Part shown: positions 1 to 64,000 of the stretch, piece by piece
Layout of the letters: the number at the start of each line of letters is the position of its first letter
Numbering within the stretch: position 1 is the stretch's first letter
Assembly (NCBI RefSeq): GCF_900155435.1
Contig: NZ_LT700212.1
Coordinates: 1,778,102-1,842,101 of the forward strand
Length of the DNA stretch: 64,000 bases
From: Actinomyces provencensis
Lineage (GTDB): Bacteria; Actinomycetota; Actinomycetes; Actinomycetales; Actinomycetaceae
Direction: 5' to 3'
Notes under the pieces: model-generated
Told to the model about the DNA's origin: nothing
Seen by the model: the letters and a program-made list of their open reading frames with translations, nothing else
Databases searched by the model: none
Translations under genes and position numbers: made by a program

Positions 1-31
1 AGAACAGAGCGGACTTCGCCGTCGGGGGGGG

Positions 32-355
32 TTAGTGGGCCGTGAGCTTGAGGCCGGCGACGCAGGCGACCAGACCCACCAGGAGGAGGATCCGCACCAC
101 GCTCACCGCCTCCGCACCGGTGGCCATGGCCCACGCAGCTGTCGTGGCCGCGCCGACGCCGACCCAGACCGCGTAGCCGGTGCCCACGGGGATGCCGCGC
201 AGGGCCCACGCCAGTCCACCCATGGACACGACGAGGGCCGCTGCGAAGACGAGTGCCGGGAGTGGGCGGGAGAGACCCTCACTGCGGGCCAGGGCCGTCG
301 CCCAGACGGCCTCGAAGAGACCGGAGACGACGAGGACGATCCAACGGGTGTGCAC
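32..355 (-). CDS. gdx: SMR-family guanidinium exporter (Gdx/SugE type)
   Basis: Small multidrug resistance protein of about 107 residues with four predicted membrane helices, the usual SMR size; it would work as an antiparallel dimer in the inner membrane. The helix-1 motif 'GLFEAVWATAL' carries the conserved membrane glutamate that couples proton entry to substrate export. The start is taken as GTG at 355 because an AGGAGGTG ribosome site sits just upstream, although the open frame extends to 385. A guanidine-II riboswitch lies directly before it, which points to the guanidinium-exporting Gdx branch rather than a broad drug exporter. Family assignment is firm; substrate is inferred from the riboswitch. 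Confidence 0.88.
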   Translation of the reverse strand: MHTRWIVLVVSGLFEAVWATALARSEGLSRPLPALVFAAALVVSMGGLAWALRGIPVGTGYAVWVGVGAATTAAWAMATGAEAVSVVRILLLVGLVACVAGLKLTAH

Positions 356-360
356 GGTGG

Positions 361-412
361 CACCTCCTCGGGGCCGTCCCCACATGAGGTGCGCCGCCCG
401 GGTCGTCCCGGG
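361..412 (-). promoter_or_regulatory. Guanidine-II (mini-ykkC) riboswitch
   Basis: On the minus strand two hairpins follow each other: CCCGGG-ACGA-CCCGGG (397-412) and GGGG-ACGG-CCCC (370-381). Tandem GC stems capped by ACGR tetraloops are the hallmark of the guanidine-II class. The linker contains CACCTC (386-391), complementary to GAGGTG of the ribosome site (361-366). That fits the known mechanism: the linker masks the ribosome site until guanidine brings the loops together. It controls the SMR gene at 32-355. Confidence 0.85.
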
Positions 413-454
413 GGCGGGGCACGACCGTACCTCGACCCACCGGATGGACCCCGG

Positions 455-2272
455 TCAGACGCGTCCCACGAACCACTCTCTCAACAGCGCGATGCGCGCG
501 TCAATCTGCTGCACCGTCGCCTGGGCGACCTCCGGACCCCCGGTGCGCTGGCGCAGACGGGTGTGGATGACCGCGTGGGAGTCCCCTGACCTGCGCGACC
601 AGGAGGAGACCAGTCGTTGCAACTCCTTGCGCCGGGCCGCGCGCAGTCGGTGCTCGGAGATCCCCGCATTGGCTTCCCGCTGCCGGGCGGCTTCCACGGC
701 ACGACTGTGCTGGCGGTCCTGATCGGCCGCGCGCGCACGCAGCAGGGTCGTCACCTGGTCGGGTTCCAGCAGCCCGGGAATGCCCAGGTACTCCTGTTCC
801 TCGACGGAGCCGACCTCGGCCCCGCTCCCCCAGGCCGCACCGTCGAAGAGCACAGCGTCGAACTCCGCGTCCGCCCCCAGCGCCTCGAAGCCGGGCAGCA
901 GGTCCGAGGACGCCTGCTCACTGCGGTTGGCCTGCGCGACGAGCGCATCCTCGGGGTTGTACAGGTCCCCCTCGGCGTCGGCGTGGACCGGCCGGTCCAG
1001 GGCATGGTCGCGTTCGACCTCCATCTGCCCGGCCAGGTCCAGCAGCGGCAGCACGGAGGGGATGAAGACCGTCGCCGTCTCCCCCCGCCTGCGGGCGCGC
1101 ACGAAACGTCCCACGGCCTGGGCGAAGAACAGCGAGGTCGAGGTGTTGGTCGCGTAGACCCCCACGGCCAGGCGCGGAATGTCCACGCCCTCGGACACCA
1201 TGCGCACGGCCACCATCCAGCGGTCCTTGGACTCCCGGAACCCGTCGATGCGTTCCGAGGCGTCCGCATCGTCGGAGAGCACCACGGTGGCGCCCTGCCC
1301 GGAGATGGCCCGCAGGTGACGGGCATAGGCGCGCGCCTGCGTCTGGTCCGAGGCGATGACGAGTCCGCCGGCATCGGGGACCTGGCGGCGCACCTCGGAG
1401 AGTCGCTGGTCGGCGGCACGCAGCACCGAGGGGATCCACTCCCCCTTGGGATCCAGCGCGGTACGCCACGCCTGCTTCATCATGTCCTTGGTGAGTGGTT
1501 CCCCCAGCCGGGCGCTGAACTGCTCCCCCGCCGAGGTCCGCCAGGACATGTTCCCCGAGTAGGACATGAACAGGACGGGGCGCACGACCCCGTCGTGCAG
1601 CGCATCGCCGTACCCATAGACGTAGTCCGCGCGCGAACGCCGCACCCCTTCCTCGTCCTCCTCGTAGCGCACGAAGGGGATCGGGCTGGTGTCGGAGCGG
1701 AAGGGTGTGCCCGTCAGTGACAGCCGCCGGGTGGCCTCGCCGAAGGCCTCCCCGATCCCGTCACCCCAGGACAACGCGTCCCCTGCGTGGTGGATCTCGT
1801 CGAGGATGACGAGGGTCGGGTTCGCCCTCGTCCGTGCGGAGTGCACGGACGGATTGGCGGCGACCTGCGCATAGGTGACGGCCACGCCGTCGAAGTGTGC
1901 GCCAGCGCGTCCCTGGGAGTTCGAGAACGCCGGGTCCAGGTGGATGCCGACCCGTGCCGCGGCGTCCGCCCACTGGCCCTTGAGGTGCTCGGTGGGGCAC
2001 ACGACCGTCACCTTGGACACGATGCCGCGACCCAGCAGCTCCACCGCGACGCGCAACGCGAAGGTGGTCTTGCCGGCGCCCGGGGTGGCGACCGCGAGGA
2101 AGTCCCGCGGCTCGCGTTCCAGGTAGGTCTCGAGTGCGGCCGCCTGCCACGCGCGCAGGCTCCCCGCGGTTCCCCAGGCGGCGCGCCGGGGGAAGGCGGG
2201 TGAGAGCTGCTCGGCAGCTGCCGTCGAGACTCGTGCGGGTCGGGCCGTCCGGCCGTCTCCGCCGCGGCTCAC
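455..2272 (-). CDS. DEAD/DEAH-box superfamily 2 helicase
   Basis: About 605 residues. ATP-dependent nucleic-acid helicase or translocase core: motif I 'ATPGAGKTTFA' near residue 60, motif II 'LDEIHHAGD', motif III 'LTGTPFRSD' and motif VI 'QAVGRFVRARR', so both RecA-like lobes are present. The C-terminal 170 residues match nothing I recognise. The start is GTG at 2272, overlapping the stop of the DUF3039 gene (GTGA), so the two are translationally coupled; longer in-frame starts only read the DUF3039 gene out of frame. The helicase next to DUF3039 is a recurrent actinobacterial pair. Substrate unknown. Confidence 0.85.
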   Translation of the reverse strand: MSRGGDGRTARPARVSTAAAEQLSPAFPRRAAWGTAGSLRAWQAAALETYLEREPRDFLAVATPGAGKTTFALRVAVELLGRGIVSKVTVVCPTEHLKGQWADAAARVGIHLDPAFSNSQGRAGAHFDGVAVTYAQVAANPSVHSARTRANPTLVILDEIHHAGDALSWGDGIGEAFGEATRRLSLTGTPFRSDTSPIPFVRYEEDEEGVRRSRADYVYGYGDALHDGVVRPVLFMSYSGNMSWRTSAGEQFSARLGEPLTKDMMKQAWRTALDPKGEWIPSVLRAADQRLSEVRRQVPDAGGLVIASDQTQARAYARHLRAISGQGATVVLSDDADASERIDGFRESKDRWMVAVRMVSEGVDIPRLAVGVYATNTSTSLFFAQAVGRFVRARRRGETATVFIPSVLPLLDLAGQMEVERDHALDRPVHADAEGDLYNPEDALVAQANRSEQASSDLLPGFEALGADAEFDAVLFDGAAWGSGAEVGSVEEQEYLGIPGLLEPDQVTTLLRARAADQDRQHSRAVEAARQREANAGISEHRLRAARRKELQRLVSSWSRRSGDSHAVIHTRLRQRTGGPEVAQATVQQIDARIALLREWFVGRV

Positions 2273-2625
2273 TTGTCGGACCCTCCCGACCCGCCGTCGG
2301 AGAAGGGCCAGTTGCGCCCGTTCCTGCCCATGCCGTCGCGCAGCGCCTTGCAACGGGGGCACACGGGGTAACGCGAGGCGTCGCGCGAGGGGATCCAGAC
2401 CTTGCCGCACAGGGCGACCACCGGCTGACCGGTGACCATGGAGGAGTCCGCGCGGTCCTTGCGCACGAAGTGGGCGAAGCGGTCACCGTCGCCCGGCGAC
2501 TTGCGCTCCTCCTCCTCGGTCCGCTCCAGCAGCCCGGTGGCCGACTCGGGGTCGGCGGAGGCGCCGCCCGGGGACTGGGGGGACTCGGGTCCGCGTGGTT
2601 CGTCCAGTGCTCGCATGGCGCCCAT
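2269..2625 (-). CDS. DUF3039 family protein
   Basis: Small soluble protein of about 118 residues. The conserved core 'RFAHFVRKD' ... 'PVVALCGKVWIPSRD' ... 'YPVCPRCK' is characteristic of DUF3039. A CxxC pair plus an earlier cysteine may bind zinc. ATG codons at 2625 and 2616 are both possible starts; neither has a clear Shine-Dalgarno, and the much longer open frame to 2868 looks non-coding. Its stop overlaps the start of the downstream helicase gene. Function unknown. Confidence 0.8.
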   Translation of the reverse strand: MGAMRALDEPRGPESPQSPGGASADPESATGLLERTEEEERKSPGDGDRFAHFVRKDRADSSMVTGQPVVALCGKVWIPSRDASRYPVCPRCKALRDGMGRNGRNWPFSDGGSGGSDK

Positions 2626-2741
2626 TGTAGGTGGGGCGTACGAGGGCGGCTCCGCTGCGTGCCGGATCGGTGGCGTGCACAATCCCACGCTGCTTCCACC
2701 GAGGGGCGAACACCCGGCTCCGCACCCCGGGCAGCCCGGGT

Positions 2742-3521
2742 TCAGGCGAGCTCGCCCTCGCGCTGCCAGACCTCGCGGTAGTAGTCGGCCAGGGTCAGCT
2801 CGGAGGCAGCGGACTCGTCGAGGAGGACGAGGGCGTCCGGGTGGAACTGGATGAGCGTGGCGGGCCACAGGGCGGAGACGCCGCCCTCGAGCATCTCGCG
2901 GACAGCTGTCGCCTTGCCGGCACCGGTCGCGATGAGGACCAGGCTGCGGGCCTCCATGATCGTTCCCAGCCCCTGCGTCAGGCAGCGGGTGGGGACGGCC
3001 TCGGGGTCACCGTCGAAGAAGCGGGCGTTGTCCCGGCGGGTACGCTGGGTGAGGACACCGACGTGGGTGCGCGATGCCAGCGAACCGCCGGGCTCGTTGA
3101 AGGCGAGGTGGCCGTCCCCTCCGATGCCGAGGACCTGCAGGTCGATGCCGCCGGCGTCACGGATTGCGGCGTCATAGCGCGCGGCCTCGGCAGGGAGGTC
3201 GGGGGCGTTGCCGTCGGGTCCGTTGACCGCCCCCGGGGCGAAGTCCACCCGGTCCACGAAGTCGCGGTGGATGACGCTGCGATAGGCCTCGGGGTGGCCC
3301 TCGGGCAGGCCGACGTATTCATCGAGGGTGAAGGCCCGGGCCCGAGCGAAGCTGAGGCGCCCGGCCTCGGTGCGGGCCGCGAGCTCGTCGTAGAGCGGCA
3401 ACGGGGAGGAGCCCGTCGCCAGGCCCACGACGGCAGTGGGCCTGCGGGTGAGCAGCCGCTCGAAGCTGTCGGCCGCGACGCTGGCGATGGCGGTGGTGTC
3501 GGGAAGGATGGCGACCTTCAT
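2742..3521 (-). CDS. nagB: Glucosamine-6-phosphate deaminase
   Basis: Converts glucosamine-6-phosphate to fructose-6-phosphate and ammonia, feeding amino sugars into glycolysis. The 259 residues are the standard family length. Signatures: phosphate loop 'GLATGSSPLPLY', catalytic-base region 'TLDEYVGLP' and active-site loop 'GIGGDGHLAFNEPG'. The gene stands alone. Upstream, minus-strand TATACT at 3559-3564 could be a -10 box; a GGTCC half-site nearby is too weak to call as a GntR-type NagR/DasR operator. Confidence 0.95.
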   Translation of the reverse strand: MKVAILPDTTAIASVAADSFERLLTRRPTAVVGLATGSSPLPLYDELAARTEAGRLSFARARAFTLDEYVGLPEGHPEAYRSVIHRDFVDRVDFAPGAVNGPDGNAPDLPAEAARYDAAIRDAGGIDLQVLGIGGDGHLAFNEPGGSLASRTHVGVLTQRTRRDNARFFDGDPEAVPTRCLTQGLGTIMEARSLVLIATGAGKATAVREMLEGGVSALWPATLIQFHPDALVLLDESAASELTLADYYREVWQREGELA

Positions 3522-3689
3522 GTGGACCCCTCAGACGGTCAGTTGATTGACATTGATCAGTATAAGGACCAAACGTCAGATTCCTTCACCTGGCGAGGCC
3601 TCCCACCCGGTCGTGTACGTCACCAGACACCAGGCACCACGGGGACGGATCGGAGAGCGGCGGAGAGGACGGACGGGGTACGGAGAAGG

Positions 3690-3713
3690 GGCGGGTGCCG
3701 GTCGGCACCCGCC
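3690..3713 (-). terminator. Hairpin downstream of HU gene
   Basis: Perfect 10-bp GC stem (GGCGGGTGCC / GGCACCCGCC) with a 4-base loop, 28 bp past the HU stop codon. No long U tract follows, so it is a strong hairpin of the kind common at actinobacterial gene ends. Confidence 0.6.
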
Positions 3714-3741
3714 CCCCCCAGCCGGGACGATCAGTCCAGGG

Positions 3742-4023
3742 TCACTTCGCGACGGCCTTCTTCAGGGTCGAGCCTGCGGAGATCTTGACGCCGAAGCCGG
3801 CGGGGATCTGGATCTCCTCACCGGTGCGCGGGTTGCGGCCGGTGCGGGCGGCGCGCTCGACGCGCTCCACGGACAGCAGACCGGTCACCTTGACGGGCTC
3901 ACCCTTGCCGAGGGACTCGACCAGGACCTCCTGGAAGGCGGACAGAGCCGCGTCGGCCTGGACCTTGGACAGGTTGGCGCGATCAGCGATGGCGGCCACG
4001 AGCTCAGTGCGGTTGACGGACAT
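3742..4023 (-). CDS. hup: HU-type nucleoid-associated protein
   Basis: 93-residue histone-like DNA-bending protein, the canonical short HU length with no Lys/Ala-rich tail of the mycobacterial HupB kind. Signature 'GRNPRTGEEIQIPAG' forms the DNA-binding arm. Start ATG at 4023 gives the usual N-terminus (MSVNRTELV) and follows a GGAGAGG ribosome site; an upstream in-frame ATG at 4071 adds only unrelated residues. It acts as a homodimer on the chromosome. Confidence 0.95.
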   Translation of the reverse strand: MSVNRTELVAAIADRANLSKVQADAALSAFQEVLVESLGKGEPVKVTGLLSVERVERAARTGRNPRTGEEIQIPAGFGVKISAGSTLKKAVAK

Positions 4024-4078
4024 GTATGGACCTCTCCTCTTGCAGATGTCGGGGACCACTGTGGTGGTCACAGGGGAA

Positions 4079-4108
4079 ACAGTACGGAACGAACGCCCGG
4101 ATTGTCAG
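4079..4108 (-). promoter_or_regulatory. Putative sigma-70 promoter of HU gene
   Basis: Minus strand CTGACA, 18-base spacer, TACTGT, about 55 bp before the HU start. The leader contains a perfect hairpin, GACCAC-TGTG-GTGGTC (near 4055-4070). Confidence 0.5.
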
Positions 4109-4775
4109 ATCTGGGGGCGGTTTGCGGCGATTCCGAGCCGTTTTTACACAGGATTCCCAGAATGTGGCCGTGCTGGCGACCCCACGTCCCCGCCCCGGGG
4201 CACCCGGTCACTCGCCATCGTGGTCCTGGCCCGTCACGCAGGAGGGGTGGGAACGGGTGCAAGTCGGCAGCGATGCGGGCGTCCCACGGGGAGGGGAACG
4301 ACGAGGACGGAGCACTGCTCGCTCCACCGGAGTCGGCGCGACGGCCGGGCCTGCGAGGAGTCCGCTGGGGATCAAGTTCCCTCCCGGGCGGGTGGTCGAC
4401 CCATGGTGCCGGACCACGAGGTCAGTGGGCTCGCCGGGTTGGTCCTGGAGTTGCGCGACCTGACCACGGGTGGCCTCCCAGGGAGTGACCGGCGGTTCGC
4501 TGGAGCACTGTCACCAGAGCGACCAGGAAGCCGCACGCGGCACCCATGAGGATCCGTTCCGTCGGTGGTTGCCAGCGCTCCCACCGTGCTTCCGTGCCCC
4601 ATGGCATGGCGCGCGGAGGAGCCACCGCCGGCACCACGTCGAACTCAGTTCGACACAGGGCACGACAGGACGGTGACCAGGAGCCTTTGGTCGCGGCAGG
4701 GCGACAGGGTCGGGGGCAAGGTGCCGGACCGGACCCGGTCGTGGGCGGCGGGCACAGCCGTCACCACGGGGACGC
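4109..4775. other. No recognisable gene
   Basis: About 670 bp of GC-rich DNA between the HU promoter and the GNAT pseudogene. A minus-strand frame near 4480-4640 has one hydrophobic stretch (ILMGAACGFLVALVTV) but no convincing start, ribosome site or family. Probably decayed sequence. Confidence 0.4.
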
Positions 4776-5311
4776 TCATCTCTCTCCGTGGCACCGCATC
4801 AGCACTCCCTCACCTCCGGTGAAGTCGATGCCAGCGAATGCCCCGCCACGCGCGATCTCACGGAATCCCACCCCGTGATGGAGTTCGATCGAGGCCTGGT
4901 TCAGCAGGTTGACCGCGCTGTGGATGGGGGCACCGGGATCGGGTCATGTACTGCCCTGACCACCGCGGCAAGCAGACGGGACCCGACACCCTGTCGACGG
5001 ACTGCAGGCAGGACCGTCAGACCCGCGACCAGCCATCCGGAGTTCGTCCCCGGGAGTGTCACATGGCTCTGTGCTCCGCTCCATCCAACCAAGCACCCGA
5101 CCGGTGTCTCGGCGACCAGCAGCACCGGCAGCTGCCCGACCAGGCGGAGAGCGTGCTCCGCAAGGTCGGGAGCAGTCCCACCTCGGGCAGCCATGACTGT
5201 TGCGAGACCTCGCACATCCCGCATGTCCGCTGCCCTGAAGATCGCCTGGTGGCCGCGACCTCCGCTGTCCTACACCCCGCGGTGTGGCTCGAACTCCACG
5301 ACGTCCGGCAT
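4776..5311 (-). pseudogene. GNAT-family N-acetyltransferase, broken
   Basis: Minus-strand frame from ATG 5311, with a good GGAGAGGAA ribosome site, begins MPDVVEFEPHRGV and then meets an in-frame TAG at 5270-5272. The frame continues through the GNAT core, 'GWLVAGLTVLPAVRRQGVG' being the acetyl-CoA site (R/Q-x-x-G-x-G/A). Around 4925-4945 the frame shifts and the C-terminal motif continues as 'NLLNQASIELHHGVGFREI', ending at TGA 4776. One nonsense codon plus one frameshift make it a pseudogene. The original substrate cannot be told. Confidence 0.75.
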
Positions 5312-5540
5312 GGCGTTCCTCTCCCCAGAGGTGTGGCCCGCCCGTCCGGGCTCCGGTCGACACGCGGCATTCTCCACCTGTGGTCCGGGAGATCGGAACT
5401 GTCGGGCGGGTGGGCGCCATCGGCTCCGGCCCACTCCGGGAAGCCCCGCAGGGAATGGGGAAGTGTTCCTGCTCCGTTCCTGTTCTGCACCCGAAGAGGA
5501 GACGACCGACGCTGTCGCCCACCCACACGCGTGCCGATCA

Positions 5541-5630
5541 CACCCCGGACCTTTCCGCACCAGGACAACGAAAACCCCGGGACTCCAGTGGAGCCCCGGG
5601 GTGTCTCGTGGAGATGAGGGGAATCTCCCC
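5541..5630 (-). repeat. ssrA 3'-end attachment-site copy A
   Basis: Minus strand reads GATTCCCCTCATCTCCAC (5608-5625), the T-arm/acceptor end of tmRNA, followed by a GC hairpin with a T run that looks like the native tmRNA terminator. Nearly the same 90 bp recur at 12803-12898. Interpreted as the outer att site of the integrated block; the T-arm half is already degenerate. Confidence 0.7.
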
Positions 5631-5841
5631 AATTGGCCCTCTGACCTGCGACGGAGTACAGGTGTTCAATTTGCGTGCCATCCCCGTGCAACAGGGTTCG
5701 AGGCATCGACGCGGGAATCTACCCCGAACGCGGGCGGATCGGCCACAGTCCAGCACGCTCGAACCGCCTCGACAGGCAGCTCACCGAAGTTGCCGCTCGC
5801 GCCTCCGGTCGTAGGCGACCCCCCGACAATACACTGGCAGC

Positions 5842-6588
5842 ATGGCACAGCGAAGCAGCATTGAGTGGACGGAGGTCACCTGGAACCCCGTGACCGGATG
5901 CGACAAGATCTCGCCCGGCTGCGACCACTGCTATGCCCTCGCCTTGGCGAAGCGCCTCAAGGCTATGGGCTCCGACCGGTACCAGGAAGACGGAAACCCG
6001 ATCACCTCCGGTCTTGGCTTCGCCATTCGCTGTCACCCCGATCTTCTCGACTCTCCGAAGAAGTGGAAGCACCCCCGCACCGTCTTCGTGAACTCGATGT
6101 CGGACCTCTTTCATGCCAAGGTGCCCCTGGAGTTCATCAAGGCCGTCTTCGCAACCATCGAAGCCACTCCCCAGCACACCTACCAGGTGCTCACGAAGCG
6201 CGCACGCCGCGCCCGGCTGCTCTCCGACAAGCTCGATTGGCCAAAGAACCTCTGGATGGGCGTCTCGGTCGAGACACAGGACCAGTTCCACCGCATCGAC
6301 GAGCTACGCCGCATCCCGGCAGCTGTCCGTTTCCTCTCCTGCGAACCGCTCCTCGGCTCAATGGAGGGAATCAACCTCGATGCCATCGGATGGGTCATCG
6401 CCGGCGGCGAGTCCGGACCCAACTACCGCCCGATGGAACTCACTTGGGCACGATCAATCCGCGACGCCGCGCTCGCGGCCGAGGTACCGTTCTTCTTCAA
6501 GCAGTGGGGCGGCCGCACGCCGAAGCAGCTTGGCCGCGAGCTCGACGGGGAAGTGTGGGACGAGATGCCATTGCGATCGGCAATCTAG
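5842..6588 (+). CDS. DUF5131 (phage Gp37/Gp68) three-Cys-motif protein
   Basis: 248-residue member of the phage Gp37/Gp68 family. The N-terminal motif 'VTGCDKISPGCDHCYA' gives C20-x6-C27-x2-C30, a radical-SAM-like but non-canonical cysteine cluster that probably binds an iron-sulfur cluster or metal. Further conserved blocks: 'SMSDLFH', 'QVLTKRARR', 'SCEPLLG', 'GGESGPN', 'FFKQWGG'. No Shine-Dalgarno; TACACT at 5830-5835 lies 6 bp before the ATG, so the mRNA may be leaderless. It converges on tcmP, the usual partner of this family, with 7 bp between the stops. GC is lower than the chromosome, consistent with transfer. Reaction unknown. Confidence 0.85.
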   Translation: MAQRSSIEWTEVTWNPVTGCDKISPGCDHCYALALAKRLKAMGSDRYQEDGNPITSGLGFAIRCHPDLLDSPKKWKHPRTVFVNSMSDLFHAKVPLEFIKAVFATIEATPQHTYQVLTKRARRARLLSDKLDWPKNLWMGVSVETQDQFHRIDELRRIPAAVRFLSCEPLLGSMEGINLDAIGWVIAGGESGPNYRPMELTWARSIRDAALAAEVPFFFKQWGGRTPKQLGRELDGEVWDEMPLRSAI

Positions 6589-6595
6589 CAATCTC

Positions 6596-7777
6596 CTATA
6601 GAACAGTCATCGAGAGCTTATGGAGTGAACACCTGTTCCCTCTGGGAATTGGAAGTACCAGACCGTCGCGAGCCAGTTCCTTCCATGCCGCACGCAGATG
6701 CATCTCTCTGGCAGCGCCAAGAGTCTCCCCGTAGACCGCCTCGATCTTGCTCGCCAGCGAGACTGTGGTACCCGTTCGCTCAGACACGAGCTTCTCCAAG
6801 TTCGTCTTGATCTCTGCGATCCAACGCGCTTTGAGCTGATCCTCATCGGACTTGAAGCGAACCTCCTCGAGATCAGGAAAGATGTCGAACGTGCCCGTCA
6901 TCTTCTTCTGCTCAGCCAAGAAGCACGTTCTCCGCCACTCCTCGAGAGCCTTCGAATGAGACTCGACGAACGCCCACGCCGCATCAACGTGACGGAAAAA
7001 GAGGATCAAGTAGAAGATCGGCTGCGTCGTAGGGCTTCGTCGGACGGGCGTCATGATGGAAGAGTAGTGGCTCGTCTCACGCACCCGTTTGGCATACTCC
7101 TTGGCGACATTCCTCGCTCTCTCGGGCGCCGTCGGCCCGTCATCCTTGGTGTAGTCACTGAAGAAGTCCCTCCACCATCGTCCACCGACCACGGTGTCGA
7201 ACGCCTGCAAGGATGCTTCTGACTTCGGGTCACCATCATGCTTTGCTGCGAGGCCGCCAGATCTCCAGAACATTGAGACATTGAAGTTGATTAGTAGCTC
7301 AGTGGGACTGTTGCGGGTTTTCCGAAGGAGTTTCTGGGTGACCACCTCGAAAGGCAGGGCTGTGCCGAAAGGATCGAGAAAGCTCAATAGTGGAAGGCCA
7401 TCCGCCAGATCAAGCACATGATCGACTTGCTCGATCGCCTCATCATTGTGCACTTCGATGTGCTTAAGTCGAGCCTGCTCTGCAAGACACTCGGCGAGCT
7501 CCTCGGCGTAGGCTGAGTTCTTTTCGGTGAAGACACAAGTGATCTCTCGACCGAATTTCTGAACCGTTGTCGCCATATCCAATGCAATGACAGGAGAACC
7601 CTTTTCACCATTGGAATAACGGCCCGGCCCCGCGAAGGCATCAAAGTAGACGCCTCGACCCTCTTCGCTAATTGAGCCCGTCTTCGAGAAGAAGATCAGC
7701 GGATACCGTGAGATGATCCCATGCTTGAAGACTGCGGCGGGCTTCTTATCCGAAAAGAACTCGGAGTTATTTGACAT
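6596..7777 (-). CDS. tcmP: Three-Cys-motif partner protein TcmP, 5' end disrupted
   Basis: 393 residues from ATG 7777. 'VYFDAFAGPGRYSNG' resembles motif I of a Rossmann methyltransferase fold and 'LLSFLDPFGTALPF' a DPPY-like motif IV, both typical of TcmP. The family co-occurs with Gp37/Gp68 proteins such as the convergent neighbour. An IS256-type element lies 2 bp upstream of this ATG. Excising the IS and one copy of its 8-bp target repeat joins the frame in phase to GTG TCA CCG AAG GAC GAG (9257-9233), so the original start was either that GTG or the present ATG served by the AAGGAC upstream. Promoter and ribosome site are now separated, so expression is doubtful. Confidence 0.8.
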   Translation of the reverse strand: MSNNSEFFSDKKPAAVFKHGIISRYPLIFFSKTGSISEEGRGVYFDAFAGPGRYSNGEKGSPVIALDMATTVQKFGREITCVFTEKNSAYAEELAECLAEQARLKHIEVHNDEAIEQVDHVLDLADGLPLLSFLDPFGTALPFEVVTQKLLRKTRNSPTELLINFNVSMFWRSGGLAAKHDGDPKSEASLQAFDTVVGGRWWRDFFSDYTKDDGPTAPERARNVAKEYAKRVRETSHYSSIMTPVRRSPTTQPIFYLILFFRHVDAAWAFVESHSKALEEWRRTCFLAEQKKMTGTFDIFPDLEEVRFKSDEDQLKARWIAEIKTNLEKLVSERTGTTVSLASKIEAVYGETLGAAREMHLRAAWKELARDGLVLPIPRGNRCSLHKLSMTVL

Positions 7778-7787
7778 CAGAATCCAC

Positions 7788-9232
7788 GATCAAGTCCCTG
7801 TTGGTGGTGTAAGTGTCTGTTGTTTCGTTTGGGCTGGTGGGGGTTGGTTTCAGGCTGTGAGGAGGTGGGTGGGGTCGGGGTGGTTGGGGTGGGTGAGTTG
7901 GTCAGTAAGGTCGCGCATGGAGGTCTCTGAGAGGTAGCGGCGTTCCCCGTATTGCCATTCCTCGTTTTGGTCTTGGAGGATGGCTCCGATGAGGCGGGTG
8001 GCGGAGGCGTCGTCGGGGGAGACTTGGACGACGTCGGTGCGGCGTTTGATCTCGCGGTTGAGTCGCTCGATGGGGTTGTGTGGTGCAGATCTTCTGCCAG
8101 TGGGGGCGGGGCTGGTCAGCGAAGGCGGTGAGGTCGACTTCGGCGTCGGTGAGCATCTGGGCGATCTGGGGGAAGGTCGGGGTCAGGGAGGCCACGACCT
8201 GGTGGTAGGCGTCCTTGACGGCCTCTGGGGTGGTCTGGGCGAAGATGGTGGCGATGAGGGCGTTGACGGGCTTGGAGCGGGTGGAGCCCAGGGTCTGGGT
8301 GACGTTGCGAGCGAAGTGGACGCGGCAGCGTTGCCAAGAGGCGCCGGTGAGGATGGCTTTGACGGCGTTCTTGATGCCTTGGTGGGCGTCACTGGTGACG
8401 ACTTGCACTCCCAGTGGGTCAGTGTCGGTTGAGACCTTGAGGCCGCGCTCGCGCAAGGATCGTAGGAACTCCGTCCAGAAGTAGGTGGACTCACTGTCGC
8501 CGATCCTCATGCCCAGGATCTCACGCCTGCCCTGGGCGGAGACGCCGGTGGCGACCACGACCGCTTTGGACACGACATGGCCGGCGTGGCGGACGTCGAC
8601 GTAGGTGGCGTCCAGGAACAGGTACGGGTACCACGTGTGGGACAGGGGACGGGTCAGGAACTCCTCGACCACGGAGTCGATGTCGGCGCAGATCCTTGAG
8701 ACCTGGGACTTCGAGATGCCCGACTCGCATCCCAATGCCTTGACGAGCTCGTCGACCTTGCGGGTGGACACCCCGTTGATCCACGCTTGGCAGATGACGG
8801 CGTAGAGGGCCTTGTCGATCCGCTTGCGGGGGTTGAGGAGGCTGGGGAAGAAGGACCCCTCACGCAGCTTGGGGATGGCCACCACCACGTCTCCTGCCGG
8901 GGTGGACACCGTCTTGTCGCGACTTCCGTTGCGTCGGGTGAGGCGGGACTCGCTGCGCTCATAGCGCCCCGCCCCGATCTTGGTGGTGGCCTCAGCATCG
9001 ATGAGGTCTTGGAGGCCCGCCTCCAACAGTCGACGGAACACGGCGTCTCCTGCAAGGCTCGGGTCGGACAGGACTTCACTGATCAAGGTGGACAGGGCAG
9101 ACTGGTTGCGGGCCATCGTGGGAACACTCCTAGGATTCTTGGTCGAAACTCTGGACACCCACGATGGCCCACCAACACCCCAAGGATGCTCGCTGACCTG
9201 CAGGAATTGCCACCACCCTAAGGGACTCCGCC
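7788..9232 (-). mobile_element. IS256-family insertion sequence
   Basis: 1445 bp. Imperfect inverted repeats GTCCCTgtTGGTGGTG (7794-7809) and its complement (9211-9226) lie 6 bp inside the ends. An 8-bp direct repeat GAATCCAC flanks it exactly (7780-7787 and 9233-9240), matching the 8-9 bp target duplications of this family. It holds one transposase gene, frameshifted, on the minus strand. The intact target repeat suggests recent insertion. Confidence 0.88.
7850..9116 (-). pseudogene. IS256-family transposase, frameshifted before catalytic Glu
   Basis: Start ATG 9116 behind AGGAGTG. 'LFLDATYVDVR' carries the first catalytic Asp and 'VVTSDAHQGIKNAV' the second. At about 8083-8090, just after 'PHWQKICTT', one extra base shifts the frame; the expected NPIERLNREIKRR block with the catalytic Glu continues in the +1 frame to TGA 7850. 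The unshifted frame gives a meaningless Arg/Pro-rich tail to 7902. Without frameshifting the DDE triad is incomplete, so the element is probably immobile unless complemented. A sequencing error in the CACACAACCCC stretch is the alternative. Confidence 0.8.
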
Positions 9233-9257
9233 GAATCCACTCGTCCTTCGGTGACAC

Positions 9258-9479
9258 TCAGAGCTTCGCGAGCAGGTCGGCCGGCTTGTCTGCTGGTTGC
9301 GCGAACAAGTACTCGACGCAACGGTGACACTTCAGGGGTCTCATGGGTGATCCTCTCGCCTAGGACATGTGGTCGACCTAGCCGAGTGGTCGCCCAGTGA
9401 TGATGGTTCACCTCCAATCATCGGTGCATGTGGTGCGTGAGGTGCCTGATTCGTCAGGTGTCGGGCACTTCACGCCATG
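9258..9479. other. Intergenic region with UUCG hairpin
   Basis: No gene seen. CCTGA-TTCG-TCAGG at 9445-9458, nested in a longer AGGTGCC/GGGCACTT pairing, lies just past the stop of the minus-strand peptidase gene and may terminate it. The original upstream region of tcmP is also here. Confidence 0.4.
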
Positions 9480-9896
9480 TCAGGAAGCGTGATCACGGCA
9501 TGCCAGAACGTGGTCGAGCATGAGTTGCTCCTCCGCCGTAAGGCTCTCCAAGCGGGTGAGCAGGGTGTCGACGTCGACCCACAGCTCTTCGGCTGCCTCC
9601 TCCAGGCAGTGAGCCCACACGGCCGCATGACACAACTCCTCCACGGTGATCAGGCGTCGCGCGGCCTCGATCGATACTGCCCGCTCCACTGTCCCAGGCT
9701 GGCACCCATGGTGGTCCCACTCGATGTGCACGAGCTCGTGCGTCAGCGTGCACCGACGCTCGGCCCGTAATTGGTTCCGGGCCATCCATACGTGCCGACC
9801 ATCCGTCGCTCCCAACACAGGGGTCGGCAAGCGATCTGTCCACGAGACGATGATGTCCTTGCGCTCGCGGAGAGTTCGCCATGGGTGCCACGTCAT
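9480..9896 (-). CDS. ImmA/IrrE-family metallo-endopeptidase
   Basis: 138 residues. 'CTLTHELVHIEWDHH' carries the HExxH zinc motif (His53, Glu54, His57) and Glu72 in 'VERAVSIEA' is the likely third ligand. The family cleaves XRE-type repressors, as ImmA does on ICEBs1 and IrrE does on DdrO. It is a bare protease domain with no HTH. Its ATG overlaps the stop of the membrane HIRAN-like gene (ATGA), so the two are coupled, and a divergent XRE regulator pair lies upstream in the same element. Cleavage of that repressor is an inference. Confidence 0.85.
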   Translation of the reverse strand: MTWHPWRTLRERKDIIVSWTDRLPTPVLGATDGRHVWMARNQLRAERRCTLTHELVHIEWDHHGCQPGTVERAVSIEAARRLITVEELCHAAVWAHCLEEAAEELWVDVDTLLTRLESLTAEEQLMLDHVLACRDHAS

Positions 9897-11293
9897 GGCG
9901 GACCCTGTCGGGAACTGTCGGGGTCGTCGGACCGGTCGGCAGGCATCGGTTCGTCGTCCCAGTCCCAGTCGGGTCCAGGGATGACTTCGGTGGGCTTGGG
10001 GATCTCGGGCCCGAGGGCGTTGAGCCAGGCGGCCCCGACCTCGCCGGCGTCAGCGCAGTAGAGGACGACGTCGGCTTTGATGGCGGTGCCTTGGACTTCG
10101 GCTCGGCACACGGCGAGCTTGCCGCGGGCTTCGATGTACTTCACCAGGGGCAGCATGTTTTTCGACTGGACGTCGGAGAGGATGCCGACCCGGTGCCCGT
10201 CGATCTCGACCTGGACGATCTCGGGCGCCGAGCGGGCGCGGACTTCGATGATGGACCGCAGGACAGCGGCCACGTGATTCACTCCATCCGGGATCACCAG
10301 CTTGGAGAGGACATCGAGGTGATCCTCTTCCTTGGTGACCTGACGCTTGCGGCCGTTGGGGATGATGACGTGTGACGTAGAGGGGAGGCCATTGGAGGGT
10401 GTGAGTTCACTCGGGTTGGGCAGGTGGACTCTAGCGTTGTAGTGCTCGCCGTACTCGGCGTCATGTCCCCAGACATTGCCTGGTACTCGCAGGTCAAAGC
10501 CCTCCGCTTGCAGATCGTGGAGGATGGGGCCCCATGTGGGGGTCTCATCGTCAGGTAGGTATCCGATGTGCTGTCCTCGGAGGAACGCCGCGACAGCATG
10601 CCCGTTCGACGAAAAGGGGTTGTCCCCGTCGTACGTCAGCGTGATTGGCTCGTCGAGTCGGGCCCCGCTGCCGTACTGGCTGAACTCCGGCAAGGGACTG
10701 AGAAACCGCCGCAGTGTCTCCCGGTGGTACCAGACTCCGTTGATGTCGGACCAGGTGACGCCACGTCCCCAAGGGTCCAGCTGCTCACCCTGGGGAGTTG
10801 CAGGCACCCAGTCGCCGCCCACCATGTGCCCACTGCCCTGACTCCCCGCGGCAGACGCGACAGGCGGAGCGAAAGACTCTGCCCGCGAACGGCGCGGAAC
10901 TCCACTGTCACCCCGTGTGGCCGTCCGGTTGGCGTCCCTATCTGCGGTCCTCATCTCCTCGGCAGCCATGCGCTTCTCGCGCACCTTGGTCTCCCTATCA
11001 GCGACGGCAAAACGACGCTCTCGACGCCGCGCTTCCCTCTTCATGGCCCGCTTCTTCGAGGCCTCCGCTTGCGCCTCCTTCTGGGCTGGCGTCGGCTCCG
11101 GAAGGACCTTCCCAGACCCAACGAGGAGGGCGAGTCCGAGGATGAGAAAGACGATGACCATGACGACACCATCGCCACGCGTAGCTGTCTCACTCGGAAC
11201 GATCACGACGATCAGACCAAGCAAGGCAAGGAGGCCACTCGCCAAGGCAGCCAGGAACAACACAACTCCGAAGAGACCCCGAAGGAACCTCAT
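9893..11293 (-). CDS. Membrane-anchored protein with HIRAN-like domain
   Basis: 466 residues. Two hydrophobic helices at about residues 5-32 and 42-60 are followed by a highly charged Arg/Lys/Glu segment (about 70-130), probably coiled coil. At about 215-265, 'YDGDNPFSSNGHAVAAF' then 'GQHIGYLPDD' resembles the HIRAN pattern (DNPxDxNAVAV...GYLP). A second module near 355-425, 'VQVEIDGHRVGILSDVQS', looks like a related beta fold common in actinobacterial proteins of unknown role. The gene is coupled to the ImmA/IrrE gene. Role unknown; it may sense membrane or DNA damage cues for the protease. Confidence 0.6.
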   Translation of the reverse strand: MRFLRGLFGVVLFLAALASGLLALLGLIVVIVPSETATRGDGVVMVIVFLILGLALLVGSGKVLPEPTPAQKEAQAEASKKRAMKREARRRERRFAVADRETKVREKRMAAEEMRTADRDANRTATRGDSGVPRRSRAESFAPPVASAAGSQGSGHMVGGDWVPATPQGEQLDPWGRGVTWSDINGVWYHRETLRRFLSPLPEFSQYGSGARLDEPITLTYDGDNPFSSNGHAVAAFLRGQHIGYLPDDETPTWGPILHDLQAEGFDLRVPGNVWGHDAEYGEHYNARVHLPNPSELTPSNGLPSTSHVIIPNGRKRQVTKEEDHLDVLSKLVIPDGVNHVAAVLRSIIEVRARSAPEIVQVEIDGHRVGILSDVQSKNMLPLVKYIEARGKLAVCRAEVQGTAIKADVVLYCADAGEVGAAWLNALGPEIPKPTEVIPGPDWDWDDEPMPADRSDDPDSSRQGPP

Positions 11294-11338
11294 GATCTTG
11301 CCTTCCGTCCCGCCTGACAGGTAAGGATCCGCTGCTCG

Positions 11339-11855
11339 TCAGCGGTCCTGTGGTTCTTCGGCAGCATCACTGCTGGTCTGGGCATCGTCATACTGCGGCA
11401 GTCTTCGCGCCGCGAGGATCTCGCGCGCCCGCTGCAACCCAGCTGCTCGCGCCACCGACTCAACCTCATCCAGCTCTGCCTCGTTCAGACCCGCCACGGC
11501 GCTCGCGGGCAGAGTGACGACCCTGCCGCTCTCGATGTCCTGGGACTAGGGCGGGGCGCGAGGTCCGCGTCGACGATCTGGATGCAGCCGACTGCCCGCT
11601 GCCGAGCGGCTCCAAGGTTGGTTCACCGCCGTCGAGGACGGCTTGGGCCGAGCCGCGTGTCCAACCTAGTGCGCGGTCCAGCGCCCAGAGAGTTGCGCGC
11701 GAGTATGACGGTCTCCTCCCATTCTCGATGTCATTGAGGGTTCGCGTCGAGATCTGCGATGCATCCGCTAGCGCGCGCCCAGTGGCGATGCCAACCTCCA
11801 GGCGCCTTGCACGGACAAGCTCGCCGAGCGACACCCTGTCCTTCTCGTTCGTCAT
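11339..11855 (-). pseudogene. XRE-family repressor, probably frameshifted
   Basis: ATG 11855 opens an HTH_3/XRE domain: 'ALADASQISTRTLNDIENGR' with helix-turn-helix spacing, then 'ALDRALGWTRGSAQAVLDGG'. In this frame the protein runs to 11466 with a low-complexity tail. Another frame past about 11550 gives a more natural C-terminus, 'DIESGRVVTLPASAVAGL' through 'QTSSDAAEEPQDR', ending at TGA 11339. The simplest reading is an indel near 11545-11560 in a protein of about 170 residues. The HTH half may still be made. Divergent from the XRE gene at 12040. Confidence 0.65.
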
Positions 11856-11879
11856 GCGACCAGAGTGGCGGAAGCGACA

Positions 11880-11931
11880 GGAAACAGCAATCAGGCCACG
11901 CAGGAAACATCTAGGCGACACGCCGGAAACA
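11880..11931. promoter_or_regulatory. Three direct GGAAACA repeats, candidate operator
   Basis: GGAAACA at 11880-11886, 11903-11909 and 11925-11931, spaced 23 and 22 bp (about two helical turns), in the divergent region just upstream of the minus-strand XRE gene. Same-face spacing suits cooperative repressor binding and autoregulation. No binding evidence beyond the pattern. Confidence 0.5.
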
Positions 11932-11980
11932 CTCGCTGGTAGTTAAACACTTGTCATACCGGCTTGACCTGCGAGGATAC

Positions 11981-12020
11981 GCGAATCAAGCGAATGTCTC
12001 GCCCCTATCGCTTGACTCGC
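11981..12020. promoter_or_regulatory. 13-bp inverted repeat, candidate operator
   Basis: GCGAATCAAGCGA (11981-11993) and TCGCTTGACTCGC (12008-12020) match at 12 of 13 positions as an inverted repeat with a 14-base spacer, ending 19 bp before the plus-strand XRE start. It may be the operator for that gene, or a leader hairpin. Confidence 0.5.
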
Positions 12021-12039
12021 TTCTCCGGGTGTCCAACGC

Positions 12040-12432
12040 ATGAGCAAGCGACTCGCGGGCGGTTCGCCCGCTGAAGAGGTTCGAGTTGGCGCGACGCTCC
12101 GCACCATTCGCCAGATTCGCGGTATGACAGCTGACGAGCTCACCAATGAGCTACTCGTCTCCGCATCGCACGTGCGGAACATCGAGCTCGGCCACAAGTC
12201 CGCCTCCCAGGTCCTCCTCGCGAAGGCTGCCGAGGTGCTTGAGGTGCCCCAGGTCGCCCTCGTCCGCGAGGGGTACTTCGACCGAGAGGCAGCGGAGCGG
12301 GAGGCAGAAGTCCGGCGCGTCACGAAGGAGCGTGACGATGCGCTCAGCCAGATCGAGGCCATGTGCGCCCAGCTCGACGAGCTGCGTTCCGGCTTCGAGG
12401 CCCTCCAGGTGCCGGAGGGGGTGGCGTCATGA
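12040..12432 (+). CDS. XRE-family transcriptional regulator with coiled-coil tail
   Basis: 130 residues. HTH_3 domain at about 15-70 ('TLRTIRQIRGMTADEL' ... 'SASHVRNIELGHK') and a charged heptad-rich C-terminus (about 80-120) probably for dimerisation. Divergent from the frameshifted repressor and coupled through an ATGA overlap to the next small gene. It is likely a lysogeny-type regulator of element 1. Specific promoter targets are not visible. Confidence 0.8.
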   Translation: MSKRLAGGSPAEEVRVGATLRTIRQIRGMTADELTNELLVSASHVRNIELGHKSASQVLLAKAAEVLEVPQVALVREGYFDREAAEREAEVRRVTKERDDALSQIEAMCAQLDELRSGFEALQVPEGVAS

Positions 12433-12653
12433 CTCGGGACCTGGTCGAGAGGTTCCGAGATTTCCGCGTCATGCAGGACGGCACGGTGTGGGCGACGGAC
12501 TGGGAGGGCAGTCGCCGCTTCGTCGGGTGCTTCGAGCACCGCGGCAAGGTGTGGGTCGCCCTCGCCCCTCGAGGTGGGCACGTCATCCACGAGGCCCCGA
12601 CCCGTCGCGCCGTCGTCGCGTGGATCAAGGCCATCCCGTGTGCGGTGGCGTGA
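12429..12653 (+). CDS. Small hypothetical protein (74 aa)
   Basis: ATG overlaps the XRE stop codon (ATGA), which supports real translation. Basic, Trp-rich sequence (VWATDWEG, VWVALAPRGG, VVAWIKAIP) with a beta-strand-like pattern. No family recognised. Context: early regulatory operon of element 1. Confidence 0.6.
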   Translation: MTRDLVERFRDFRVMQDGTVWATDWEGSRRFVGCFEHRGKVWVALAPRGGHVIHEAPTRRAVVAWIKAIPCAVA

Positions 12654-12763
12654 CGTCGGGCGCACCAAGGCCGTCTCCCAGAAGGCGCTGCTGCCGTTCG
12701 ACCCGGAGCGCTTCTACTCCTGCGCGCAGGCCGCCGAGGTCTTCTCCGTGTCCAAGTGGACCC
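12640..12763 (+). pseudogene. Truncated excisionase-like HTH gene
   Basis: From GTG 12640, 'LLPFDPERFYSCAQAAEVFSV' ends in SKWT, the start of a helix-turn-helix of the excisionase/MerR kind (x-AAEVFSVSxxT). Homology stops at about 12763, where sequence related to att copy B begins. The recognition helix and everything after it, presumably including the element's own integrase, are gone. This is a deletion scar at the right end of element 1. Confidence 0.55.
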
Positions 12764-12802
12764 CTTCGCGATCCTGTTTCACACTATCCCATGCACCATA
12801 CG

Positions 12803-12898
12803 CACCCCGGACCCACCTTGGACCTTTCCGCACCAGGACAACGAAAACCCCGGGACTCCAGTGGAGTCCCGGGGTGTCTCGTGGAGATGGGGGGAATC
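12803..12898 (-). repeat. ssrA 3'-end attachment-site copy B
   Basis: Near-identical to copy A (5541-5630): the same GC terminator hairpin and, on the minus strand, GATTCCCCCCATCTCCAC (12881-12898), exactly the acceptor/T-stem end of tmRNA. It contains a 10-bp insertion (CACCTTGGAC region) relative to A. It marks the junction between elements 1 and 2. Confidence 0.75.
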
Positions 12899-13040
12899 TC
12901 CCGATTCCGCAGGTCACAGGTGGTTTCTGGAGGACGATTCCCACAGCGCTCCTAAAATGGCCGCCCCTCAGAGTGAGGTGCCCGCCTGGGAGACCAGTCC
13001 CGGCGGGCGAGGCGACCGGACTTGAGAGGAGTCCAGCGCC

Positions 13041-13403
13041 ATGCCACAGCCTACCGTCACCACACCCGAGACCGACACCCGTTGGTCCATCACCCCGCAG
13101 GGCAGAGCTGCCCTCGACGCGCTCAGCGCCCCCACCCACGCCTTCCTCCCCGAGGTCCTGCACGGGCTCACCGGCCTCGACTACGCGCGGGCCTACCTGG
13201 AGGGCTGGCACATGCACGCCGCAGGTGCCGACGCCGACGCGTCCCCACACTGGGGAGGTCCCCTGGAGGTCGCCTACGAGGACGGCTGGCTCGACCACCA
13301 GCGGGACCCCGACCGGCCATGGGCCACCGCCATCTTCGGCTTCGAGGCCGCCTGCGATCACGCCTACAGCCTGGAGGACTACCGGGAGCGGGTGGCCCGA
13401 TGA
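13041..13403 (+). CDS. Hypothetical protein, first gene of compact operon
   Basis: 120 residues behind a GAGAGGAG ribosome site. Acidic and aromatic-rich; 'LDYARAYLEGWHMHAAGAD' and 'FGFEAACDHAYSLEDY' look helical. No recognised domain. First of five consecutive overlapping small genes at the left end of element 2, all on the plus strand opposite to the phage-like module. Confidence 0.65.
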   Translation: MPQPTVTTPETDTRWSITPQGRAALDALSAPTHAFLPEVLHGLTGLDYARAYLEGWHMHAAGADADASPHWGGPLEVAYEDGWLDHQRDPDRPWATAIFGFEAACDHAYSLEDYRERVAR

Positions 13404-13810
13404 CCCGCTCGAAAGACGTGTGGTCCCACGTCCACGGATACAAGCCCGCCGAGGTCGACTTCCGCGACTTCTTCGAGGCGACCGTTGAGGGCGTCGAGTT
13501 CACCGGCCTCCCGCGCCCCGTCTGGTACTCACTGGGGAGCCTCGGCACCGAAGGCCGCTACGCGGGAGAGCTGCACATCCCTGCAGTTGGGACCCCCGTG
13601 ATCCGCATGTGTCAGGGCACGACGCCTCTTGACCGAGCGTGGGCGGCGACCTGCCTGCGCCTGGCCCGCCTGTACCCGACTCACGTGCTGGCGGCGTGTG
13701 ACTGCTGGCGGTGCGGTGGGCACGGGCTCGTGGCGTACGTGGTGACGCCTGTGGACAACGGGGAGTGCCTGGACGTGGACGCCGTCACCACTGCGAGGGG
13801 TGTCCGGTGA
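13400..13810 (+). CDS. Hypothetical protein with CxCxxC motif
   Basis: 136 residues. ATG overlaps the previous stop (ATGA). The core 'MCQGTTPLDRAWAATCLRLA' and the later 'AACDCWRCGGHGLVAY' suggest a small zinc knuckle near residues 103-110. No family recognised. Confidence 0.65.
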   Translation: MTRSKDVWSHVHGYKPAEVDFRDFFEATVEGVEFTGLPRPVWYSLGSLGTEGRYAGELHIPAVGTPVIRMCQGTTPLDRAWAATCLRLARLYPTHVLAACDCWRCGGHGLVAYVVTPVDNGECLDVDAVTTARGVR

Positions 13811-13938
13811 GCGGGTTCCCCTGCTCCGGGTGGATGACCTGCCCCATGGCCGCGTGGGAGTGTGTCCACGGCGGTGAGGATGAGATCTGCGGGCGCCGGC
13901 CGGCCCCGCGAAGCATCAACCACAAGGAGGTGGCCTGA
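13807..13938 (+). CDS. 43-aa cysteine-rich small protein
   Basis: GTG 13807 overlaps the previous stop (GTGA) with GAGGGG upstream. Cysteines at 6, 12, 19 and 28 could chelate a metal. The stop leads directly into the next ATG (TGATG), preceded by AAGGAGG inside this gene. Translational coupling on both sides argues that it is real. Confidence 0.55.
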   Translation: MSGFPCSGWMTCPMAAWECVHGGEDEICGRRPAPRSINHKEVA

Positions 13939-14243
13939 TGGCCGCTGCAACGAACACCTTGACCCGAGCCGTCGACTTCACCGTGGAGGACTGGTACGCC
14001 CTGCCTCGCGACGAGGAACCCAACGACCAGGGCTTCTGGACGAGGTGGGCCAACCTCGGGGTGTCGGACGCCGACGGAGGCACACAGGTCCGACTCTTCG
14101 CCACCGCGGAACGCCCTGTGCCGGTGGTGGACGTGTGGACTGTGGACGGGGAGATGAGCTCAGCCGATGTGCGCGCCGTAGCCGCGGCACTGCTCCACGT
14201 TGCCAGCGTCGTGGATGAGATCGCGCGGAGGGAGGCCCTGTGA
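13938..14243 (+). CDS. Hypothetical protein (101 aa)
   Basis: Strong AAGGAGG ribosome site 9 bp before ATG. Sequence 'TVEDWYALPRDEEPNDQGFW' ... 'VRAVAAALLHVASVVDEIA' suggests a beta N-half and an amphipathic C-terminal helix. No family recognised. Coupled to neighbours on both sides. Confidence 0.6.
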   Translation: MAAATNTLTRAVDFTVEDWYALPRDEEPNDQGFWTRWANLGVSDADGGTQVRLFATAERPVPVVDVWTVDGEMSSADVRAVAAALLHVASVVDEIARREAL

Positions 14244-14620
14244 ACGAGGACAGCTATGAAGGCCTGATCTTCCTGGCGCCCGAGCACGCATCACCCCAAG
14301 CCCTCCACCAGGCCCTCAGCAGGGGGGTCGACGTGCAGATGACGTGCGTCGACCTCCCAGACGGGTTCGACCTCTACGAGGACGGACGGTACCGGGCGGT
14401 CGGCATGGTGACCCGTGATGAGACGGGCGTGCATGCCTGGCGGAGGGAGGGCGACGTTCGCGACTTCCTCCTGCTGTGCATGGGTGCCGATCTCGTTGCG
14501 AAGGGTGGGGGACCCGAGGCGGGCCTGTTGGTCGTGAACGGGAGCGTCATGCAGGTGTGGGTGGTGCTCGTTCCTCAGACCGGTGACCTGAAGTGGGCGG
14601 AGGAGCAGATGCGTGAGTAG
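14240..14620 (+). CDS. Hypothetical protein (126 aa), last gene of operon
   Basis: GTG overlaps the previous stop (GTGA). Predicted alternating strands and helices ('QMTCVDLPDGFDLYEDGRY', 'LLVVNGSVMQVWVVLVP'). No family recognised. A short hairpin, GCCCCTGTGGGGGC, follows the stop and may end the operon. Confidence 0.6.
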   Translation: MNEDSYEGLIFLAPEHASPQALHQALSRGVDVQMTCVDLPDGFDLYEDGRYRAVGMVTRDETGVHAWRREGDVRDFLLLCMGADLVAKGGGPEAGLLVVNGSVMQVWVVLVPQTGDLKWAEEQMRE

Positions 14621-14990
14621 AGCCCCTGTGGGGGCCGAGGGGATGCGTTCCTGTCCTCTCGGTCCCCGCGGGCTCCGACGCTCCACACGGGCTCCCAGCG
14701 CGTCCCAGCGACGCTCCTGGTGGCCGTTGTGGGTGGCGGATCTCCACCCGGGTGTTCCTGCCCCTCCCACCTACTCAGAGGGGCGCGGCGTAGGACCCTC
14801 CCTGAACCGATCGTGCCGCCGGTCGGAGGAAGCGCAACGCGAGCGCGACCCAAGGTCACAGCGAAGCGCGCGCCGAACAGGTGGGCGCCACTCGTCGTGG
14901 GCGAATGTCGCAGAGTGAGGGCGGGGGCGTCGGGCCGCTTTGGGAGCCGAGGGACGCTCCGAGAGAGACAGGCCCGCAGGGCTCCATCTC

Positions 14991-15194
14991 ACCTCTGAGG
15001 ATGACCACCTCGTACATGCCGGGCTCGGACACGATGACGGTCATCCGCATCTGACCCCGCGCGTTCTGAACCTCAGTCTGACTGAGAGTCAGGGGATCAA
15101 GGCGCGTGGCGACCATCGACGGGTTCGCGATGTCGAGCACTCCGCAGAGGTCGGCGAGGACGAACCGGGGGTCGCTGGGGTCCGTCAGGACTAC
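14991..15194 (-). pseudogene. Bro-N (phage antirepressor) domain fragment
   Basis: A minus-strand frame reads 'FVLADLCGVLDIANPSMVA' then 'MRMTVIVSEPGMYEVVI', matching the Bro-N pattern (FvakDvc.vLg..np...tviseqGlYrli). No start codon with a ribosome site is visible and the frame degrades after ILRG, so only about 68 residues remain. Relic of an antirepressor gene. Confidence 0.55.
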
Positions 15195-15222
15195 TGACGT
15201 ACTCAGGGGCGTTCGGATGGGC

Positions 15223-15384
15223 CTTCGTTTTTGTGGTTGCATCCGTTTGCAACCCCTCGCGCCGAGCCCAGCTGGCGACGGTTCGGGACCCCGGTTGACC
15301 TGCAAGAACACCACCCTGCACGCGGTGCCTTTTTTGTGGTTCGTACCGTACGCAGCGCACGCTTCTTCTTGTGGTTCGGACCGT
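15223..15384 (-). repeat. Three copies of palindrome plus AACCACAA motif
   Basis: Minus-strand motifs near 15362-15384, 15328-15349 and 15223-15246 share ACGGnnnGAACCACAARAA or a close variant (ACGGATGCAACCACAAAAA). Each sits in a small palindrome; the clearest is GTTCGGACnGTCCGAAC. They lie upstream of the Bro-N fragment on its strand and might be regulatory. Rest of 14621-15479: no gene found. Confidence 0.45.
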
Positions 15385-15479
15385 CCGAACTGAGCCCCTC
15401 CCCGACCATGTTGCCTACGCCAGCAGAATGGTCCCCTGGGCCGCTCACTGCTGCACATGCTGGGACGTAGGGTTGACAC

Positions 15480-15938
15480 ATGGGCAAGAACCTCACGATC
15501 GCAGGCGCCATCACCAGCGTCGTCGGACTCATCATCGGCCTGTTCCCCCTCTCCTACGAGGGAGTGAAGTGTGGGCGGGCCTTCTTCGGCACGGATGACG
15601 CGGCCGTCGCCGAGTTCGGGGCGACCCTGTCGGGAAGCACCATCCCCATGTGGGACTACCAGGACGGGTGCGACGCGGCCCGCCGCGCCCTGCTCCTGCC
15701 CGCGATCATCGTGCTGCTGGTGGGCTTGACGCTGGTCGTGTGGGGGCTGGTGAAGAACTCCAAGCCCACCGCGGTGGTGGGCGCCCCGGATCAGGGTGAG
15801 ACGTCGGTGGACGGCCAGTTGGCGACCCTGGCGCAGTTGCACGGGTCCGGGGCGTTGTCGGATGAGGAGTTCGCGGCTGCGAAGCGGCGGGTCATCGAGG
15901 ATCAGCCAGCCGGGGATGCTCCGGGCGGCGCGGTCTGA
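15480..15938 (+). CDS. Two-TM protein with C-terminal SHOCT domain
   Basis: 152 residues. Helix 1 at about 7-26, an extracellular loop with two cysteines, and helix 2 at about 76-97, then a short linker and a SHOCT domain ('LATLAQLHGSGALSDEEFAAA' region, about 117-140). SHOCT is a short C-terminal oligomerisation motif often found on small membrane proteins. Start ATG 15480. Role unknown. Confidence 0.75.
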   Translation: MGKNLTIAGAITSVVGLIIGLFPLSYEGVKCGRAFFGTDDAAVAEFGATLSGSTIPMWDYQDGCDAARRALLLPAIIVLLVGLTLVVWGLVKNSKPTAVVGAPDQGETSVDGQLATLAQLHGSGALSDEEFAAAKRRVIEDQPAGDAPGGAV

Positions 15939-15966
15939 ACTCTCGCGTTCCCCGGGGGTCCCCCGG

Positions 15967-16062
15967 GGTTCCATCACTACTGCTGATGGTTCCCCCGGGG
16001 TTCCATCACTACTGCTGATGGTTCCCCCGGGGTTCCATCACTACTGCTGATGGTTCCCGGCG
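15967..16062. repeat. Three tandem 32-bp hairpin repeats
   Basis: Three essentially identical 32-bp units begin at 15967, 15999 and 16031. Each holds CCATCA-CTACTGC-TGATGG, a 6-bp stem with a 7-base loop. No variable spacers, so not CRISPR. They follow the SHOCT gene by 30 bp and could act as terminator-like structures or be slippage products. Confidence 0.75.
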
Positions 16063-16196
16063 GTGGGAAGCTTGCCAGGGATGGGGAAGCACGGATCTAC
16101 TTCATCCTCCATCTGCTCAACGATGTGCTGTAACTGCTCATTCCGTAGATCCTCGACAACAACCTCCACACGCTCTACGCGTGTCGCCTCCGCAAG

Positions 16197-16205
16197 TTAT
16201 CCACA
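16197..16205 (+). promoter_or_regulatory. Single DnaA-box-like site
   Basis: Perfect TTATCCACA consensus in an otherwise non-coding stretch (16063-16395). A single box in 64 kb can occur by chance; no cluster accompanies it. Confidence 0.25.
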
Positions 16206-16395
16206 ACCTCACCACGATGAATCCGCAGTTCAAAGCCAGTTCGCGACTTCGGAGGTCGGCTCTCCTGGGATTGAACGGGCGCCGAGGCGCCATGGAGTGG
16301 TGCAACTGGGCGAAGCACGGTGCAAGGATCGGGGTGTCCTCGAAAGAGGTCGGGGTCCCCAGACCGTGAACGTCACTTCACGGCGGGAACCCCGG

Positions 16396-16482
16396 GCGCC
16401 CGTGGTGGAACTGGAAGACACAGCAGACTGTCAATCTGCCGCCTGCCTGGGCATGCGGGTTCAAGTCCCGTCGGGCGCACCA
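16396..16482 (+). tRNA. Class II tRNA, Leu-like body with GUC anticodon
   Basis: Acceptor GCGCCCG pairs fully with CGGGCGC, discriminator A, and CCA is encoded. The D arm GTGGAACTGGAAGACAC is the leucine type, the anticodon arm is GCAGA-CTGTCAA-TCTGC, the variable region is about 15 bases (class II), and the T arm is GCGGG-TTCAAGT-CCCGT. The loop places GUC at 34-36, an aspartate anticodon, while normal Asp tRNAs are class I. So body and anticodon disagree. All arms pair well, so it looks intact rather than decayed. Charging identity is unknown; leucine is the structural guess. It lies in element 2 beside the terminase-like gene. Confidence 0.75.
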
Positions 16483-16523
16483 CCAGAGTACGCAACGAAG
16501 CGTGCCCGGTGAAGGCTTCCCCC

Positions 16524-16931
16524 CTACCGTTTCCCGAGGAGGCCCTCCAACACCTCGGCCACCTGCTCCACCCCATCCCGGCGGGCCAGCTCCTCCAGCT
16601 TGAAGTCCAGGCCCGTGTACTTGTCGAGCGCAGCCATGGCACGGAGCAACGCCTGGGCAGCCTTGTCGTCCCCCTCCCGGACCTTCGGGGTGAGGCCGTT
16701 GATGACGGCGTAGGTGCGTTCCATCTGCTCACGACGGAACCGTTCGGCGGCGGGCAGGGTGACGAGGTCGAGGGCCCGGTTGATGGCTTTCCTCGCGCCG
16801 CTCCTGTTGGCGTAGCCGACCTGGCGGGCGATCTCGTCGAACGTCTTGCCTTCGAGGCGGAGTTGGAGGGCGCGTTGCTGCCTCTGGGCGGCGGTGAGCG
16901 CGATGTGCGGGTCTGGGTGGTGGTGGGGCAT
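16524..16931 (-). CDS. Terminase small-subunit-like DNA-binding protein
   Basis: 135 residues. N-terminal HTH at about 20-55 ('ALQLRLEGKTFDEIARQVGY' then 'RSGARKAINRAL') and a helical C-terminal half ending 'AEVLEGLLGKR', the layout of small phage packaging subunits that recognise pac sites. No large terminase is present anywhere in the window. Last gene of the minus-strand phage-like module. It could instead be a generic HTH regulator. Confidence 0.55.
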   Translation of the reverse strand: MPHHHPDPHIALTAAQRQQRALQLRLEGKTFDEIARQVGYANRSGARKAINRALDLVTLPAAERFRREQMERTYAVINGLTPKVREGDDKAAQALLRAMAALDKYTGLDFKLEELARRDGVEQVAEVLEGLLGKR

Positions 16932-17017
16932 GTGTCCTCCCTGTGTGTGTCCCCCTTTGTGGGGGTGTGGGCCCGGGCTCCCCTACCGGTGTGGTGGGGA
17001 GCCCGGGCGTGCGAGTG

Positions 17018-17698
17018 TCAGGCGGCGGGGCCACCACGCATGGCGCTGGAGGCGTCGAGGAGCGCCTCGTAGGCCGCGGTGTCGACCTGCTTGAGGGCGG
17101 TGAGCGTGGCGATGCCGGGCTGCTCCATGTTCGCAAGGCTCGCCCACACGACCTTCCATGCGTTGGTCTCGTCGTCGACCCTGCGGGCGAGGTCACGGTC
17201 CCCGGTGTCGAGGCCGAGGCGTTCGGCCGTGCGCGCGGCCCGCCTGTCAAGGTCCTCCAGGTCGTTGTCGGCTGTCGCGAGACGGTCGCCTCCCTTCCGC
17301 CTGATTGCGTCGGCTCGGAGGAGGGGCGGGGCGAACGTCTGGACGGCGGCTACCTCAGTGAGGGTGTTGGCCTGGTCGATGAGGTCGAAGTAGGAGAGTC
17401 CGGCTCCCAGGAGGGGCTGGAGGGCGTCCCAGGCGAGGCGGATCTCGTCGGGGGTGTGGCCGGCGCGGATCCTGTCCTTGAGGTCCTGCTCTGCGGCCTG
17501 GACTTCGCGGGCACTCTCCGTGGGGTTGAGGCTCTCCTTCCGGGCGGTGGCGATGGCGAGCGCCTCCCTGCGGGCCTTGGCCTGCTGATCTTCGTTGTAC
17601 TTCTTGACGCGCGTGGGGTCAGCCATGTGGGACTGGCGCATGCGGGCAGCGAAGTCGCGGAGGGCCTGGGTGTGGCGTGCGGTTCCGAGATTGCTCAT
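17018..17698 (-). CDS. Phage-module protein of unknown function (226 aa)
   Basis: Mostly helical and charged, with coiled-coil-like segments ('ARREALAIATARKESLNPT', 'LEDLDRRAARTAERLGL'). No domain recognised. Third of a run of genes downstream of the tape-measure gene in the same direction, so a tail-associated or scaffold role is possible but unsupported. Confidence 0.6.
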   Translation of the reverse strand: MSNLGTARHTQALRDFAARMRQSHMADPTRVKKYNEDQQAKARREALAIATARKESLNPTESAREVQAAEQDLKDRIRAGHTPDEIRLAWDALQPLLGAGLSYFDLIDQANTLTEVAAVQTFAPPLLRADAIRRKGGDRLATADNDLEDLDRRAARTAERLGLDTGDRDLARRVDDETNAWKVVWASLANMEQPGIATLTALKQVDTAAYEALLDASSAMRGGPAA

Positions 17699-17719
17699 GG
17701 TGGTGGTTCTCCTTCGTGT

Positions 17720-18112
17720 TCAGTCGGTGATGGTGGCGAGGGCGGCGCGGGCGGCGGCCCCGGTGGTGGGGTCGTACTCGTCGAGGTGGGTGATGGTGTT
17801 GGGGTCGAGGGGTTCGGGCATGGTGGCGTTGACTCCGGTGGTGATGGCGACGCGGGTGGCGGCGCCCTTGCGGAGCTGGTCCCAGATGGTGGCCATGGTG
17901 GTGTGCCAGTCGGCCTGGGCTTCGGGGTCGGTGTCGATGCCGTTGACGAGTCCGCGCCCGGCGGTGATATCGGCTGCGCGGTCGCGGTGCGCGGCGTGCC
18001 GTTCGGTGGCTCTCTTGAGGGCCGTGGGGTGTGAGCTGCCCATGAGGCGCGTGAAGTCCTGCAGCTTCGCGGTTTCGTAGGGGGTGTTCATGGCGGGGAT
18101 GGTGGTGCTCAT
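17720..18112 (-). CDS. Phage-module protein of unknown function (130 aa)
   Basis: Start ATG 18112 behind GAAAGGAACCACCCC, a leader shared with the upstream gene at 18705. Helical N-half, no recognised domain. Its start overlaps the stop of the 18109-18705 gene (ATGA), so it is coupled. Confidence 0.6.
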   Translation of the reverse strand: MSTTIPAMNTPYETAKLQDFTRLMGSSHPTALKRATERHAAHRDRAADITAGRGLVNGIDTDPEAQADWHTTMATIWDQLRKGAATRVAITTGVNATMPEPLDPNTITHLDEYDPTTGAAARAALATITD

Positions 18113-18705
18113 TGGGGTGGTTCCTTTCGGGTTGGTGTTGCTGGGGTGGGGTGAGGGGTCAGAGGGGTGGTCTGGGTGCCGGCGTGTGCGCGGCGTGGGG
18201 GTCCGGGGCGGCGCTTGCTGGTGAGCCCTTCCTGGACGGCCGTGAGGGCGAGTTGGACGGCTTCCCCGAGCTTCTCGTCCTGCCCGGTGAGCCGGGTTTG
18301 GTCGGCGTCCGTGAATGACTCCATGGGGTCAGCGAGGTGCGCCCACAGGGCGTGGAGGGGGTCGAGCCAGTCGAGCTGCTCGGCGGCCCGGTCGAGCCCG
18401 CTGGTGTCGATGCCGAGGGCGGGGGCCGCGTTGAGGAGGCGTCCCTCGTACAGGTCGACGTCGTCTTCCTGCTGTTCGAGTTCCCGTTCCTCGGGGGTGG
18501 GTTGTGGGCAGTCGGGGTGGTTGAGGACCTGGTCGAGGACCTTCTCTTCCTCGGCGTGGATCTCGTCGACGGTGATGCTCATGGAGATGGCCAGGGCTTG
18601 CGCCCGGGTCTTGGCGTCCTTGTACCGGGTGGTGCCCTGGTCGCGGATGTAGTTGATGAGGGCGCGGATCTCGCTGTCGCGCTGCTGGGTGCGGGTGCTG
18701 GTCAT
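18109..18705 (-). CDS. Phage-module protein of unknown function (198 aa)
   Basis: Start ATG 18705 with the same GAAAGGAACCACCCCC leader; the larger open frame to 19662 runs antisense-phase through the tape-measure gene and is rejected. Helical, acidic middle ('VDEIHAEEEKVLDQVL', 'EERELEQQEDDVDLYEG') and a basic Pro/Thr-rich tail. Lies immediately after the tape-measure gene. No family recognised. Confidence 0.6.
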   Translation of the reverse strand: MTSTRTQQRDSEIRALINYIRDQGTTRYKDAKTRAQALAISMSITVDEIHAEEEKVLDQVLNHPDCPQPTPEERELEQQEDDVDLYEGRLLNAAPALGIDTSGLDRAAEQLDWLDPLHALWAHLADPMESFTDADQTRLTGQDEKLGEAVQLALTAVQEGLTSKRRPGPPRRAHAGTQTTPLTPHPTPATPTRKEPPQ

Positions 18706-18728
18706 GGGGGTGGTTCCTTTCGTGGTGG

Positions 18729-21700
18729 TCATCTCCGGTAAAAACTGCTGATACGTGCATTCGTGTTCGTGACGTCGATGGCAACTGCCTCGGCAGTCTC
18801 TTCGATGTAGGCGTCGAACTCGCGGTCCTTGACGACGAGGCGGAGACGCTGCGGATACCTGGGGGCAACTTGGGTCGAGGTCGTCGGGGTCGCGGTGGTG
18901 CCTCCGTCTGCGTAGCCACGCAGGTGGCTCTTCGGGATGATGACCTGGTCGAACTGGTCGGCGACCATCCCGAGGATCTGTTCGCTGCGTGCCCGCTTGG
19001 ATGGGGCAAGCGGGATGTACGCTTCCCCACCGGTCTCGTCCTCGGCCCAGAGTCGGTAGGCGCCTGCCGGGGCGATCTGGGCGACGTGGTTCTCCCCGCC
19101 GTTGGCGAACGCCTGGATGGCGGTGCTGCCGAGGAACTTCACGAGCCCGCCGTTGGCTTCGGTGTAGCCCGTCATGCCGTTCTTGCCGCCGCCGAGCTGC
19201 ACGTGGTCCGTGTAGACGGTGATGGTCTTCTCGCGGGGCAGCCCGTCCAGGGTGGTGCGGATCGACTTGATGATCCCCGACGCCTTGTCGAAGGCCGTGA
19301 TGTTGGTGGAGACCTCGCTGGGGATCAGCAGGTAGCTGTCGGCCAGCCTGTTCGCCGCCGTCTCGTTCATCCCCATACGGGTGGCGGTGTCGACGAAGCT
19401 CTTGCGGAGGCCGACCATGGATCCGCTCAACTCTTCCTGGGTTGCGCCCTGTTCCTTGAGGGAGTTGATGACGTCCCATGCTCGGCTTGCGGTGTCCAGC
19501 ATGGTGTCGTTGGCGAGCCTGCCTGCTTCGGACTGTAGGTTCCACGCGTCCTTGGAGCCGGTGACCGCTGTGCCGAGCCCTGCGACGGCGTTGCCTGCCT
19601 CGTCGGTGTAGCCGTTGAGTTTCTGGAGGACGTCTGCGTTGTCGGCGAGCTGCTCGTTCCACTTCCCCTGGGCTTCGTCGGCGCTCATGGCGACCCCGGC
19701 GGCTTCGCGCTGCTTGTCGATGAGGTCCGCGAGGGAGTCAGCCTGCTGCTGGGCGGCGTCTGACCCGTTGAGTGAAGCGGCGTTGTACTCGTCCTGGGCG
19801 GCCTTCGCGTCGGCGAGCTGCCCCTTCTGGGTGCCGAGTTCCTTGTTGACGTCACCGATGGCTTTGAGGGCCTCGTAGTTGGTCTGTCCCTGGTAGGACT
19901 GCTTCTCGGCGTAGGCGTCGAGGACCCCGTTGACGCGCTCTTGGGCGTCGGCGTTGCCGAGGATCGCTTCGGTGAGGTCGCGGACGTTGCCGCCCATGTC
20001 CCGGTAGGAGTCGGCGGCGTCGGAATCGGCGACGCGCTTGGCAACCAAGGACTCGGTGTTCTCGGTGATCGCGCCGGTCTCCTCGTCGAGGGACTGGCGG
20101 AAGTCATCGGTCTGGCGCTTCGCCTCAGCCTTCTTCGCGGCGTAGGCAGCGACAACCCCGGTCAGCACGGCCAGCCCCGCGCCGACGAGGTTGGCGGGCG
20201 TCAGGATCCCCGTGAGGGCCGTGCCGAGCTCTGTTGCGGCGCTCTTCGCGAGGATCGCGGGTTTCGAGATGCCGGTCTCCAGGTTGAGGAGGCTGGTGGC
20301 CTGTGAGACGTCGCGGATGTTCCCGATGACGCCGGCGAGGCTGGTGCCGAGGTTGATGACACTGGTCTTGGCGTCGCCGAGTGGCCCGTGGAAGGCCACC
20401 AGCGCGCTGACGGCGGCGAGGAGTGGCGTGGGGAGGTTGGCGACCCACCCGGCGAGGTCCGCGACCCCGGACACCAGGGGGAGGACGGCGCCTGTGGCGT
20501 CGACGAGCATCGGGACCAGCGGTGAAAGATCAGCGAGGAAGTCACCCGCCCCCTTGGCTGCGACCGTCAGCCCAGGCGCCAGGGCATCGATGGCCTCCAT
20601 GGCAAGGTCGGCCATGCCCTTCCCTGCCTGCTGCAGTTGGGGGATGGCGGGGGCGAGGGCATCCGTGAACGCGGATCCCACCTTGCGGAGCTCGGGGCTG
20701 CTGGCGACCAGGGCGGTCACGCCAACGAGGACAGGGCCCATGCCTTCGGCCAGCTTCCCCAGACCGGGGACAGGCTTCAGGCCGAGGGTCAGGAGGGCGG
20801 TGGTCGCACCGTTGACGAGGGGCGTGTAGGCGGCGAGCTTGTCGACCTGGGTCAGCATCTTCTCGATGCTGAACTTCTTGGCGACGTCGTTGGCCTTGTC
20901 GAGCCCGTCTGTGACCAGCTGGAAGGCGGGGCCAGCCCGGTCGACGAGTTCCCCCATGCCGGAAGCGACTTCCTTCTGGACGACGCGCATCATGTCCGCG
21001 ACCTGGTTGCCCCATTCGACGGCCTTGCCGCCCCCGTTGGGGTCGATGAAGGGGGCGGAGAGGTCCGCGCCCATGTCTCGCCAGGCCGCGGTGATCCGGT
21101 CGATGGTGCCCGTCCACTGCTGCTTGAGCTTGTCGGTGGTGCCCCCGAACTTCTGGGTCATGCCGGTGGTGAGCATGTCGATGAACTGTTCGGCGGAGAT
21201 CTGCCCGTCGGAGATCATCTGGCGGATCTCGGATCCGGTCTTGCCCATCTGCGCGCCGACCAGGGTGGCCGCGTCCACGCCTCGCTGGCCGAGCTGCATG
21301 AGGTCCTGGCCGGTCACCTTCCCGGCTGCCTGGATTTGGGCAAGCACGTAGGTGATCTCGGAGAGGTCCTGGGCGGAGCCGCCCGTTGCCGCCACCGCGT
21401 TCTGGACGGCGTCGAGGGTGGGGACCACGTGCTCGGCGGCCATGCCGAAGGCCAACAACTGCTGCTGGCCCTTGATGAAGAGGTCCTTCCCGAAGGGTGA
21501 CTTGGAGGTCATCTCGTTGAGTTCAGCCATCTGCGCGTTGACCTTCTCCTGGGAACCGAGAATGGTCGTGAGGGCAACGCGGCTGGACTGCTGCAAGACG
21601 TTGTAGTTCGCTCCGGTCTTGAGCAGTGCCACGCCCATGGTGGTGGCGACGGCTGTGCCTGCGGTGAGCGCGGTGGCCACGACCTGGCCGGCGCCCTTCG

Positions 21701-21809
21701 CGAGGCTGCCGAGAGTGCCGAGGGATCCCTTGGCGCGGCCGAGGCCCGCGTTGAACTGGGTGTCGTCGAGGGTGAGGTAGGCGGCGAGCTCGCCGACGTT
21801 CATTGCCAT
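18729..21809 (-). CDS. Phage tail tape-measure protein
   Basis: 1026 residues. The N-terminus (about 1-250) is the tape-measure N-terminal domain: 'SPFGKDLFIKGQQQLLAFG', 'DLSEITYVLAQIQAAGKVTG', 'WTGTIDRITAAWRDMGADL'. A long hydrophobic helical middle with TM-like stretches (about 330-560) and coiled-coil segments (about 560-790) follow. Tape measures set tail length in siphoviruses and span the tail tube. No tail tube, chaperone or baseplate gene is recognised beside it, which is unusual. Start ATG 21809 with GGACAGG upstream. Confidence 0.88.
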   Translation of the reverse strand: MAMNVGELAAYLTLDDTQFNAGLGRAKGSLGTLGSLAKGAGQVVATALTAGTAVATTMGVALLKTGANYNVLQQSSRVALTTILGSQEKVNAQMAELNEMTSKSPFGKDLFIKGQQQLLAFGMAAEHVVPTLDAVQNAVAATGGSAQDLSEITYVLAQIQAAGKVTGQDLMQLGQRGVDAATLVGAQMGKTGSEIRQMISDGQISAEQFIDMLTTGMTQKFGGTTDKLKQQWTGTIDRITAAWRDMGADLSAPFIDPNGGGKAVEWGNQVADMMRVVQKEVASGMGELVDRAGPAFQLVTDGLDKANDVAKKFSIEKMLTQVDKLAAYTPLVNGATTALLTLGLKPVPGLGKLAEGMGPVLVGVTALVASSPELRKVGSAFTDALAPAIPQLQQAGKGMADLAMEAIDALAPGLTVAAKGAGDFLADLSPLVPMLVDATGAVLPLVSGVADLAGWVANLPTPLLAAVSALVAFHGPLGDAKTSVINLGTSLAGVIGNIRDVSQATSLLNLETGISKPAILAKSAATELGTALTGILTPANLVGAGLAVLTGVVAAYAAKKAEAKRQTDDFRQSLDEETGAITENTESLVAKRVADSDAADSYRDMGGNVRDLTEAILGNADAQERVNGVLDAYAEKQSYQGQTNYEALKAIGDVNKELGTQKGQLADAKAAQDEYNAASLNGSDAAQQQADSLADLIDKQREAAGVAMSADEAQGKWNEQLADNADVLQKLNGYTDEAGNAVAGLGTAVTGSKDAWNLQSEAGRLANDTMLDTASRAWDVINSLKEQGATQEELSGSMVGLRKSFVDTATRMGMNETAANRLADSYLLIPSEVSTNITAFDKASGIIKSIRTTLDGLPREKTITVYTDHVQLGGGKNGMTGYTEANGGLVKFLGSTAIQAFANGGENHVAQIAPAGAYRLWAEDETGGEAYIPLAPSKRARSEQILGMVADQFDQVIIPKSHLRGYADGGTTATPTTSTQVAPRYPQRLRLVVKDREFDAYIEETAEAVAIDVTNTNARISSFYRR

Positions 21810-21815
21810 GCGGTG

Positions 21816-22361
21816 TCACCTGTCCTTTCGTGTGTGTGCCCCTTGTTGGGGCTTTGTGCTGGTGGGGGTGGGGTCTGGGGTGTCGTACTCGGCGCGGGTG
21901 GCTGAGAGGCCGGAGCGGTAGCGGGACTGGCGCCACCGGTTGAAGTCCGCGCGGTCTGCCTTCCGTTCGGCCGGGGTCATGGCGGCGAGGTGTTCACGGT
22001 GGGCACGTCGGGCGGCCAGTCTCTGGGGATCCGGGGTGGGGCGTTCCTGCCGGGGTTTGGCCGGGGGCGGTGAGGGGGGTCGTGGGGTGGGGGCGGCTGC
22101 CTGGCGTTCCTTCTGGGTGAGCCCGCCGTAGACGCCGAGCTCTTCGGGCCAGGCAAGCCCGTAGGTGCGACACCTGTCGAGGAGCGGGCACCCTGCGCAC
22201 CGGGGGGCGGCGAGGGTCTGGATGGTGTCGGAGTCGGAGAGGAAGCGGTCGTCGTCGTAGCAGGGTGTGGGGTTGGGGAGGGCGTTGAGGGCGAGGGTGA
22301 GGGCTTCGTGGTCGGCTTCCCGGGCTTCGACGTTGACTTGGCGGGCGTGGTTGACGTACAT
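21816..22361 (-). CDS. WhiB-like regulator, phage type
   Basis: 181 residues, longer than host WhiB proteins because of a basic Pro-rich tail. Cysteines at 34, 55, 58 and 64 give the C..CxxC..C ligands for a [4Fe-4S] cluster ('RCAGCPLLDRCRTYG'), followed by the turn 'GVYGGLT' that contacts sigma factor in this family. Phage copies are known to dampen host WhiB function. It sits between the replication and tape-measure genes and might switch expression of the module. Confidence 0.85.
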   Translation of the reverse strand: MYVNHARQVNVEAREADHEALTLALNALPNPTPCYDDDRFLSDSDTIQTLAAPRCAGCPLLDRCRTYGLAWPEELGVYGGLTQKERQAAAPTPRPPSPPPAKPRQERPTPDPQRLAARRAHREHLAAMTPAERKADRADFNRWRQSRYRSGLSATRAEYDTPDPTPTSTKPQQGAHTRKDR

Positions 22362-22362
22362 G

Positions 22363-22521
22363 TCAGGCCACCCCCTCGGGGTCGTCGTCGGGGTCGAGGC
22401 ATTGGAGGACGATGCCGGGTCCGGTGAGCGCGTAGACGTTGCCGGGCTCCAGGGCGGCCCGCAGGAGACTGGCGGCTTCCTCCCGGGGCAGGCCGGTGAG
22501 GTCGAGAGCGGGCCGGGTCAT
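22363..22521 (-). CDS. 52-aa hypothetical protein
   Basis: ATG 22521 overlaps the stop of the original primase frame at 22518 (ATGA), and its stop is 2 bp before the WhiB start. Sequence begins MTRPALDLTGLPREEAASLL and ends DPDDDPEGVA. Tight packing on both sides supports coding. No family recognised. Confidence 0.6.
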   Translation of the reverse strand: MTRPALDLTGLPREEAASLLRAALEPGNVYALTGPGIVLQCLDPDDDPEGVA

Positions 22522-22643
22522 GATGCGATCGCCTTGGGTCGGTGCTCAGCGCAGTAGCCGGACGCTTTGGCGGCTCCGGTGATCAGTTCCCTGTCGCAGC
22601 TGGGATTGAGGCAGAGGCGCTCGTTCTTGGTGTCCGTTTTGAG
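22518..22643 (-). pseudogene. Severed 3' end of prim-pol/helicase gene
   Basis: The frame (L)KTDTKNERLCLNPSCDREL ... SGYCAEHRPKAIAS is cut by the IS1380 element at 22643. Removing the IS and one TTGAG copy restores one continuous frame with the gene at 24285-26414. The lost part is a small CxxxxC...CxxH zinc-finger-like C-terminus. Confidence 0.75.
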
Positions 22644-24321
22644 CCCTGATCCACCGTTTAGGGGGTGGGTTGTGGGGGTGTGAAAAAGGGAGGATGCCCC
22701 TTCTGATCTGGGATAATGGGTGTCGCCAGACAAACCATTTCACCAAGTCGAGGGGGCATCGCTCAGGTGCAATCGTTTCACACTCCCACCCGCCGTTTCA
22801 CCCCGGTCTTCGATGAGGACCACCTCGTCTCCGCCGGGGGCCTGCCCGCGGTGATGGGCCTGGCCCAGCGGGCCGGGCTCGCTGATCTGCTGAACGAGCG
22901 GCTGACGGTGGCATCCCCGAACGCGGTGGTCAAGACGCGCGCGCTGGTGACGGGCATGCTGGCGGGGGCCGATGACATTGACGGGATGGATGTCTTGCGT
23001 TCGGGGGGCACGGCGAAGGTGGTGGGGGCGGTGCGTGCCCCCTCCACCCTGGGGACCTTCCTGCGGTCCTTCACCCACGGTCACACCCTCCAGCTGGGAG
23101 CCATCAACCGCCAGCTCCTGGCCAACCTGGCCCCCAGGGTCCCCACCCTGTTCGGCAGTGATGAGCTGGTGATGGTGGACCTCGATGACACCATCCGGGA
23201 GGTGCACGGGTATTCGAAGCAGGCGGTGGCCTACGGCTACAACCATGTCAAGGGCCTCAACGCCCTCGTCGCCACCATCAGCACCGAGCACACCCCGCCC
23301 GTGATCGCCGGGGCCCAACTGCGTCGGGGCAACATCCGCAGCGGGGGCAACGCCGCCTGGCACGCCAAGAGAGCCCTCACAGTCCTCAGACGCGTCCGCC
23401 CGGATGCGAGGGTGATGGGTCGGGCTGACAGCGCGTTTTGCACGTGCGACTTCGTCCACGCCTTCCTCGACGCCGGGTGCTGGTTCTCCGTGACCGTCCC
23501 CCAGTGGAAGACCGTCACCCGAGCCATCAGTGCGATCCGGGAGGAGGAGTGGGTGGGGATCCACTACCCCAACGCCGTCTTCGAAGAAGACACGGGAGAA
23601 TGGATTAGTGACGCCGAGGTCGCAGAAGTCCCCTTCACCGCCTTCACCTCCCACACGGTGAGTGAACACGTCACCTGCAGGCTCGTCGTGCGCCGTGTCA
23701 AGCGGTTGAACCCGAAGGCCAGCCCGGGTCAGGGGGAACTGTTCGACACGTACCGGTACCACCCCTTCATCACCAACTCCACCCTCCCCATGGTCCAGGC
23801 CGATGAGCGTCACCGGGGACATGCGATCATCGAGCAGGTCATGGCCGAGTTGAAGGGCAATGCCCTGGCGCACCTGCCCTCGGGGAAGTTCCAGGCCAAC
23901 GCCGCCTGGCTGCAGTTGGCGGTCCTGGCGTTCAACATCTCCCGGGCCGCAGCCCACGCCGCAGGCATGAACACCGCCCGCATGCCCACCATCCGCACCC
24001 GACTCATCCACGTGCCAGCACGAGTGGCCACGAGGTCCAGGCGCCGCTTCCTGCACTACCCGACCCACTGGCCCTGGCAACGCCAGTTCATGGACCTGTG
24101 GGGCCACGCCACCGGCAGCGACCCGCCCCTGGCGGCCTGACCACCACCCACCCAGCCCCAGCGGGCCCAACCCGAGGAACCCCAGGACAAGCCGACACCA
24201 GTGGTCGGAGACCCCACCACACCCCGGAACCCGAACACCCTCACACCAGCACAAACACACCACCACAACCCCATCCCGCTCGCCTCACACCACCCCCACC
24301 CCCACAAACGGTGGATCAGGG
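22644..24321 (+). mobile_element. IS1380-family insertion sequence
   Basis: 1678 bp. Terminal inverted repeats begin CCCTGATCCACCGTTT at both ends (22644-22659 and complement ending 24321). A 5-bp direct repeat TTGAG flanks it (22639-22643 and 24322-24326). One intact transposase gene. Inserted in the last part of the element 2 replication gene. Confidence 0.9.
22767..24140 (+). CDS. IS1380-family transposase
   Basis: About 457 residues from GTG 22767 (frame open from 22716). DDE-type: 'DELVMVDLDDTIREVHGYSK' carries the first acidic residues, 'VMGRADSAFCTCDFVHAF' the second Asp, and 'GHAIIEQVMAELKGNALAHL' the Glu helix. No frameshift or stop, so probably functional. The short leader has an AGGGGG ribosome site. 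Confidence 0.9.
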   Translation: MQSFHTPTRRFTPVFDEDHLVSAGGLPAVMGLAQRAGLADLLNERLTVASPNAVVKTRALVTGMLAGADDIDGMDVLRSGGTAKVVGAVRAPSTLGTFLRSFTHGHTLQLGAINRQLLANLAPRVPTLFGSDELVMVDLDDTIREVHGYSKQAVAYGYNHVKGLNALVATISTEHTPPVIAGAQLRRGNIRSGGNAAWHAKRALTVLRRVRPDARVMGRADSAFCTCDFVHAFLDAGCWFSVTVPQWKTVTRAISAIREEEWVGIHYPNAVFEEDTGEWISDAEVAEVPFTAFTSHTVSEHVTCRLVVRRVKRLNPKASPGQGELFDTYRYHPFITNSTLPMVQADERHRGHAIIEQVMAELKGNALAHLPSGKFQANAAWLQLAVLAFNISRAAAHAAGMNTARMPTIRTRLIHVPARVATRSRRRFLHYPTHWPWQRQFMDLWGHATGSDPPLAA

Positions 24322-26414
24322 TTGAGTGTTCCCGAGTGTTCCCGAGTGTTCCCGCGGGGAACAGTCGTGAGGGGGGATTGAGTGTTCCTGTGTTCCCCGT
24401 CCTTAAGACGGGGAACACTCACACTCCCCACGGGCATGTCAGGATCGGTTGAGTGTTCCCGGGAACAGTCACTTACTCGGAAGGGACGCACCAGCGTGTG
24501 GAGGAGGCTTCGCCTCGGGCCCGCCGCCGTCGTCACGTGTCCTTCTCGGACGAGGGCTTTGATGGCAAGGTCTGCGTTCTGGCGGCTGCTCCCGATCTCC
24601 TCGCGGATCTGTCGTCCAGTCAACGGCTGCTCGGCCTCCAGTGCGCGGGAGACCTTCTCCATGAGAACGGTGGGCCTGAACTCACCCGCCTCATTCACCA
24701 CCTTCTCAGGCGCCTCCAGCTGGACCCGCACGCCGTCTCCCACGGTGCTCACGGTGAGCTCTGCTGCCTTCGCGGAGGGCGGGTAGTGGCCGTGGCGGTC
24801 CTTGGCGACCTTGAGGACCGCCCTCCCGTCCTTGCCTCGTGCGAACGGTGAAACGGCCCGCTGCATGTACTGCACGCCGTTGATGGCGGCCCGCTTGCGT
24901 TGTGAGCCGATCGGCCACATGCCGTCCGGGTCGCTCTTGGTGACGTGGTCGAGGAGGACGACGGCTGGGCCCTGGTTCGCGATGTAGGTCGGCATCTGCC
25001 GGAACCAGCCTGCGACCTGCTCGTCGGCGTTGGGGTCCGCTCCCTGCAGGGACAGGGCCTCGCCGGTGGAGTCGATGATGACGAGGGTGATGCCGTGCTC
25101 ACGGATCATGGCGGTGACCGCTTCACGGGCGAACACGTCGAAGTGGTCGTGTGGGCGCGCGTAGTGGAAGCCTCGGATGATCGCCTGCGGGTCGGTGCCC
25201 ATGTCGAGGAGGCGCCCGATGATGCCTTCGGGGGTGTCCTCCAGGTCGAAGTAGGCGACGTGGTGTCCTTGGCTGATTTCCTCGGCGCACACGGTGAGCG
25301 CGGTCCAGGTCTTGCCGCACCCGGAGTCGCCGGCCACGCCGTTGACGCAGCCGGGGTAGAACAGGGCGCTCCCATTGCGGACAGTGCCGATGGTGGGGGT
25401 GGGTGCGTGGCGCGTGCCGTCGAGGAGGCCCCGAACGACGTCCTCCAGCGGTATGGGCGCCCACGACGTGCCCTCGTCCTCCTCGTGCCGTTCTTGGCCC
25501 GTGTGGGGCTCCAGGGTGGTGACGGTGGCCAGGTGTGGCGTGAGGTCGATGACGGGGTCGGGAGCACCGTAGCCGCGGGCCCGGAGGTCGCGGGCGGCGG
25601 CACGGTGGTCGCCGTTGAAGTTGAGGACCGCGAACGCGCCGAGCTTCGTGTACGGGGTCTCCGCCTGGAATGGGGTGGAGGTGGAGAACACCCAGAGCCT
25701 GTCGCGGTCCTCGGCGCGCCCCGTCGACGCGGACCACCCCTCCCGGTCGTCCTTGCCGGGCCTCGTCCAGTACGTCTCCCGCCCGTCCGTGTGGTGGACC
25801 TGCCAGCCGTGGGGCTGGAGGATCTCTGCCCACGTGGCGCGCTGCTCGAAGTCGTCCCCGGGTCGTCCCCCGGGAGCAGTAGGGACCTGTGGGGGTGGCG
25901 CTGTGCGGGTCCTGGGGGCCTGCAGGTAGGCGACGAGGGACTGGGGCAGGGGCGCGGCCGGAGAGGTGTCGGTGGGCGTGTAGATGACGCCCGTGGGGTG
26001 CACGCTGCCGGGGCCCACGACGTAGCCACCTGCGCCGCGCACGTCGATGCCGTACCCGTCCTCCTTGAAGGGCGTGTGGTTGCCCAGGTCGAGGCCCCCA
26101 CGGTTGAAGTAGAGGTGACGGCCGTGAGCGGTGGCCACGGTGAAACTCGCGGGCAAGGTGACGCCCTGGTCCTTGCACCAGCGGTCCAGGTCGCCTGGAT
26201 GGTCCTCATCCACGACGAGGAGTCCCGAGGGCCCGCACGCGACCCCCATGTTCAGGTCCGCGTCCGAGAACCACTGTCGGATCTGGTCCGGGTCGGTACT
26301 GGCGTCACGGGTCCACCTGAACCCGGGCAGGGGTGTCTTACCGGCCTGCTGCAGGGGGAACACGCTCCACCCCCTGTGGGCGGCTGCGAGAGCGTGGTCG
26401 AGGATCTCAGACAT
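24285..26414 (-). CDS. Prim-pol primase / RepA-like helicase, C-terminus replaced by IS
   Basis: 709 residues. N-terminal bifunctional primase-polymerase domain (about 5-170; 'GVACGPSGLLVVDEDHPGD', 'DVRGAGGYVVGPGS'), linker, then a RecA/RepA-like ATPase (about 345-560) with Walker A 'GVAGDSGCGKTWTA', Walker B 'ITLVIIDSTGE', and a C-terminal winged-helix-like region. It would prime and unwind element DNA for autonomous replication. The last residues (NPDPPFVGVGVV) are IS1380 sequence; the native zinc-finger end lies at 22518-22643. GTTCCC repeats sit inside its 3' part. Its start overlaps the stop of the zinc-knuckle gene. Confidence 0.85.
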   Translation of the reverse strand: MSEILDHALAAAHRGWSVFPLQQAGKTPLPGFRWTRDASTDPDQIRQWFSDADLNMGVACGPSGLLVVDEDHPGDLDRWCKDQGVTLPASFTVATAHGRHLYFNRGGLDLGNHTPFKEDGYGIDVRGAGGYVVGPGSVHPTGVIYTPTDTSPAAPLPQSLVAYLQAPRTRTAPPPQVPTAPGGRPGDDFEQRATWAEILQPHGWQVHHTDGRETYWTRPGKDDREGWSASTGRAEDRDRLWVFSTSTPFQAETPYTKLGAFAVLNFNGDHRAAARDLRARGYGAPDPVIDLTPHLATVTTLEPHTGQERHEEDEGTSWAPIPLEDVVRGLLDGTRHAPTPTIGTVRNGSALFYPGCVNGVAGDSGCGKTWTALTVCAEEISQGHHVAYFDLEDTPEGIIGRLLDMGTDPQAIIRGFHYARPHDHFDVFAREAVTAMIREHGITLVIIDSTGEALSLQGADPNADEQVAGWFRQMPTYIANQGPAVVLLDHVTKSDPDGMWPIGSQRKRAAINGVQYMQRAVSPFARGKDGRAVLKVAKDRHGHYPPSAKAAELTVSTVGDGVRVQLEAPEKVVNEAGEFRPTVLMEKVSRALEAEQPLTGRQIREEIGSSRQNADLAIKALVREGHVTTAAGPRRSLLHTLVRPFRVSDCSREHSTDPDMPVGSVSVPRLKDGEHRNTQSPLTTVPRGNTREHSGTLNPDPPFVGVGVV
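24328..24466. repeat. GTTCCC/GGGAAC repeat cluster, candidate replication origin
   Basis: Eight GTTCCC or GGGAAC half-sites in 139 bp: three direct copies at 11-bp or near spacing (24328, 24338, 24348), then 24357, 24392, 24411, 24455 and 24461. They include a perfect 12-bp-arm palindrome around CTTAA (24390-24418) and GTTCCCGGGAAC (24455-24466). The cluster lies in the 3' end of the replication gene, where satellites and plasmids often hold their origin. Confidence 0.55.
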
Positions 26415-26730
26415 GGGCCGTCCCCTCCTCGATGAGGTAGGGGCGCGCGGCCAGCTCGGGATGCCGGCGGGTGGGCCTGCAGTGTGAGAGACGGATCCCG
26501 GGCGTCTTGTCCTCTGGGGGCCAGCCGTGCCGGTGTCGTCGACCGCAGTAGGGGCAGGCGACGGTGAGGGTGCGGACGCCGTCTTGGCCGTGTCGCACGT
26601 TGATTATGCGTGCCGTGCTCGTGGGGGTGCTGCCCGGTAGACTGGTGGCGGATGCGGTTCCTGGACGGGATTCTTCCTGGGTGGCTCCCCACGGGCGGTG
26701 GGGGGCCACCTTCGTGTGTGGGTTGGTCAC
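26407..26730 (-). CDS. Small zinc-knuckle protein
   Basis: 107 residues from GTG 26730, which overlaps the excisionase-like stop (GTGA). 'VACPYCGRRHRHGW' and a later 'LSHCRPTRRH' supply Cys/His ligands. Overlaps the primase start by 8 bp. Similar small zinc proteins precede prim-pol genes in actinobacterial elements. Function unknown. Confidence 0.65.
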   Translation of the reverse strand: MTNPHTKVAPHRPWGATQEESRPGTASATSLPGSTPTSTARIINVRHGQDGVRTLTVACPYCGRRHRHGWPPEDKTPGIRLSHCRPTRRHPELAARPYLIEEGTAHV

Positions 26731-26933
26731 GCGGCATCACCAGCACCCACGAGGTCAGCAACGTTGGTGACGGGGCGCTTGATGCGGTCGAGGTCACGCG
26801 GATCAACACGGATCAGCCGAGACCCGGGGAACCGGTACGCCTTGAGACAACCACGGGAGATCATCCGTCGAATGGTGACCGGCTTGCACTGCAGCAGCTC
26901 GGCGGCTTGCTGGATCGTGATAAGCGGATGCAA
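26727..26933 (-). CDS. Excisionase/AlpA-like HTH protein
   Basis: 68 residues with the MerR-like winged HTH of excisionases: 'TIQQAAELLQCKPVTIRRMI' then 'GCLKAYRFPGSRLIRVDPRD'. The start is TTG at 26933, supported by AAGGGG 10 bp upstream. It lies at the head of the replication operon and near the integrase, where it would direct excision or activate the operon as AlpA-type proteins do. Confidence 0.8.
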   Translation of the reverse strand: MHPLITIQQAAELLQCKPVTIRRMISRGCLKAYRFPGSRLIRVDPRDLDRIKRPVTNVADLVGAGDAA

Positions 26934-27031
26934 CTGAAAACACCCCTTCGGGCATGGTCGAACTGACCACCCGATGGGGCGAGTTGCTGCGTGGCGGTGA
27001 CACCCGGTCCCGTGGATCTACGCGAGGAAGA

Positions 27032-27487
27032 TCAGACGCCGCCGATGCGACGCTTCGCTCCCAAGAGTACACGCAACTCACCTAGAGTCACGTAGCCCCG
27101 CCCAGCATCTCGAAGAGTGTCGAGTGCCCACACCAAGTTCTCCCAGCGGACAGGCACGGGGCTCCCACACTTCCTGCAATCGAGGTGGAGCCGTGAGCGT
27201 GCCTCCTCAGGAAGCACCCCTCTCCCGCCCACCTTGCGTCCCCGCCTCGACCCTCCCACAACCGAGCGAAGGTCGTCTCCAACCAACAGATCAGTCGCAG
27301 GAGAGGCTTCTTCGGATGGAAGCCCATCGGCGTCACGTTGTTGCTGATGGAATAGAGACATGGGTGACCACACTTCTCGTTCGCCTTCGTCAAACAAGCC
27401 ATAGGTCGCGATCCTGCCCGGCCCGTGAGGATGCGTGTCGGTTCCATCGCACCAGATCTCTATCTGATGGAGTCGTGCCGCTGTCAT
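27032..27487 (-). CDS. Hypothetical protein downstream of integrase
   Basis: 151 residues. ATG overlaps the integrase stop (ATGA). The N-half 'IEIWCDGTDTHPHGPGRIA' and a C-terminal 'LDCRKCGSPVPVRWENLVWA' with CxxC suggest a small metal-binding fold. No family recognised; probably co-translated with the integrase. Confidence 0.65.
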   Translation of the reverse strand: MTAARLHQIEIWCDGTDTHPHGPGRIATYGLFDEGEREVWSPMSLFHQQQRDADGLPSEEASPATDLLVGDDLRSVVGGSRRGRKVGGRGVLPEEARSRLHLDCRKCGSPVPVRWENLVWALDTLRDAGRGYVTLGELRVLLGAKRRIGGV

Positions 27488-28674
27488 GAGTCCTCACTCC
27501 CGATGATGTCGTTGAGGCGGTCGGTGATGTCCCGATCGCGTTCGGCGCTCGCCCGCTGGTAGCGCATGGCCACCTCCACGTCCTTGTGCCCGCCTCGGGC
27601 CATGATGTCCGCTGTCGTGGCCCCGGCCCGGGCGTACTCGGTGAGGCCCACCGCGCGGAGGTCGTGGAACCTGAGGCCAGGTGCCAGGTCCTTGCGGGCT
27701 CTCCACCATGCGAGGTCGATGGTGTTCGGCGCGGTCGGCTGAGTCGGGATCCGCGGCGAGGGGAACACCGGAGACTCCGGGCCAGGGCCCACGAACTTGT
27801 CCAGATGGGCGATGACCGCTGGGACCATGCTCGCGGGGATCGCCACGGTGCGCCTGCTCCCGGCCTTCGGAGGCCCATAGCGCGACGGGGATGCCTTGGC
27901 CATCCACTGGCGGTCGACGGTGACTGTGGCCTTGGTGGTGTTCTCCAGGTGGGCGAAGTCGCGGCGTTGGAGGCCGAGGATCTCGCCCTTGCGCATGTCA
28001 CACCATGTGGCCAGGGGAACCACGAGGGCCAACCATTCGGGCATGGCGGCCGTCAGTGCGCGCACGGTGGCGGGGGTGATCATCTCGAAGCGACCGGTCT
28101 TGTCGGATCTCTGGTGGTCCCCCACTTCCTCATGGAAGGGAGATGCGGTGAGTCCACCTGCATGGTGGCGGACCGCGGCATTGAACATGGCGCGCAGGGC
28201 GAGCGCGGTGTTTCGTCGAGCGGAAGGAGCGTCAATGCCTCCGAGGACGGCTGCAATCTGCTCTGGTGTCACGTCTCCCAAGCGGAGGTCTCCGAGGGTG
28301 TCGAGGACGTGGGCGCCGAGAGAGGACCTTCGGGTGCGCCTGGTTGAGGGGGAGACCGGCTGTCCCTTGCGCCGACCCGACTGGACGGGGAGGGCAAGCC
28401 ACTTGTCGGCCCACTCCCTCACGGTGACGTCCTCGACTTCCCGCTCCTTCACTGCAGCTCGAGCGCGGCGCCGCACTTCGACCGGGGGAACGAACGTGCC
28501 TGCAGCTCTTTGGCCCTTGGCGATGGCCAGGGCCGTGCGCGCGTCGGTGAGGGCGTCGAACTGGCCGATGAAGTACTGGCGGCCGTTGACGGTGAGGCGC
28601 ACGCGGTAGCCGCCCTGCCATTCGCTGATGCCGCGTTCGATGGTCCTCTTCTTGCGCCTGGCCGGGACTGTCAT
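27484..28674 (-). CDS. int: Tyrosine site-specific integrase
   Basis: About 396 residues. N-terminal arm-binding domain ('EWQGGYRVRLTVNGRQYFIG'), core-binding SAM-like domain (about 85-180), catalytic domain with Arg in 'CDMRKGEILGLQRRD', HxxR in 'RFHDLRAVGLTEYARAG', His in 'MARGGHKDVE' and nucleophile Tyr in 'VAMRYQRAS'. Start ATG 28674 with GGAGG; an upstream ATG at 28701 lacks one. It sits 185 bp from the ssrA 3' end, the expected attachment site for element 2. Confidence 0.93.
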   Translation of the reverse strand: MTVPARRKKRTIERGISEWQGGYRVRLTVNGRQYFIGQFDALTDARTALAIAKGQRAAGTFVPPVEVRRRARAAVKEREVEDVTVREWADKWLALPVQSGRRKGQPVSPSTRRTRRSSLGAHVLDTLGDLRLGDVTPEQIAAVLGGIDAPSARRNTALALRAMFNAAVRHHAGGLTASPFHEEVGDHQRSDKTGRFEMITPATVRALTAAMPEWLALVVPLATWCDMRKGEILGLQRRDFAHLENTTKATVTVDRQWMAKASPSRYGPPKAGSRRTVAIPASMVPAVIAHLDKFVGPGPESPVFPSPRIPTQPTAPNTIDLAWWRARKDLAPGLRFHDLRAVGLTEYARAGATTADIMARGGHKDVEVAMRYQRASAERDRDITDRLNDIIGSEDS

Positions 28675-28703
28675 GTCCGCCTCCTGCCCCCGGTGCGACA
28701 CGC

Positions 28704-28745
28704 TTTAGGAATGCTGCTTGACGCGATTCCTACTCTATTCCTAAA
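28704..28745. promoter_or_regulatory. Inverted repeat between integrase and ssrA
   Basis: TTTAGGAAT (28704-28712) and ATTCCTAAA (28737-28745) form a perfect 9-bp inverted repeat; a CCTCTAGAGG palindrome and repeated AGAGGGyACTAG follow to 28780. Candidate integrase arm sites or int operator. Confidence 0.45.
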
Positions 28746-28820
28746 GTAGAGGGTACTAGAGTCCTCTAGAGGGCACTAGTGAGGCGCGCCGCGAGGTCCT
28801 CAAACCGCATGATTCCAAGG

Positions 28821-28848
28821 AAAACCCCGGAACCATGCGGCTCCGGGG
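28821..28848 (-). terminator. Rho-independent terminator of ssrA
   Basis: Minus strand CCCCGGA...TCCGGGG stem with GCCGCATGGT-type loop followed by TTTT, 10 bp past the tmRNA 3' end. A different sequence from the hairpins at att copies A and B, as expected if this end came with the element. Confidence 0.7.
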
Positions 28849-28857
28849 TCACCCGTT

Positions 28858-28875
28858 GTGGAGATGGGGGGAATC
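28858..28875 (-). repeat. ssrA att core, copy C (intact gene)
   Basis: GATTCCCCCCATCTCCAC on the minus strand, identical to copy B over 18 bp, forming the T-arm/acceptor end of the functional tmRNA. The integration crossover for element 2 should lie within or near this block. Confidence 0.75.
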
Positions 28876-29231
28876 GAACCCCCGTCCGACGGCCGGCCCC
28901 GAGGTCTTCTCCGGGCACAGTCTGCAAGCTATTTCTCGGCCCCCGACGTCATGCAGACATGCCTGCCGGATGGGCTCAGTCAACTGAGTGTCGAAGTCGA
29001 CCCGCTGACGAGGTCGACAACCAGTGGCTCCCTGAATGACGCCAGGATCCGGGCTGGGAGCACCACCCGGGCTGACGGACTAAAGGTTCAGACTGCTGTC
29101 AGGCAGCAAGAACGTAGTCGGTGCGATTCTGTTCGGCACCTATTGGTTTGCACGCATCGTTCACGAGCTGAGCGCGCGTCCTCGACCCGCTTCCCCTCGA
29201 TCGACGACCGCCGTCGAAACCGATCATCCCC
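28859..29231 (-). ncRNA. ssrA: Transfer-messenger RNA (tmRNA)
   Basis: About 373 nt. 5' GGGGATG pairs with 3' CATCTCC to form the alanine-type acceptor stem, and the T arm is GGGGG-TTCGATT-CCCCC. Proteolysis tag at 29137-29099: GCC resume codon, AEQNRTDYVLAA then TGA; the LAA end is the ClpXP signal. Upstream AAUAGGU matches the resume-determining region. The genome reads CAA rather than CCA after the discriminator, so CCA must be added. It rescues stalled ribosomes with SmpB, encoded 430 bp upstream. Confidence 0.93.
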
Positions 29232-29281
29232 TATTGAGTTCTTCAACCCACCACCACCGGTCACCCGCTGGTGGACATCCC

Positions 29282-29310
29282 ATGATACCCGCCTCGAGCA
29301 CGCGGGGCAA
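29282..29310 (-). promoter_or_regulatory. ssrA promoter
   Basis: Minus strand TTGCCC, exactly 17 bases, TATCAT, ending about 50 bp before the mature tmRNA 5' end. Transcription from here leaves a leader for RNase P processing. Confidence 0.65.
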
Positions 29311-29326
29311 TGGGCCACGTACCGGC

Positions 29327-29360
29327 GTGGAGATGGGGGGAATCGAACCCCTGTCCGACG
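29327..29360 (-). repeat. Extra ssrA 3'-end copy D upstream of ssrA promoter
   Basis: Matches the intact tmRNA 3' end at 33 of 34 positions (CCGTCGGAC, then GGGGTTCGATTCCCCCCATC and CACG-type end). No tmRNA or tRNA body with a pairing 5' acceptor is found before it, so it is a fragment. It lies between smpB and the ssrA promoter. Confidence 0.7.
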
Positions 29361-29419
29361 GATGACCCCGGTCCGGACGGCCACGCGGGTCCGACGGCTC
29401 TCCTCGTCGAACGGTGGAC

Positions 29420-29463
29420 TTCTCACCGAACGGAGGCCCTGTACCGCCACCTCTCGGTGAGAA
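29420..29463. other. Perfect 10-bp stem-loop between smpB and ssrA
   Basis: TTCTCACCGA (29420-29429) and TCGGTGAGAA (29454-29463) pair, with a 24-base GC-rich loop that can fold further. No gene in 29361-29664. Possibly a terminator or remnant structure of a decayed ssrA copy. Confidence 0.4.
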
Positions 29464-29664
29464 ACCCACCTCTCGGCACGGACCATGCCGCCCGACGCAG
29501 CACCCTCGTCGCCAATCGAACTCCGCGGACCGACGCCTCCGGTCAGACGCTCCTGTGCGGGCGGGTCGAGTGAGAAGGACGAACTGTCGGGACGCGGTGA
29601 GCCCTGTCCCCGGGCACATCGATCACGGACCCGGCGGAGCGTCCGGACAGGACCACCGGATCCC

Positions 29665-30192
29665 TCAGTGCCGCGCCTGCTTGGTGTAGCGCCGCATGGC
29701 TCGCTCGGCCTCACGCCTGTCCTGGGCCTCACGCAGGGTCTGACGCTTGTCCCACTCCTGCTTGCCGCGGGCCAGGGCCACCTCGACCTTGGCGCGCCCA
29801 CCCAGGAAGTAGAGCTCCAGGGGCACGATCGTGTACCCCTTCGACATCGCCTTCTGCTCCATGCGGCGGATCTCCGAGGCGTGCAGCAGCAGCTTGCGCT
29901 TGCGGGTGGGCGTGTGGTTGTTCCAGGAGCCCTGGGCATACATGGGGATGTTCGCCCCGTAGAGCCACGCCTCCCCGTCCTTGGCCTCGACCCAGGCATC
30001 GACCAGGGATGCGCGTCCCATCCTCAGGGCCTTGACCTCAGTGCCGGAGAGGACCAGGCCCGCCTCCCACCGCTCCTCCACCGCGTAGTCGTGCAGCGCC
30101 TTCTTGTTGCGCGCGATCGTCTTCCTGGCATCGGAGGCGGCCTTGCGCTTCTCGGCCGCGGTCTCCTTGGGCTGCTTCCATTCCTTGGGCAT
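29665..30192 (-). CDS. smpB: SsrA-binding protein
   Basis: 175 residues, with an extra N-terminal Lys-rich stretch of about 15 compared with most family members. 'LHDYAVEERWEAGLVLSGTE' and 'NIPMYAQGSWNNHTPTRKRK' are family signatures; the basic tail 'RREAERAMRRYTKQARH' enters the ribosomal A site. Binds tmRNA and delivers it to stalled ribosomes. Followed downstream by ssrA, its partner. Confidence 0.96.
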   Translation of the reverse strand: MPKEWKQPKETAAEKRKAASDARKTIARNKKALHDYAVEERWEAGLVLSGTEVKALRMGRASLVDAWVEAKDGEAWLYGANIPMYAQGSWNNHTPTRKRKLLLHASEIRRMEQKAMSKGYTIVPLELYFLGGRAKVEVALARGKQEWDKRQTLREAQDRREAERAMRRYTKQARH

Positions 30193-30298
30193 CGTGTCCC
30201 TCCTCCCGGGGTGTCGACGAGGGCGTCCCTCGCCCCCCGCGCCCCCGGGTCACTGCCTCCGGGCGGAAGCGGGGCGAGGGCACAACTTGTCGATTCTC

Positions 30299-31582
30299 CT
30301 ACAGGTAGCCCATCGGGTCAACGGTGGCGCCGTCCTCCATGAGTGACAGGTGCAGGTGGCAGCCGGTGGCGTACCCCGTGGCACCGACCTTGCCGACCAC
30401 CGTGGTCCGGTCGACCCGCTGGCCCACAGAGACGTCGATCTCCTGGAGGTGGACGTGGGCGCTGACCCAGGAGTGACCGTTGATCATGCCGTGGTTCACG
30501 TAGACGACGTTGCCGCCCGCCACCTCGTTCGTCACCGCGGAGACCACCCCGGGGGCGATCGCATAGGTGGGTGTCCCACACGCAGCAGCGAAGTCCGTCC
30601 CGTTGTGCAGCTTGTTGACTCCGAGGACGGGGTGGTAGCGCCATCCGTAGGACGAGGTGACCTGGAGGGCCACCGGGAGGGGGCTGGTGAACATGCCGCC
30701 GCCCGTCACGTAGACACGGCCGCTCGAGCGGTTCTCCGCATCGATCTTCGCCAGCTTGGCGGTCGTCGCGTCCAGCTCCGCCTGCCAGGCGCCCAACTGC
30801 TTCTGGGCCTGTGCCTTCTTCGAGTCCCACTCCTTGGCCTTGGCGTCCGCCTGGGTCTTGAGCTCCGAGAGCTCGGCGACCTTCGACTCCGCGGTGGACT
30901 TCGCCTCGGCCGCCTCGTCCTCCGCCTGCTTCGCCTTCTCCTCCAGGGAGGAGATGCGGGTCGTGACCGCCTTCTGGCGCTCCGCCTTGTTGCGCTCGAC
31001 CACCTGGGAGGCGCGTGCCTCGTCCATGGTCCGGTTCTGGGTCCGCGCCAGCGACTCCGCCGCGGAGGCACGGTCACCGATCTCCTGCGTGCTCTGCGAG
31101 GTCATGGCCAGGACCAGCGGGGAGGTCGTGTCGCCGCGGTACATCTCCCGTGCGAGGCCCGCAATGGCATCGGAGGCCTTGCGCTGGTCCTCCTTCGCCT
31201 GGGAGATCTCGGTCTCCAACCTGTCGCGTTCCGCCTCGGCGGACTCCAACTGGTCGAGGGCCACCTGGTGCTGGCGCGAGGCCGCCTCGAACTTCGTCGT
31301 GGCGGTGTCCAGCTCCGACTGCGCCACCGGGATCTTCGTCTTGAGCGAGTCGAGTTCCAGGTAGACGGCCGCCAGGGTCGAGTCGATTCCCTCCAGGTTG
31401 GACTTCAGCTCCTCGACCCGTTGCGCCGACTCCTTCTGGCGTGCCGCGGCGTCGTCGCGGTCGTCGGCATTGGCGGCCAGTGGGACGCAGAGCAGCAGCG
31501 CACACGCGACCATGCCGGCAACGGAGCGACGTCGCCCTCGTCCCCGGGAGCGCCCTCCCGCCTTCACCCACAGCCTGCCCAC
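30299..31582 (-). CDS. M23 peptidase with coiled coil (EnvC/RipC-like)
   Basis: 427 residues. Signal peptide at about 20-40 ('MVACALLLCVPLAANAD'), long coiled coil at about 45-280, then a LytM/M23 domain: 'SSYGWRYHPVLGVNKLHNGTD' carries the HxxxD zinc ligands, 'SAHVHLQ' and 'GCHLHLSL' the HxH. It follows ftsX by 12 bp, so it is likely the periplasmic partner switched on by FtsEX to cut or regulate peptidoglycan cutting during division. The zinc ligands look complete, so it may be an active endopeptidase. Confidence 0.88.
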   Translation of the reverse strand: MGRLWVKAGGRSRGRGRRRSVAGMVACALLLCVPLAANADDRDDAAARQKESAQRVEELKSNLEGIDSTLAAVYLELDSLKTKIPVAQSELDTATTKFEAASRQHQVALDQLESAEAERDRLETEISQAKEDQRKASDAIAGLAREMYRGDTTSPLVLAMTSQSTQEIGDRASAAESLARTQNRTMDEARASQVVERNKAERQKAVTTRISSLEEKAKQAEDEAAEAKSTAESKVAELSELKTQADAKAKEWDSKKAQAQKQLGAWQAELDATTAKLAKIDAENRSSGRVYVTGGGMFTSPLPVALQVTSSYGWRYHPVLGVNKLHNGTDFAAACGTPTYAIAPGVVSAVTNEVAGGNVVYVNHGMINGHSWVSAHVHLQEIDVSVGQRVDRTTVVGKVGATGYATGCHLHLSLMEDGATVDPMGYL

Positions 31583-31594
31583 GTCGCGCCCTCC

Positions 31595-32509
31595 TCAGAC
31601 CTTCGTGTACTTCGCCAGGGAGAACCCGGATGCCACCAGGGACAGCACGAGGGCTGCCAGCACCAGCAGGGGCGTCATGATCCACACCTCGCGCATTCCG
31701 ATGAAGCTGGTCCACTGGAAGGCCTGGGCGAGCCAGCCGTCCACCAGGAAGTGGACGCCCGCGAAGAGGGCACCCACCGCCAGTCCGGCACCGATGAGGG
31801 CGGCGATCGCGCCCTCGATCATGAACGGGGCCTGGATGAACAGGGTCGAGGCACCCACCAGACGCATGATCGACGTCTCCTGCTCACGGCTCATGGCCGA
31901 CAGTCGGATGGTGGTGGTGATCAGCAGGATGGCGGCGATGGTCATGACGGCCGCCAGACCCAGGGAGAGCATCTTCGCCTTGTCGATGACCTGGAACAGT
32001 GGCTCCACCAGCTCACGCTGGTCCTTGACGACCGAGACACCCGGCGTCCCGGTGAACTCCTCCTTGATGATCGAGTACTGCTCGGGGTTGACCAGCTTCA
32101 CGCGGAAGGAGACCTGCAGCATGTCGGCGGTGGTCCACTGGCCCAACGGGGAGTCACCGAAGAGCTTCTGGAAGTTCTCGTACGCCTCTTCCTTGGACTC
32201 CTCGTAGACCTCCTTGACGTAGGGCTTGAGCTCCTCGGAGTTCAGCTTCTCGCGCACGGCGGCGATCTGGTCGTCCGTGGCCTCGTCCCCGTTGCAGGAC
32301 GGGGTCTCGTCGTCGGTGGCACACATGTAGATCGAGACCTCGATCTTGTCGTACCACTCGCTCTTCATGCGCCCGACCTGCATCTGGGCCAGACCCGCGA
32401 CGCCCACGAACAGGAGAGACACGAAGGTGACGATGACGACGGCCACCGACATGGCGCGGTTGCGGGTCAGGCCCTTGCCGACCTCGGAGAGGATGAAACG
32501 CAGCTTCAT
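31595..32509 (-). CDS. ftsX: Cell-division protein FtsX
   Basis: 304 residues. One helix near the N-terminus (about 20-42), a large extracytoplasmic loop (about 45-170) containing two cysteines, then three helices in the C-terminal half, the FtsX/MacB topology. 'MSREQETSIMRLVGASTLFI' is the conserved cytoplasmic coupling region that meets FtsE. It starts 4 bp after the ftsE stop. Confidence 0.94.
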   Translation of the reverse strand: MKLRFILSEVGKGLTRNRAMSVAVVIVTFVSLLFVGVAGLAQMQVGRMKSEWYDKIEVSIYMCATDDETPSCNGDEATDDQIAAVREKLNSEELKPYVKEVYEESKEEAYENFQKLFGDSPLGQWTTADMLQVSFRVKLVNPEQYSIIKEEFTGTPGVSVVKDQRELVEPLFQVIDKAKMLSLGLAAVMTIAAILLITTTIRLSAMSREQETSIMRLVGASTLFIQAPFMIEGAIAALIGAGLAVGALFAGVHFLVDGWLAQAFQWTSFIGMREVWIMTPLLVLAALVLSLVASGFSLAKYTKV

Positions 32510-32513
32510 GACC

Positions 32514-33203
32514 TCACCTCACCGCCCCGTAGACGCCGCGTGACTGGTCACGGATGACGGCGCCGTCCTGCAGTTCGATGACGCGCTTGCGCATCTGGTT
32601 GACGATGTCGGCGTCGTGGGTGGCCATGACCACCGTGGTACCGGTGCGGTTGATGCGGTCCAGGAGGCGCATGATGCCCAGACTCGTGTCGGGATCGAGG
32701 TTGCCGGTGGGCTCGTCGGCCAGCAGCAGCTTGGGGCGGTTGACCATGGCGCGTGCAATGGCGACTCGCTGTTCCTCACCGCCGGAGAGCTCATGGGGCA
32801 GACGCTTCTCCTTGCCGGAGAGGCCCACCAGGTCCAACACGTCGGGAACTGCCGTCTGGATGGCGTGGCGCGGTCTGCCGATCACCTGCATGGCCAGTGC
32901 CACGTTCTCGTAGACGGACTTCGACGGAAGCAGGCGGAAGTCCTGGAAGACGGTCCCGATCTGGCGGCGCAGCTTGGGCACCGCCCAGCGCGAGAGCTTC
33001 CCGGTGTCCAACCCGAGCACCCAGGCATGTCCGGAGGTGGGGGTGATCTCGCGGAGGACGAGCTGGAGGAAGGTGGACTTGCCCGATCCGGACTTGCCGA
33101 CGAGGAAGACGAACTCCTCCCGCTCCACCTCCAGGGAGACGTCGTCAAGTGCCGGGCGTGCGCCAGGGGCGTACACCTTCGTCACGTGGTCGAAGCGAAT
33201 CAT
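32514..33203 (-). CDS. ftsE: Cell-division ATP-binding protein FtsE
   Basis: 229 residues. ABC ATPase: Walker A '[11 protein letters not shown]', Q-loop '[10 protein letters not shown]', signature '[15 protein letters not shown]' (E for the usual Q), Walker B '[12 protein letters not shown]', H-loop 'MATHD'. Start ATG 33203 gives the family N-terminus [11 protein letters not shown]; the longer open frame to 34223 only reads prfB out of phase. Powers FtsX at the septum. Confidence 0.95.
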
Positions 33204-33339
33204 GGGGCCGTCTCTGTCGGGGAAGGGGTCAGTGGCCAGAGTAGGTGCGCTGCCTCCGGCGCGCAGCGCGCGACACGCCGCCACCAGCTCCCCCACAGGT
33301 TCGCCCCGGGACCCGCCGGTCAGACCCGGCGGTGGTGCA

Positions 33340-34458
33340 TCACTGGGCGGCGTGCTGCTGGTTCTTGCGCCAGCGGATGCCAGCGTTGATGAAACCGTCG
33401 ATGTCGCCGTCGAAGACGGACTGCGGGTTGCCGGACTCGTACTCGGTGCGCAGGTCCTTGACCATCTGGTACGGCTGGAGCACGTAGGAGCGCATCTGGT
33501 CACCCCAGGAGGCCTTGACGTCCCCGGCGAGTTCCTTCTTCTTCGCCTGCTCCTGCTCGTGCTGGAGGACCAGCAGGCGGGACTGGAGGACGCGCATGGC
33601 GGCCGCGCGGTTCTGGATCTGGGACTTCTCGTCCTGCATGGACACCACGATCCCCGTCGGGAGGTGGGTGATGCGCACGGCGGAGTCGGTCGTGTTGACC
33701 GACTGGCCCCCGGGGCCGGAGGAACGGAAGACGTCGATCTTGATGTCGGTGTCGGGGACGTCGACATGGTCGGTCGACTCGATGAGCGGGATGACCTCGA
33801 CCGCGGCGAAGGAGGTCTGGCGACGGCCCTGGTTGTCGAAGGGGCTGATACGCACCAGGCGGTGCGTGCCGGCCTCGACCGAGAGCGTGCCGTAGGCATA
33901 GGGCGCCTGGACCTCGAAGGTCGCGGACTTGATGCCCGCCTCCTCCGCGTAGGACGTGTCGAGCACCTTCGTGGAGTACCCGTGGCGCTCGGCCCAGCGC
34001 AGGTACATGCGCATGAGCATCTCCGCGAAGTCCGCCGCGTCCACGCCACCGGCCCCGGAGCGGATGGTGACGACGGCATTGCGCTCGTCGTACTCGCCGT
34101 CCAGGAGGGTGCGGATCTCCAGGTCGGAGAGGTCCTCCTTGAGCTTGACCAAGTCCACCTCGGCCTCGGCGAGGATCTCGGCGGACTCCTCCGGGTCCTC
34201 CCCGGCCATCTCGACCATGGCACCGAGGTCGTCGATGCGCTCCGACATCTTGGTGACCCGCTCCAGCTCGGACTGGGTGTGGCTGAGCTCGGAGGTGACC
34301 TCCTGGGCGCTGGCGGGGTCGTCCCACAGGTCAGGGGCAGCGGCCTTCTTCGACAACTCCTCGATCTGGGTGCGCAGGACGTCGGGCTGCGTCACGGCGA
34401 GGATGTTCTCCATCGTCGTGCGCAGTGATTGGATCTCTTCAGGGAACTCAGTGGCCAC
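33340..34458 (-). CDS. prfB: Peptide chain release factor 2
   Basis: 372 residues. GGQ catalytic motif in '[20 protein letters not shown]', UGA/UAA-reading SPF tripeptide in '[15 protein letters not shown]'. The frame is continuous with no internal UGA near codon 25, so the autoregulatory +1 frameshift known from enteric prfB is absent. Upstream of ftsE in the usual actinobacterial order prfB-ftsE-ftsX-smpB. Confidence 0.95.
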
Positions 34459-34720
34459 CTGCCCAGCCTAGTCGATGCCCCGGCCGGGGAACTCCGGGGG
34501 CCGGGTCCGCCCCGCGACCCGCATGCCGTGGGCACCACCGCGGACCAGGCGGACGTCCCCGACGGTTGCGTGCGGTCGACACGCCCCCGGTGGCGTCCAC
34601 TGTCGATCTCACCGGCACTCGGGGGGCTCCACGGGCCCAGGACGGCCGTGAAGACGACCCCCACTGCAGGACGCCCCGGATCCGGCCTCGGCCCGCCCGC
34701 CGGACCGACGTCCGGCACCC
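34459..34720. other. No gene seen
   Basis: About 260 bp between prfB and the hydrolase pseudogene with no plausible start, family match or clear terminator. Confidence 0.4.
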
Positions 34721-35340
34721 TCACACACGGCGCGCGGCGGCGAACTCCTGGACGGCTCCGGTGACCCGTTCCACGGTGCGCAGGGACTCACGCCAGTGGC
34801 CGCGCAGCTGCAGGGAGTGGTCGCCACCGGGCACCTCGACCACGGCGTCGCCCAGCTCCCGCGCGGCGTCCGCGTCCCAGAGCGTGTCCGCCGTCCCCCC
34901 GACCGCCAGCACCCGCCGACCGGCCGGAACCCGCGGGTAGCGTCGGGGCATGTCCCTGGGCGAGCAGGGGCGTCAGCGCGACGACGTCCGCACCGGCCGC
35001 CAATGCACTCCCCGCCGCGAGGGTGCCGAGCGACTTGCCCACCAGCAGGTCGGGGGCGCGCCCTCCCGGGATGTGCGTCCGCGCTGCCGACCAGGCGTCC
35101 TCGACGAGGGCGGCCCCTGCGTCCAGGTCCTGCGGGAGTTCGATGCCCGTGGTGTCCCACTGCACGGTGAGGACCCTCCACCCGTCCTGGACCAGGGCGG
35201 TGGAGGCCCAGAACAGCAGTGGGTGCACGGCGGTGTACCCCATCCCGGGGATGACGACCGCCCACGGAGCCCCCGGACCTGCCTCCGCACCGGGTACGCC
35301 ACCGCGGTGCCACTCACTGATTCCCGTGATCGACGCCATG
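34721..35340 (-). pseudogene. Alpha/beta hydrolase-like gene, frameshifted
   Basis: From ATG 35340 (GGAGGAG upstream) the frame gives 'APWAVVIPGMGYTAVHPLLF' and 'DLLVGKSLGTLAAG', the nucleophile-elbow GxSxG variant GKSLG. After 'ALTPLLAQG' near 34950 the frame must shift; the continuation 'MPRRYPRVPAGRRVLAVGG' ... 'VPGGDHSLQLRGHW' supplies the catalytic-His region and ends at 34721. A single-base insertion explains it. Sequencing error cannot be excluded. Confidence 0.65.
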
Positions 35341-35476
35341 TCCGACTCCTCCTCCACGATCCGTCCGGGACCCATTGTCCGACGTCGACCACGACCGGCG
35401 CCGGACGCCCGCCCTCTTCCCCGCGTCCCTTCCACCGGATCCCGGACGTTCGTCCACGAAGGCGCCGCCCGGATGA

Positions 35477-36853
<1,377 letters not shown>

Positions 36854-36952
36854 GCAGGACGGGTCCCGGTAGCGGGGTCCCTGCGGCGCGGGCCCAGGCA
36901 GCACGGGCCGCCCTCGTCGATGCGCCCCACCCACCCTGGAGGGAGCCGGCCG

Positions 36953-39709
36953 ATGGAAGCGCACAACACCGCGAGCACCGGGATCCCGGGCCTCGACCGC
37001 ACCATCGACCGGCTGCGCCTGGGGGACAACGTCGTGTGGCAGGTGGACGCCACCGGCGACTTCACCGAGGTCACGCTGCCCTACGTCCGGCGGGCCCTCG
37101 AGGTCGGGCGCGAGGTCCACTACATCCGTTTCTCCACCGCGCCCCCACTGCTGCCCGATCTCCCCGGGGTCGTGGTCCACGAGGTCGACGCCACCGCCGG
37201 GTTCGAGCTCTTCACCACGCGGATCCACCAGCTCATCGGGCAGTCCGGCACCTTCGCGTACTACGTGTTCGACTGCCTGAGCGACCTGCTGGACATCTGG
37301 CACTCCGACCTGATGGTGATGAACTTCTTCACCGTCACCTGTCCCTACCTCTACGACCTGGACACGGTCGCCTACTTCTGCCTCCTGCGGCGGCGCCACT
37401 CGGCCACCACCATCGCGGGGGTGCGCGAGACCACCCAGTTGCTCCTGGAGCTCCACCGCATCGACGACCAGCTCTACGTCCACCCGCTGAAGGTCTGGGC
37501 GCGCTACTCCCCCACGATGTTCTTCCCCCACCGCCTCGACGGCGACGAGGTGGAGCCCGTGACCTCCTCGGAGGAGTCGGCGCGTCTCTTCGCCACCCTG
37601 GGCGGACGCGTGGAGCTCACCGACCACTGGGCCGACCTGGTCGAGGACGCCCGCACAGCCCTCGTGGAGGGGGACGAGGAGGCCCGACGGGCTGCCCGTG
37701 ACCTGCTGCTGGAGGTCATGGTCGGGCGCGGGGGCCGACTGGTGGAGCTGTGCCGACGCCACTTCACCCTGGGGGACCTGCTGGGCGTCGCCCACCGACT
37801 GGTCGGCACCGGGCGCATCGGGGGCAAGAGCGTGGGCATGCTGTTGGCCCGCGCGATCCTCGACCATGACGGGGCGGATCGCTTCCGGGCGAACCTGGAG
37901 GCCCACGACTCCTTCTACGTCGGCTCCGACCACTTCTACACCTACGTCGTCTCCAACGGCTGGTGGCGCCTGCGCATGCAGCAGAAGGAGCCGGAGTCCT
38001 TCATGGAGGCGGGCGCGCGGCTGCGTGAGCGCCTGGCGCGGGGCAAGTTCCCGCCCTCGGTGCGCGAGGACTTCTGGCGGGTGCTGGACCACTTCGGGCA
38101 GTCCCCCTTCATCGTGCGCTCCTCCTCCCTGCTGGAGGACGACTACGGCAACGCCTTCGCCGGCAAGTACGAGTCGGTGTTCCTCGTCAACCAGGGTTCC
38201 CCCGAGGAGCGTCACCGCGCGCTGGAGGACGCGGTGCGCACGGTCTACGCCTCCTCCATGTCACCCGAGGCCCTCGCCTACCGGCGCCAGCGGGGCCTGG
38301 AGTTCCGTGACGAGCAGATGGCACTGCTGGTCCAGCGGGTCTCCGGGGACCACCACGGCGACCTCTTCTTCCCCCACGCCGCGGGCGTCGGGAACTCCGC
38401 CAACCTCTACGTCTGGTCCCCCGAGATCGACGCCGATGCCGGCATGCTGCGCATGGTGGTCGGGCTCGGCACGCGGGCCGTGGACCGCACGCGCAAGGAC
38501 TACGCCCGCATCGTCGCGCTGGGCGCCCCCCTCTCCCTCGGGCTCACGGACGAGGGCGACGCGGCACGCTTCTCGCAGAGACGCATGGACGTGCTCTCCC
38601 TGCCCACCGACGAGCGCATCGCCGTGCCCGTGGCACAGGTCGTGGAGGGGGACCGACCGACCGGTCGGGGCGTGCCCACGGGTGGGCCGGGCCGGGGCAG
38701 AGGTCACGCCGCGGGGTCGGGGGGTCGTCCGGGCGGGGTGGGGGGCAGTCGCGCGGACCGGCAGCTGGAAGAATCTGCCGGCTGGATTGCCGACGGAGCT
38801 GCCGGTGGGACTGCCGACGGAGCTGCCGGTGGGATTGCCGACGGGACTGCCGACGGGGCCGCAGAGGAAACGTGGTCCCTCTTCCTCAGCACCGATCGCG
38901 CAGCCGTGCGACGTCTGGAGGAACTCGGGCGACCCGCGAGCGCCGCGCCGCGGATCGTGGACTTCCACGGGCTGCTGGCGGACACGGACTTCGCCCCCTG
39001 GATGCGGGATGTCCTCGCGGCACTCCAGGGTGCCTACGACTACCCCGTCGACATCGAGTTCACACTGAACGTCACCCCGCGGGGCTGGCGGGTGAACCTC
39101 CTGCAGTGCCGTCCACTGCAGACGCGGGGACCCGGACGGGCCGTCGAGGTGGTCGAGCCGGAGGACCCCGCGCAGTGCCTGCTCGCCACCCGGGGCGGTT
39201 TCATGGGTGGCAATGTGCGCCTGGAGCTCGACCACGTGGTGCTGGTCCGCCCCGACGCCTACCTGGGCCTGGGCACGCAGGACCGCCACGAGGTGGCGCG
39301 CCGGGTCGGTGACCTCAACCGCGAGTTGGCCGGGCGCCACGTCATGTACCTGGGACCCGGGCGCTGGGGGACGACCACCCCGGGACTGGGGGTGCCGGTG
39401 ACCTTCGCCGAGATCTCGGGCGCCACGGTGCTGGGGGAACTGACCCACGCGCCGGGCGACTTCCACCCCGAGTTGTCCTGGGGCAGTCACTTCTTCCAGG
39501 ACCTGGTCGAGACCGGCATCTTCTACGTCGCCGTCATGGACGACGCACCCGGTACGGTGTTCAACCCGCAACTGGTCCTGGAGCGTCCCAATGTGCTGGC
39601 CGAGCTGGTTCCGGAGGCAGCGCCCCTGGCAGGGGTCGTCCACGTCGCGGCCTTCGAGGACCTGGAGCTGCGCGCGGATGTCGTCACCCAGCGCCTGGTG
39701 TGTTCCTGA
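36953..39709 (+). CDS. KaiC-like domain fused to PEP/pyruvate-binding (PPDK_N) enzyme
   Basis: About 918 residues from ATG 36953 (GGAGGGAG site). N-terminal 220 residues resemble a RecA/KaiC fold ('TGIPGLDRTIDRLRLGDNVV') but lack a Walker A GKT. The ATP-grasp PPDK_N domain follows: 'GTGRIGGKSVGMLLARAIL', 'PFIVRSSSLLEDDYGNAFAGKY', ending 'VNLLQCRPLQTRG'. A further C-terminal domain contains 'HVMYLGPGRWGTT'. The phosphohistidine and PEP-TIM barrel domains of true PEP synthase/PPDK are absent, so the reaction is uncertain. A repetitive low-complexity insert lies at about residues 590-645. Confidence 0.75.
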   Translation: MEAHNTASTGIPGLDRTIDRLRLGDNVVWQVDATGDFTEVTLPYVRRALEVGREVHYIRFSTAPPLLPDLPGVVVHEVDATAGFELFTTRIHQLIGQSGTFAYYVFDCLSDLLDIWHSDLMVMNFFTVTCPYLYDLDTVAYFCLLRRRHSATTIAGVRETTQLLLELHRIDDQLYVHPLKVWARYSPTMFFPHRLDGDEVEPVTSSEESARLFATLGGRVELTDHWADLVEDARTALVEGDEEARRAARDLLLEVMVGRGGRLVELCRRHFTLGDLLGVAHRLVGTGRIGGKSVGMLLARAILDHDGADRFRANLEAHDSFYVGSDHFYTYVVSNGWWRLRMQQKEPESFMEAGARLRERLARGKFPPSVREDFWRVLDHFGQSPFIVRSSSLLEDDYGNAFAGKYESVFLVNQGSPEERHRALEDAVRTVYASSMSPEALAYRRQRGLEFRDEQMALLVQRVSGDHHGDLFFPHAAGVGNSANLYVWSPEIDADAGMLRMVVGLGTRAVDRTRKDYARIVALGAPLSLGLTDEGDAARFSQRRMDVLSLPTDERIAVPVAQVVEGDRPTGRGVPTGGPGRGRGHAAGSGGRPGGVGGSRADRQLEESAGWIADGAAGGTADGAAGGIADGTADGAAEETWSLFLSTDRAAVRRLEELGRPASAAPRIVDFHGLLADTDFAPWMRDVLAALQGAYDYPVDIEFTLNVTPRGWRVNLLQCRPLQTRGPGRAVEVVEPEDPAQCLLATRGGFMGGNVRLELDHVVLVRPDAYLGLGTQDRHEVARRVGDLNRELAGRHVMYLGPGRWGTTTPGLGVPVTFAEISGATVLGELTHAPGDFHPELSWGSHFFQDLVETGIFYVAVMDDAPGTVFNPQLVLERPNVLAELVPEAAPLAGVVHVAAFEDLELRADVVTQRLVCS
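38785..38868 (+). repeat. 24-bp direct repeats inside PPDK-like gene
   Basis: About three and a half units of GAyTGCCGACGGAGCTGCCGGTGG-type repeat encode the Gly/Ala/Asp-rich insert (GTADGAAGGIADGTADGAAE). The length is a multiple of three, so expansion or contraction would keep the frame. Confidence 0.75.
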
Positions 39710-39750
39710 GCCCGGTCCGGCCCGGGTCCCGGCCCTGCTCGTGGTCGTGC

Positions 39751-40212
39751 TCAACGGGTCGTGGCCGAGGAGGTCGCCACCAGCGTGGGGGCGACCACGT
39801 CACCCAGGACCGGTGGGAGCAACGGCAGCGTCGCGGTCGCCGAGACCGTGACCGTGACACCCCCTGCAGTGGCCTCCACACCCAGCAGCGCCACTCCGCC
39901 CCCCACCGAGCAGGAGGTCGTCGAGAGCAGGGCGAGGGTGCTGCCCGCCTCCGCACTGGCGGCTCCCGGGGCCGGGAGCAGACGCCTCGGGCTACCGTCC
40001 GCTCCGTAGTAGGCGTCCGCATCCATCACGGCCGAGGCAGCGGCCGCCACCCTGTCCGCACAGGTGAGGAGCCGCCGGTCCTGCACGTGGACCACCGTGA
40101 TGGCCGCGAGGACCAGGACGACGGCCAGCAAGAGTGCGGTGAGGCCGATGACGAGGACCGAGATGCGGCCCGCGTCCGGATGCGCAGGGGGTACCCCGTG
40201 GCCATCACCCAT
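39751..40212 (-). CDS. TadG-like/Rv3654c-like membrane protein
   Basis: 153 residues. One N-terminal helix (about 17-42) followed by an extracytoplasmic domain with two cysteines ('TCADRVAAAASAVMDADAYY', 'TTSCSVGG'). Matches the actinobacterial TadE-associated 'helicase/secretion neighbourhood' type. Last gene of the tad operon, overlapping the previous gene. Confidence 0.7.
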   Translation of the reverse strand: MGDGHGVPPAHPDAGRISVLVIGLTALLLAVVLVLAAITVVHVQDRRLLTCADRVAAAASAVMDADAYYGADGSPRRLLPAPGAASAEAGSTLALLSTTSCSVGGGVALLGVEATAGGVTVTVSATATLPLLPPVLGDVVAPTLVATSSATTR

Positions 40213-40702
40213 CGAGACGCATCCCCTCCACCACTGCCTCCGACGTCGAGGTGACCGGGACGAGTCCTCGCTGCCCCACCCATCCCGGCACCAGGGGCAT
40301 CGGCACGGTCGTCGAGACCCTCACGCTCACCCGGGCCGACTCCCCGTGGCAACCGGCGGGCACACAGCCCATGGACACCTCCGCCGGTGCCGGCAGCCCG
40401 AAGTCGCCGAAGGCCAGGTCCACCTGTGCGCGTGCGGTGTCCAGGTCCGTGGGATCCCCCGCCAGCACCCGCGCCGCCTCCCGCGAGGCCGACTCGGCAG
40501 CGAAGACGCTCGCCTGGACCAGGGACAGCGACATCACCAGGTAGAGGACGGGGACGAGCAGCGCGACGACCAGCACGATGAACTCCACCAGGGCACCGCC
40601 GCGCTCGCCCTCGTCACAGGGGGTGCCGGGAGGCGTGCCCGGCCCGGTCGTGCGTGTCGCGCACTCGGGCCCGCCTGCGTGGACCCCGTGGTCAGGGAGC
40701 AT
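40205..40702 (-). CDS. TadE-like pilus-assembly protein
   Basis: 165 residues. 'ERGGALVEFIVLVVALLVPVL' is the TadE hallmark (G-x-x-x-x-E at the start of the hydrophobic helix). Extracytoplasmic C-terminal half with two cysteines. Overlaps both neighbours, consistent with one transcript. Confidence 0.8.
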   Translation of the reverse strand: MLPDHGVHAGGPECATRTTGPGTPPGTPCDEGERGGALVEFIVLVVALLVPVLYLVMSLSLVQASVFAAESASREAARVLAGDPTDLDTARAQVDLAFGDFGLPAPAEVSMGCVPAGCHGESARVSVRVSTTVPMPLVPGWVGQRGLVPVTSTSEAVVEGMRLDG

Positions 40703-41105
40703 CTCCGGCTCCCTCCACCAGGGAGCGTCCCCGAACCGTCAGCCACTCCCCCGGACCCCAGGCGAACAGCACCGGCAGCGACGTCGAGACGGTGACGACC
40801 AGTGTCTCGCGTCCACCGGTCACCTCGCGCGAGGTGGTGACCGTGCGGGGCCGTGACGCCCCCAGGGACTCGTCGAGGAGTTCCTGCGTGCGCGCGACGG
40901 CCTGGAGCTCCCCGCTGCCCTCGAGGGCGCCACGTCGTGCGCCCTCCCCCGCTGCCGAGATCGCGAGGTTGCGGGTGTGCAGCGCGAAGGCGGCCTGGAG
41001 CACCCCCAGGAAGACGAGGACGACCAGGGCCTGGGTGAGGACGTGCGCGACGACCTCGGAGCCCTCCTCGGGGTCCCTCCCCGGATCCGGACGGCGCGCA
41101 CGCAT
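40692..41105 (-). CDS. TadE-family minor pseudopilin-like protein
   Basis: 137 residues. 'EEGSEVVAHVLTQALVVLVF' has the prepilin-like acidic-hydrophobic junction with a helix at about 22-45, then a beta-rich domain. Starts 3 bp after the pilin gene. Probably a minor pilin or assembly factor. Confidence 0.75.
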   Translation of the reverse strand: MRARRPDPGRDPEEGSEVVAHVLTQALVVLVFLGVLQAAFALHTRNLAISAAGEGARRGALEGSGELQAVARTQELLDESLGASRPRTVTTSREVTGGRETLVVTVSTSLPVLFAWGPGEWLTVRGRSLVEGAGDAP

Positions 41106-41108
41106 CGT

Positions 41109-41312
41109 TCAGATCCCCGACACCCGGTCCATGGCCTCGTTGAAGATCTGGACCAGGCGCGTGCCCGCCACGGCCCAGATCGCTGCGACCAGGGCAGCCG
41201 TCATCAGCGTGATGAGGACCCACCCGGGCACGTCGCCGCGTTCGGGGTCCTCCCCCGGGTCCGGGCCCACGAGGTGCTGCAGTGCGTGGAACCAAGTGGT
41301 CAGTGTCTCCAT
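41109..41312 (-). CDS. Flp-type pilin-like protein
   Basis: 67 residues. 'RGDVPGWVLITLMTAALVAA' has the short leader, Gly-rich processing region and hydrophobic helix of Flp/DUF4244 pilins, followed by a short tail (NEAMDRVSGI). Likely the major subunit of the Tad pilus. No prepilin peptidase is encoded nearby. Confidence 0.75.
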   Translation of the reverse strand: METLTTWFHALQHLVGPDPGEDPERGDVPGWVLITLMTAALVAAIWAVAGTRLVQIFNEAMDRVSGI

Positions 41313-41427
41313 GGTGACCTCCTCAGGTCTGGGGTGGCGGTCGGGAACCGCGCGGGTCGGATCGGTCCGGGTCGGGGTCCGGGGTGATCGGTCCGGGTCC
41401 GGAGGAACGTGGGTGCGTGAGGGCCGC

Positions 41428-41512
41428 GGGGGCGCCGGGAACGTGGGGGCGCCGGGAACGTGGGGGCGCCGGGAACGTGGGGGCGCCGGGAACGTGGGGG
41501 CGCCGGGAACGT
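41428..41512. repeat. Five tandem 17-bp repeats
   Basis: Five perfect copies of GGGGGCGCCGGGAACGT with period 17, in the 250-bp gap between tadC and the pilin gene. Each contains GGCGCC and may form alternative hairpins. On the minus strand (tad direction) it reads as ACGTTCCCGGCGCCCCC repeats. Confidence 0.85.
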
Positions 41513-41561
41513 GGCTGCGTGGGGCGGGCCCGGACGGGAAGTGCCCCTGCGTGCGGGGTCG

Positions 41562-42455
41562 TCACGGCCCGATCCCCAGTGAGATGAGACCGGGGTAGAG
41601 GGCGAACAGCACCGTGACGGGCAGGATGAGGAACACGACGGGGACGAGCATGGCGATCTCGCGCCGGCCGCCCTGCTCCATGAGCCTCTGACGCGATGCC
41701 TCGCGGATGTCACGAGCCTGGTCGTGGAGGACTGCGGCCAGGGGTGTCCCCCTTTCGATCGCGGTCACCAGTGTCAGGCAGAGCCGGTCCAGGGAGGGGG
41801 AGTCATTGCGTGCGGCCAGGTCGTGGAGCGCACGGGTGGTGGGGCGTCCGAGACGGATCTCCTGGGCCGTGGCCTCCAGTTCCAGAGCCAGGGAGGAGGT
41901 GGAGGCATGCGCCACCCGCGACAGGGCACCCGGGACGGACTCCCCCGCGCCGATGGAGAGCGCGACGAGTTCGGAGGCATCGGGCACCTGGGCGTCCAGC
42001 AGCCTCTGACGGGTCCTCGCGCGCATGCCCAGCACCTGGTCCCACAGGGCGGCACCGATCAGGCCACCGACCACCATCAGCGGTGGGAGGACCAGCGGGC
42101 CCGCGCCCCTGCCCGTCCCCGCCGCTGCCACGACAGCTGCCGCGAGCACCATGCCGAGCACGGCGGAGGCGAACTGCTGCAGGCGGAAGGACCCGATCGT
42201 GCCGGCACGGCCCAGGAGCACCAGACGCCTCTCGACGCTCTCCGTCGTGGACCCCAGTGACTCCGCGACCCCGACCAGGCGTCCGCGCAGGGACCGCGCC
42301 ATCTCCCGGGCGACCCCACCACGTGCACGCCCGGGCATCCCCTGGGCCGCACGTGTCGCAAGGTCGGGACGGCTCGTCCTCCAGGCACCGGCGACTGCCA
42401 GGATCCCGGTCCCGATCCCGAGTCCCGAGGCTGCTGCCCACGCGAGCGCGGTCAT
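41562..42455 (-). CDS. tadC: Tad secretion membrane protein TadC
   Basis: 297 residues. Type II secretion F domain (T2SSF) in the second half: 'DASELVALSIGAGESVPGAL' ... 'LVTAIERGTPLAAVLHDQAR'. Four predicted helices: N-terminal, about 95-140 and C-terminal 'AMLVPVVFLILPVTVLFALY'. Inner-membrane platform protein of the Tad system. Start overlaps the tadB stop (ATGA). Confidence 0.88.
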   Translation of the reverse strand: MTALAWAAASGLGIGTGILAVAGAWRTSRPDLATRAAQGMPGRARGGVAREMARSLRGRLVGVAESLGSTTESVERRLVLLGRAGTIGSFRLQQFASAVLGMVLAAAVVAAAGTGRGAGPLVLPPLMVVGGLIGAALWDQVLGMRARTRQRLLDAQVPDASELVALSIGAGESVPGALSRVAHASTSSLALELEATAQEIRLGRPTTRALHDLAARNDSPSLDRLCLTLVTAIERGTPLAAVLHDQARDIREASRQRLMEQGGRREIAMLVPVVFLILPVTVLFALYPGLISLGIGP

Positions 42456-43312
42456 CGCAGGAACCTCCGCTCCGTGGGCAGGCGCCCGATGCGCTGCATG
42501 GCGAGGTAGGCGACGACGGTCGCCAATGCACCCCCGACGAGGACGAGGACGCCCTGCGGGGTGGAGTAGGCCCGGGCCGCCTGGGTCTGGGCGGAGATGA
42601 TGACGAGCACCAGCCAGGGCGCCACCACGCCGAGCCTGGCCGCGTTGACGGTCCAGGACTGGCGTGCCTCCAACTCCCCGCGCACACGGGACTCCTCACG
42701 CAGGAGGACGCCCAGGTCGCGCAGCAGTGCGGACAGGTCGGACCCGCCCACCTCCCGCGCCAGGCGCAGTGCCTCGATGATCCGGTCAGCCACCGGGTCG
42801 GCAAGACGGTCCTTGAGGCGTGCGAGGGCGATGTCGAAGCGCCCGTCCGCACGGTAGTCCACGGCGAAGCGCTCGAACTGGGGGCGCAGCGCCGGGGGAC
42901 CGGAGTCCGCGAGGTCGACCAGCAGTTCGGGCAAACCGCCCCCACTGCGGACCCCCGCCACCAGGGAGTCGACGATGTCGGGCCACGCCGCACGCGCGGT
43001 CGCGACCCGGTGGCGGGAGCGCGAGAGGACGACGGCCGCCGGGAGGGGCAGGGCCATGAGTGCCACCGCCGCGGACACACTCCACGCACCGGTCCAGGCC
43101 AGCACCACCAGGAAGACGCTCACGGAGACCGCCACGGCAATCCCGGCCAGCCGCAGGGGGGTGAGACCGCGGATCCCGGAGCGCACCACCTCGTCCTGCC
43201 AGCGCAGGTACCATCCGGGCCTGCCCTCGCCCCACGCGGGCATGCCCACCCATGCGGCGAGGACCAGGACGATTCCTCCTCCCAGAGTGAGCCCGACCAG
43301 GACGGCACTCAT
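42452..43312 (-). CDS. tadB: Tad secretion membrane protein TadB
   Basis: 286 residues from ATG 43312, which overlaps the tadA stop. T2SSF domain: 'WPDIVDSLVAGVRSGGGLPE' ... 'IIEALRLAREVGGSDLSALL', with helices at about 5-25, 60-100 and two near the C-terminus. Partner of TadC in the platform. Confidence 0.88.
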   Translation of the reverse strand: MSAVLVGLTLGGGIVLVLAAWVGMPAWGEGRPGWYLRWQDEVVRSGIRGLTPLRLAGIAVAVSVSVFLVVLAWTGAWSVSAAVALMALPLPAAVVLSRSRHRVATARAAWPDIVDSLVAGVRSGGGLPELLVDLADSGPPALRPQFERFAVDYRADGRFDIALARLKDRLADPVADRIIEALRLAREVGGSDLSALLRDLGVLLREESRVRGELEARQSWTVNAARLGVVAPWLVLVIISAQTQAARAYSTPQGVLVLVGGALATVVAYLAMQRIGRLPTERRFLR

Positions 43313-44529
43313 GACACACCCTCCGACAGGAGATGGGAGAGGTCGTGTCCTGCGGCGGCGAAGCGGCCGTGTTCCTCCAGACCACCGCTGCCCCGGTGCA
43401 TCGTCACCCCGTCGTGGCTCCACAGCTCGGAGATCTCGATGCTGGTCCCCTCCGAGCGTCCGGGGACCGAGACGACCTCCGCCAGGTACCTCCTGCCCGA
43501 GGGGTCCCGGTGCACGTGGCACACGAGGTCGATGCAGGACGCCAGCGTGGGGACGACGAACGCGGAGGTCACGTTCTCCCCGGCCAGGAGCGGCAGGAGC
43601 GACAGCTTGGTGAGCGCCTCACGCGCGGAGTTCGCGTGCAGGGTCGCCATGCCCGGGATGCCCGCGTTGAGCGCCAGGAGCAGGTCGAGGGCCTCGGGTC
43701 CGCGCACCTCCCCCACCACCAGGCACTCCGGCCGCATGCGCAGGGTCTCGCGCACGAGGTCGCGCAACGTCACCTCGCCCAGCCCTTCAAGGTTCTGCGG
43801 CCGCGTCTGCAGGGCCACGCAGTCCCGCTGGCTGAGGGAGAGTTCGAAGACCTCCTCAGCGGTGATGACACGCCGGGTGCGGGGCAGCTCTCCTGCGAGA
43901 GCCCGGAGCAGGGTCGTCTTCCCCGCCTGGGCGGCCCCCGAGACGAGCACCGACAGGCCGGAGTCGACGGCTGCCGCGAGGAAGTCCGCCACGTGGGCGG
44001 GCACCATCCCGGCCCCGACCAGATCGGCGAGTGTGCGGGCACGCTGGACGTGCTTGCGGATGTTGACGGCCCAGTGGCGCCCGGCCACCGGCGGGATGAC
44101 GACGTGGAGTCGTTCCCCGCCCCGCAGGGTCGCGTCGACGAAGGGCAGGGAGAGGTCGAGTCGACGCCCGGAATGGTGGAGCATCCGCTCGACCAGGTCG
44201 CGCACCTGCTGGTCACTGAGGATCACCGTGGTGAGTTCGGGGACGCCCTCGCGGGCCACGAACACACGTGAAGGTTCGTTGACCCACACCTCTTCCACCC
44301 CTGGATCGTCCAGGAACTGCTGGAGGGGACCGAAACCGACGACCTCGGCCAGGAGGGAACGGACCTCGTCCTCCCGGTCGGCGTCGGAGGACTGACCCGG
44401 GAAGCGCTCCAGGGCCTCCTCCACCACCTGCCTGACCCCACGGCCGTCGGTGAGGGGGTCGATGCCGCGGGTGCTGAGTGCGTCACGGACCCAGGTCTCG
44501 CGCACGTCCCGTTCCAGCGTCTGGACCAC
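43309..44529 (-). CDS. tadA: Tad pilus secretion ATPase TadA
   Basis: 406 residues. Type II/IV secretion ATPase: Walker A 'VSGAAQAGKTTLLRAL', Asp box 'RVITAEEVFEL', Walker B 'RPECLVVGEVRGPEALDLL', His box 'ATLHANSAREAL'. First gene of the operon tadA-tadB-tadC-pilin-TadE-TadE-TadG on the minus strand. No TadZ-like gene precedes it in the window. Powers pilus assembly. Confidence 0.93.
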   Translation of the reverse strand: MVQTLERDVRETWVRDALSTRGIDPLTDGRGVRQVVEEALERFPGQSSDADREDEVRSLLAEVVGFGPLQQFLDDPGVEEVWVNEPSRVFVAREGVPELTTVILSDQQVRDLVERMLHHSGRRLDLSLPFVDATLRGGERLHVVIPPVAGRHWAVNIRKHVQRARTLADLVGAGMVPAHVADFLAAAVDSGLSVLVSGAAQAGKTTLLRALAGELPRTRRVITAEEVFELSLSQRDCVALQTRPQNLEGLGEVTLRDLVRETLRMRPECLVVGEVRGPEALDLLLALNAGIPGMATLHANSAREALTKLSLLPLLAGENVTSAFVVPTLASCIDLVCHVHRDPSGRRYLAEVVSVPGRSEGTSIEISELWSHDGVTMHRGSGGLEEHGRFAAAGHDLSHLLSEGVS

Positions 44530-44865
44530 GACACCCCCTCACGACGTCGTCGATGACCCTGCCCTCCACGAGGAGCGACCCCGAGGTGTGCTGTACCTTA
44601 CACACTTTGAACGATCCTGGGAAGGAGGGCTGTTCCCTGTGGACAGTTGACACGGGTGGTCCCGGCCGGCGCCGGGCACCGCCGCGCCCCAGGGTCGCGG
44701 GAGCAGCCGGGACGGAGCAGGGGTCACCCCCGGCAGGTGCCCCTTGCGTGCCCGTGACGGGCAGGCACCCGTCGCGCCCCCTCCCCGGCAGGCTCTCCTC
44801 GTGCTCCCCTCCGCGGCAGGTGCCGGTGCACTTCCCTCCTGCCTGCTGCCCGGCACCCGGCCCGC
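44530..44865. other. Divergent intergenic region, tad / phosphotransferase
   Basis: 335 bp without a gene. Contains a hairpin TGCCCGTGACGGGCA and degenerate repeats of CGGCAGGTGCC near 44727, 44785 and 44813. Promoters for both directions presumably lie here but no convincing pair of boxes is seen. Confidence 0.4.
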
Positions 44866-46170
44866 ATGTACCGTGGGAGGGTGAGCGCTGAGAAGACCCC
44901 TCTGGAACTGGCTGCCCTGGCCACTGCCGCCGTCCCCGGCCTGCGGGTGACCGGCCTGCGCCCCCCGCAGTTCAGCGACGAGGTCGTCTCCGTCACGGGA
45001 ATCATCGACGCCACCGGCAACAAGTGGACGGTGGTGTGCCCCCACGACACGGTGGGCGGCCTCGGCCTGGAGTCCCAGACGGCAGTCCTCTCGCGCCTCG
45101 CGCGCGCCAGGGACGCCGGGGAGATCCCCTTCGACGTCCCCCGTCCTGCCGGGTTCACACGGACACCCGAGGGCGGACGCGTCATGGTCCACCGGGACCT
45201 GGGCGGACGCTTCATGACCGAGGACGACTTCGCCGACCCCCATGTGCTCCCCGCCTCACTGGGGCGGGCCCTGGCCGCCCTGCACAACCTCCCCGAGTCC
45301 GTGTGCACCGGCGTCGACCTGCCCGCCTACTCCGCACAGGAGTGCCGCACACGCCACCTCGCACTCCTCGACGAGGTCGCCACGACCGGTGTGGTGCCCC
45401 GCAGCCTCTGGGACCGCTGGGAAGGTGCCCTGGAGGACGTCGCGCTGTGGCGCTTCCGCACGACCCCGGTCCACGGCGATTTCCAACCCACCACGATCCT
45501 CGTGGACGACGGATCCGTCATCGGCCTCACCGGCTTCTCCTCGATGCACGTCGGGGACCCGGCGGAGGACATCGCCTGGGTCCTGGCCCGCGCCTCCGAC
45601 GACTTCCTGGACCGCTTCCAGGAGGCGTACTCGATGGCCCGCGACGCCACCGACCTGCACCTGGTCACACGCGCCCAGCTGCTCTCCGAGCTCGCGGTGG
45701 TGCGCTGGCTCGCCCACGGGATCCATGCCGAGGACGACTCGGTCGTGGAGGACGCCACCTCCATGCTCGCCGAGCTCGCCGGGGAACTCGGCGAGGAGCA
45801 GTTGGTGCGCCCCAGGGAGAACGGCGCGCCCTCCTCGACCACGTCTGCCCCTGCCCCTGCCCCTGCCGCAGCATCCGCACCCGGGTCGGCATCCGCACCC
45901 TCTCCCGCCGACCCGGAGGACGTCGACGAGGGCGGGGCTGCCGCGGAGGACGCTCCGGCACCGGATCGTGCGACGCCGCAGCCGTCCCCCGACCACGACG
46001 GGGACGACCACCACTGGGACGCGGACAGCACCGGAGAGAGGTCACCCGGCGCGGACCGGCCCGACCCTCCCGCCCGACCTGCAGCAGCCCCCGTGGACAC
46101 GGAGTCGGAGACCGGTCCTCTCCCCCTGTCGGAGGCCCCGACGGAGAGACTGGACCTCGAGCACCACTGA
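44866..46170 (+). CDS. Phosphotransferase (APH)-fold protein with acidic tail
   Basis: 434 residues. APH/choline-kinase-like fold: 'TTPVHGDFQPTTILVDDG' keeps the catalytic HGD, but the usual Asn is Thr, and the Mg-binding IDF/W-x-D segment is 'VIGLTGFSSMHVGDPAEDIA', lacking the normal Asp. From about residue 315 the tail is Ala/Pro/Asp-rich and disordered. Activity is doubtful. A start at GTG 44881 is possible but its ribosome site would touch the codon. Confidence 0.7.
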   Translation: MYRGRVSAEKTPLELAALATAAVPGLRVTGLRPPQFSDEVVSVTGIIDATGNKWTVVCPHDTVGGLGLESQTAVLSRLARARDAGEIPFDVPRPAGFTRTPEGGRVMVHRDLGGRFMTEDDFADPHVLPASLGRALAALHNLPESVCTGVDLPAYSAQECRTRHLALLDEVATTGVVPRSLWDRWEGALEDVALWRFRTTPVHGDFQPTTILVDDGSVIGLTGFSSMHVGDPAEDIAWVLARASDDFLDRFQEAYSMARDATDLHLVTRAQLLSELAVVRWLAHGIHAEDDSVVEDATSMLAELAGELGEEQLVRPRENGAPSSTTSAPAPAPAAASAPGSASAPSPADPEDVDEGGAAAEDAPAPDRATPQPSPDHDGDDHHWDADSTGERSPGADRPDPPARPAAAPVDTESETGPLPLSEAPTERLDLEHH

Positions 46171-46264
46171 GAATCGGCGCCTCCGTGCCCCTGGATACGC
46201 AGCGCGAGCAGCGTCACCGGAACCAGCGCGGGCTGCACCGCGCACTCCCCGCTAACGTGGCGGC

Positions 46265-46747
46265 ATGGGCACAACAGCAACGGTCCTGGTGGGCCTGGTC
46301 ATCCTGATCGGCATCATCGGTGCCGTCGTGCAGGTCTATCCCTCGGGACCGTTCGTGGGTGGCGCCATCCTCGTGTGGGCCATCGCGTGGAACACCCCGG
46401 CCGCATGGACGGTCTTCGCCGTGTCGGCGCTGGTCCTCATGGCGGCGCTGGTCGCGAAGTACCTCATCCCCGGCAGACGCCTGGCCCGCTCGGGCATCCC
46501 CAACTCGACCCTGCTGTGGGGACTGGCGGCCGCGGTGGTCGGCTTCTTCGTCATTCCCGTGGTCGGGTTCGTCATCGGGCTGGTCCTGGGCATCTACCTC
46601 GCCGAGCTGGCACGCCTGCAGTCCCACCAGGCGGCGTGGCCCGCCACCGTCGTCGCACTGCGCGCGGTCGGTCTCTCGGTCGTCATCGAACTGGTCGCTG
46701 CTCTCGCCGCGACCGGCGCTTGGGTCGTGGGCCTGTTCCTCGTGTGA
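46265..46747 (+). CDS. DUF456 membrane protein
   Basis: 160 residues and five or so predicted helices. 'NSTLLWGLAAAVVGFFVIPV' followed by 'GFVIGLVLGIYLAELAR' is the DUF456 glycine-rich pattern. Function unknown. Confidence 0.8.
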   Translation: MGTTATVLVGLVILIGIIGAVVQVYPSGPFVGGAILVWAIAWNTPAAWTVFAVSALVLMAALVAKYLIPGRRLARSGIPNSTLLWGLAAAVVGFFVIPVVGFVIGLVLGIYLAELARLQSHQAAWPATVVALRAVGLSVVIELVAALAATGAWVVGLFLV

Positions 46748-46801
46748 TCCCGGTGCGCGCGCGGACCACACCCGCCGCTGCCCCGGGCACCACACCCCTG
46801 C

Positions 46802-48178
46802 TCACTCCCGCGCACCACCCCGGGACGCACCCCGCGGCGAGGGCGTCAGGACCGAGGCCGCGACGAGGGTGACAGCGCCCGCGACGGGCAGGACCACCAC
46901 GGCCGAGCGCAGGGTCGTCGCCTCGACCAGGAGGCCCACCAGGGGTGGGCCCAGCAGGAACGAGAGCCTCATCAGCCAGGTCACGACCGTCAGCCCCACC
47001 CCGGCGCGCATGCCGGGGATGTCGTCCGCCGCGTTCATCGCCACGGGGACGATCGCCGCGCACCCCAGGCCGGCCAGCACCATTCCCACCAGCATCGTCC
47101 AGACCGCGGGCACCGCTGCCGCCAGGCCCGTGCCCACCACCACGAGGACGCCACCGAGCTGGATGGTCCGGCGCATGCCCAGGGCGTCGATGACGCGGTC
47201 CCCACCCAGTCGCCCCACGGTCTGGCTGACCAGCATCGTGACGAAGGCCAGACCGGCGAGCCCTGCGTGCACCCCGAGGAAGTCCCGCATGTACAGCGTC
47301 GACCACGTGGAGATGACGTCCTCCACCGCCGTGCCCGAGATGGCCAGCACCGTGAGGGCAGTGATGACCATCAGCCACGGCCACCTCCTGGTGGACACGT
47401 GTCCCACCTCCGTGTCGACCGGCGCGTCCGCCGCCCCCGGCGTCGCCACCTCTGCCTCGGTCCCCGGCGTCACAGCGGTCACCGGCCCGATCGACCCGGG
47501 TCCGTCGCCGCCCGGCGCGCGGGCCGGCATCCCGGGCGACCCCGGTTCGTCCGTCCCCGGCAGGGCGAAGCGCAGGGCACCCGCACCGACGACGATGAAG
47601 ACCAGCGCCGCCCCGAGCAGGTGCCACCCCAGGGGGATCCCGAGCCCCACGGCTGCGGACCCCATGAGGCCCCCGGTCACGGCCCCCAGGGACCAGCCGC
47701 CGTGGAAGGAGTTGATGATGGAGCGCCCGTAGAGGCGCTGGACCCGCAGCCCGTGGGCGTTCTGCCCCACATCCGTGATCGAGTCCGAGGCGCCTCCCAG
47801 GAAGAAGGTCACGGCGAAGAGCACGTAGGCGAGTGTGGCGGAGCCGGGTCCGCCCTCGTCGATGGAGGCCCTCCACACGGTGACCATGCCCACCACGCTG
47901 AGCGCGACGCCGATGCAGACGGTTCCCAGCGTCGCGGTGCGGGCCGAGGAGAACCTGCGGATGACCCATGCCGCCAGTGGACCTGCACAGACCGCCCCCA
48001 GGGGGAACAGCGCGATGGTGGCCCCGTAGGCGGGGTCCGAGAGGTCGAAGGTGTCCTTGACCTCCGGGTAGCGCGGCACCAGGTTGGCGAAGAGCGCACC
48101 ATTGGTGAAGAAGAGGGCGAAGACCGCACCCCGGGCACGACGTGCAACCGAGGACGGAGCGGGGCGGGTGGCGGTCAT
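46802..48178 (-). CDS. MFS transporter
   Basis: 458 residues, 12 predicted helices with a long acidic/Pro-rich central loop (about 205-255). 'VKDTFDLSDPAYGATIALFP' and 'AWVIRRFSSARTATLGT' are the loop 2-3 region. Substrate not evident. Gene stands alone, convergent with DUF456. Confidence 0.82.
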   Translation of the reverse strand: MTATRPAPSSVARRARGAVFALFFTNGALFANLVPRYPEVKDTFDLSDPAYGATIALFPLGAVCAGPLAAWVIRRFSSARTATLGTVCIGVALSVVGMVTVWRASIDEGGPGSATLAYVLFAVTFFLGGASDSITDVGQNAHGLRVQRLYGRSIINSFHGGWSLGAVTGGLMGSAAVGLGIPLGWHLLGAALVFIVVGAGALRFALPGTDEPGSPGMPARAPGGDGPGSIGPVTAVTPGTEAEVATPGAADAPVDTEVGHVSTRRWPWLMVITALTVLAISGTAVEDVISTWSTLYMRDFLGVHAGLAGLAFVTMLVSQTVGRLGGDRVIDALGMRRTIQLGGVLVVVGTGLAAAVPAVWTMLVGMVLAGLGCAAIVPVAMNAADDIPGMRAGVGLTVVTWLMRLSFLLGPPLVGLLVEATTLRSAVVVLPVAGAVTLVAASVLTPSPRGASRGGARE

Positions 48179-48470
48179 CGGACCTCGTCATCAAGGGGCG
48201 GGACAGGCTCCCGACATCCTAGCCGTCCACCCCGGGCACCCCGCACGGACGAGGGCGACCCACCCACCTGGACGCCGTCACGCCCGGGCTTCCGGGGCAC
48301 CCCTCACGGACGAGTGCGTCCCACCCCGGTACAGCCCGGACGGCACCCGTCCCCGGGAGAACAGATGTCGAGCTGCGAACCCACCCGCCCCCGGCCCGGA
48401 CAGCACGCCGGCCGGGAGGGGTCCCCCCTCCCGGCCGGCAGTCACCGCGAACCGCGGTCGGTGCCCGGTG

Positions 48471-49859
48471 TCAGTGCGACCCGGTCATGGTGCGCACGTC
48501 GAGTGCCCGGTCCAGGTCCTCCAGGGAGATCTCGCCGCGCTCCACGAAGCCCAGGTCGATGGCGGCCTGGCGCACGGTGATGCCGGCCTTCACCGAGTGC
48601 TTGGCGATCTTGGCCGCGTTCTCGTATCCGATGATGCGGTTCAGGGGGGTGACGATGGAGGGCGAGGACTCCGCGTGGCGCAGGCAGGTCTCCACGTTCG
48701 CCACGATCCCGTCGACGCAGCGCTCGGCCAGGACGCGGGTCACGTTGCCGAGGATGTTGACCGACTGCAGCAGGTTGGCGGCCATCACCGGCAGCATGAC
48801 GAGCAGGTCGAAGTTGCCCTGGGCACCCGCGAAGGTGATCGCCGCGTCGTTGCCGATCACCTGGGCGGCGACCTGGACGGTGGCCTCGGGCAGGACCGGG
48901 TTGACCTTGCCGGGCATGATCGAGGAGCCCGGCTGGAGGTCGGGCAGGTGGATCTCGCCGATGCCGGTGCGCGGCCCGGAGCTCATCCACCGCAGGTCGT
49001 TGGCGACCTTGACCAGGGACACGGCCACCGTGCGCAGCGCGCCGGAGAGCTCCACGAGCGAGTCCTGGGCGGCCTGGGCCTCGAAGTGGTTGTCCGCCTC
49101 ACGCAGGGGCAGACCCGTGTTCTCCGCGATCAGCTCGATGACGCGGGCCGAGAAGCCCTCGGGCGTGTTGATGCCGGTGCCCACGGCCGTGCCCCCCAGG
49201 GGCAGCTCCGCCAGGTGGGGCAGGGTGGCCTCGACGCGTGCGATGCCGTGGGTGAGCTGGGAGGCGTAGCCGGAGAACTCCTGGCCCAGTGTGATGGGGG
49301 TGGCGTCCATGAGGTGGGTGCGTCCCGACTTCACGACGTCCCTGAACTCCTCGGCCTTGGCCGCCAGTGACGCCTCCAGGGTGCGCAGCCCGGGCAGGAG
49401 GACCTCGTCCACGGCCTGGTAGGCGGCGATGTGGATGGAGGAGGGGAAGACGTCATTGGAGGACTGGGAGGCGTTGACGTGGTCGTTGGGGTGGATCTTC
49501 AGCCCCGACGCGTTCGAGGCGATCGTCGCGATGACCTCGTTGGCGTTCATGTTGGAGGAGGTGCCCGACCCCGTCTGGAAGACGTCGATGGGGAACTGGT
49601 CGTCGTGGCGGCCGTCGATGACCTCCTGGGCGGCGGCGACGATGGCGTCCGAGGTCGGCTGGTCGATGACCCCGAGCTCCAAGTTGGCCAGGGCCGCAGC
49701 GCGCTTGATCTGGCCCAGTGCCGCGATGTGGTGGGGGCTCAGACGCTCCCCCGAGATCGGGAAGTTCTCCACGGCGCGCTGGGTCTGGGCACCGTACAGC
49801 GCGTCCTTGGGGACGCGGACCTCACCCATGGTGTCGTGTTCGATGCGGTACTCCGTCAT
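48471..49859 (-). CDS. fumC: Fumarate hydratase class II
   Basis: 462 residues from ATG 49859. Fumarase/aspartase signature '[16 protein letters not shown]', '[15 protein letters not shown]' and '[17 protein letters not shown]' with the catalytic His. Oxygen-stable, iron-free enzyme; hydrates fumarate to malate. Divergent from a class I fumarase 295 bp away. Confidence 0.95.
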
Positions 49860-50154
49860 GTCAGTTCTCCTTCGTCCGGGCAACGGGCCACCTCCCATTG
49901 TCCGCCATTTCTGTGACGACGGTGGGACCTATTTCCCCCCGCGCGCCCGCAGCAGGAGGTGCACCGGCCCGTCCCACGGGTGTCGTCCCCGTCACGAGGG
50001 CGGCTCCCGGGACCCGGCAAATGGCTCCACACCAGCGCAGACATGGGTCCGCCCTCGTCGATGGCGCGCGTCTGGGACCTGCATCCCCACGCCCGTCCCC
50101 ACCCCGCCCCTAGCGTGGGCGCGTTGTGCGACCGCGAGCGCGAAGGAGCCAGAA
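49860..50154. other. Divergent region between two fumarase genes
   Basis: 295 bp, no gene. Good ribosome sites at both ends (AGGAG for fumC, GAAGGAG for the class I gene). No clear operator palindrome. Confidence 0.35.
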
Positions 50155-51831
<1,677 letters not shown>

Positions 51832-52026
51832 GGGTGTGCAACGCCGGAGCCGTGCGGGTCCGGGGCTGAGCAGGACCGGGACCGTGCGGGCATGACGCCG
51901 CGCGAGCCCGGAACCGCGCTGGCCCGGGACCGTGGGGGCGTCATCCGACGGGACTGCGAGCAGCTGAGCGGCCACCTGTCCGACGTGTGGGGCGGTCACC
52001 GATGAGGTGGCCGCCCCGTCGCCTCC

Positions 52027-52908
52027 TCAGCCACGGTGGAGTCGGCGGTAGGCGCTGGGCGTCACACCCGTCTCCTGGCGGAAGCGCCGGTTGAAGTTGG
52101 AGGCGTTGGAGTACCCGCACTCCTCCTGGACGCGCGACACGGGCAGGTCCGTGGTGACCAGCAGGTGGCAGGCGCGCGAGATCCGCAGTCGCCTCACCAG
52201 GTCGGAGAACGTGATCCCGGCCGTGCGGTGGAAGAAGCGGGAGAAGGCCGCGGGGCTCATCGCGACCGCGTCCGCCACGTCCTCCAGGCGCAGTTCGGAG
52301 CCGAGTCCGGCGCTGACGAGGGCCAGGGCGGTGTTGAGCCGCTCGGCGGTGTCGGGTGAGTGGTCGGGCAGGTACCCCGGTGTGACGACGGTGTGCCACT
52401 CGCCCTCGTCCGCCTCCGCGAAGACCCGGAAGAGGGTGAGCAGGTCCACCACGCGCTCCATCGGGGCGTGGCTGCCCATGCGCTCCAGCACCCCTGCCGC
52501 GACGAGGGCGGCGCGCCCCGTGAGGACGGTTCCGTGGGCGGCGCGCGCGAGCACGCGCACGGCGGGGAGCAGCTCCGGGAACACCTCCGCCAGGGCGGCG
52601 ACCCGGGAGGGGAGTACCTGGCAGACGACGTCGCGCCCGGGCAGGACCTCGCCGGGGGCGAGGTCCGAGATCCAGTTGTGGGGAAGTCCCCCACCCATCA
52701 GCGCCACCTGCCCCGGTGCGAACGGGACCAGGGCATCGCCAGCCATCATCAGTCCTGTGCCCCGACGGATGAGGTGGAACTCCGCCTCGGGGTGGTGGTG
52801 CCATCGTGCCAGGGGGTGGGGGTGGTCATGTGTGTGCCACCGCAGCACGGTACCCGGTTCGGGCACGATGACCTCCAGGACACCGCGGTCGGGCGGGGAG
52901 GTGGTCAC
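52027..52908 (-). CDS. AraC-family transcriptional regulator
   Basis: 293 residues. N-terminal cupin sensor (about 20-90; 'HHHPEAEFHLIRRGTG'), C-terminal double HTH (about 190-290) with 'RISRACHLLVTTDLPVSRVQ' and 'GYSNASNFNRRFRQETGVTP'. It lies 45 bp downstream of the polyol dehydrogenase gene in the same direction, so it probably controls the permease-dehydrogenase operon. Confidence 0.9.
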   Translation of the reverse strand: MTTSPPDRGVLEVIVPEPGTVLRWHTHDHPHPLARWHHHPEAEFHLIRRGTGLMMAGDALVPFAPGQVALMGGGLPHNWISDLAPGEVLPGRDVVCQVLPSRVAALAEVFPELLPAVRVLARAAHGTVLTGRAALVAAGVLERMGSHAPMERVVDLLTLFRVFAEADEGEWHTVVTPGYLPDHSPDTAERLNTALALVSAGLGSELRLEDVADAVAMSPAAFSRFFHRTAGITFSDLVRRLRISRACHLLVTTDLPVSRVQEECGYSNASNFNRRFRQETGVTPSAYRRLHRG

Positions 52909-52953
52909 CTGTCCATGCTCCCACCACCCCGCCTGACGTGCCGGGGTTCCACC

Positions 52954-53994
52954 TCAGGAATGGTCCACGGTGATCTGGATCTTGACGTCCCCGGGTCGTC
53001 CCTCGGCCACGCGGTCGAAGGCCGCGACCGCGTCGTCCATCGCGAAGGTGTGGGTGATGAACGGTGCCAGGTCGATCCTCCCCGCGGCCACCAGGTCGAT
53101 GGCACGTTGGTAGACATTGGCGTAACGGAAGATGGTCTCGATCGTGGTCTCGCGTGCCTGGACCTCGGTGACGTCGATGCTGACGGGGTCCACGGGGATG
53201 CCCACCAGCACGGTGCGGTTGCCCGGCGCCCCGAGCTTCCACAGGGTCTCGTAGGCGGCAGGAGCCCCCGATGCCTCGAAGACGACGTCCGCGCCCCAAC
53301 CCGCGGTCTGGTCGTGGACGACCTCCTCCAGGTCCTGGCTGCGCAGGTCCACCGGGACGACTCCCGGGATGCGGGCCGCGATCCCCAGCTTCACGGGTGA
53401 CACGTCGGAGACGAGGACGCGGGCCGCGCCGCCGGCCAGGGCGGATGCAGCGGTGAGCATGCCCACCGTGCCGCACCCGGACACCACCGCGATGTCACCG
53501 GGGTGGATCTGTGCCTTGGTCGCGGCGTGCATGCCGACCGCCAGCGGCTCCAGCAGCGCGCCCTCACCGAAGGTGACGGAGTCGGGGAGGTGGTAGGTGA
53601 AGGCGGCGGGGTGGACGACCTCCTCGACCAGGCACCCGTCGTCGGGCGGTGTCGCCCAGAACCTGACAGCGGGATCCACGTTGTACATCCCCATGCGTGC
53701 TGCCCGTGAGGACATGTCGGGGACGCCGGGTTCCATGGCGACCCGGTCACCGACAGCGAACCCCTCCACGTCGGGACCGACCTCCAGGACGGTGCCGGCG
53801 GCCTCGTGGCCCAGGATCATGGGCTTCTCCACGACGTAGCGACCGATGCGCCCGTGCGTGTAGTAGTGGACGTCGGACCCGCAGATCCCCACGGTGTGGG
53901 GGGCGATCCTCAGGTCACCGGGCCCGACGTGCAGGTCCTGGTGGACGTCGCGGATCCTGATCTCGTGCTGCTTCTCCAGGACGACAGCCTTCAT
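52954..53994 (-). CDS. Zinc polyol dehydrogenase (sorbitol/xylitol type)
   Basis: 346 residues, medium-chain dehydrogenase. 'TVGICGSDVHYYTHGRIGRY' (catalytic Zn Cys), 'PMILGHEAAGTVLEVG' (Zn His-Glu), 'IAVVSGCGTVGMLTAAS' (NAD Rossmann). The structural-zinc loop is lost ('EPGVPDMSSRAARMGMYN' has no four Cys), as in xylitol dehydrogenases. Oxidises a sugar alcohol to a ketose. Between the MFS permease and AraC genes. Confidence 0.9.
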   Translation of the reverse strand: MKAVVLEKQHEIRIRDVHQDLHVGPGDLRIAPHTVGICGSDVHYYTHGRIGRYVVEKPMILGHEAAGTVLEVGPDVEGFAVGDRVAMEPGVPDMSSRAARMGMYNVDPAVRFWATPPDDGCLVEEVVHPAAFTYHLPDSVTFGEGALLEPLAVGMHAATKAQIHPGDIAVVSGCGTVGMLTAASALAGGAARVLVSDVSPVKLGIAARIPGVVPVDLRSQDLEEVVHDQTAGWGADVVFEASGAPAAYETLWKLGAPGNRTVLVGIPVDPVSIDVTEVQARETTIETIFRYANVYQRAIDLVAAGRIDLAPFITHTFAMDDAVAAFDRVAEGRPGDVKIQITVDHS

Positions 53995-54049
53995 GGTGTT
54001 TCTCCTTCGAATCGGTTGGGCAGGAGGGGTGGGTGGTGGGGGTGGGTGG

Positions 54050-55420
54050 TCAGGCGGATGGTGGGACGGCTGCAGGGGTGAGGGGGGCCGGTGCGGACAC
54101 TGACGCCGCTGCGGTCACCGGTGCCGGTGCGGACGCCGGCGGTGGCGCCGCGACCGGAGCCGAGGCCGGCAACCTGTGTCCGGAGAGGTCGAAACCCGGC
54201 TGGGGTGGGTGCACGAGGAAGGTCAGGGCGGATCCGACCAGGTAGAGCCCGGCGTAGGTCCAGCAGACCCCACCCACCCCGACCACCGGCAACAGCACCG
54301 TGGCGATGGCGGGCCCTGCGAATGTGGTGAGCCCGGAGGCGAGGTTGTGGGCCGAGATCGCAGCGCCCTTGTGCCGGGGCGCGAGCGCCGGGAAGACGGC
54401 CCCCATCGGGACGAAGGCCGTCACGCCGAGACCCAGCAGGACCGCGGCGGCCAGCATGACGCCCATGTTCGCCCCGAACAGCCGCGGCGCGTAGAAGAAG
54501 GCGAGGGTCGCAGCGGCACAGAACCAGCAGCCGTACCAGCGCATCTGCCGCATCCAACCGAAGCGGTCCCCCAGGCGTCCCCACATCACGTTGCCGAAGA
54601 CCGTGACGGTGAACATCGCCGCCCAGATCCTCATCCAGTCGGAGAGGGTGAACCAGTCGGAGGACCCCGGTGTGTTCCCCGTCAGGTACAGGGGCATGAT
54701 CACGGGGAACCCGTAGAGCGTCAGGTTGCAGATGACGCGGATCACCGCGGCCACGGCGATGCGACGGTCCTCGACGAGGATGGTGGCCCCGCGCGTCAGC
54801 TCGCGCAGTTTCTCCGACCGGTCCAGCCCCTCCGAGTCCGCCCTCGCCGGGCTGCGGGGGACCAGGAGGACACAGATGAGCGTGCCCGCCAGTGCCCATC
54901 CCAGTGAGAGCCACAGCGTGTGGTACTCCCCGATCCAGGGGACCGTCCAGCTGGGCAGGTAGGCACCCAGGACCCCGATGCCGATGGAGTAGGAGGTCCA
55001 GAACCATCCCATCGCCGAACCCAGCCGCGCGGTGTCGACGGTCTGGGCGATGAGCACGACGAAGCTGTAGATGAAGAGGGGGTATCCGACGCCACGCAGC
55101 GCATAGACCAGCAGGATCAGGGGGTAGGAGCCCAGTGGCAGTGCCACCGTCAGCAGGACGAGGTGCAGGGTGACCCAGGCGCCGGCACCGACGAGCATGA
55201 TCCGGCGCGCGCCGAACATCTCGGCCAGCACGCCCGAGGACCAGCCCGCCAACGCTGCGACCAGGCCGTAGCAGGTGAAGACGAGGGACGCCTGGGTCGC
55301 CGAGAACCCGAGGTCCACGAGGTACTTGGACAGGAAGGTCAGTTCGAAGCCGTCGCCCGTCATGAAGACGGCGATGGCCACGAAGCCGAAGACCAGTCGG
55401 GGATGTGTCCGTGGGTTCAC
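54050..55420 (-). CDS. MFS polyol permease (RbtT/DalT-like)
   Basis: 456 residues, 12 helices and a Pro/Ala-rich C-terminal tail (about 425-456). '[20 protein letters not shown]', '[17 protein letters not shown]' and '[19 protein letters not shown]' match the RbtT/DalT/CsbX subgroup for ribitol, arabitol or xylitol. First gene of the polyol operon. Substrate identity inferred from family and the dehydrogenase. Confidence 0.85.
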
Positions 55421-55571
55421 AGGAGGTCACCTCATCGTGTCCGGTCGACGGCCGCTCCGCCGACGTCCCCCAGTCTCGTCACACGACGGGACCCCTCCCA
55501 GCACTCCCCATGCCCGGTCCTGGTACTTTCATGCCCCGCCCCTCCGCGTCAGGGTGCAGACGCGGAGGGTC

Positions 55572-56201
55572 CTAGGCGCCGGGAACAGGAGCGTTGTAGC
55601 CCTGACCGATGGCCAGGATCAGCACGAAGACGGATGCGACGGTGAGGAGGCCCAGGAGGATGGAACTCCCCACGAACAGGACGGTCCCCAGTGCCCCCCG
55701 GCCGTACCCGGCCCCCCGGGCCAGGCGTTCGGCCTCGTCCAGACGCAGCCCCCGCCCGAGAATGCCGAGCACCACCAGGGCGCCGACAGCCACACGGACC
55801 ACCGGGGAGGCGATGCCTCCCGTCGCGCCGGACACACCCGGTTGGAAGAGGGCGAGCAGCACCCAACCCAGCCAGAAGGACCACAGCGCCCCTTCCCGCA
55901 GGGCGAGCCCCGCGGGCCGCACACGATCCCTGAGACGTCGACCCACCACCAGTGGCACCGCGTGTCCCAGCAGCCACCACACCCCGGCGAGGGGCAGGAG
56001 GACGAGGCCGACACCGAAGAGCCAGTTCCCCGCCATCCGGGCGGGGGTGGTGCCCCCGGCGACGCCGAGCACCACGGCTGCGGCCAGCACGGCTGCGCCC
56101 AGTGCGAACGTGCCTGCGGGTGTGGGCAGTGTGTTGGCCAGCAGGCCGCGGGACCCGGACAGGCCCTCCGCGGTCGCGTCCTCGTCATGCACGGTGTTCA
56201 T
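55572..56201 (-). CDS. Hypothetical membrane protein (209 aa)
   Basis: Five to six hydrophobic helices (for example 'GTFALGAAVLAAAVVLGVAG', 'GALGTVLFVGSSILLGLL'). No family recognised. Downstream of the 56346-56942 gene in the same direction. Confidence 0.65.
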   Translation of the reverse strand: MNTVHDEDATAEGLSGSRGLLANTLPTPAGTFALGAAVLAAAVVLGVAGGTTPARMAGNWLFGVGLVLLPLAGVWWLLGHAVPLVVGRRLRDRVRPAGLALREGALWSFWLGWVLLALFQPGVSGATGGIASPVVRVAVGALVVLGILGRGLRLDEAERLARGAGYGRGALGTVLFVGSSILLGLLTVASVFVLILAIGQGYNAPVPGA

Positions 56202-56345
56202 CGGGAGCTCCGGGTCGGGGCGACGGGTGTCGGGTGGGTGAGGCGCTGGCGGACATGGCGGCCCCGGGTGTCCCGGACCACTCGCCGTGCCAGCCGGCGC
56301 GTGGACCGGACAGGGGCAGGCAGGGGCGCCACGCAGTGGTGCACG

Positions 56346-56942
56346 TCATCCCTCCTCACCACGGATCCAGTCGTTGATGCGGGCGCGCACGGCGTCCCCC
56401 TCCTCGTCCATCGCATCGGTGGGTCTCCCGAGGGCGCGGCGCACCCGTCGGCGCCCGTTGCGGGTGGTGAGGAGTGCGTACTCCTTGGTCCCCGCAGCCT
56501 CGCCCACGAGGATTCCCCTCGTGAACCAGCGCTCCGCACGGGTCAGCTCGCCACACCCCTCCAGGAGTTCCCCGATCCTCGTGTGGATGTCGGCATCGCG
56601 CAGTCTGCGTCGCGCCAGCCCGTCCGCGACGTCCGTGAGGACCTTGAGGTCCTCCCTCGCCGCTGCCACCTCCATCCGGGTGAGCGCAGCGACGTAGGCT
56701 CCCCTATCCCCGCCAGGGTCAACCTCCTCCGCGAGGAGTGCCACCTTCTCGGCGTCCTCCCATTCCCCGAGGCCGGCGAAGTCCTCGCCCGCCAGTTCCA
56801 GCATGCCCAGCGGGTCCACGTCCTCGTCGAGGACGAATTCGGGATCGCTGACCCACGCCACGAGGGTGTCGGCACGTCCACGGTCGCCGCCGAACCCCCA
56901 GTCGAGCTCCTTGAAGTCGTCGTCCGAGATGCGAGTTGTCAT
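56346..56942 (-). CDS. Hypothetical TPR-like protein (198 aa)
   Basis: Soluble, acidic and helical. 'CGELTRAERWFTRGILVGE' and 'EWEDAEKVALLAEEVDPGGD' resemble helical repeats of TPR type. Residues 1-20 (MTTRISDDDF) suggest a natural start. No domain can be named with certainty. Confidence 0.6.
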   Translation of the reverse strand: MTTRISDDDFKELDWGFGGDRGRADTLVAWVSDPEFVLDEDVDPLGMLELAGEDFAGLGEWEDAEKVALLAEEVDPGGDRGAYVAALTRMEVAAAREDLKVLTDVADGLARRRLRDADIHTRIGELLEGCGELTRAERWFTRGILVGEAAGTKEYALLTTRNGRRRVRRALGRPTDAMDEEGDAVRARINDWIRGEEG

Positions 56943-57024
56943 GGCTCCCAGTGTCCCAGACCCGGAGGGACCCGGACAGCGGTGCCGTCACAGGGAGACC
57001 GGAGGGCCACCCACGACGTCCTCG

Positions 57025-58149
57025 TCACGACGGGGTGTAGGGGCTCACGACCACCTCGACGCGCTGGAGGTCCTTGACCTCGGAGTAGCCGGTGGAGGCC
57101 ATGGTGCGGCGCAGGGCACCGACGAAGTTCAGTGATCCGTCCGCCCGGGTGGAGGGCCCGTAGAGGATCTGGCGCATGGTGCCCACGGTGCCGACATGGG
57201 CCCGGTGCCCGCGCGGCATGTCGGGGTGGGTGGCCTCCGACCCCCAGTGCCATCCGCGCCCCGGGGCCTCCTCCGCGCGTGCGAGGGCGGCACCCAGCAT
57301 CACCGCATCCGCGCCGCACGCGATGGCCCGCGTCAGGTCCCCGGACAGGCCGATGCCACCGTCGGCGATGACGTGGACGTAGCGTCCCCCGGACTCGTCC
57401 ATGTAGTCACGCCGGGCTGCGGCGACATCTGCGATGGCGGTCGCCATGGGGGCGTGCACCCCCAGGGAGCGCCGTGTCGAGTGAGCCGCCCCTCCCCCGA
57501 ACCCGACGAGGACTCCCGCCGCACCCGTGCGCATGAGGTGCAGGGCAGCGGTGTCGGTGGAGACACCCCCGACGATGACCGGCACGTCGAGCTCGTAGAT
57601 GAACCGCTTGAGGTTCAGCGGCTCCGAGCGGGAGGAGACGTGCTCGGCCGATACGGTGGTCCCACGGATGACGAAGAGGTCGACCCCGGCGTCGACCACA
57701 GCGCGCCAGTAGCGGTGGGTGCGCTGGGGGGACAGCTTGCCGGCCACCACCACCCCGGCCCGGCGGATCTCCTGGAGCCTCGCGGTGATGAGCTCTGGTT
57801 TGATGGGCTCGGAGTAGATCTGCTGGAGCCGCGCGATGGAGTTCTCCTCGCGCAGGTGGGCGATCTCCTCGAAGAGCGCCGTCGGGTCCTCGTAGCGTGT
57901 CCACAGGCCGTCGAGGTCGAGGACGCCGATCCCCCCGAGCCGCCCGAACTCGATCGCGGTGGTCGGGCTCATCACGGAGTCCATGGGGGCGGCCATGATC
58001 GGGATGTCGACGTGGTAGGCATCGATCTGCCACCCGACGTTGACGTCCTCGGGATCGCGGGTGCGCCGTGACGGCACCAGTGCGATGTCGTCGAGCGAGT
58101 AGGCCCTGCGTCCGCGCTTGCCCCGGCCGATCTCCACTTCGTTGCTCAC
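57025..58149 (-). CDS. guaB3: GuaB3, IMPDH-related protein
   Basis: 374 residues, IMPDH TIM barrel without CBS domains. N-terminus 'EIGRGKRGRRAYSLDDIALV' and 'FGRLGGIGVLDLDGLWTRYE' are GuaB3 hallmarks. The catalytic loop reads 'GGGAAHSTRRSLGVHAP', lacking the active-site Cys of true IMPDH. Purine-related role unknown. True guaB lies 1.9 kb away. Confidence 0.9.
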   Translation of the reverse strand: MSNEVEIGRGKRGRRAYSLDDIALVPSRRTRDPEDVNVGWQIDAYHVDIPIMAAPMDSVMSPTTAIEFGRLGGIGVLDLDGLWTRYEDPTALFEEIAHLREENSIARLQQIYSEPIKPELITARLQEIRRAGVVVAGKLSPQRTHRYWRAVVDAGVDLFVIRGTTVSAEHVSSRSEPLNLKRFIYELDVPVIVGGVSTDTAALHLMRTGAAGVLVGFGGGAAHSTRRSLGVHAPMATAIADVAAARRDYMDESGGRYVHVIADGGIGLSGDLTRAIACGADAVMLGAALARAEEAPGRGWHWGSEATHPDMPRGHRAHVGTVGTMRQILYGPSTRADGSLNFVGALRRTMASTGYSEVKDLQRVEVVVSPYTPS

Positions 58150-58291
58150 GGGTCGATCCTATTCGCACGCGTTGCGGAACGGGTCACGGGAGCCCCACAC
58201 GGCTGCGGGCCCGTCGCGTCGGGGACCGGGTGTGACCGGCCGCAGGCGGCAGCATCCCCGAAGCGGACAGGTGTCGCCCGGGGAGCAGGGG

Positions 58292-58873
58292 TCACCGGGC
58301 CTCGATGAGTCGGGGACGGGGGCCTTCGAGCCTCGCGACGGAGATCTTCACCTCCGTGACCTCCCGCCGCAGGCCCTCCAGGCCGACATCGAGCTTGTCG
58401 AGCCGCCCGTCGATGCCGTCGAGCCTGCCATCGAGTTGGTCGAACCTGCTGGTGACCGCGTCGAAGCGGAGGGCGGACTCGGAGCGCACAGCGGCGTCAC
58501 CACTGGCCATCTCCGCACGCAGGGTGGACCCCAGCCCCGCCATCTCCTCACGCAGGGCGGTCCCCAGCCCCGCCATCTCCTCACGCAGGGCGGTCCCCAG
58601 CCCCGCCATCTCGGCACGCAGGGCCGCATCCCCACTCGCGATCTCCGCACGCAGGGAGATCGCCAGACCTGCGATCTCACCGCGTGTCTCGGTGTCCCCC
58701 TCGACGATCTCGCGATGCAGCGAGTCCCTGGTGTCACGCAGCTCGTTCTCGATCCGGAGGAAGCGGTCGTCCAGCCGGGCCTCCATCCTGGTGCTGCTCA
58801 TGTGGAAGTAGGTCAGGAGCGCGATCAACGCCGCGCCGACCGTGCCGATCGTCGTGATGATCTCCGCACTCAC
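58292..58873 (-). CDS. Membrane-anchored coiled-coil protein
   Basis: About 193 residues from GTG 58873 (GGGGA 8 bp upstream). One N-terminal helix ('IITTIGTVGAALIALLTYF'), then a long coiled coil with near-identical 11-residue repeats (REEMAGLGTAL, about 90-130) and a heptad tail ('QLDGRLDGIDGRLDKLDVGL'). No enzyme motif. Confidence 0.7.
   Translation of the reverse strand: MSAEIITTIGTVGAALIALLTYFHMSSTRMEARLDDRFLRIENELRDTRDSLHREIVEGDTETRGEIAGLAISLRAEIASGDAALRAEMAGLGTALREEMAGLGTALREEMAGLGSTLRAEMASGDAAVRSESALRFDAVTSRFDQLDGRLDGIDGRLDKLDVGLEGLRREVTEVKISVARLEGPRPRLIEAR
58507..58620 (-). repeat. 33-bp in-frame direct repeats in coiled-coil gene
   Basis: Three near-perfect 33-bp units encode the 11-residue REEMAGLGTAL repeat; two are identical. 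Period divisible by three keeps the coiled coil in frame. Confidence 0.75.
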
Positions 58874-59142
58874 CGTGACCACGTCCCCATTCTGCCCGAC
58901 CCATCGGCGGATGCCAACGGTGGAGCCAGCTTCCCGGCGACCCCTCGTCCCTGCCAGTCCTGGTGCCCACGGTTGTGGACGGACGACGGGCCGCAGGGGC
59001 AGTTGTGGACAGTTCCGCTCCCGCGCACGTCCGGGGGAGGCCTCCTGGCCGGGGAGTTGGGGGAGATGCGCCCTCCGTCCCCCAGGTGCACATGCCGTGG
59101 CGCACACTGTGGGCACGGGAACAGAGCGACCGAGGAGGAGAC

Positions 59143-59853
59143 GTGAACTGGACGGAAGCACCCTGGCTGGGCTTCGACACCGAGACGACCGGGGTCGACG
59201 TCGCACGTGACCGGCTGGTCACCGCAGCACTGGTCCTGAGGCCGGGTGGCATGGATGCCTCGGCACCGGACCGGGAGAGGACCTGGTTGGCCGACCCCGG
59301 GGTGGAGATCCCCGGCGCTGCCACCGAGGTCCACGGGATCTCGACCGAGCGGGCACGTGAGGAGGGCCGCCCCGTCGTGGACGTCCTCGACGAGGTCGCG
59401 ACCACGCTCGTCGACCACTGGCGCCAGGGCAACCCAGTGGTCGCCTTCAACGCCTCCTACGACATCTCACTCGTCAACAACGAGTTGCGTCGCCACGGGC
59501 TGGGCTCCTTCGAGGAGCGCCTCGGCACTGGCCCCGCACCCGTCGTCGATCCCCTGGTGCTCGACCGGGCCCTGGACCGCTACCGGCGCGGCAAGAAGAC
59601 CCTCGCCGCCATGGCGCCGGTCTACGGCGTGGAGCTGTCCGAGGACGCCCACACCGCTGAGGTCGACGTGGCCATGACCCTGGACGTCCTGGCTGCCATG
59701 GCCCGTCGGTTCCCACGGATCGCCGCCATGGACGGTGCCGAGCTCCACGCCTTCGAGGTGGACGCCCACCGCACCTGGGCCGTGGACTTCGAGAAGTGGC
59801 TGCGTTCCAAGGGACGCGACGCCCACATCTCCCCCCACTGGCCCCAGGGCTGA
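59143..59853 (+). CDS. DEDDh 3'-5' exonuclease (DnaQ-like)
   Basis: 236 residues from GTG 59143 behind GAGGAGGAG. ExoI 'LGFDTETTGVD', ExoII 'VVAFNASYDISLVN', ExoIII 'DAHTAEVDVAMT' give the DEDDh metal ligands. Stand-alone epsilon-like exonuclease, probably for repair or RNA/DNA trimming. Its partner polymerase is not here. Confidence 0.88.
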   Translation: MNWTEAPWLGFDTETTGVDVARDRLVTAALVLRPGGMDASAPDRERTWLADPGVEIPGAATEVHGISTERAREEGRPVVDVLDEVATTLVDHWRQGNPVVAFNASYDISLVNNELRRHGLGSFEERLGTGPAPVVDPLVLDRALDRYRRGKKTLAAMAPVYGVELSEDAHTAEVDVAMTLDVLAAMARRFPRIAAMDGAELHAFEVDAHRTWAVDFEKWLRSKGRDAHISPHWPQG

Positions 59854-60041
59854 TCGGTCCCACCACGCAGCCGAGTGCGGCCCCGGCACTGCTCCGGGCG
59901 ATCTGTGCGCGCGTCGCCTCCGCCACTCACTCGGCGGACACGGATCTCCGGGCACGTGGCCGACCGCATGCTGGGCTGGCGCCACAGACACGGCGGCGTC
60001 CGGGGTCCCGCAGGACGCCGTCCGGACAGCTGCTCAGTCCG

Positions 60042-61571
<1,530 letters not shown>

Positions 61572-61836
61572 TTAGGTGGGGCCCACCCCCCACCCCGACG
61601 CGAGAGTGGTCACACCCCACGGGGGCGTCGTCGCTGCCGGGAGGGGGAAGGGACCCGTGACGTGGTCCGACACGCACCACCCGGACCCACACGTCCGGCA
61701 CTGTGGCCTCCCCCGGGGGACGGGGCCGGGCCCACCTGTGCGCGCACGAGGGCGGACACCGCGTGCGCGGACACCGCGTGTCCGGACACACCGTGGGCCC
61801 CGCCGGCCCAGTGGCGGCCCCGCGGGGCCGCAGCCC

Positions 61837-63120
61837 TCAGTCCAGCGGGGCCAGGAGCCCGTCCCTGATCGCCGTGGCGAAGGTCGGGGTCACGGGCAGG
61901 CGCGGCAGGAGCAGCATCTGGGCGACGTGGTAGGCGTCGGGCTTGCCCGGCCACGTACGGGTACCGGGCGCATTCTCGGGAGTGAGCTCGTGGTACCAGC
62001 GTCCGGGTGCTTCCCGCAGGTACTGGTCGGCGTAGGCCACCCAGGTGGCGAAGTCCTTGCTCAGGGACTCGATCTCCTCCTCGTGTCCGCCCTCGTCGGC
62101 GAGGACGCGGCCCAGCACCACGGCGGCACCGATGCCCTCGCACAGCACCCAGTGCATGCGCTCGCGCACCACTGGCGTCCCGTCGAAGTCGGTCGTGTAG
62201 ACGAAGCCGGGCGCACCGTCGACGTCCCAGCCGTCCTCGACCGCGCGTGCGAAGAGGTGACGGGCGCCGTCGAGCATCCACTCACCGGGTTCCTCACCCA
62301 GCGCCAGCAGGGCCGCGCGGGCCTGCAGCATGAGCCTGGACCATTCGATGCCGTGCCCGGGGGTGACGCCGAAGGGCCGGAAGGGGTGTGCGGGCTGGTC
62401 ACGGTTGTAGTCGGGGAGGACCTTCCAGTCGGCCGTGAAGTGCTCGGGGATGCGCCAGTTGCGTTCCTGGGCGCGGTCGTGGACGAAGAGGAGGATGCCG
62501 CGGGCACGGTCCAGCCACTTGCGGTCCCCCGTCACGTCCCAGGCGGAGAGGTAGCACTCGGTGGTGTGCATGTTGGCGTTGATGCCGCGGTAGTCCTCGG
62601 TCTCCGTGAAGGCGACGTCCCAGGACTCGCGCACGCGCCCGAACTCGGGCTCCCACCAGAAACGGTCCTGGGCGTCCAGGGCGGCGTCGAGGAGCTCCTG
62701 GCCACCGGGGCGACCGGCGGCCACCGCCGAGGTACCGGCCAGGACGACGAATGCGTGGGCGTAGGCCTCCTTGCGGGTTCCCTCCCAGGGGATGCCCGCG
62801 CCGTGCTCGTCCGTGCCGTGGGCGATCGCGGAGTACCAGCCGCCGTGCTCCTCGTCGTGGAAGGGACCCCTCAGGGCGGCGATCCCGTGGTCGGCGAGCT
62901 CCGCGGCACCCTCGATGCCCTGCAGGGCCGCCAGGCAGAAGACATGCGTCATGCGGCAGGTGATCCACAGTTCGACGGGGCGTGAGGTGTCGACCTCACC
63001 CTCGGGTCCCATGTAGCCGAACCCGGTCGCAACCCGTGAGTTGCGTGCGAAGTCGACGACCGCACGGAACTCGGTGTCGAACTCTGCGCGGACTGCTCGA
63101 TCGTCCCAAGGGGTGTCCAT
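61837..63120 (-). CDS. AGE-family N-acylglucosamine 2-epimerase-like protein
   Basis: About 427 residues from ATG 63120. (alpha/alpha)6 barrel signatures: 'LWITCRMTHVFCLAALQG', 'INANMHTTECYLSAWDVTGD', 'FRPFGVTPGHGIEWSRLML', with conserved His residues of AGE/YihS isomerases. Likely interconverts aldose and ketose or epimerises an N-acyl sugar; exact substrate unknown. The ISL3-type element lies 62 bp upstream of its start. Confidence 0.85.
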   Translation of the reverse strand: MDTPWDDRAVRAEFDTEFRAVVDFARNSRVATGFGYMGPEGEVDTSRPVELWITCRMTHVFCLAALQGIEGAAELADHGIAALRGPFHDEEHGGWYSAIAHGTDEHGAGIPWEGTRKEAYAHAFVVLAGTSAVAAGRPGGQELLDAALDAQDRFWWEPEFGRVRESWDVAFTETEDYRGINANMHTTECYLSAWDVTGDRKWLDRARGILLFVHDRAQERNWRIPEHFTADWKVLPDYNRDQPAHPFRPFGVTPGHGIEWSRLMLQARAALLALGEEPGEWMLDGARHLFARAVEDGWDVDGAPGFVYTTDFDGTPVVRERMHWVLCEGIGAAVVLGRVLADEGGHEEEIESLSKDFATWVAYADQYLREAPGRWYHELTPENAPGTRTWPGKPDAYHVAQMLLLPRLPVTPTFATAIRDGLLAPLD

Positions 63121-63182
63121 CGAAGGCCTTTCTGGCGGGGTGCGTCGTTGCGGGCCCGTCATCGGGACCCCAGCCAAAATTA

Positions 63183-64000
63183 GGCTCTTGTGACTGATCT
63201 GTGGGTGGTTGGGCGGGTCTGGACGGGTGCACGCCGTTCTCTCGTCTATGTTCCTGGCTTGTCGAGAGTCAGTAACGAAACAGGGAGAACGGCGTGCAGG
63301 AAACCACCCTATGGCGAGGGCTGCTGGGAGTCGAGAAGACCACGGTCGTCGAGCAGGTCGAGTATGACGCGGACGAGGGCATCGTGGTCGCGTCGGTGCG
63401 TGCGTCGGGGAAGCTGAGGCCTCGGTGCGGGAGGTGCGGCAGACGTGCTGCCCGTTACGACCTCGGTGAGGGGCTGCGGCGGTGGAGGGCGCTGGACCTG
63501 GGCCCTGTCCCGGTGTGGCTGGAAGCGGAGGCGCCGCGTGTGAAGTGTACTGAGCATGGGGTGATCGTCGCGCAGGTGCCGTGGGCGCGTCACGGTGCCG
63601 GACACACGAGGTTCTTCGACGATCAGGTCGCGTGGTTGGCGACAGTGTCCTCGAAGTCTGCCGTGAGGGAGTTGATGCGCATCGCGTGGCGCACGGTCGG
63701 AGCGATCGTTGCCCGCGTGTGGGACGACACCGCCGCCGAGACCGACCTGTTCGCCGGGCTCACCCGCATCGGGATCGATGAGATCAGCTACAAGAAGGGC
63801 CACAAGTACCTCACCGTCGTCGTCTGTCACGACACCGGCCGACTCGTGTGGGCAGCGCCTGGGCGGGACAAGAAGACGCTGCGAGCCTTCTTTGACGCCC
63901 TGGAGGCCTCCGGGGCGGGCAGGTGCGCCCAGGTCACGCATGTCAGTGCGGACGGGGCGGACTGGATCGGCGACGTCGTGGCGGAGAAGTGCCCTCATGC
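63183..64000 (+). mobile_element. ISL3-family insertion sequence, truncated by window edge
   Basis: Left end begins near GGCTCTTGTGACTG at 63183, just after an AT-rich AAAATTA that could be part of a target repeat. It contains a transposase gene that runs off the window, so the right end is not visible. Confidence 0.7.
63294..64000 (+). CDS. ISL3-family transposase (partial)
   Basis: N-terminal 235 residues from GTG 63294 (AGGGAG upstream). Zinc-ribbon 'RPRCGRCGRRAARYDLG' plus 'VKCTEHG', then the start of the DDE domain 'GLTRIGIDEISYKKGHKYLT' (first Asp) and 'VSADGADWIGDVVAEKCP' (second Asp region). The C-terminus with the Glu is beyond the window. Confidence 0.9.
   Translation, partial: MQETTLWRGLLGVEKTTVVEQVEYDADEGIVVASVRASGKLRPRCGRCGRRAARYDLGEGLRRWRALDLGPVPVWLEAEAPRVKCTEHGVIVAQVPWARHGAGHTRFFDDQVAWLATVSSKSAVRELMRIAWRTVGAIVARVWDDTAAETDLFAGLTRIGIDEISYKKGHKYLTVVVCHDTGRLVWAAPGRDKKTLRAFFDALEASGAGRCAQVTHVSADGADWIGDVVAEKCPH

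What the first reader, a model, noticed from the sequence alone, without database searches (positions are those of the whole stretch)
5842..9257. DUF5131 / TcmP pair: an uncharacterised two-gene system in the island
DUF5131 has a CX6CX2C cluster reminiscent of radical SAM enzymes; TcmP has FAGPG and DPFG motifs like nucleic-acid methyltransferases. The two families are known to co-occur but, to my knowledge, have no established function. Convergent placement in an accessory block next to regulators and an ImmA-type protease suggests a defence or nucleic-acid modification role. Here tcmP is interrupted, so the system may be disarmed.
Basis: partly seen in the sequence, partly recalled or inferred. 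Interest (0 to 1): 0.6.

Follow-up and report, generated by a model that had tools for sequence, protein, structure and literature searches.

The report
Mobile methyltransferase and radical-SAM gene pair
Two neighbouring genes, carried here in a phage-derived island, look like a working pair of enzymes that chemically alter RNA or DNA; the pair travels between bacteria on phages and plasmids and was already listed by others as a possible anti-phage system, but its action is still unproven.

Summary
The pair is real: DUF5131 at 5842-6588 (+) and TcmP at 6596-7777 (-), convergent. One detail is not borne out: tcmP is not visibly broken. An IS256-family element (7788-9232, with an 8-bp target duplication) ends 10 bp before its ATG; the 393-aa ORF starts where its nearest relatives start and keeps the catalytic residues, so expression may be lost, not the enzyme. 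Linkage is far above chance: 26 of 396 phylum genomes hold both (3.7 expected), and all 80 examined loci closest to this DUF5131 have TcmP within 2.6 kb, in three orientations. The DUF5131 model is a radical-SAM fold nearest spore photoproduct lyase (Z 13.9). TcmP is nearest the rRNA m6A methyltransferase RlmJ (Z 15.6), with RlmJ's K18, H19, S100, E118 and D164 matched. DUF5131 is conserved (median identity 71%), TcmP is not (21%), and partners have been exchanged. Three Gordonia phages examined carry the same convergent pair beside the repressor; elsewhere restriction genes are frequent neighbours. PADLOC already lists such pairs as candidates PDC-M30/M41. Best reading: a mobile two-enzyme nucleic-acid modification system, methyltransferase choosing the target, probably for immunity. 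Activity, substrate and phage phenotype are untested.

The parts
5842..6588 (+). DUF5131 (PF07505; phage Gp37/Gp68) radical-SAM-like protein, 248 aa
   Evidence: PF07505 332.8 bits, PADLOC PDC-M41B E 3.7e-107 and PDC-M30B E 6.1e-102; AF2 pLDDT 90.2, nearest fold spore photoproduct lyase Z 13.9
5899..5931 (+). codons of the three cysteines C20, C27, C30 (CX6CX2C)
   Evidence: invariant in 33 of 33 aligned DUF5131; an intein-like insert sits directly before the third Cys in relative L074
6596..7777 (-). tcmP, three-Cys-motif partner, class I methyltransferase, 393 aa ORF
   Evidence: TIGR04474 123.5 bits; AF2 pLDDT 92.3, nearest fold RlmJ Z 15.6; start matches nearest relatives
7364..7378 (-). 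tcmP motif IV LDPFG (D135 opposite RlmJ D164)
   Evidence: D135 in 62 of 62 aligned TcmPs; hhalign global alignment to RlmJ
7724..7726 (-). tcmP K18 codon (opposite catalytic RlmJ K18)
   Evidence: K18 in 62 of 62 aligned TcmPs; alignments; RlmJ K18A inactive (PMC3814359 passages)
7788..9232 (-). IS256-family insertion element, 10 bp upstream of the tcmP start
   Evidence: NF033543 E 5.8e-84; further near-identical copies in the genome with their flanks
7780..7787 (.). target-site duplication, left copy
   Evidence: same 8 bases at 9233-9240; copies L002 and L003 also show duplications
9233..9240 (.). target-site duplication, right copy
9480..9896 (-). ImmA-like metalloprotease
   Evidence: phrog_87 metallo-protease E 1.2e-15
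11466..11921 (-). HTH protein, repressor-like
   Evidence: PF13560 E 2.6e-7
12040..12432 (+). HTH protein, divergent to the former (Cro-like position)
   Evidence: PF13560 E 8.1e-7
5607..5625 (+). att-like core (ssrA 3'-end sequence), 1 mismatch
   Evidence: 4 such sites in the window, 0.09 expected
12880..12898 (+). att-like core, exact
28857..28875 (+). att-like core at the 3' end of the tmRNA gene, 1 mismatch
27484..28701 (-). tyrosine integrase next to ssrA
   Evidence: phrog_1 E 1.3e-48
18729..21809 (-). phage tail tape measure protein of the same island
   Evidence: phrog_12798 E 9.7e-24

Best explanation
The pair is a horizontally mobile, two-enzyme nucleic-acid modification system. TcmP is an RlmJ-like, SAM-dependent base N-methyltransferase that selects and methylates a base (an exocyclic amine, by analogy adenine N6). 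DUF5131 is a radical-SAM enzyme of the spore-photoproduct-lyase-like fold that carries out a second, radical reaction on the same nucleic acid. DUF5131 is the conserved engine; TcmP is the fast-diverging, exchangeable target-choosing part. In the window and in the Gordonia phages examined it sits in a prophage lysogeny region, where it would be made in the lysogen and most likely protects the element or its host against other phages or nucleases. Shown: homology, predicted folds, conserved catalytic residues, linkage, partner exchange, context. Inferred: nucleic acid as shared substrate, order of reactions, immunity as purpose. In this genome both reading frames are intact, but an IS256-family element has cut tcmP off from its upstream region.
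For: Linkage: 26 of 396 genomes hold both, 3.7 expected, Fisher p about 4e-22 without correction for kinship (own genome left out: 25 of 395, 3.6 expected); 25 have them within 3 kb: 9 convergent, 10 DUF5131-first, 6 TcmP-first. In the 80 loci kept of 223 relatives found, TcmP lies within 2.6 kb in 80 of 80: 55 convergent, 20 DUF5131-first, 3 TcmP-first, 2 farther than 1.5 kb; linkage that survives changes of orientation argues for joint function. TcmP: AF2 pLDDT 92.3; RlmJ Z 15.6, rmsd 3.3, 213 aligned; Foldseek top hits Trm1 E 8.8e-6 and RlmJ 2.3e-5. RlmJ K18, H19, S100, E118, D164 match TcmP K18 (62/62), H19 (60/62), S61 (62/62), E85 (60/62), D135 (62/62). DUF5131: AF2 pLDDT 90.2; SPL Z 13.9, then viperin 11.7, RlmN 11.1; NCBIfam radical SAM mobile pair protein A E 2.7e-19, though below its cut-off; intein-like insert at the third Cys. 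Exchange: 77 loci, DUF5131 median identity 0.71, TcmP 0.21; L098/L100 have DUF5131 91% and TcmP 19% identical. Context: same convergent pair beside the repressor in three Gordonia phages; 131 neighbour ORFs match 102 PADLOC families against 27 for 131 random actinobacterial ORFs; neighbours include N6_Mtase, GmrSD, Mrr, Type ISP; no match to either family in the 34 other genomes of the genus searched.
Against: No activity, substrate or phage phenotype is shown by any search. DUF5131 occurs without a detected TcmP in 19 of 28 viral contigs (L182 ends at the contig edge) and 13 of 39 genomes (G389 has a sub-threshold TcmP next door); TcmP without DUF5131 over its cut-off in 12 of 38, two of these (G159, G261) with a sub-threshold DUF5131 next door. 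A prophage setting is not general: homologs of five integrase queries in 12 of 80 loci, of three ImmA queries in 2 of 80. The cysteine spacing is not the canonical CX3CX2C. TcmP's lead for RlmJ is modest: the next unlike methyltransferases (YecO, histamine methyltransferase) score Z 14.2. TcmP lacks RlmJ's second motif-IV proline and its inserted helical subdomain, and RlmJ's catalytic Y4 and H6 have no conserved counterpart; P136 is S or T in 11 of 62. Sequence-only similarity is weak (E about 0.1; hhalign probability 25%), and of three MAFFT variants none puts D135 on D164 and one also misplaces S61 and E85. Loci were picked by DUF5131 identity, which narrows the DUF5131 range. The neighbour count is of families, not proteins, and R-M proteins hit many models.
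Confidence: 0.42

Rival explanations
1. Self-protection rather than attack: the pair modifies the element's own DNA or the host's tRNA/rRNA so that restriction enzymes or anticodon nucleases no longer cut, i.e. an anti-restriction or anti-nuclease trait.
For: No conserved nuclease accompanies the pair: the nearest neighbours differ from locus to locus (no Pfam family in more than 4 of 131), which fits modification without restriction. It is carried by phages and plasmids that meet R-M systems.
Against: It is often found near chromosomal R-M genes, where anti-restriction is less expected. PADLOC's PDC class was found by embedding in defence systems (label seen; method as described in a PMC10855318 passage).
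Confidence: 0.2
2. Nucleic-acid repair: DUF5131 is a photoproduct-lyase-like repair enzyme and TcmP a companion that recognises or methylates the damaged site.
For: Best fold match of DUF5131 is spore photoproduct lyase, 2.2 Z units above the next family.
Against: TcmP matches RNA base methyltransferases best and varies widely, unlike a repair factor with a fixed lesion. SPL's CX3CX2C (recalled) is not kept.
Confidence: 0.12
3. Antiviral small molecule: DUF5131 acts like viperin on a nucleotide and TcmP methylates the product.
For: Viperin is the second fold match (Z 11.7).
Against: SPL fits better. RlmJ acts on a base within RNA (PMC3814359 passages); the same is recalled for Trm1. I know of no viperin that needs a methyltransferase partner (recalled).
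Confidence: 0.08

Closest known systems
PADLOC candidate systems PDC-M30 and PDC-M41
   Same: The A and B models match TcmP-like and DUF5131 proteins
   Different: Candidates only. Window DUF5131 fits both B models; window TcmP fits the A models only weakly (best E 3.8e-11, residues 11-167)
NCBIfam TIGR04474 three-Cys-motif partner protein TcmP
   Same: Window protein is well over the cut-off
   Different: The family name states partnership, no function
RlmJ, 23S rRNA m6A2030 methyltransferase
   Same: Nearest solved fold; catalytic K18/D164 and cofactor residues H19, S100, E118 matched
   Different: DPFG instead of DPPY, no inserted helical subdomain, an extra C-terminal region, Y4/H6 tail not conserved
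Trm1, tRNA G26 methyltransferase
   Same: Foldseek top hit for TcmP (E 8.8e-6); a DPFG motif IV is recalled for Trm1, not tested
   Different: VIA Z only 13.2 at rmsd 6.4
Spore photoproduct lyase (radical SAM)
   Same: Nearest solved fold for DUF5131 (Z 13.9, rmsd 2.8, 195 aligned)
   Different: Cysteine spacing CX6CX2C, shorter protein, 12-14% identity
Hna helicase locus of Sinorhizobium meliloti
   Same: SMa2243 TcmP is listed directly after hna (SMa2245), a phage-defence gene, in a table grouped by putative transcription unit (PMC12445080 passages)
   Different: Whether a DUF5131 lies there was not looked at; TcmP's role is not examined in the passages seen

Membership tests
TcmP (TIGR04474) | score over the curated cut-off of 53 bits | tested here: met
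   123.5 bits, residues 16-276 on model 4-261 of 263
DUF5131 (PF07505) | score over the gathering cut-off of 28.9 bits | tested here: met
   332.8 bits, residues 5-243 on model 2-243 of 243
PADLOC PDC-M30 / PDC-M41 | A and B genes both matching and adjacent under PADLOC's own rules | tested here: inconclusive
   B models E 3.7e-107 and 6.1e-102, A models E 3.8e-11 at partial coverage; PADLOC itself was not run
Radical SAM superfamily | TIM-barrel fold of radical-SAM enzymes | tested here: met
   predicted model: SPL Z 13.9, viperin 11.7, RlmN 11.1, TYW1 9.7
Radical SAM superfamily | canonical CX3CX2C cluster motif | tested here: not met
   CX6CX2C in 33 of 33; three cysteines are present, so it may work like one
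Radical SAM superfamily | [4Fe-4S] cluster and reductive SAM cleavage | not testable with these tools
   needs spectroscopy
RlmJ family | match to an RlmJ family model in Pfam or NCBIfam | tested here: not met
   no such family among hits at E 0.1
RlmJ family | catalytic K18 and D164 and cofactor residues H19, S100, E118 | tested here: met
   K18 and H19 agree in hhalign and all three MAFFT variants; S61 and E85 in hhalign and two of three; D135 on D164 in the hhalign global alignment only, one residue off in two MAFFT variants and unaligned in the third
RlmJ family | catalytic Y4 and H6 of the N-terminal tail | tested here: not met
   no conserved counterpart in A5
RlmJ family | inserted helical subdomain between motif I and the GSP motif | tested here: not met
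   about RlmJ 52-96 has no counterpart in the global alignment
Anti-phage defence system | lowers phage infection | not testable with these tools
   only context and a correlative report (PDC-M30 in 32 of 100 P. aeruginosa strains, 68.8% of them phage-resistant, PMC10855318 passage)

The most novel reading that the evidence does not exclude
A new kind of modular immunity: one conserved radical-SAM engine (DUF5131) that works with interchangeable, fast-evolving RlmJ-type methyltransferases (TcmP), which aim it at different RNA or DNA sites, so that prophages and plasmids install a radical-made base hypermodification as superinfection immunity.
Probability: 0.2. Interest if true: 0.82.

Novelty: new member of a known kind. 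Interest (0 to 1): 0.45.

Why it matters
DUF5131/TcmP is widespread on plasmids, phages and defence islands and, as far as my searches show, has no assigned chemistry. In the library searched (no preprints), DUF5131 occurs in no paper, and the terms three-Cys-motif partner, Gp37 Gp68, PF07505 and TIGR04474 in four (the spelling with a slash could not be searched). The work here turns it into a concrete hypothesis with named residues: a base methyltransferase with RlmJ's catalytic pair plus a lyase-like radical-SAM enzyme, with the methyltransferase as the exchangeable part. That is directly testable by nucleoside mass spectrometry and phage assays in laboratory strains.

Tried and rejected
Rejected: tcmP as a broken gene (with the reservation that some relatives are annotated with longer N-termini). 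A second tcmP copy in the genome (G000:C1:1182240-1182578): it is a 5' fragment in a stretch bounded by single N letters (L012 11889 and 12569), so most likely a scaffolding artefact. The IS256-family copy as part of the system: it is a generic repeat with other near-identical copies. Viperin-like reading ranked below SPL-like.

Led nowhere: phmmer of both proteins against PDB sequences (none at E 1); profile of DUF5131 against PDB (one chance-level hit, E 1.6); single-protein TcmP scan of viral contigs (none); paper searches for TcmP alone (unrelated uses of the letters in the rows listed) and for radical SAM with phage defence and related terms (none). The fold lists have only the rows shown; families not listed are not excluded.

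Limits: co-occurrence is not corrected for phylogeny. The loci are the best 80 of 223 and were chosen by DUF5131 identity. The neighbour survey used my own ORF picker and 131 of the 157 nearest-neighbour ORFs (307 picked in all); of the 26 left out by hand, 22 were 80-102 aa and four 108-185 aa. The control was 131 of 135 ORFs picked from 20 stretches of 6 genomes; it holds 46,324 residues against 39,629 for the neighbours. A5 holds the window and 61 relatives; 84 references were prepared and the rest left out by hand. Partner identities were computed on 77 of 80 loci; 3 were dropped by length. Integrase homologs of five query proteins were found in 12 of 80 genome loci, 6 of 28 viral loci and 0 of 20 control stretches; homologs of three ImmA queries in 2 of 80, 3 of 28 and 0 of 20; these are lower bounds.
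Full report
What is there. DUF5131 lies at 5842-6588 (+, 248 aa) and TcmP at 6596-7777 (-, 393 aa), tail to tail with 7 bp between the stop codons. PF07505 scores 332.8 bits; TIGR04474 scores 123.5 bits against a cut-off of 53. The three cysteines of DUF5131 (C20, C27, C30) are invariant in the 33 aligned sequences.

The 'interruption'. Between tcmP and the ImmA-like gene lies an IS256-family element at 7788-9232. The genome holds further near-identical copies. The window copy has an 8-bp duplication on its two sides, and copies L002 and L003 have their own. It ends 10 bp before the tcmP ATG. In the relatives L103 and L120 the only ATG lies at the same distance, 17 residues before the invariant lysine K18, and K18, H19, S61, E85 and D135 are all present in the window. 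So the enzyme looks intact. Some relatives are annotated with longer N-termini (L081, L082), so loss of a non-conserved extension cannot be fully excluded. The upstream region is displaced, and a sigma-70-type scan of 7500-9500 found no promoter, so silence at the level of expression is possible but untested.

The island. The sequence CGTGGAGATGGGGGGAATC, which occurs with one mismatch at the 3' end of the tmRNA gene (28858-29231), occurs four times within 3 mismatches, at 5607, 12880, 28857 and 29326 (0.09 expected). The first two copies lie in 107-nt direct repeats. An integrase (phrog_1, E 1.3e-48), a primase-polymerase and a tape measure protein lie between 12880 and 28857. I read this as one or two phage-derived elements at ssrA; the pair, the ImmA-like protease and the HTH genes fill the 5.6-12.9 kb segment. 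In the 34 other genomes of the genus that were searched neither family has a match at E 0.001, so the pair was probably acquired recently.

The same arrangement in phages. Gordonia phages Fairfaxidum, Jablanski and Easley carry DUF5131 and a methyltransferase of this family in the same convergent order, beside a metalloprotease or peptidase and integrase on one side and the immunity repressor on the other; in Jablanski two further genes lie between TcmP and the repressor (both proteins confirmed by my searches). DUF5131 is 69.4% (Fairfaxidum) and 69.8% (Easley) identical to the window's. BaxterFox has DUF5131 at 69% and, in the convergent TcmP slot, a protein that matches PDC-M41A (E 1.4e-20) and my TcmP profile (E 4e-66). 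Mycobacteriophage TChen has DUF5131 in another setting, with no TcmP annotated in the 8.9 kb seen. On plasmids, TcmP relatives were found in 33 records, 23 of them Streptomyces, and DUF5131 relatives in 332; three plasmid pairs were viewed.

Is the linkage more than chance? In 396 genomes of the phylum, the window's own included, TcmP passes its cut-off in 38 and DUF5131 in 39; 26 hold both where 3.7 are expected, and 25 of these have the two within 3 kb. Kinship between genomes was not corrected for. In the 80 loci closest to the window's DUF5131 (the best 80 of 223), a TcmP lies within 2.6 kb in all 80: 55 convergent, 20 co-directional with DUF5131 first, 3 with TcmP first, 2 beyond 1.5 kb. 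Against this, 19 of 28 viral contigs have DUF5131 without a detected TcmP, as do 13 of 39 genomes, and 12 of 38 TcmP genomes lack DUF5131 over its cut-off.

Folds. The DUF5131 model (pLDDT 90.2) is nearest to spore photoproduct lyase: Foldseek E 1e-4 and Z 13.9 over 195 residues at 2.8 A, ahead of viperin (11.7), RlmN (11.1) and TYW1 (9.7). The TcmP model (pLDDT 92.3) is nearest to RlmJ: Z 15.6 over 213 residues at 3.3 A; the lead is modest, with YecO and histamine methyltransferase at 14.2. Foldseek ranks Trm1 and RlmJ first and second. Aligned with E. coli RlmJ, TcmP K18 and H19 fall on RlmJ K18 and H19 in every alignment made. S61 falls on S100 and E85 on E118 in the hhalign global alignment and two of three MAFFT variants. 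D135 falls on D164 in the hhalign global alignment only; two MAFFT variants are one residue off and one leaves it unaligned. In RlmJ, K18 and D164 are catalytic, and H19, S100, E118 and D164 contact the cofactor (PMC3814359, passages). K18, D135, H19, S61 and E85 are kept in 62, 62, 60, 62 and 60 of 62 TcmPs. TcmP is therefore expected to be an active base methyltransferase. It is not an RlmJ: no RlmJ family model is hit, motif IV is DPFG, RlmJ's Y4 and H6 are not conserved, and the inserted subdomain is missing.

A constant part and a variable part. Over 77 of the 80 loci, DUF5131 pairs have a median identity of 0.71 and TcmP pairs 0.21. The two identity matrices correlate (r 0.48, 0 of 2000 permutations as high), but there are clear exchanges: L098 and L100 have DUF5131 91% identical and TcmP 19% identical; L132 and L171 show 90% and 19%. 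Choosing loci by DUF5131 narrows its range, but does not produce such discordant pairs. I read TcmP as the part that chooses the target; this is inference.

An independent sign that the cysteines matter: in one relative (L074) an in-frame insert with a LAGLIDADG_3 domain interrupts DUF5131 exactly before the third cysteine, with intein-like ends by eye. Inteins favour such catalytic positions (recalled).

Neighbourhood. The nearest neighbours of the 80 loci (131 of 157 nearest ORFs) include N6_Mtase 4, GmrSD_N 4, Eco57I 4, HNH 4, Mrr_cat 3 and Type_ISP_C 2, and match 102 PADLOC families at E 1e-10. 131 random actinobacterial ORFs picked the same way match 27. The random set also hits single defence-type families, so the contrast is one of degree. 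In L122 a helicase matching PDC-S28 (E 4e-269) sits between the two genes. Integrase homologs were found in 12 of 80 loci and ImmA homologs in 2 of 80, so the phage lysogeny setting of the window is not the general one.

What is known. PADLOC-DB lists such pairs as candidates PDC-M30 and PDC-M41. PDC-M30 is reported in 32 of 100 P. aeruginosa strains, 68.8% of them phage-resistant (PMC10855318, passages), and twice in PA14 (PMC11878078, passages); this is correlation only. S. meliloti tcmP (SMa2243) is listed with hna, a defence gene (PMC12445080, passages). In the held library DUF5131 appears in no paper and the other names searched in four (I read passages of two of them). No preprints are held, so a functional study may exist elsewhere.

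Conclusion. The pair is a mobile two-enzyme system whose most likely work is base methylation followed by radical chemistry on nucleic acid, with a probable role in immunity or self-protection. The chemistry class is fairly well supported (about 0.6 that both act on nucleic acid), the immunity role less (about 0.4). The window's copy is an ordinary member with an insertion element next to it, not a visibly broken gene.

Noticed in passing
L074:1483-3453 (relative G265): DUF5131 carries an in-frame intein-like insert with a LAGLIDADG_3 domain directly before the third cysteine of the CX6CX2C motif.
   Followed up: partly
L012 11889-12569 (G000:C1 about 1181888-1182568): A second copy of the IS256-family end plus about the first 124 codons of tcmP, bounded by single N letters and followed by 400 bases 99% identical to window 63174-63573; looks like a scaffolding artefact.
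   Followed up: partly
window 5607, 12880, 28857, 29326: Four copies of an ssrA 3'-end att-like core point to stacked or nested integrations at the tmRNA gene; a second tmRNA-3'-end-like stretch lies upstream of the intact tmRNA at 29326.
   Followed up: partly
window about 8090 (IS256-family transposase, 7902-9257): The transposase model match stops at position 301 of 338, and by eye the conserved tail continues in another frame; the full copy in L012 reads the same, so the copies here may be frameshifted.
   Followed up: no
L122 4218-8744: TcmP, a PDC-S28-type helicase and DUF5131 lie in one row, a possible three-gene version.
   Followed up: no
L083 3759-7161 (Rhodococcus plasmid pUSK13_1): One DUF5131 followed by two different TcmP genes, beside a zeta toxin family gene.
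   Followed up: no
L077 4968-5930 (Gordonia phage Jablanski gp44): Between repressor and pair lies a DUF4429/DUF2510 protein with a faint, sub-threshold match to the DarA N-terminal domain.
   Followed up: no
window 9893-11293: A 466-aa protein between the ImmA-like protease and the repressor-like gene has no significant Pfam, NCBIfam or PHROGs family.
   Followed up: no
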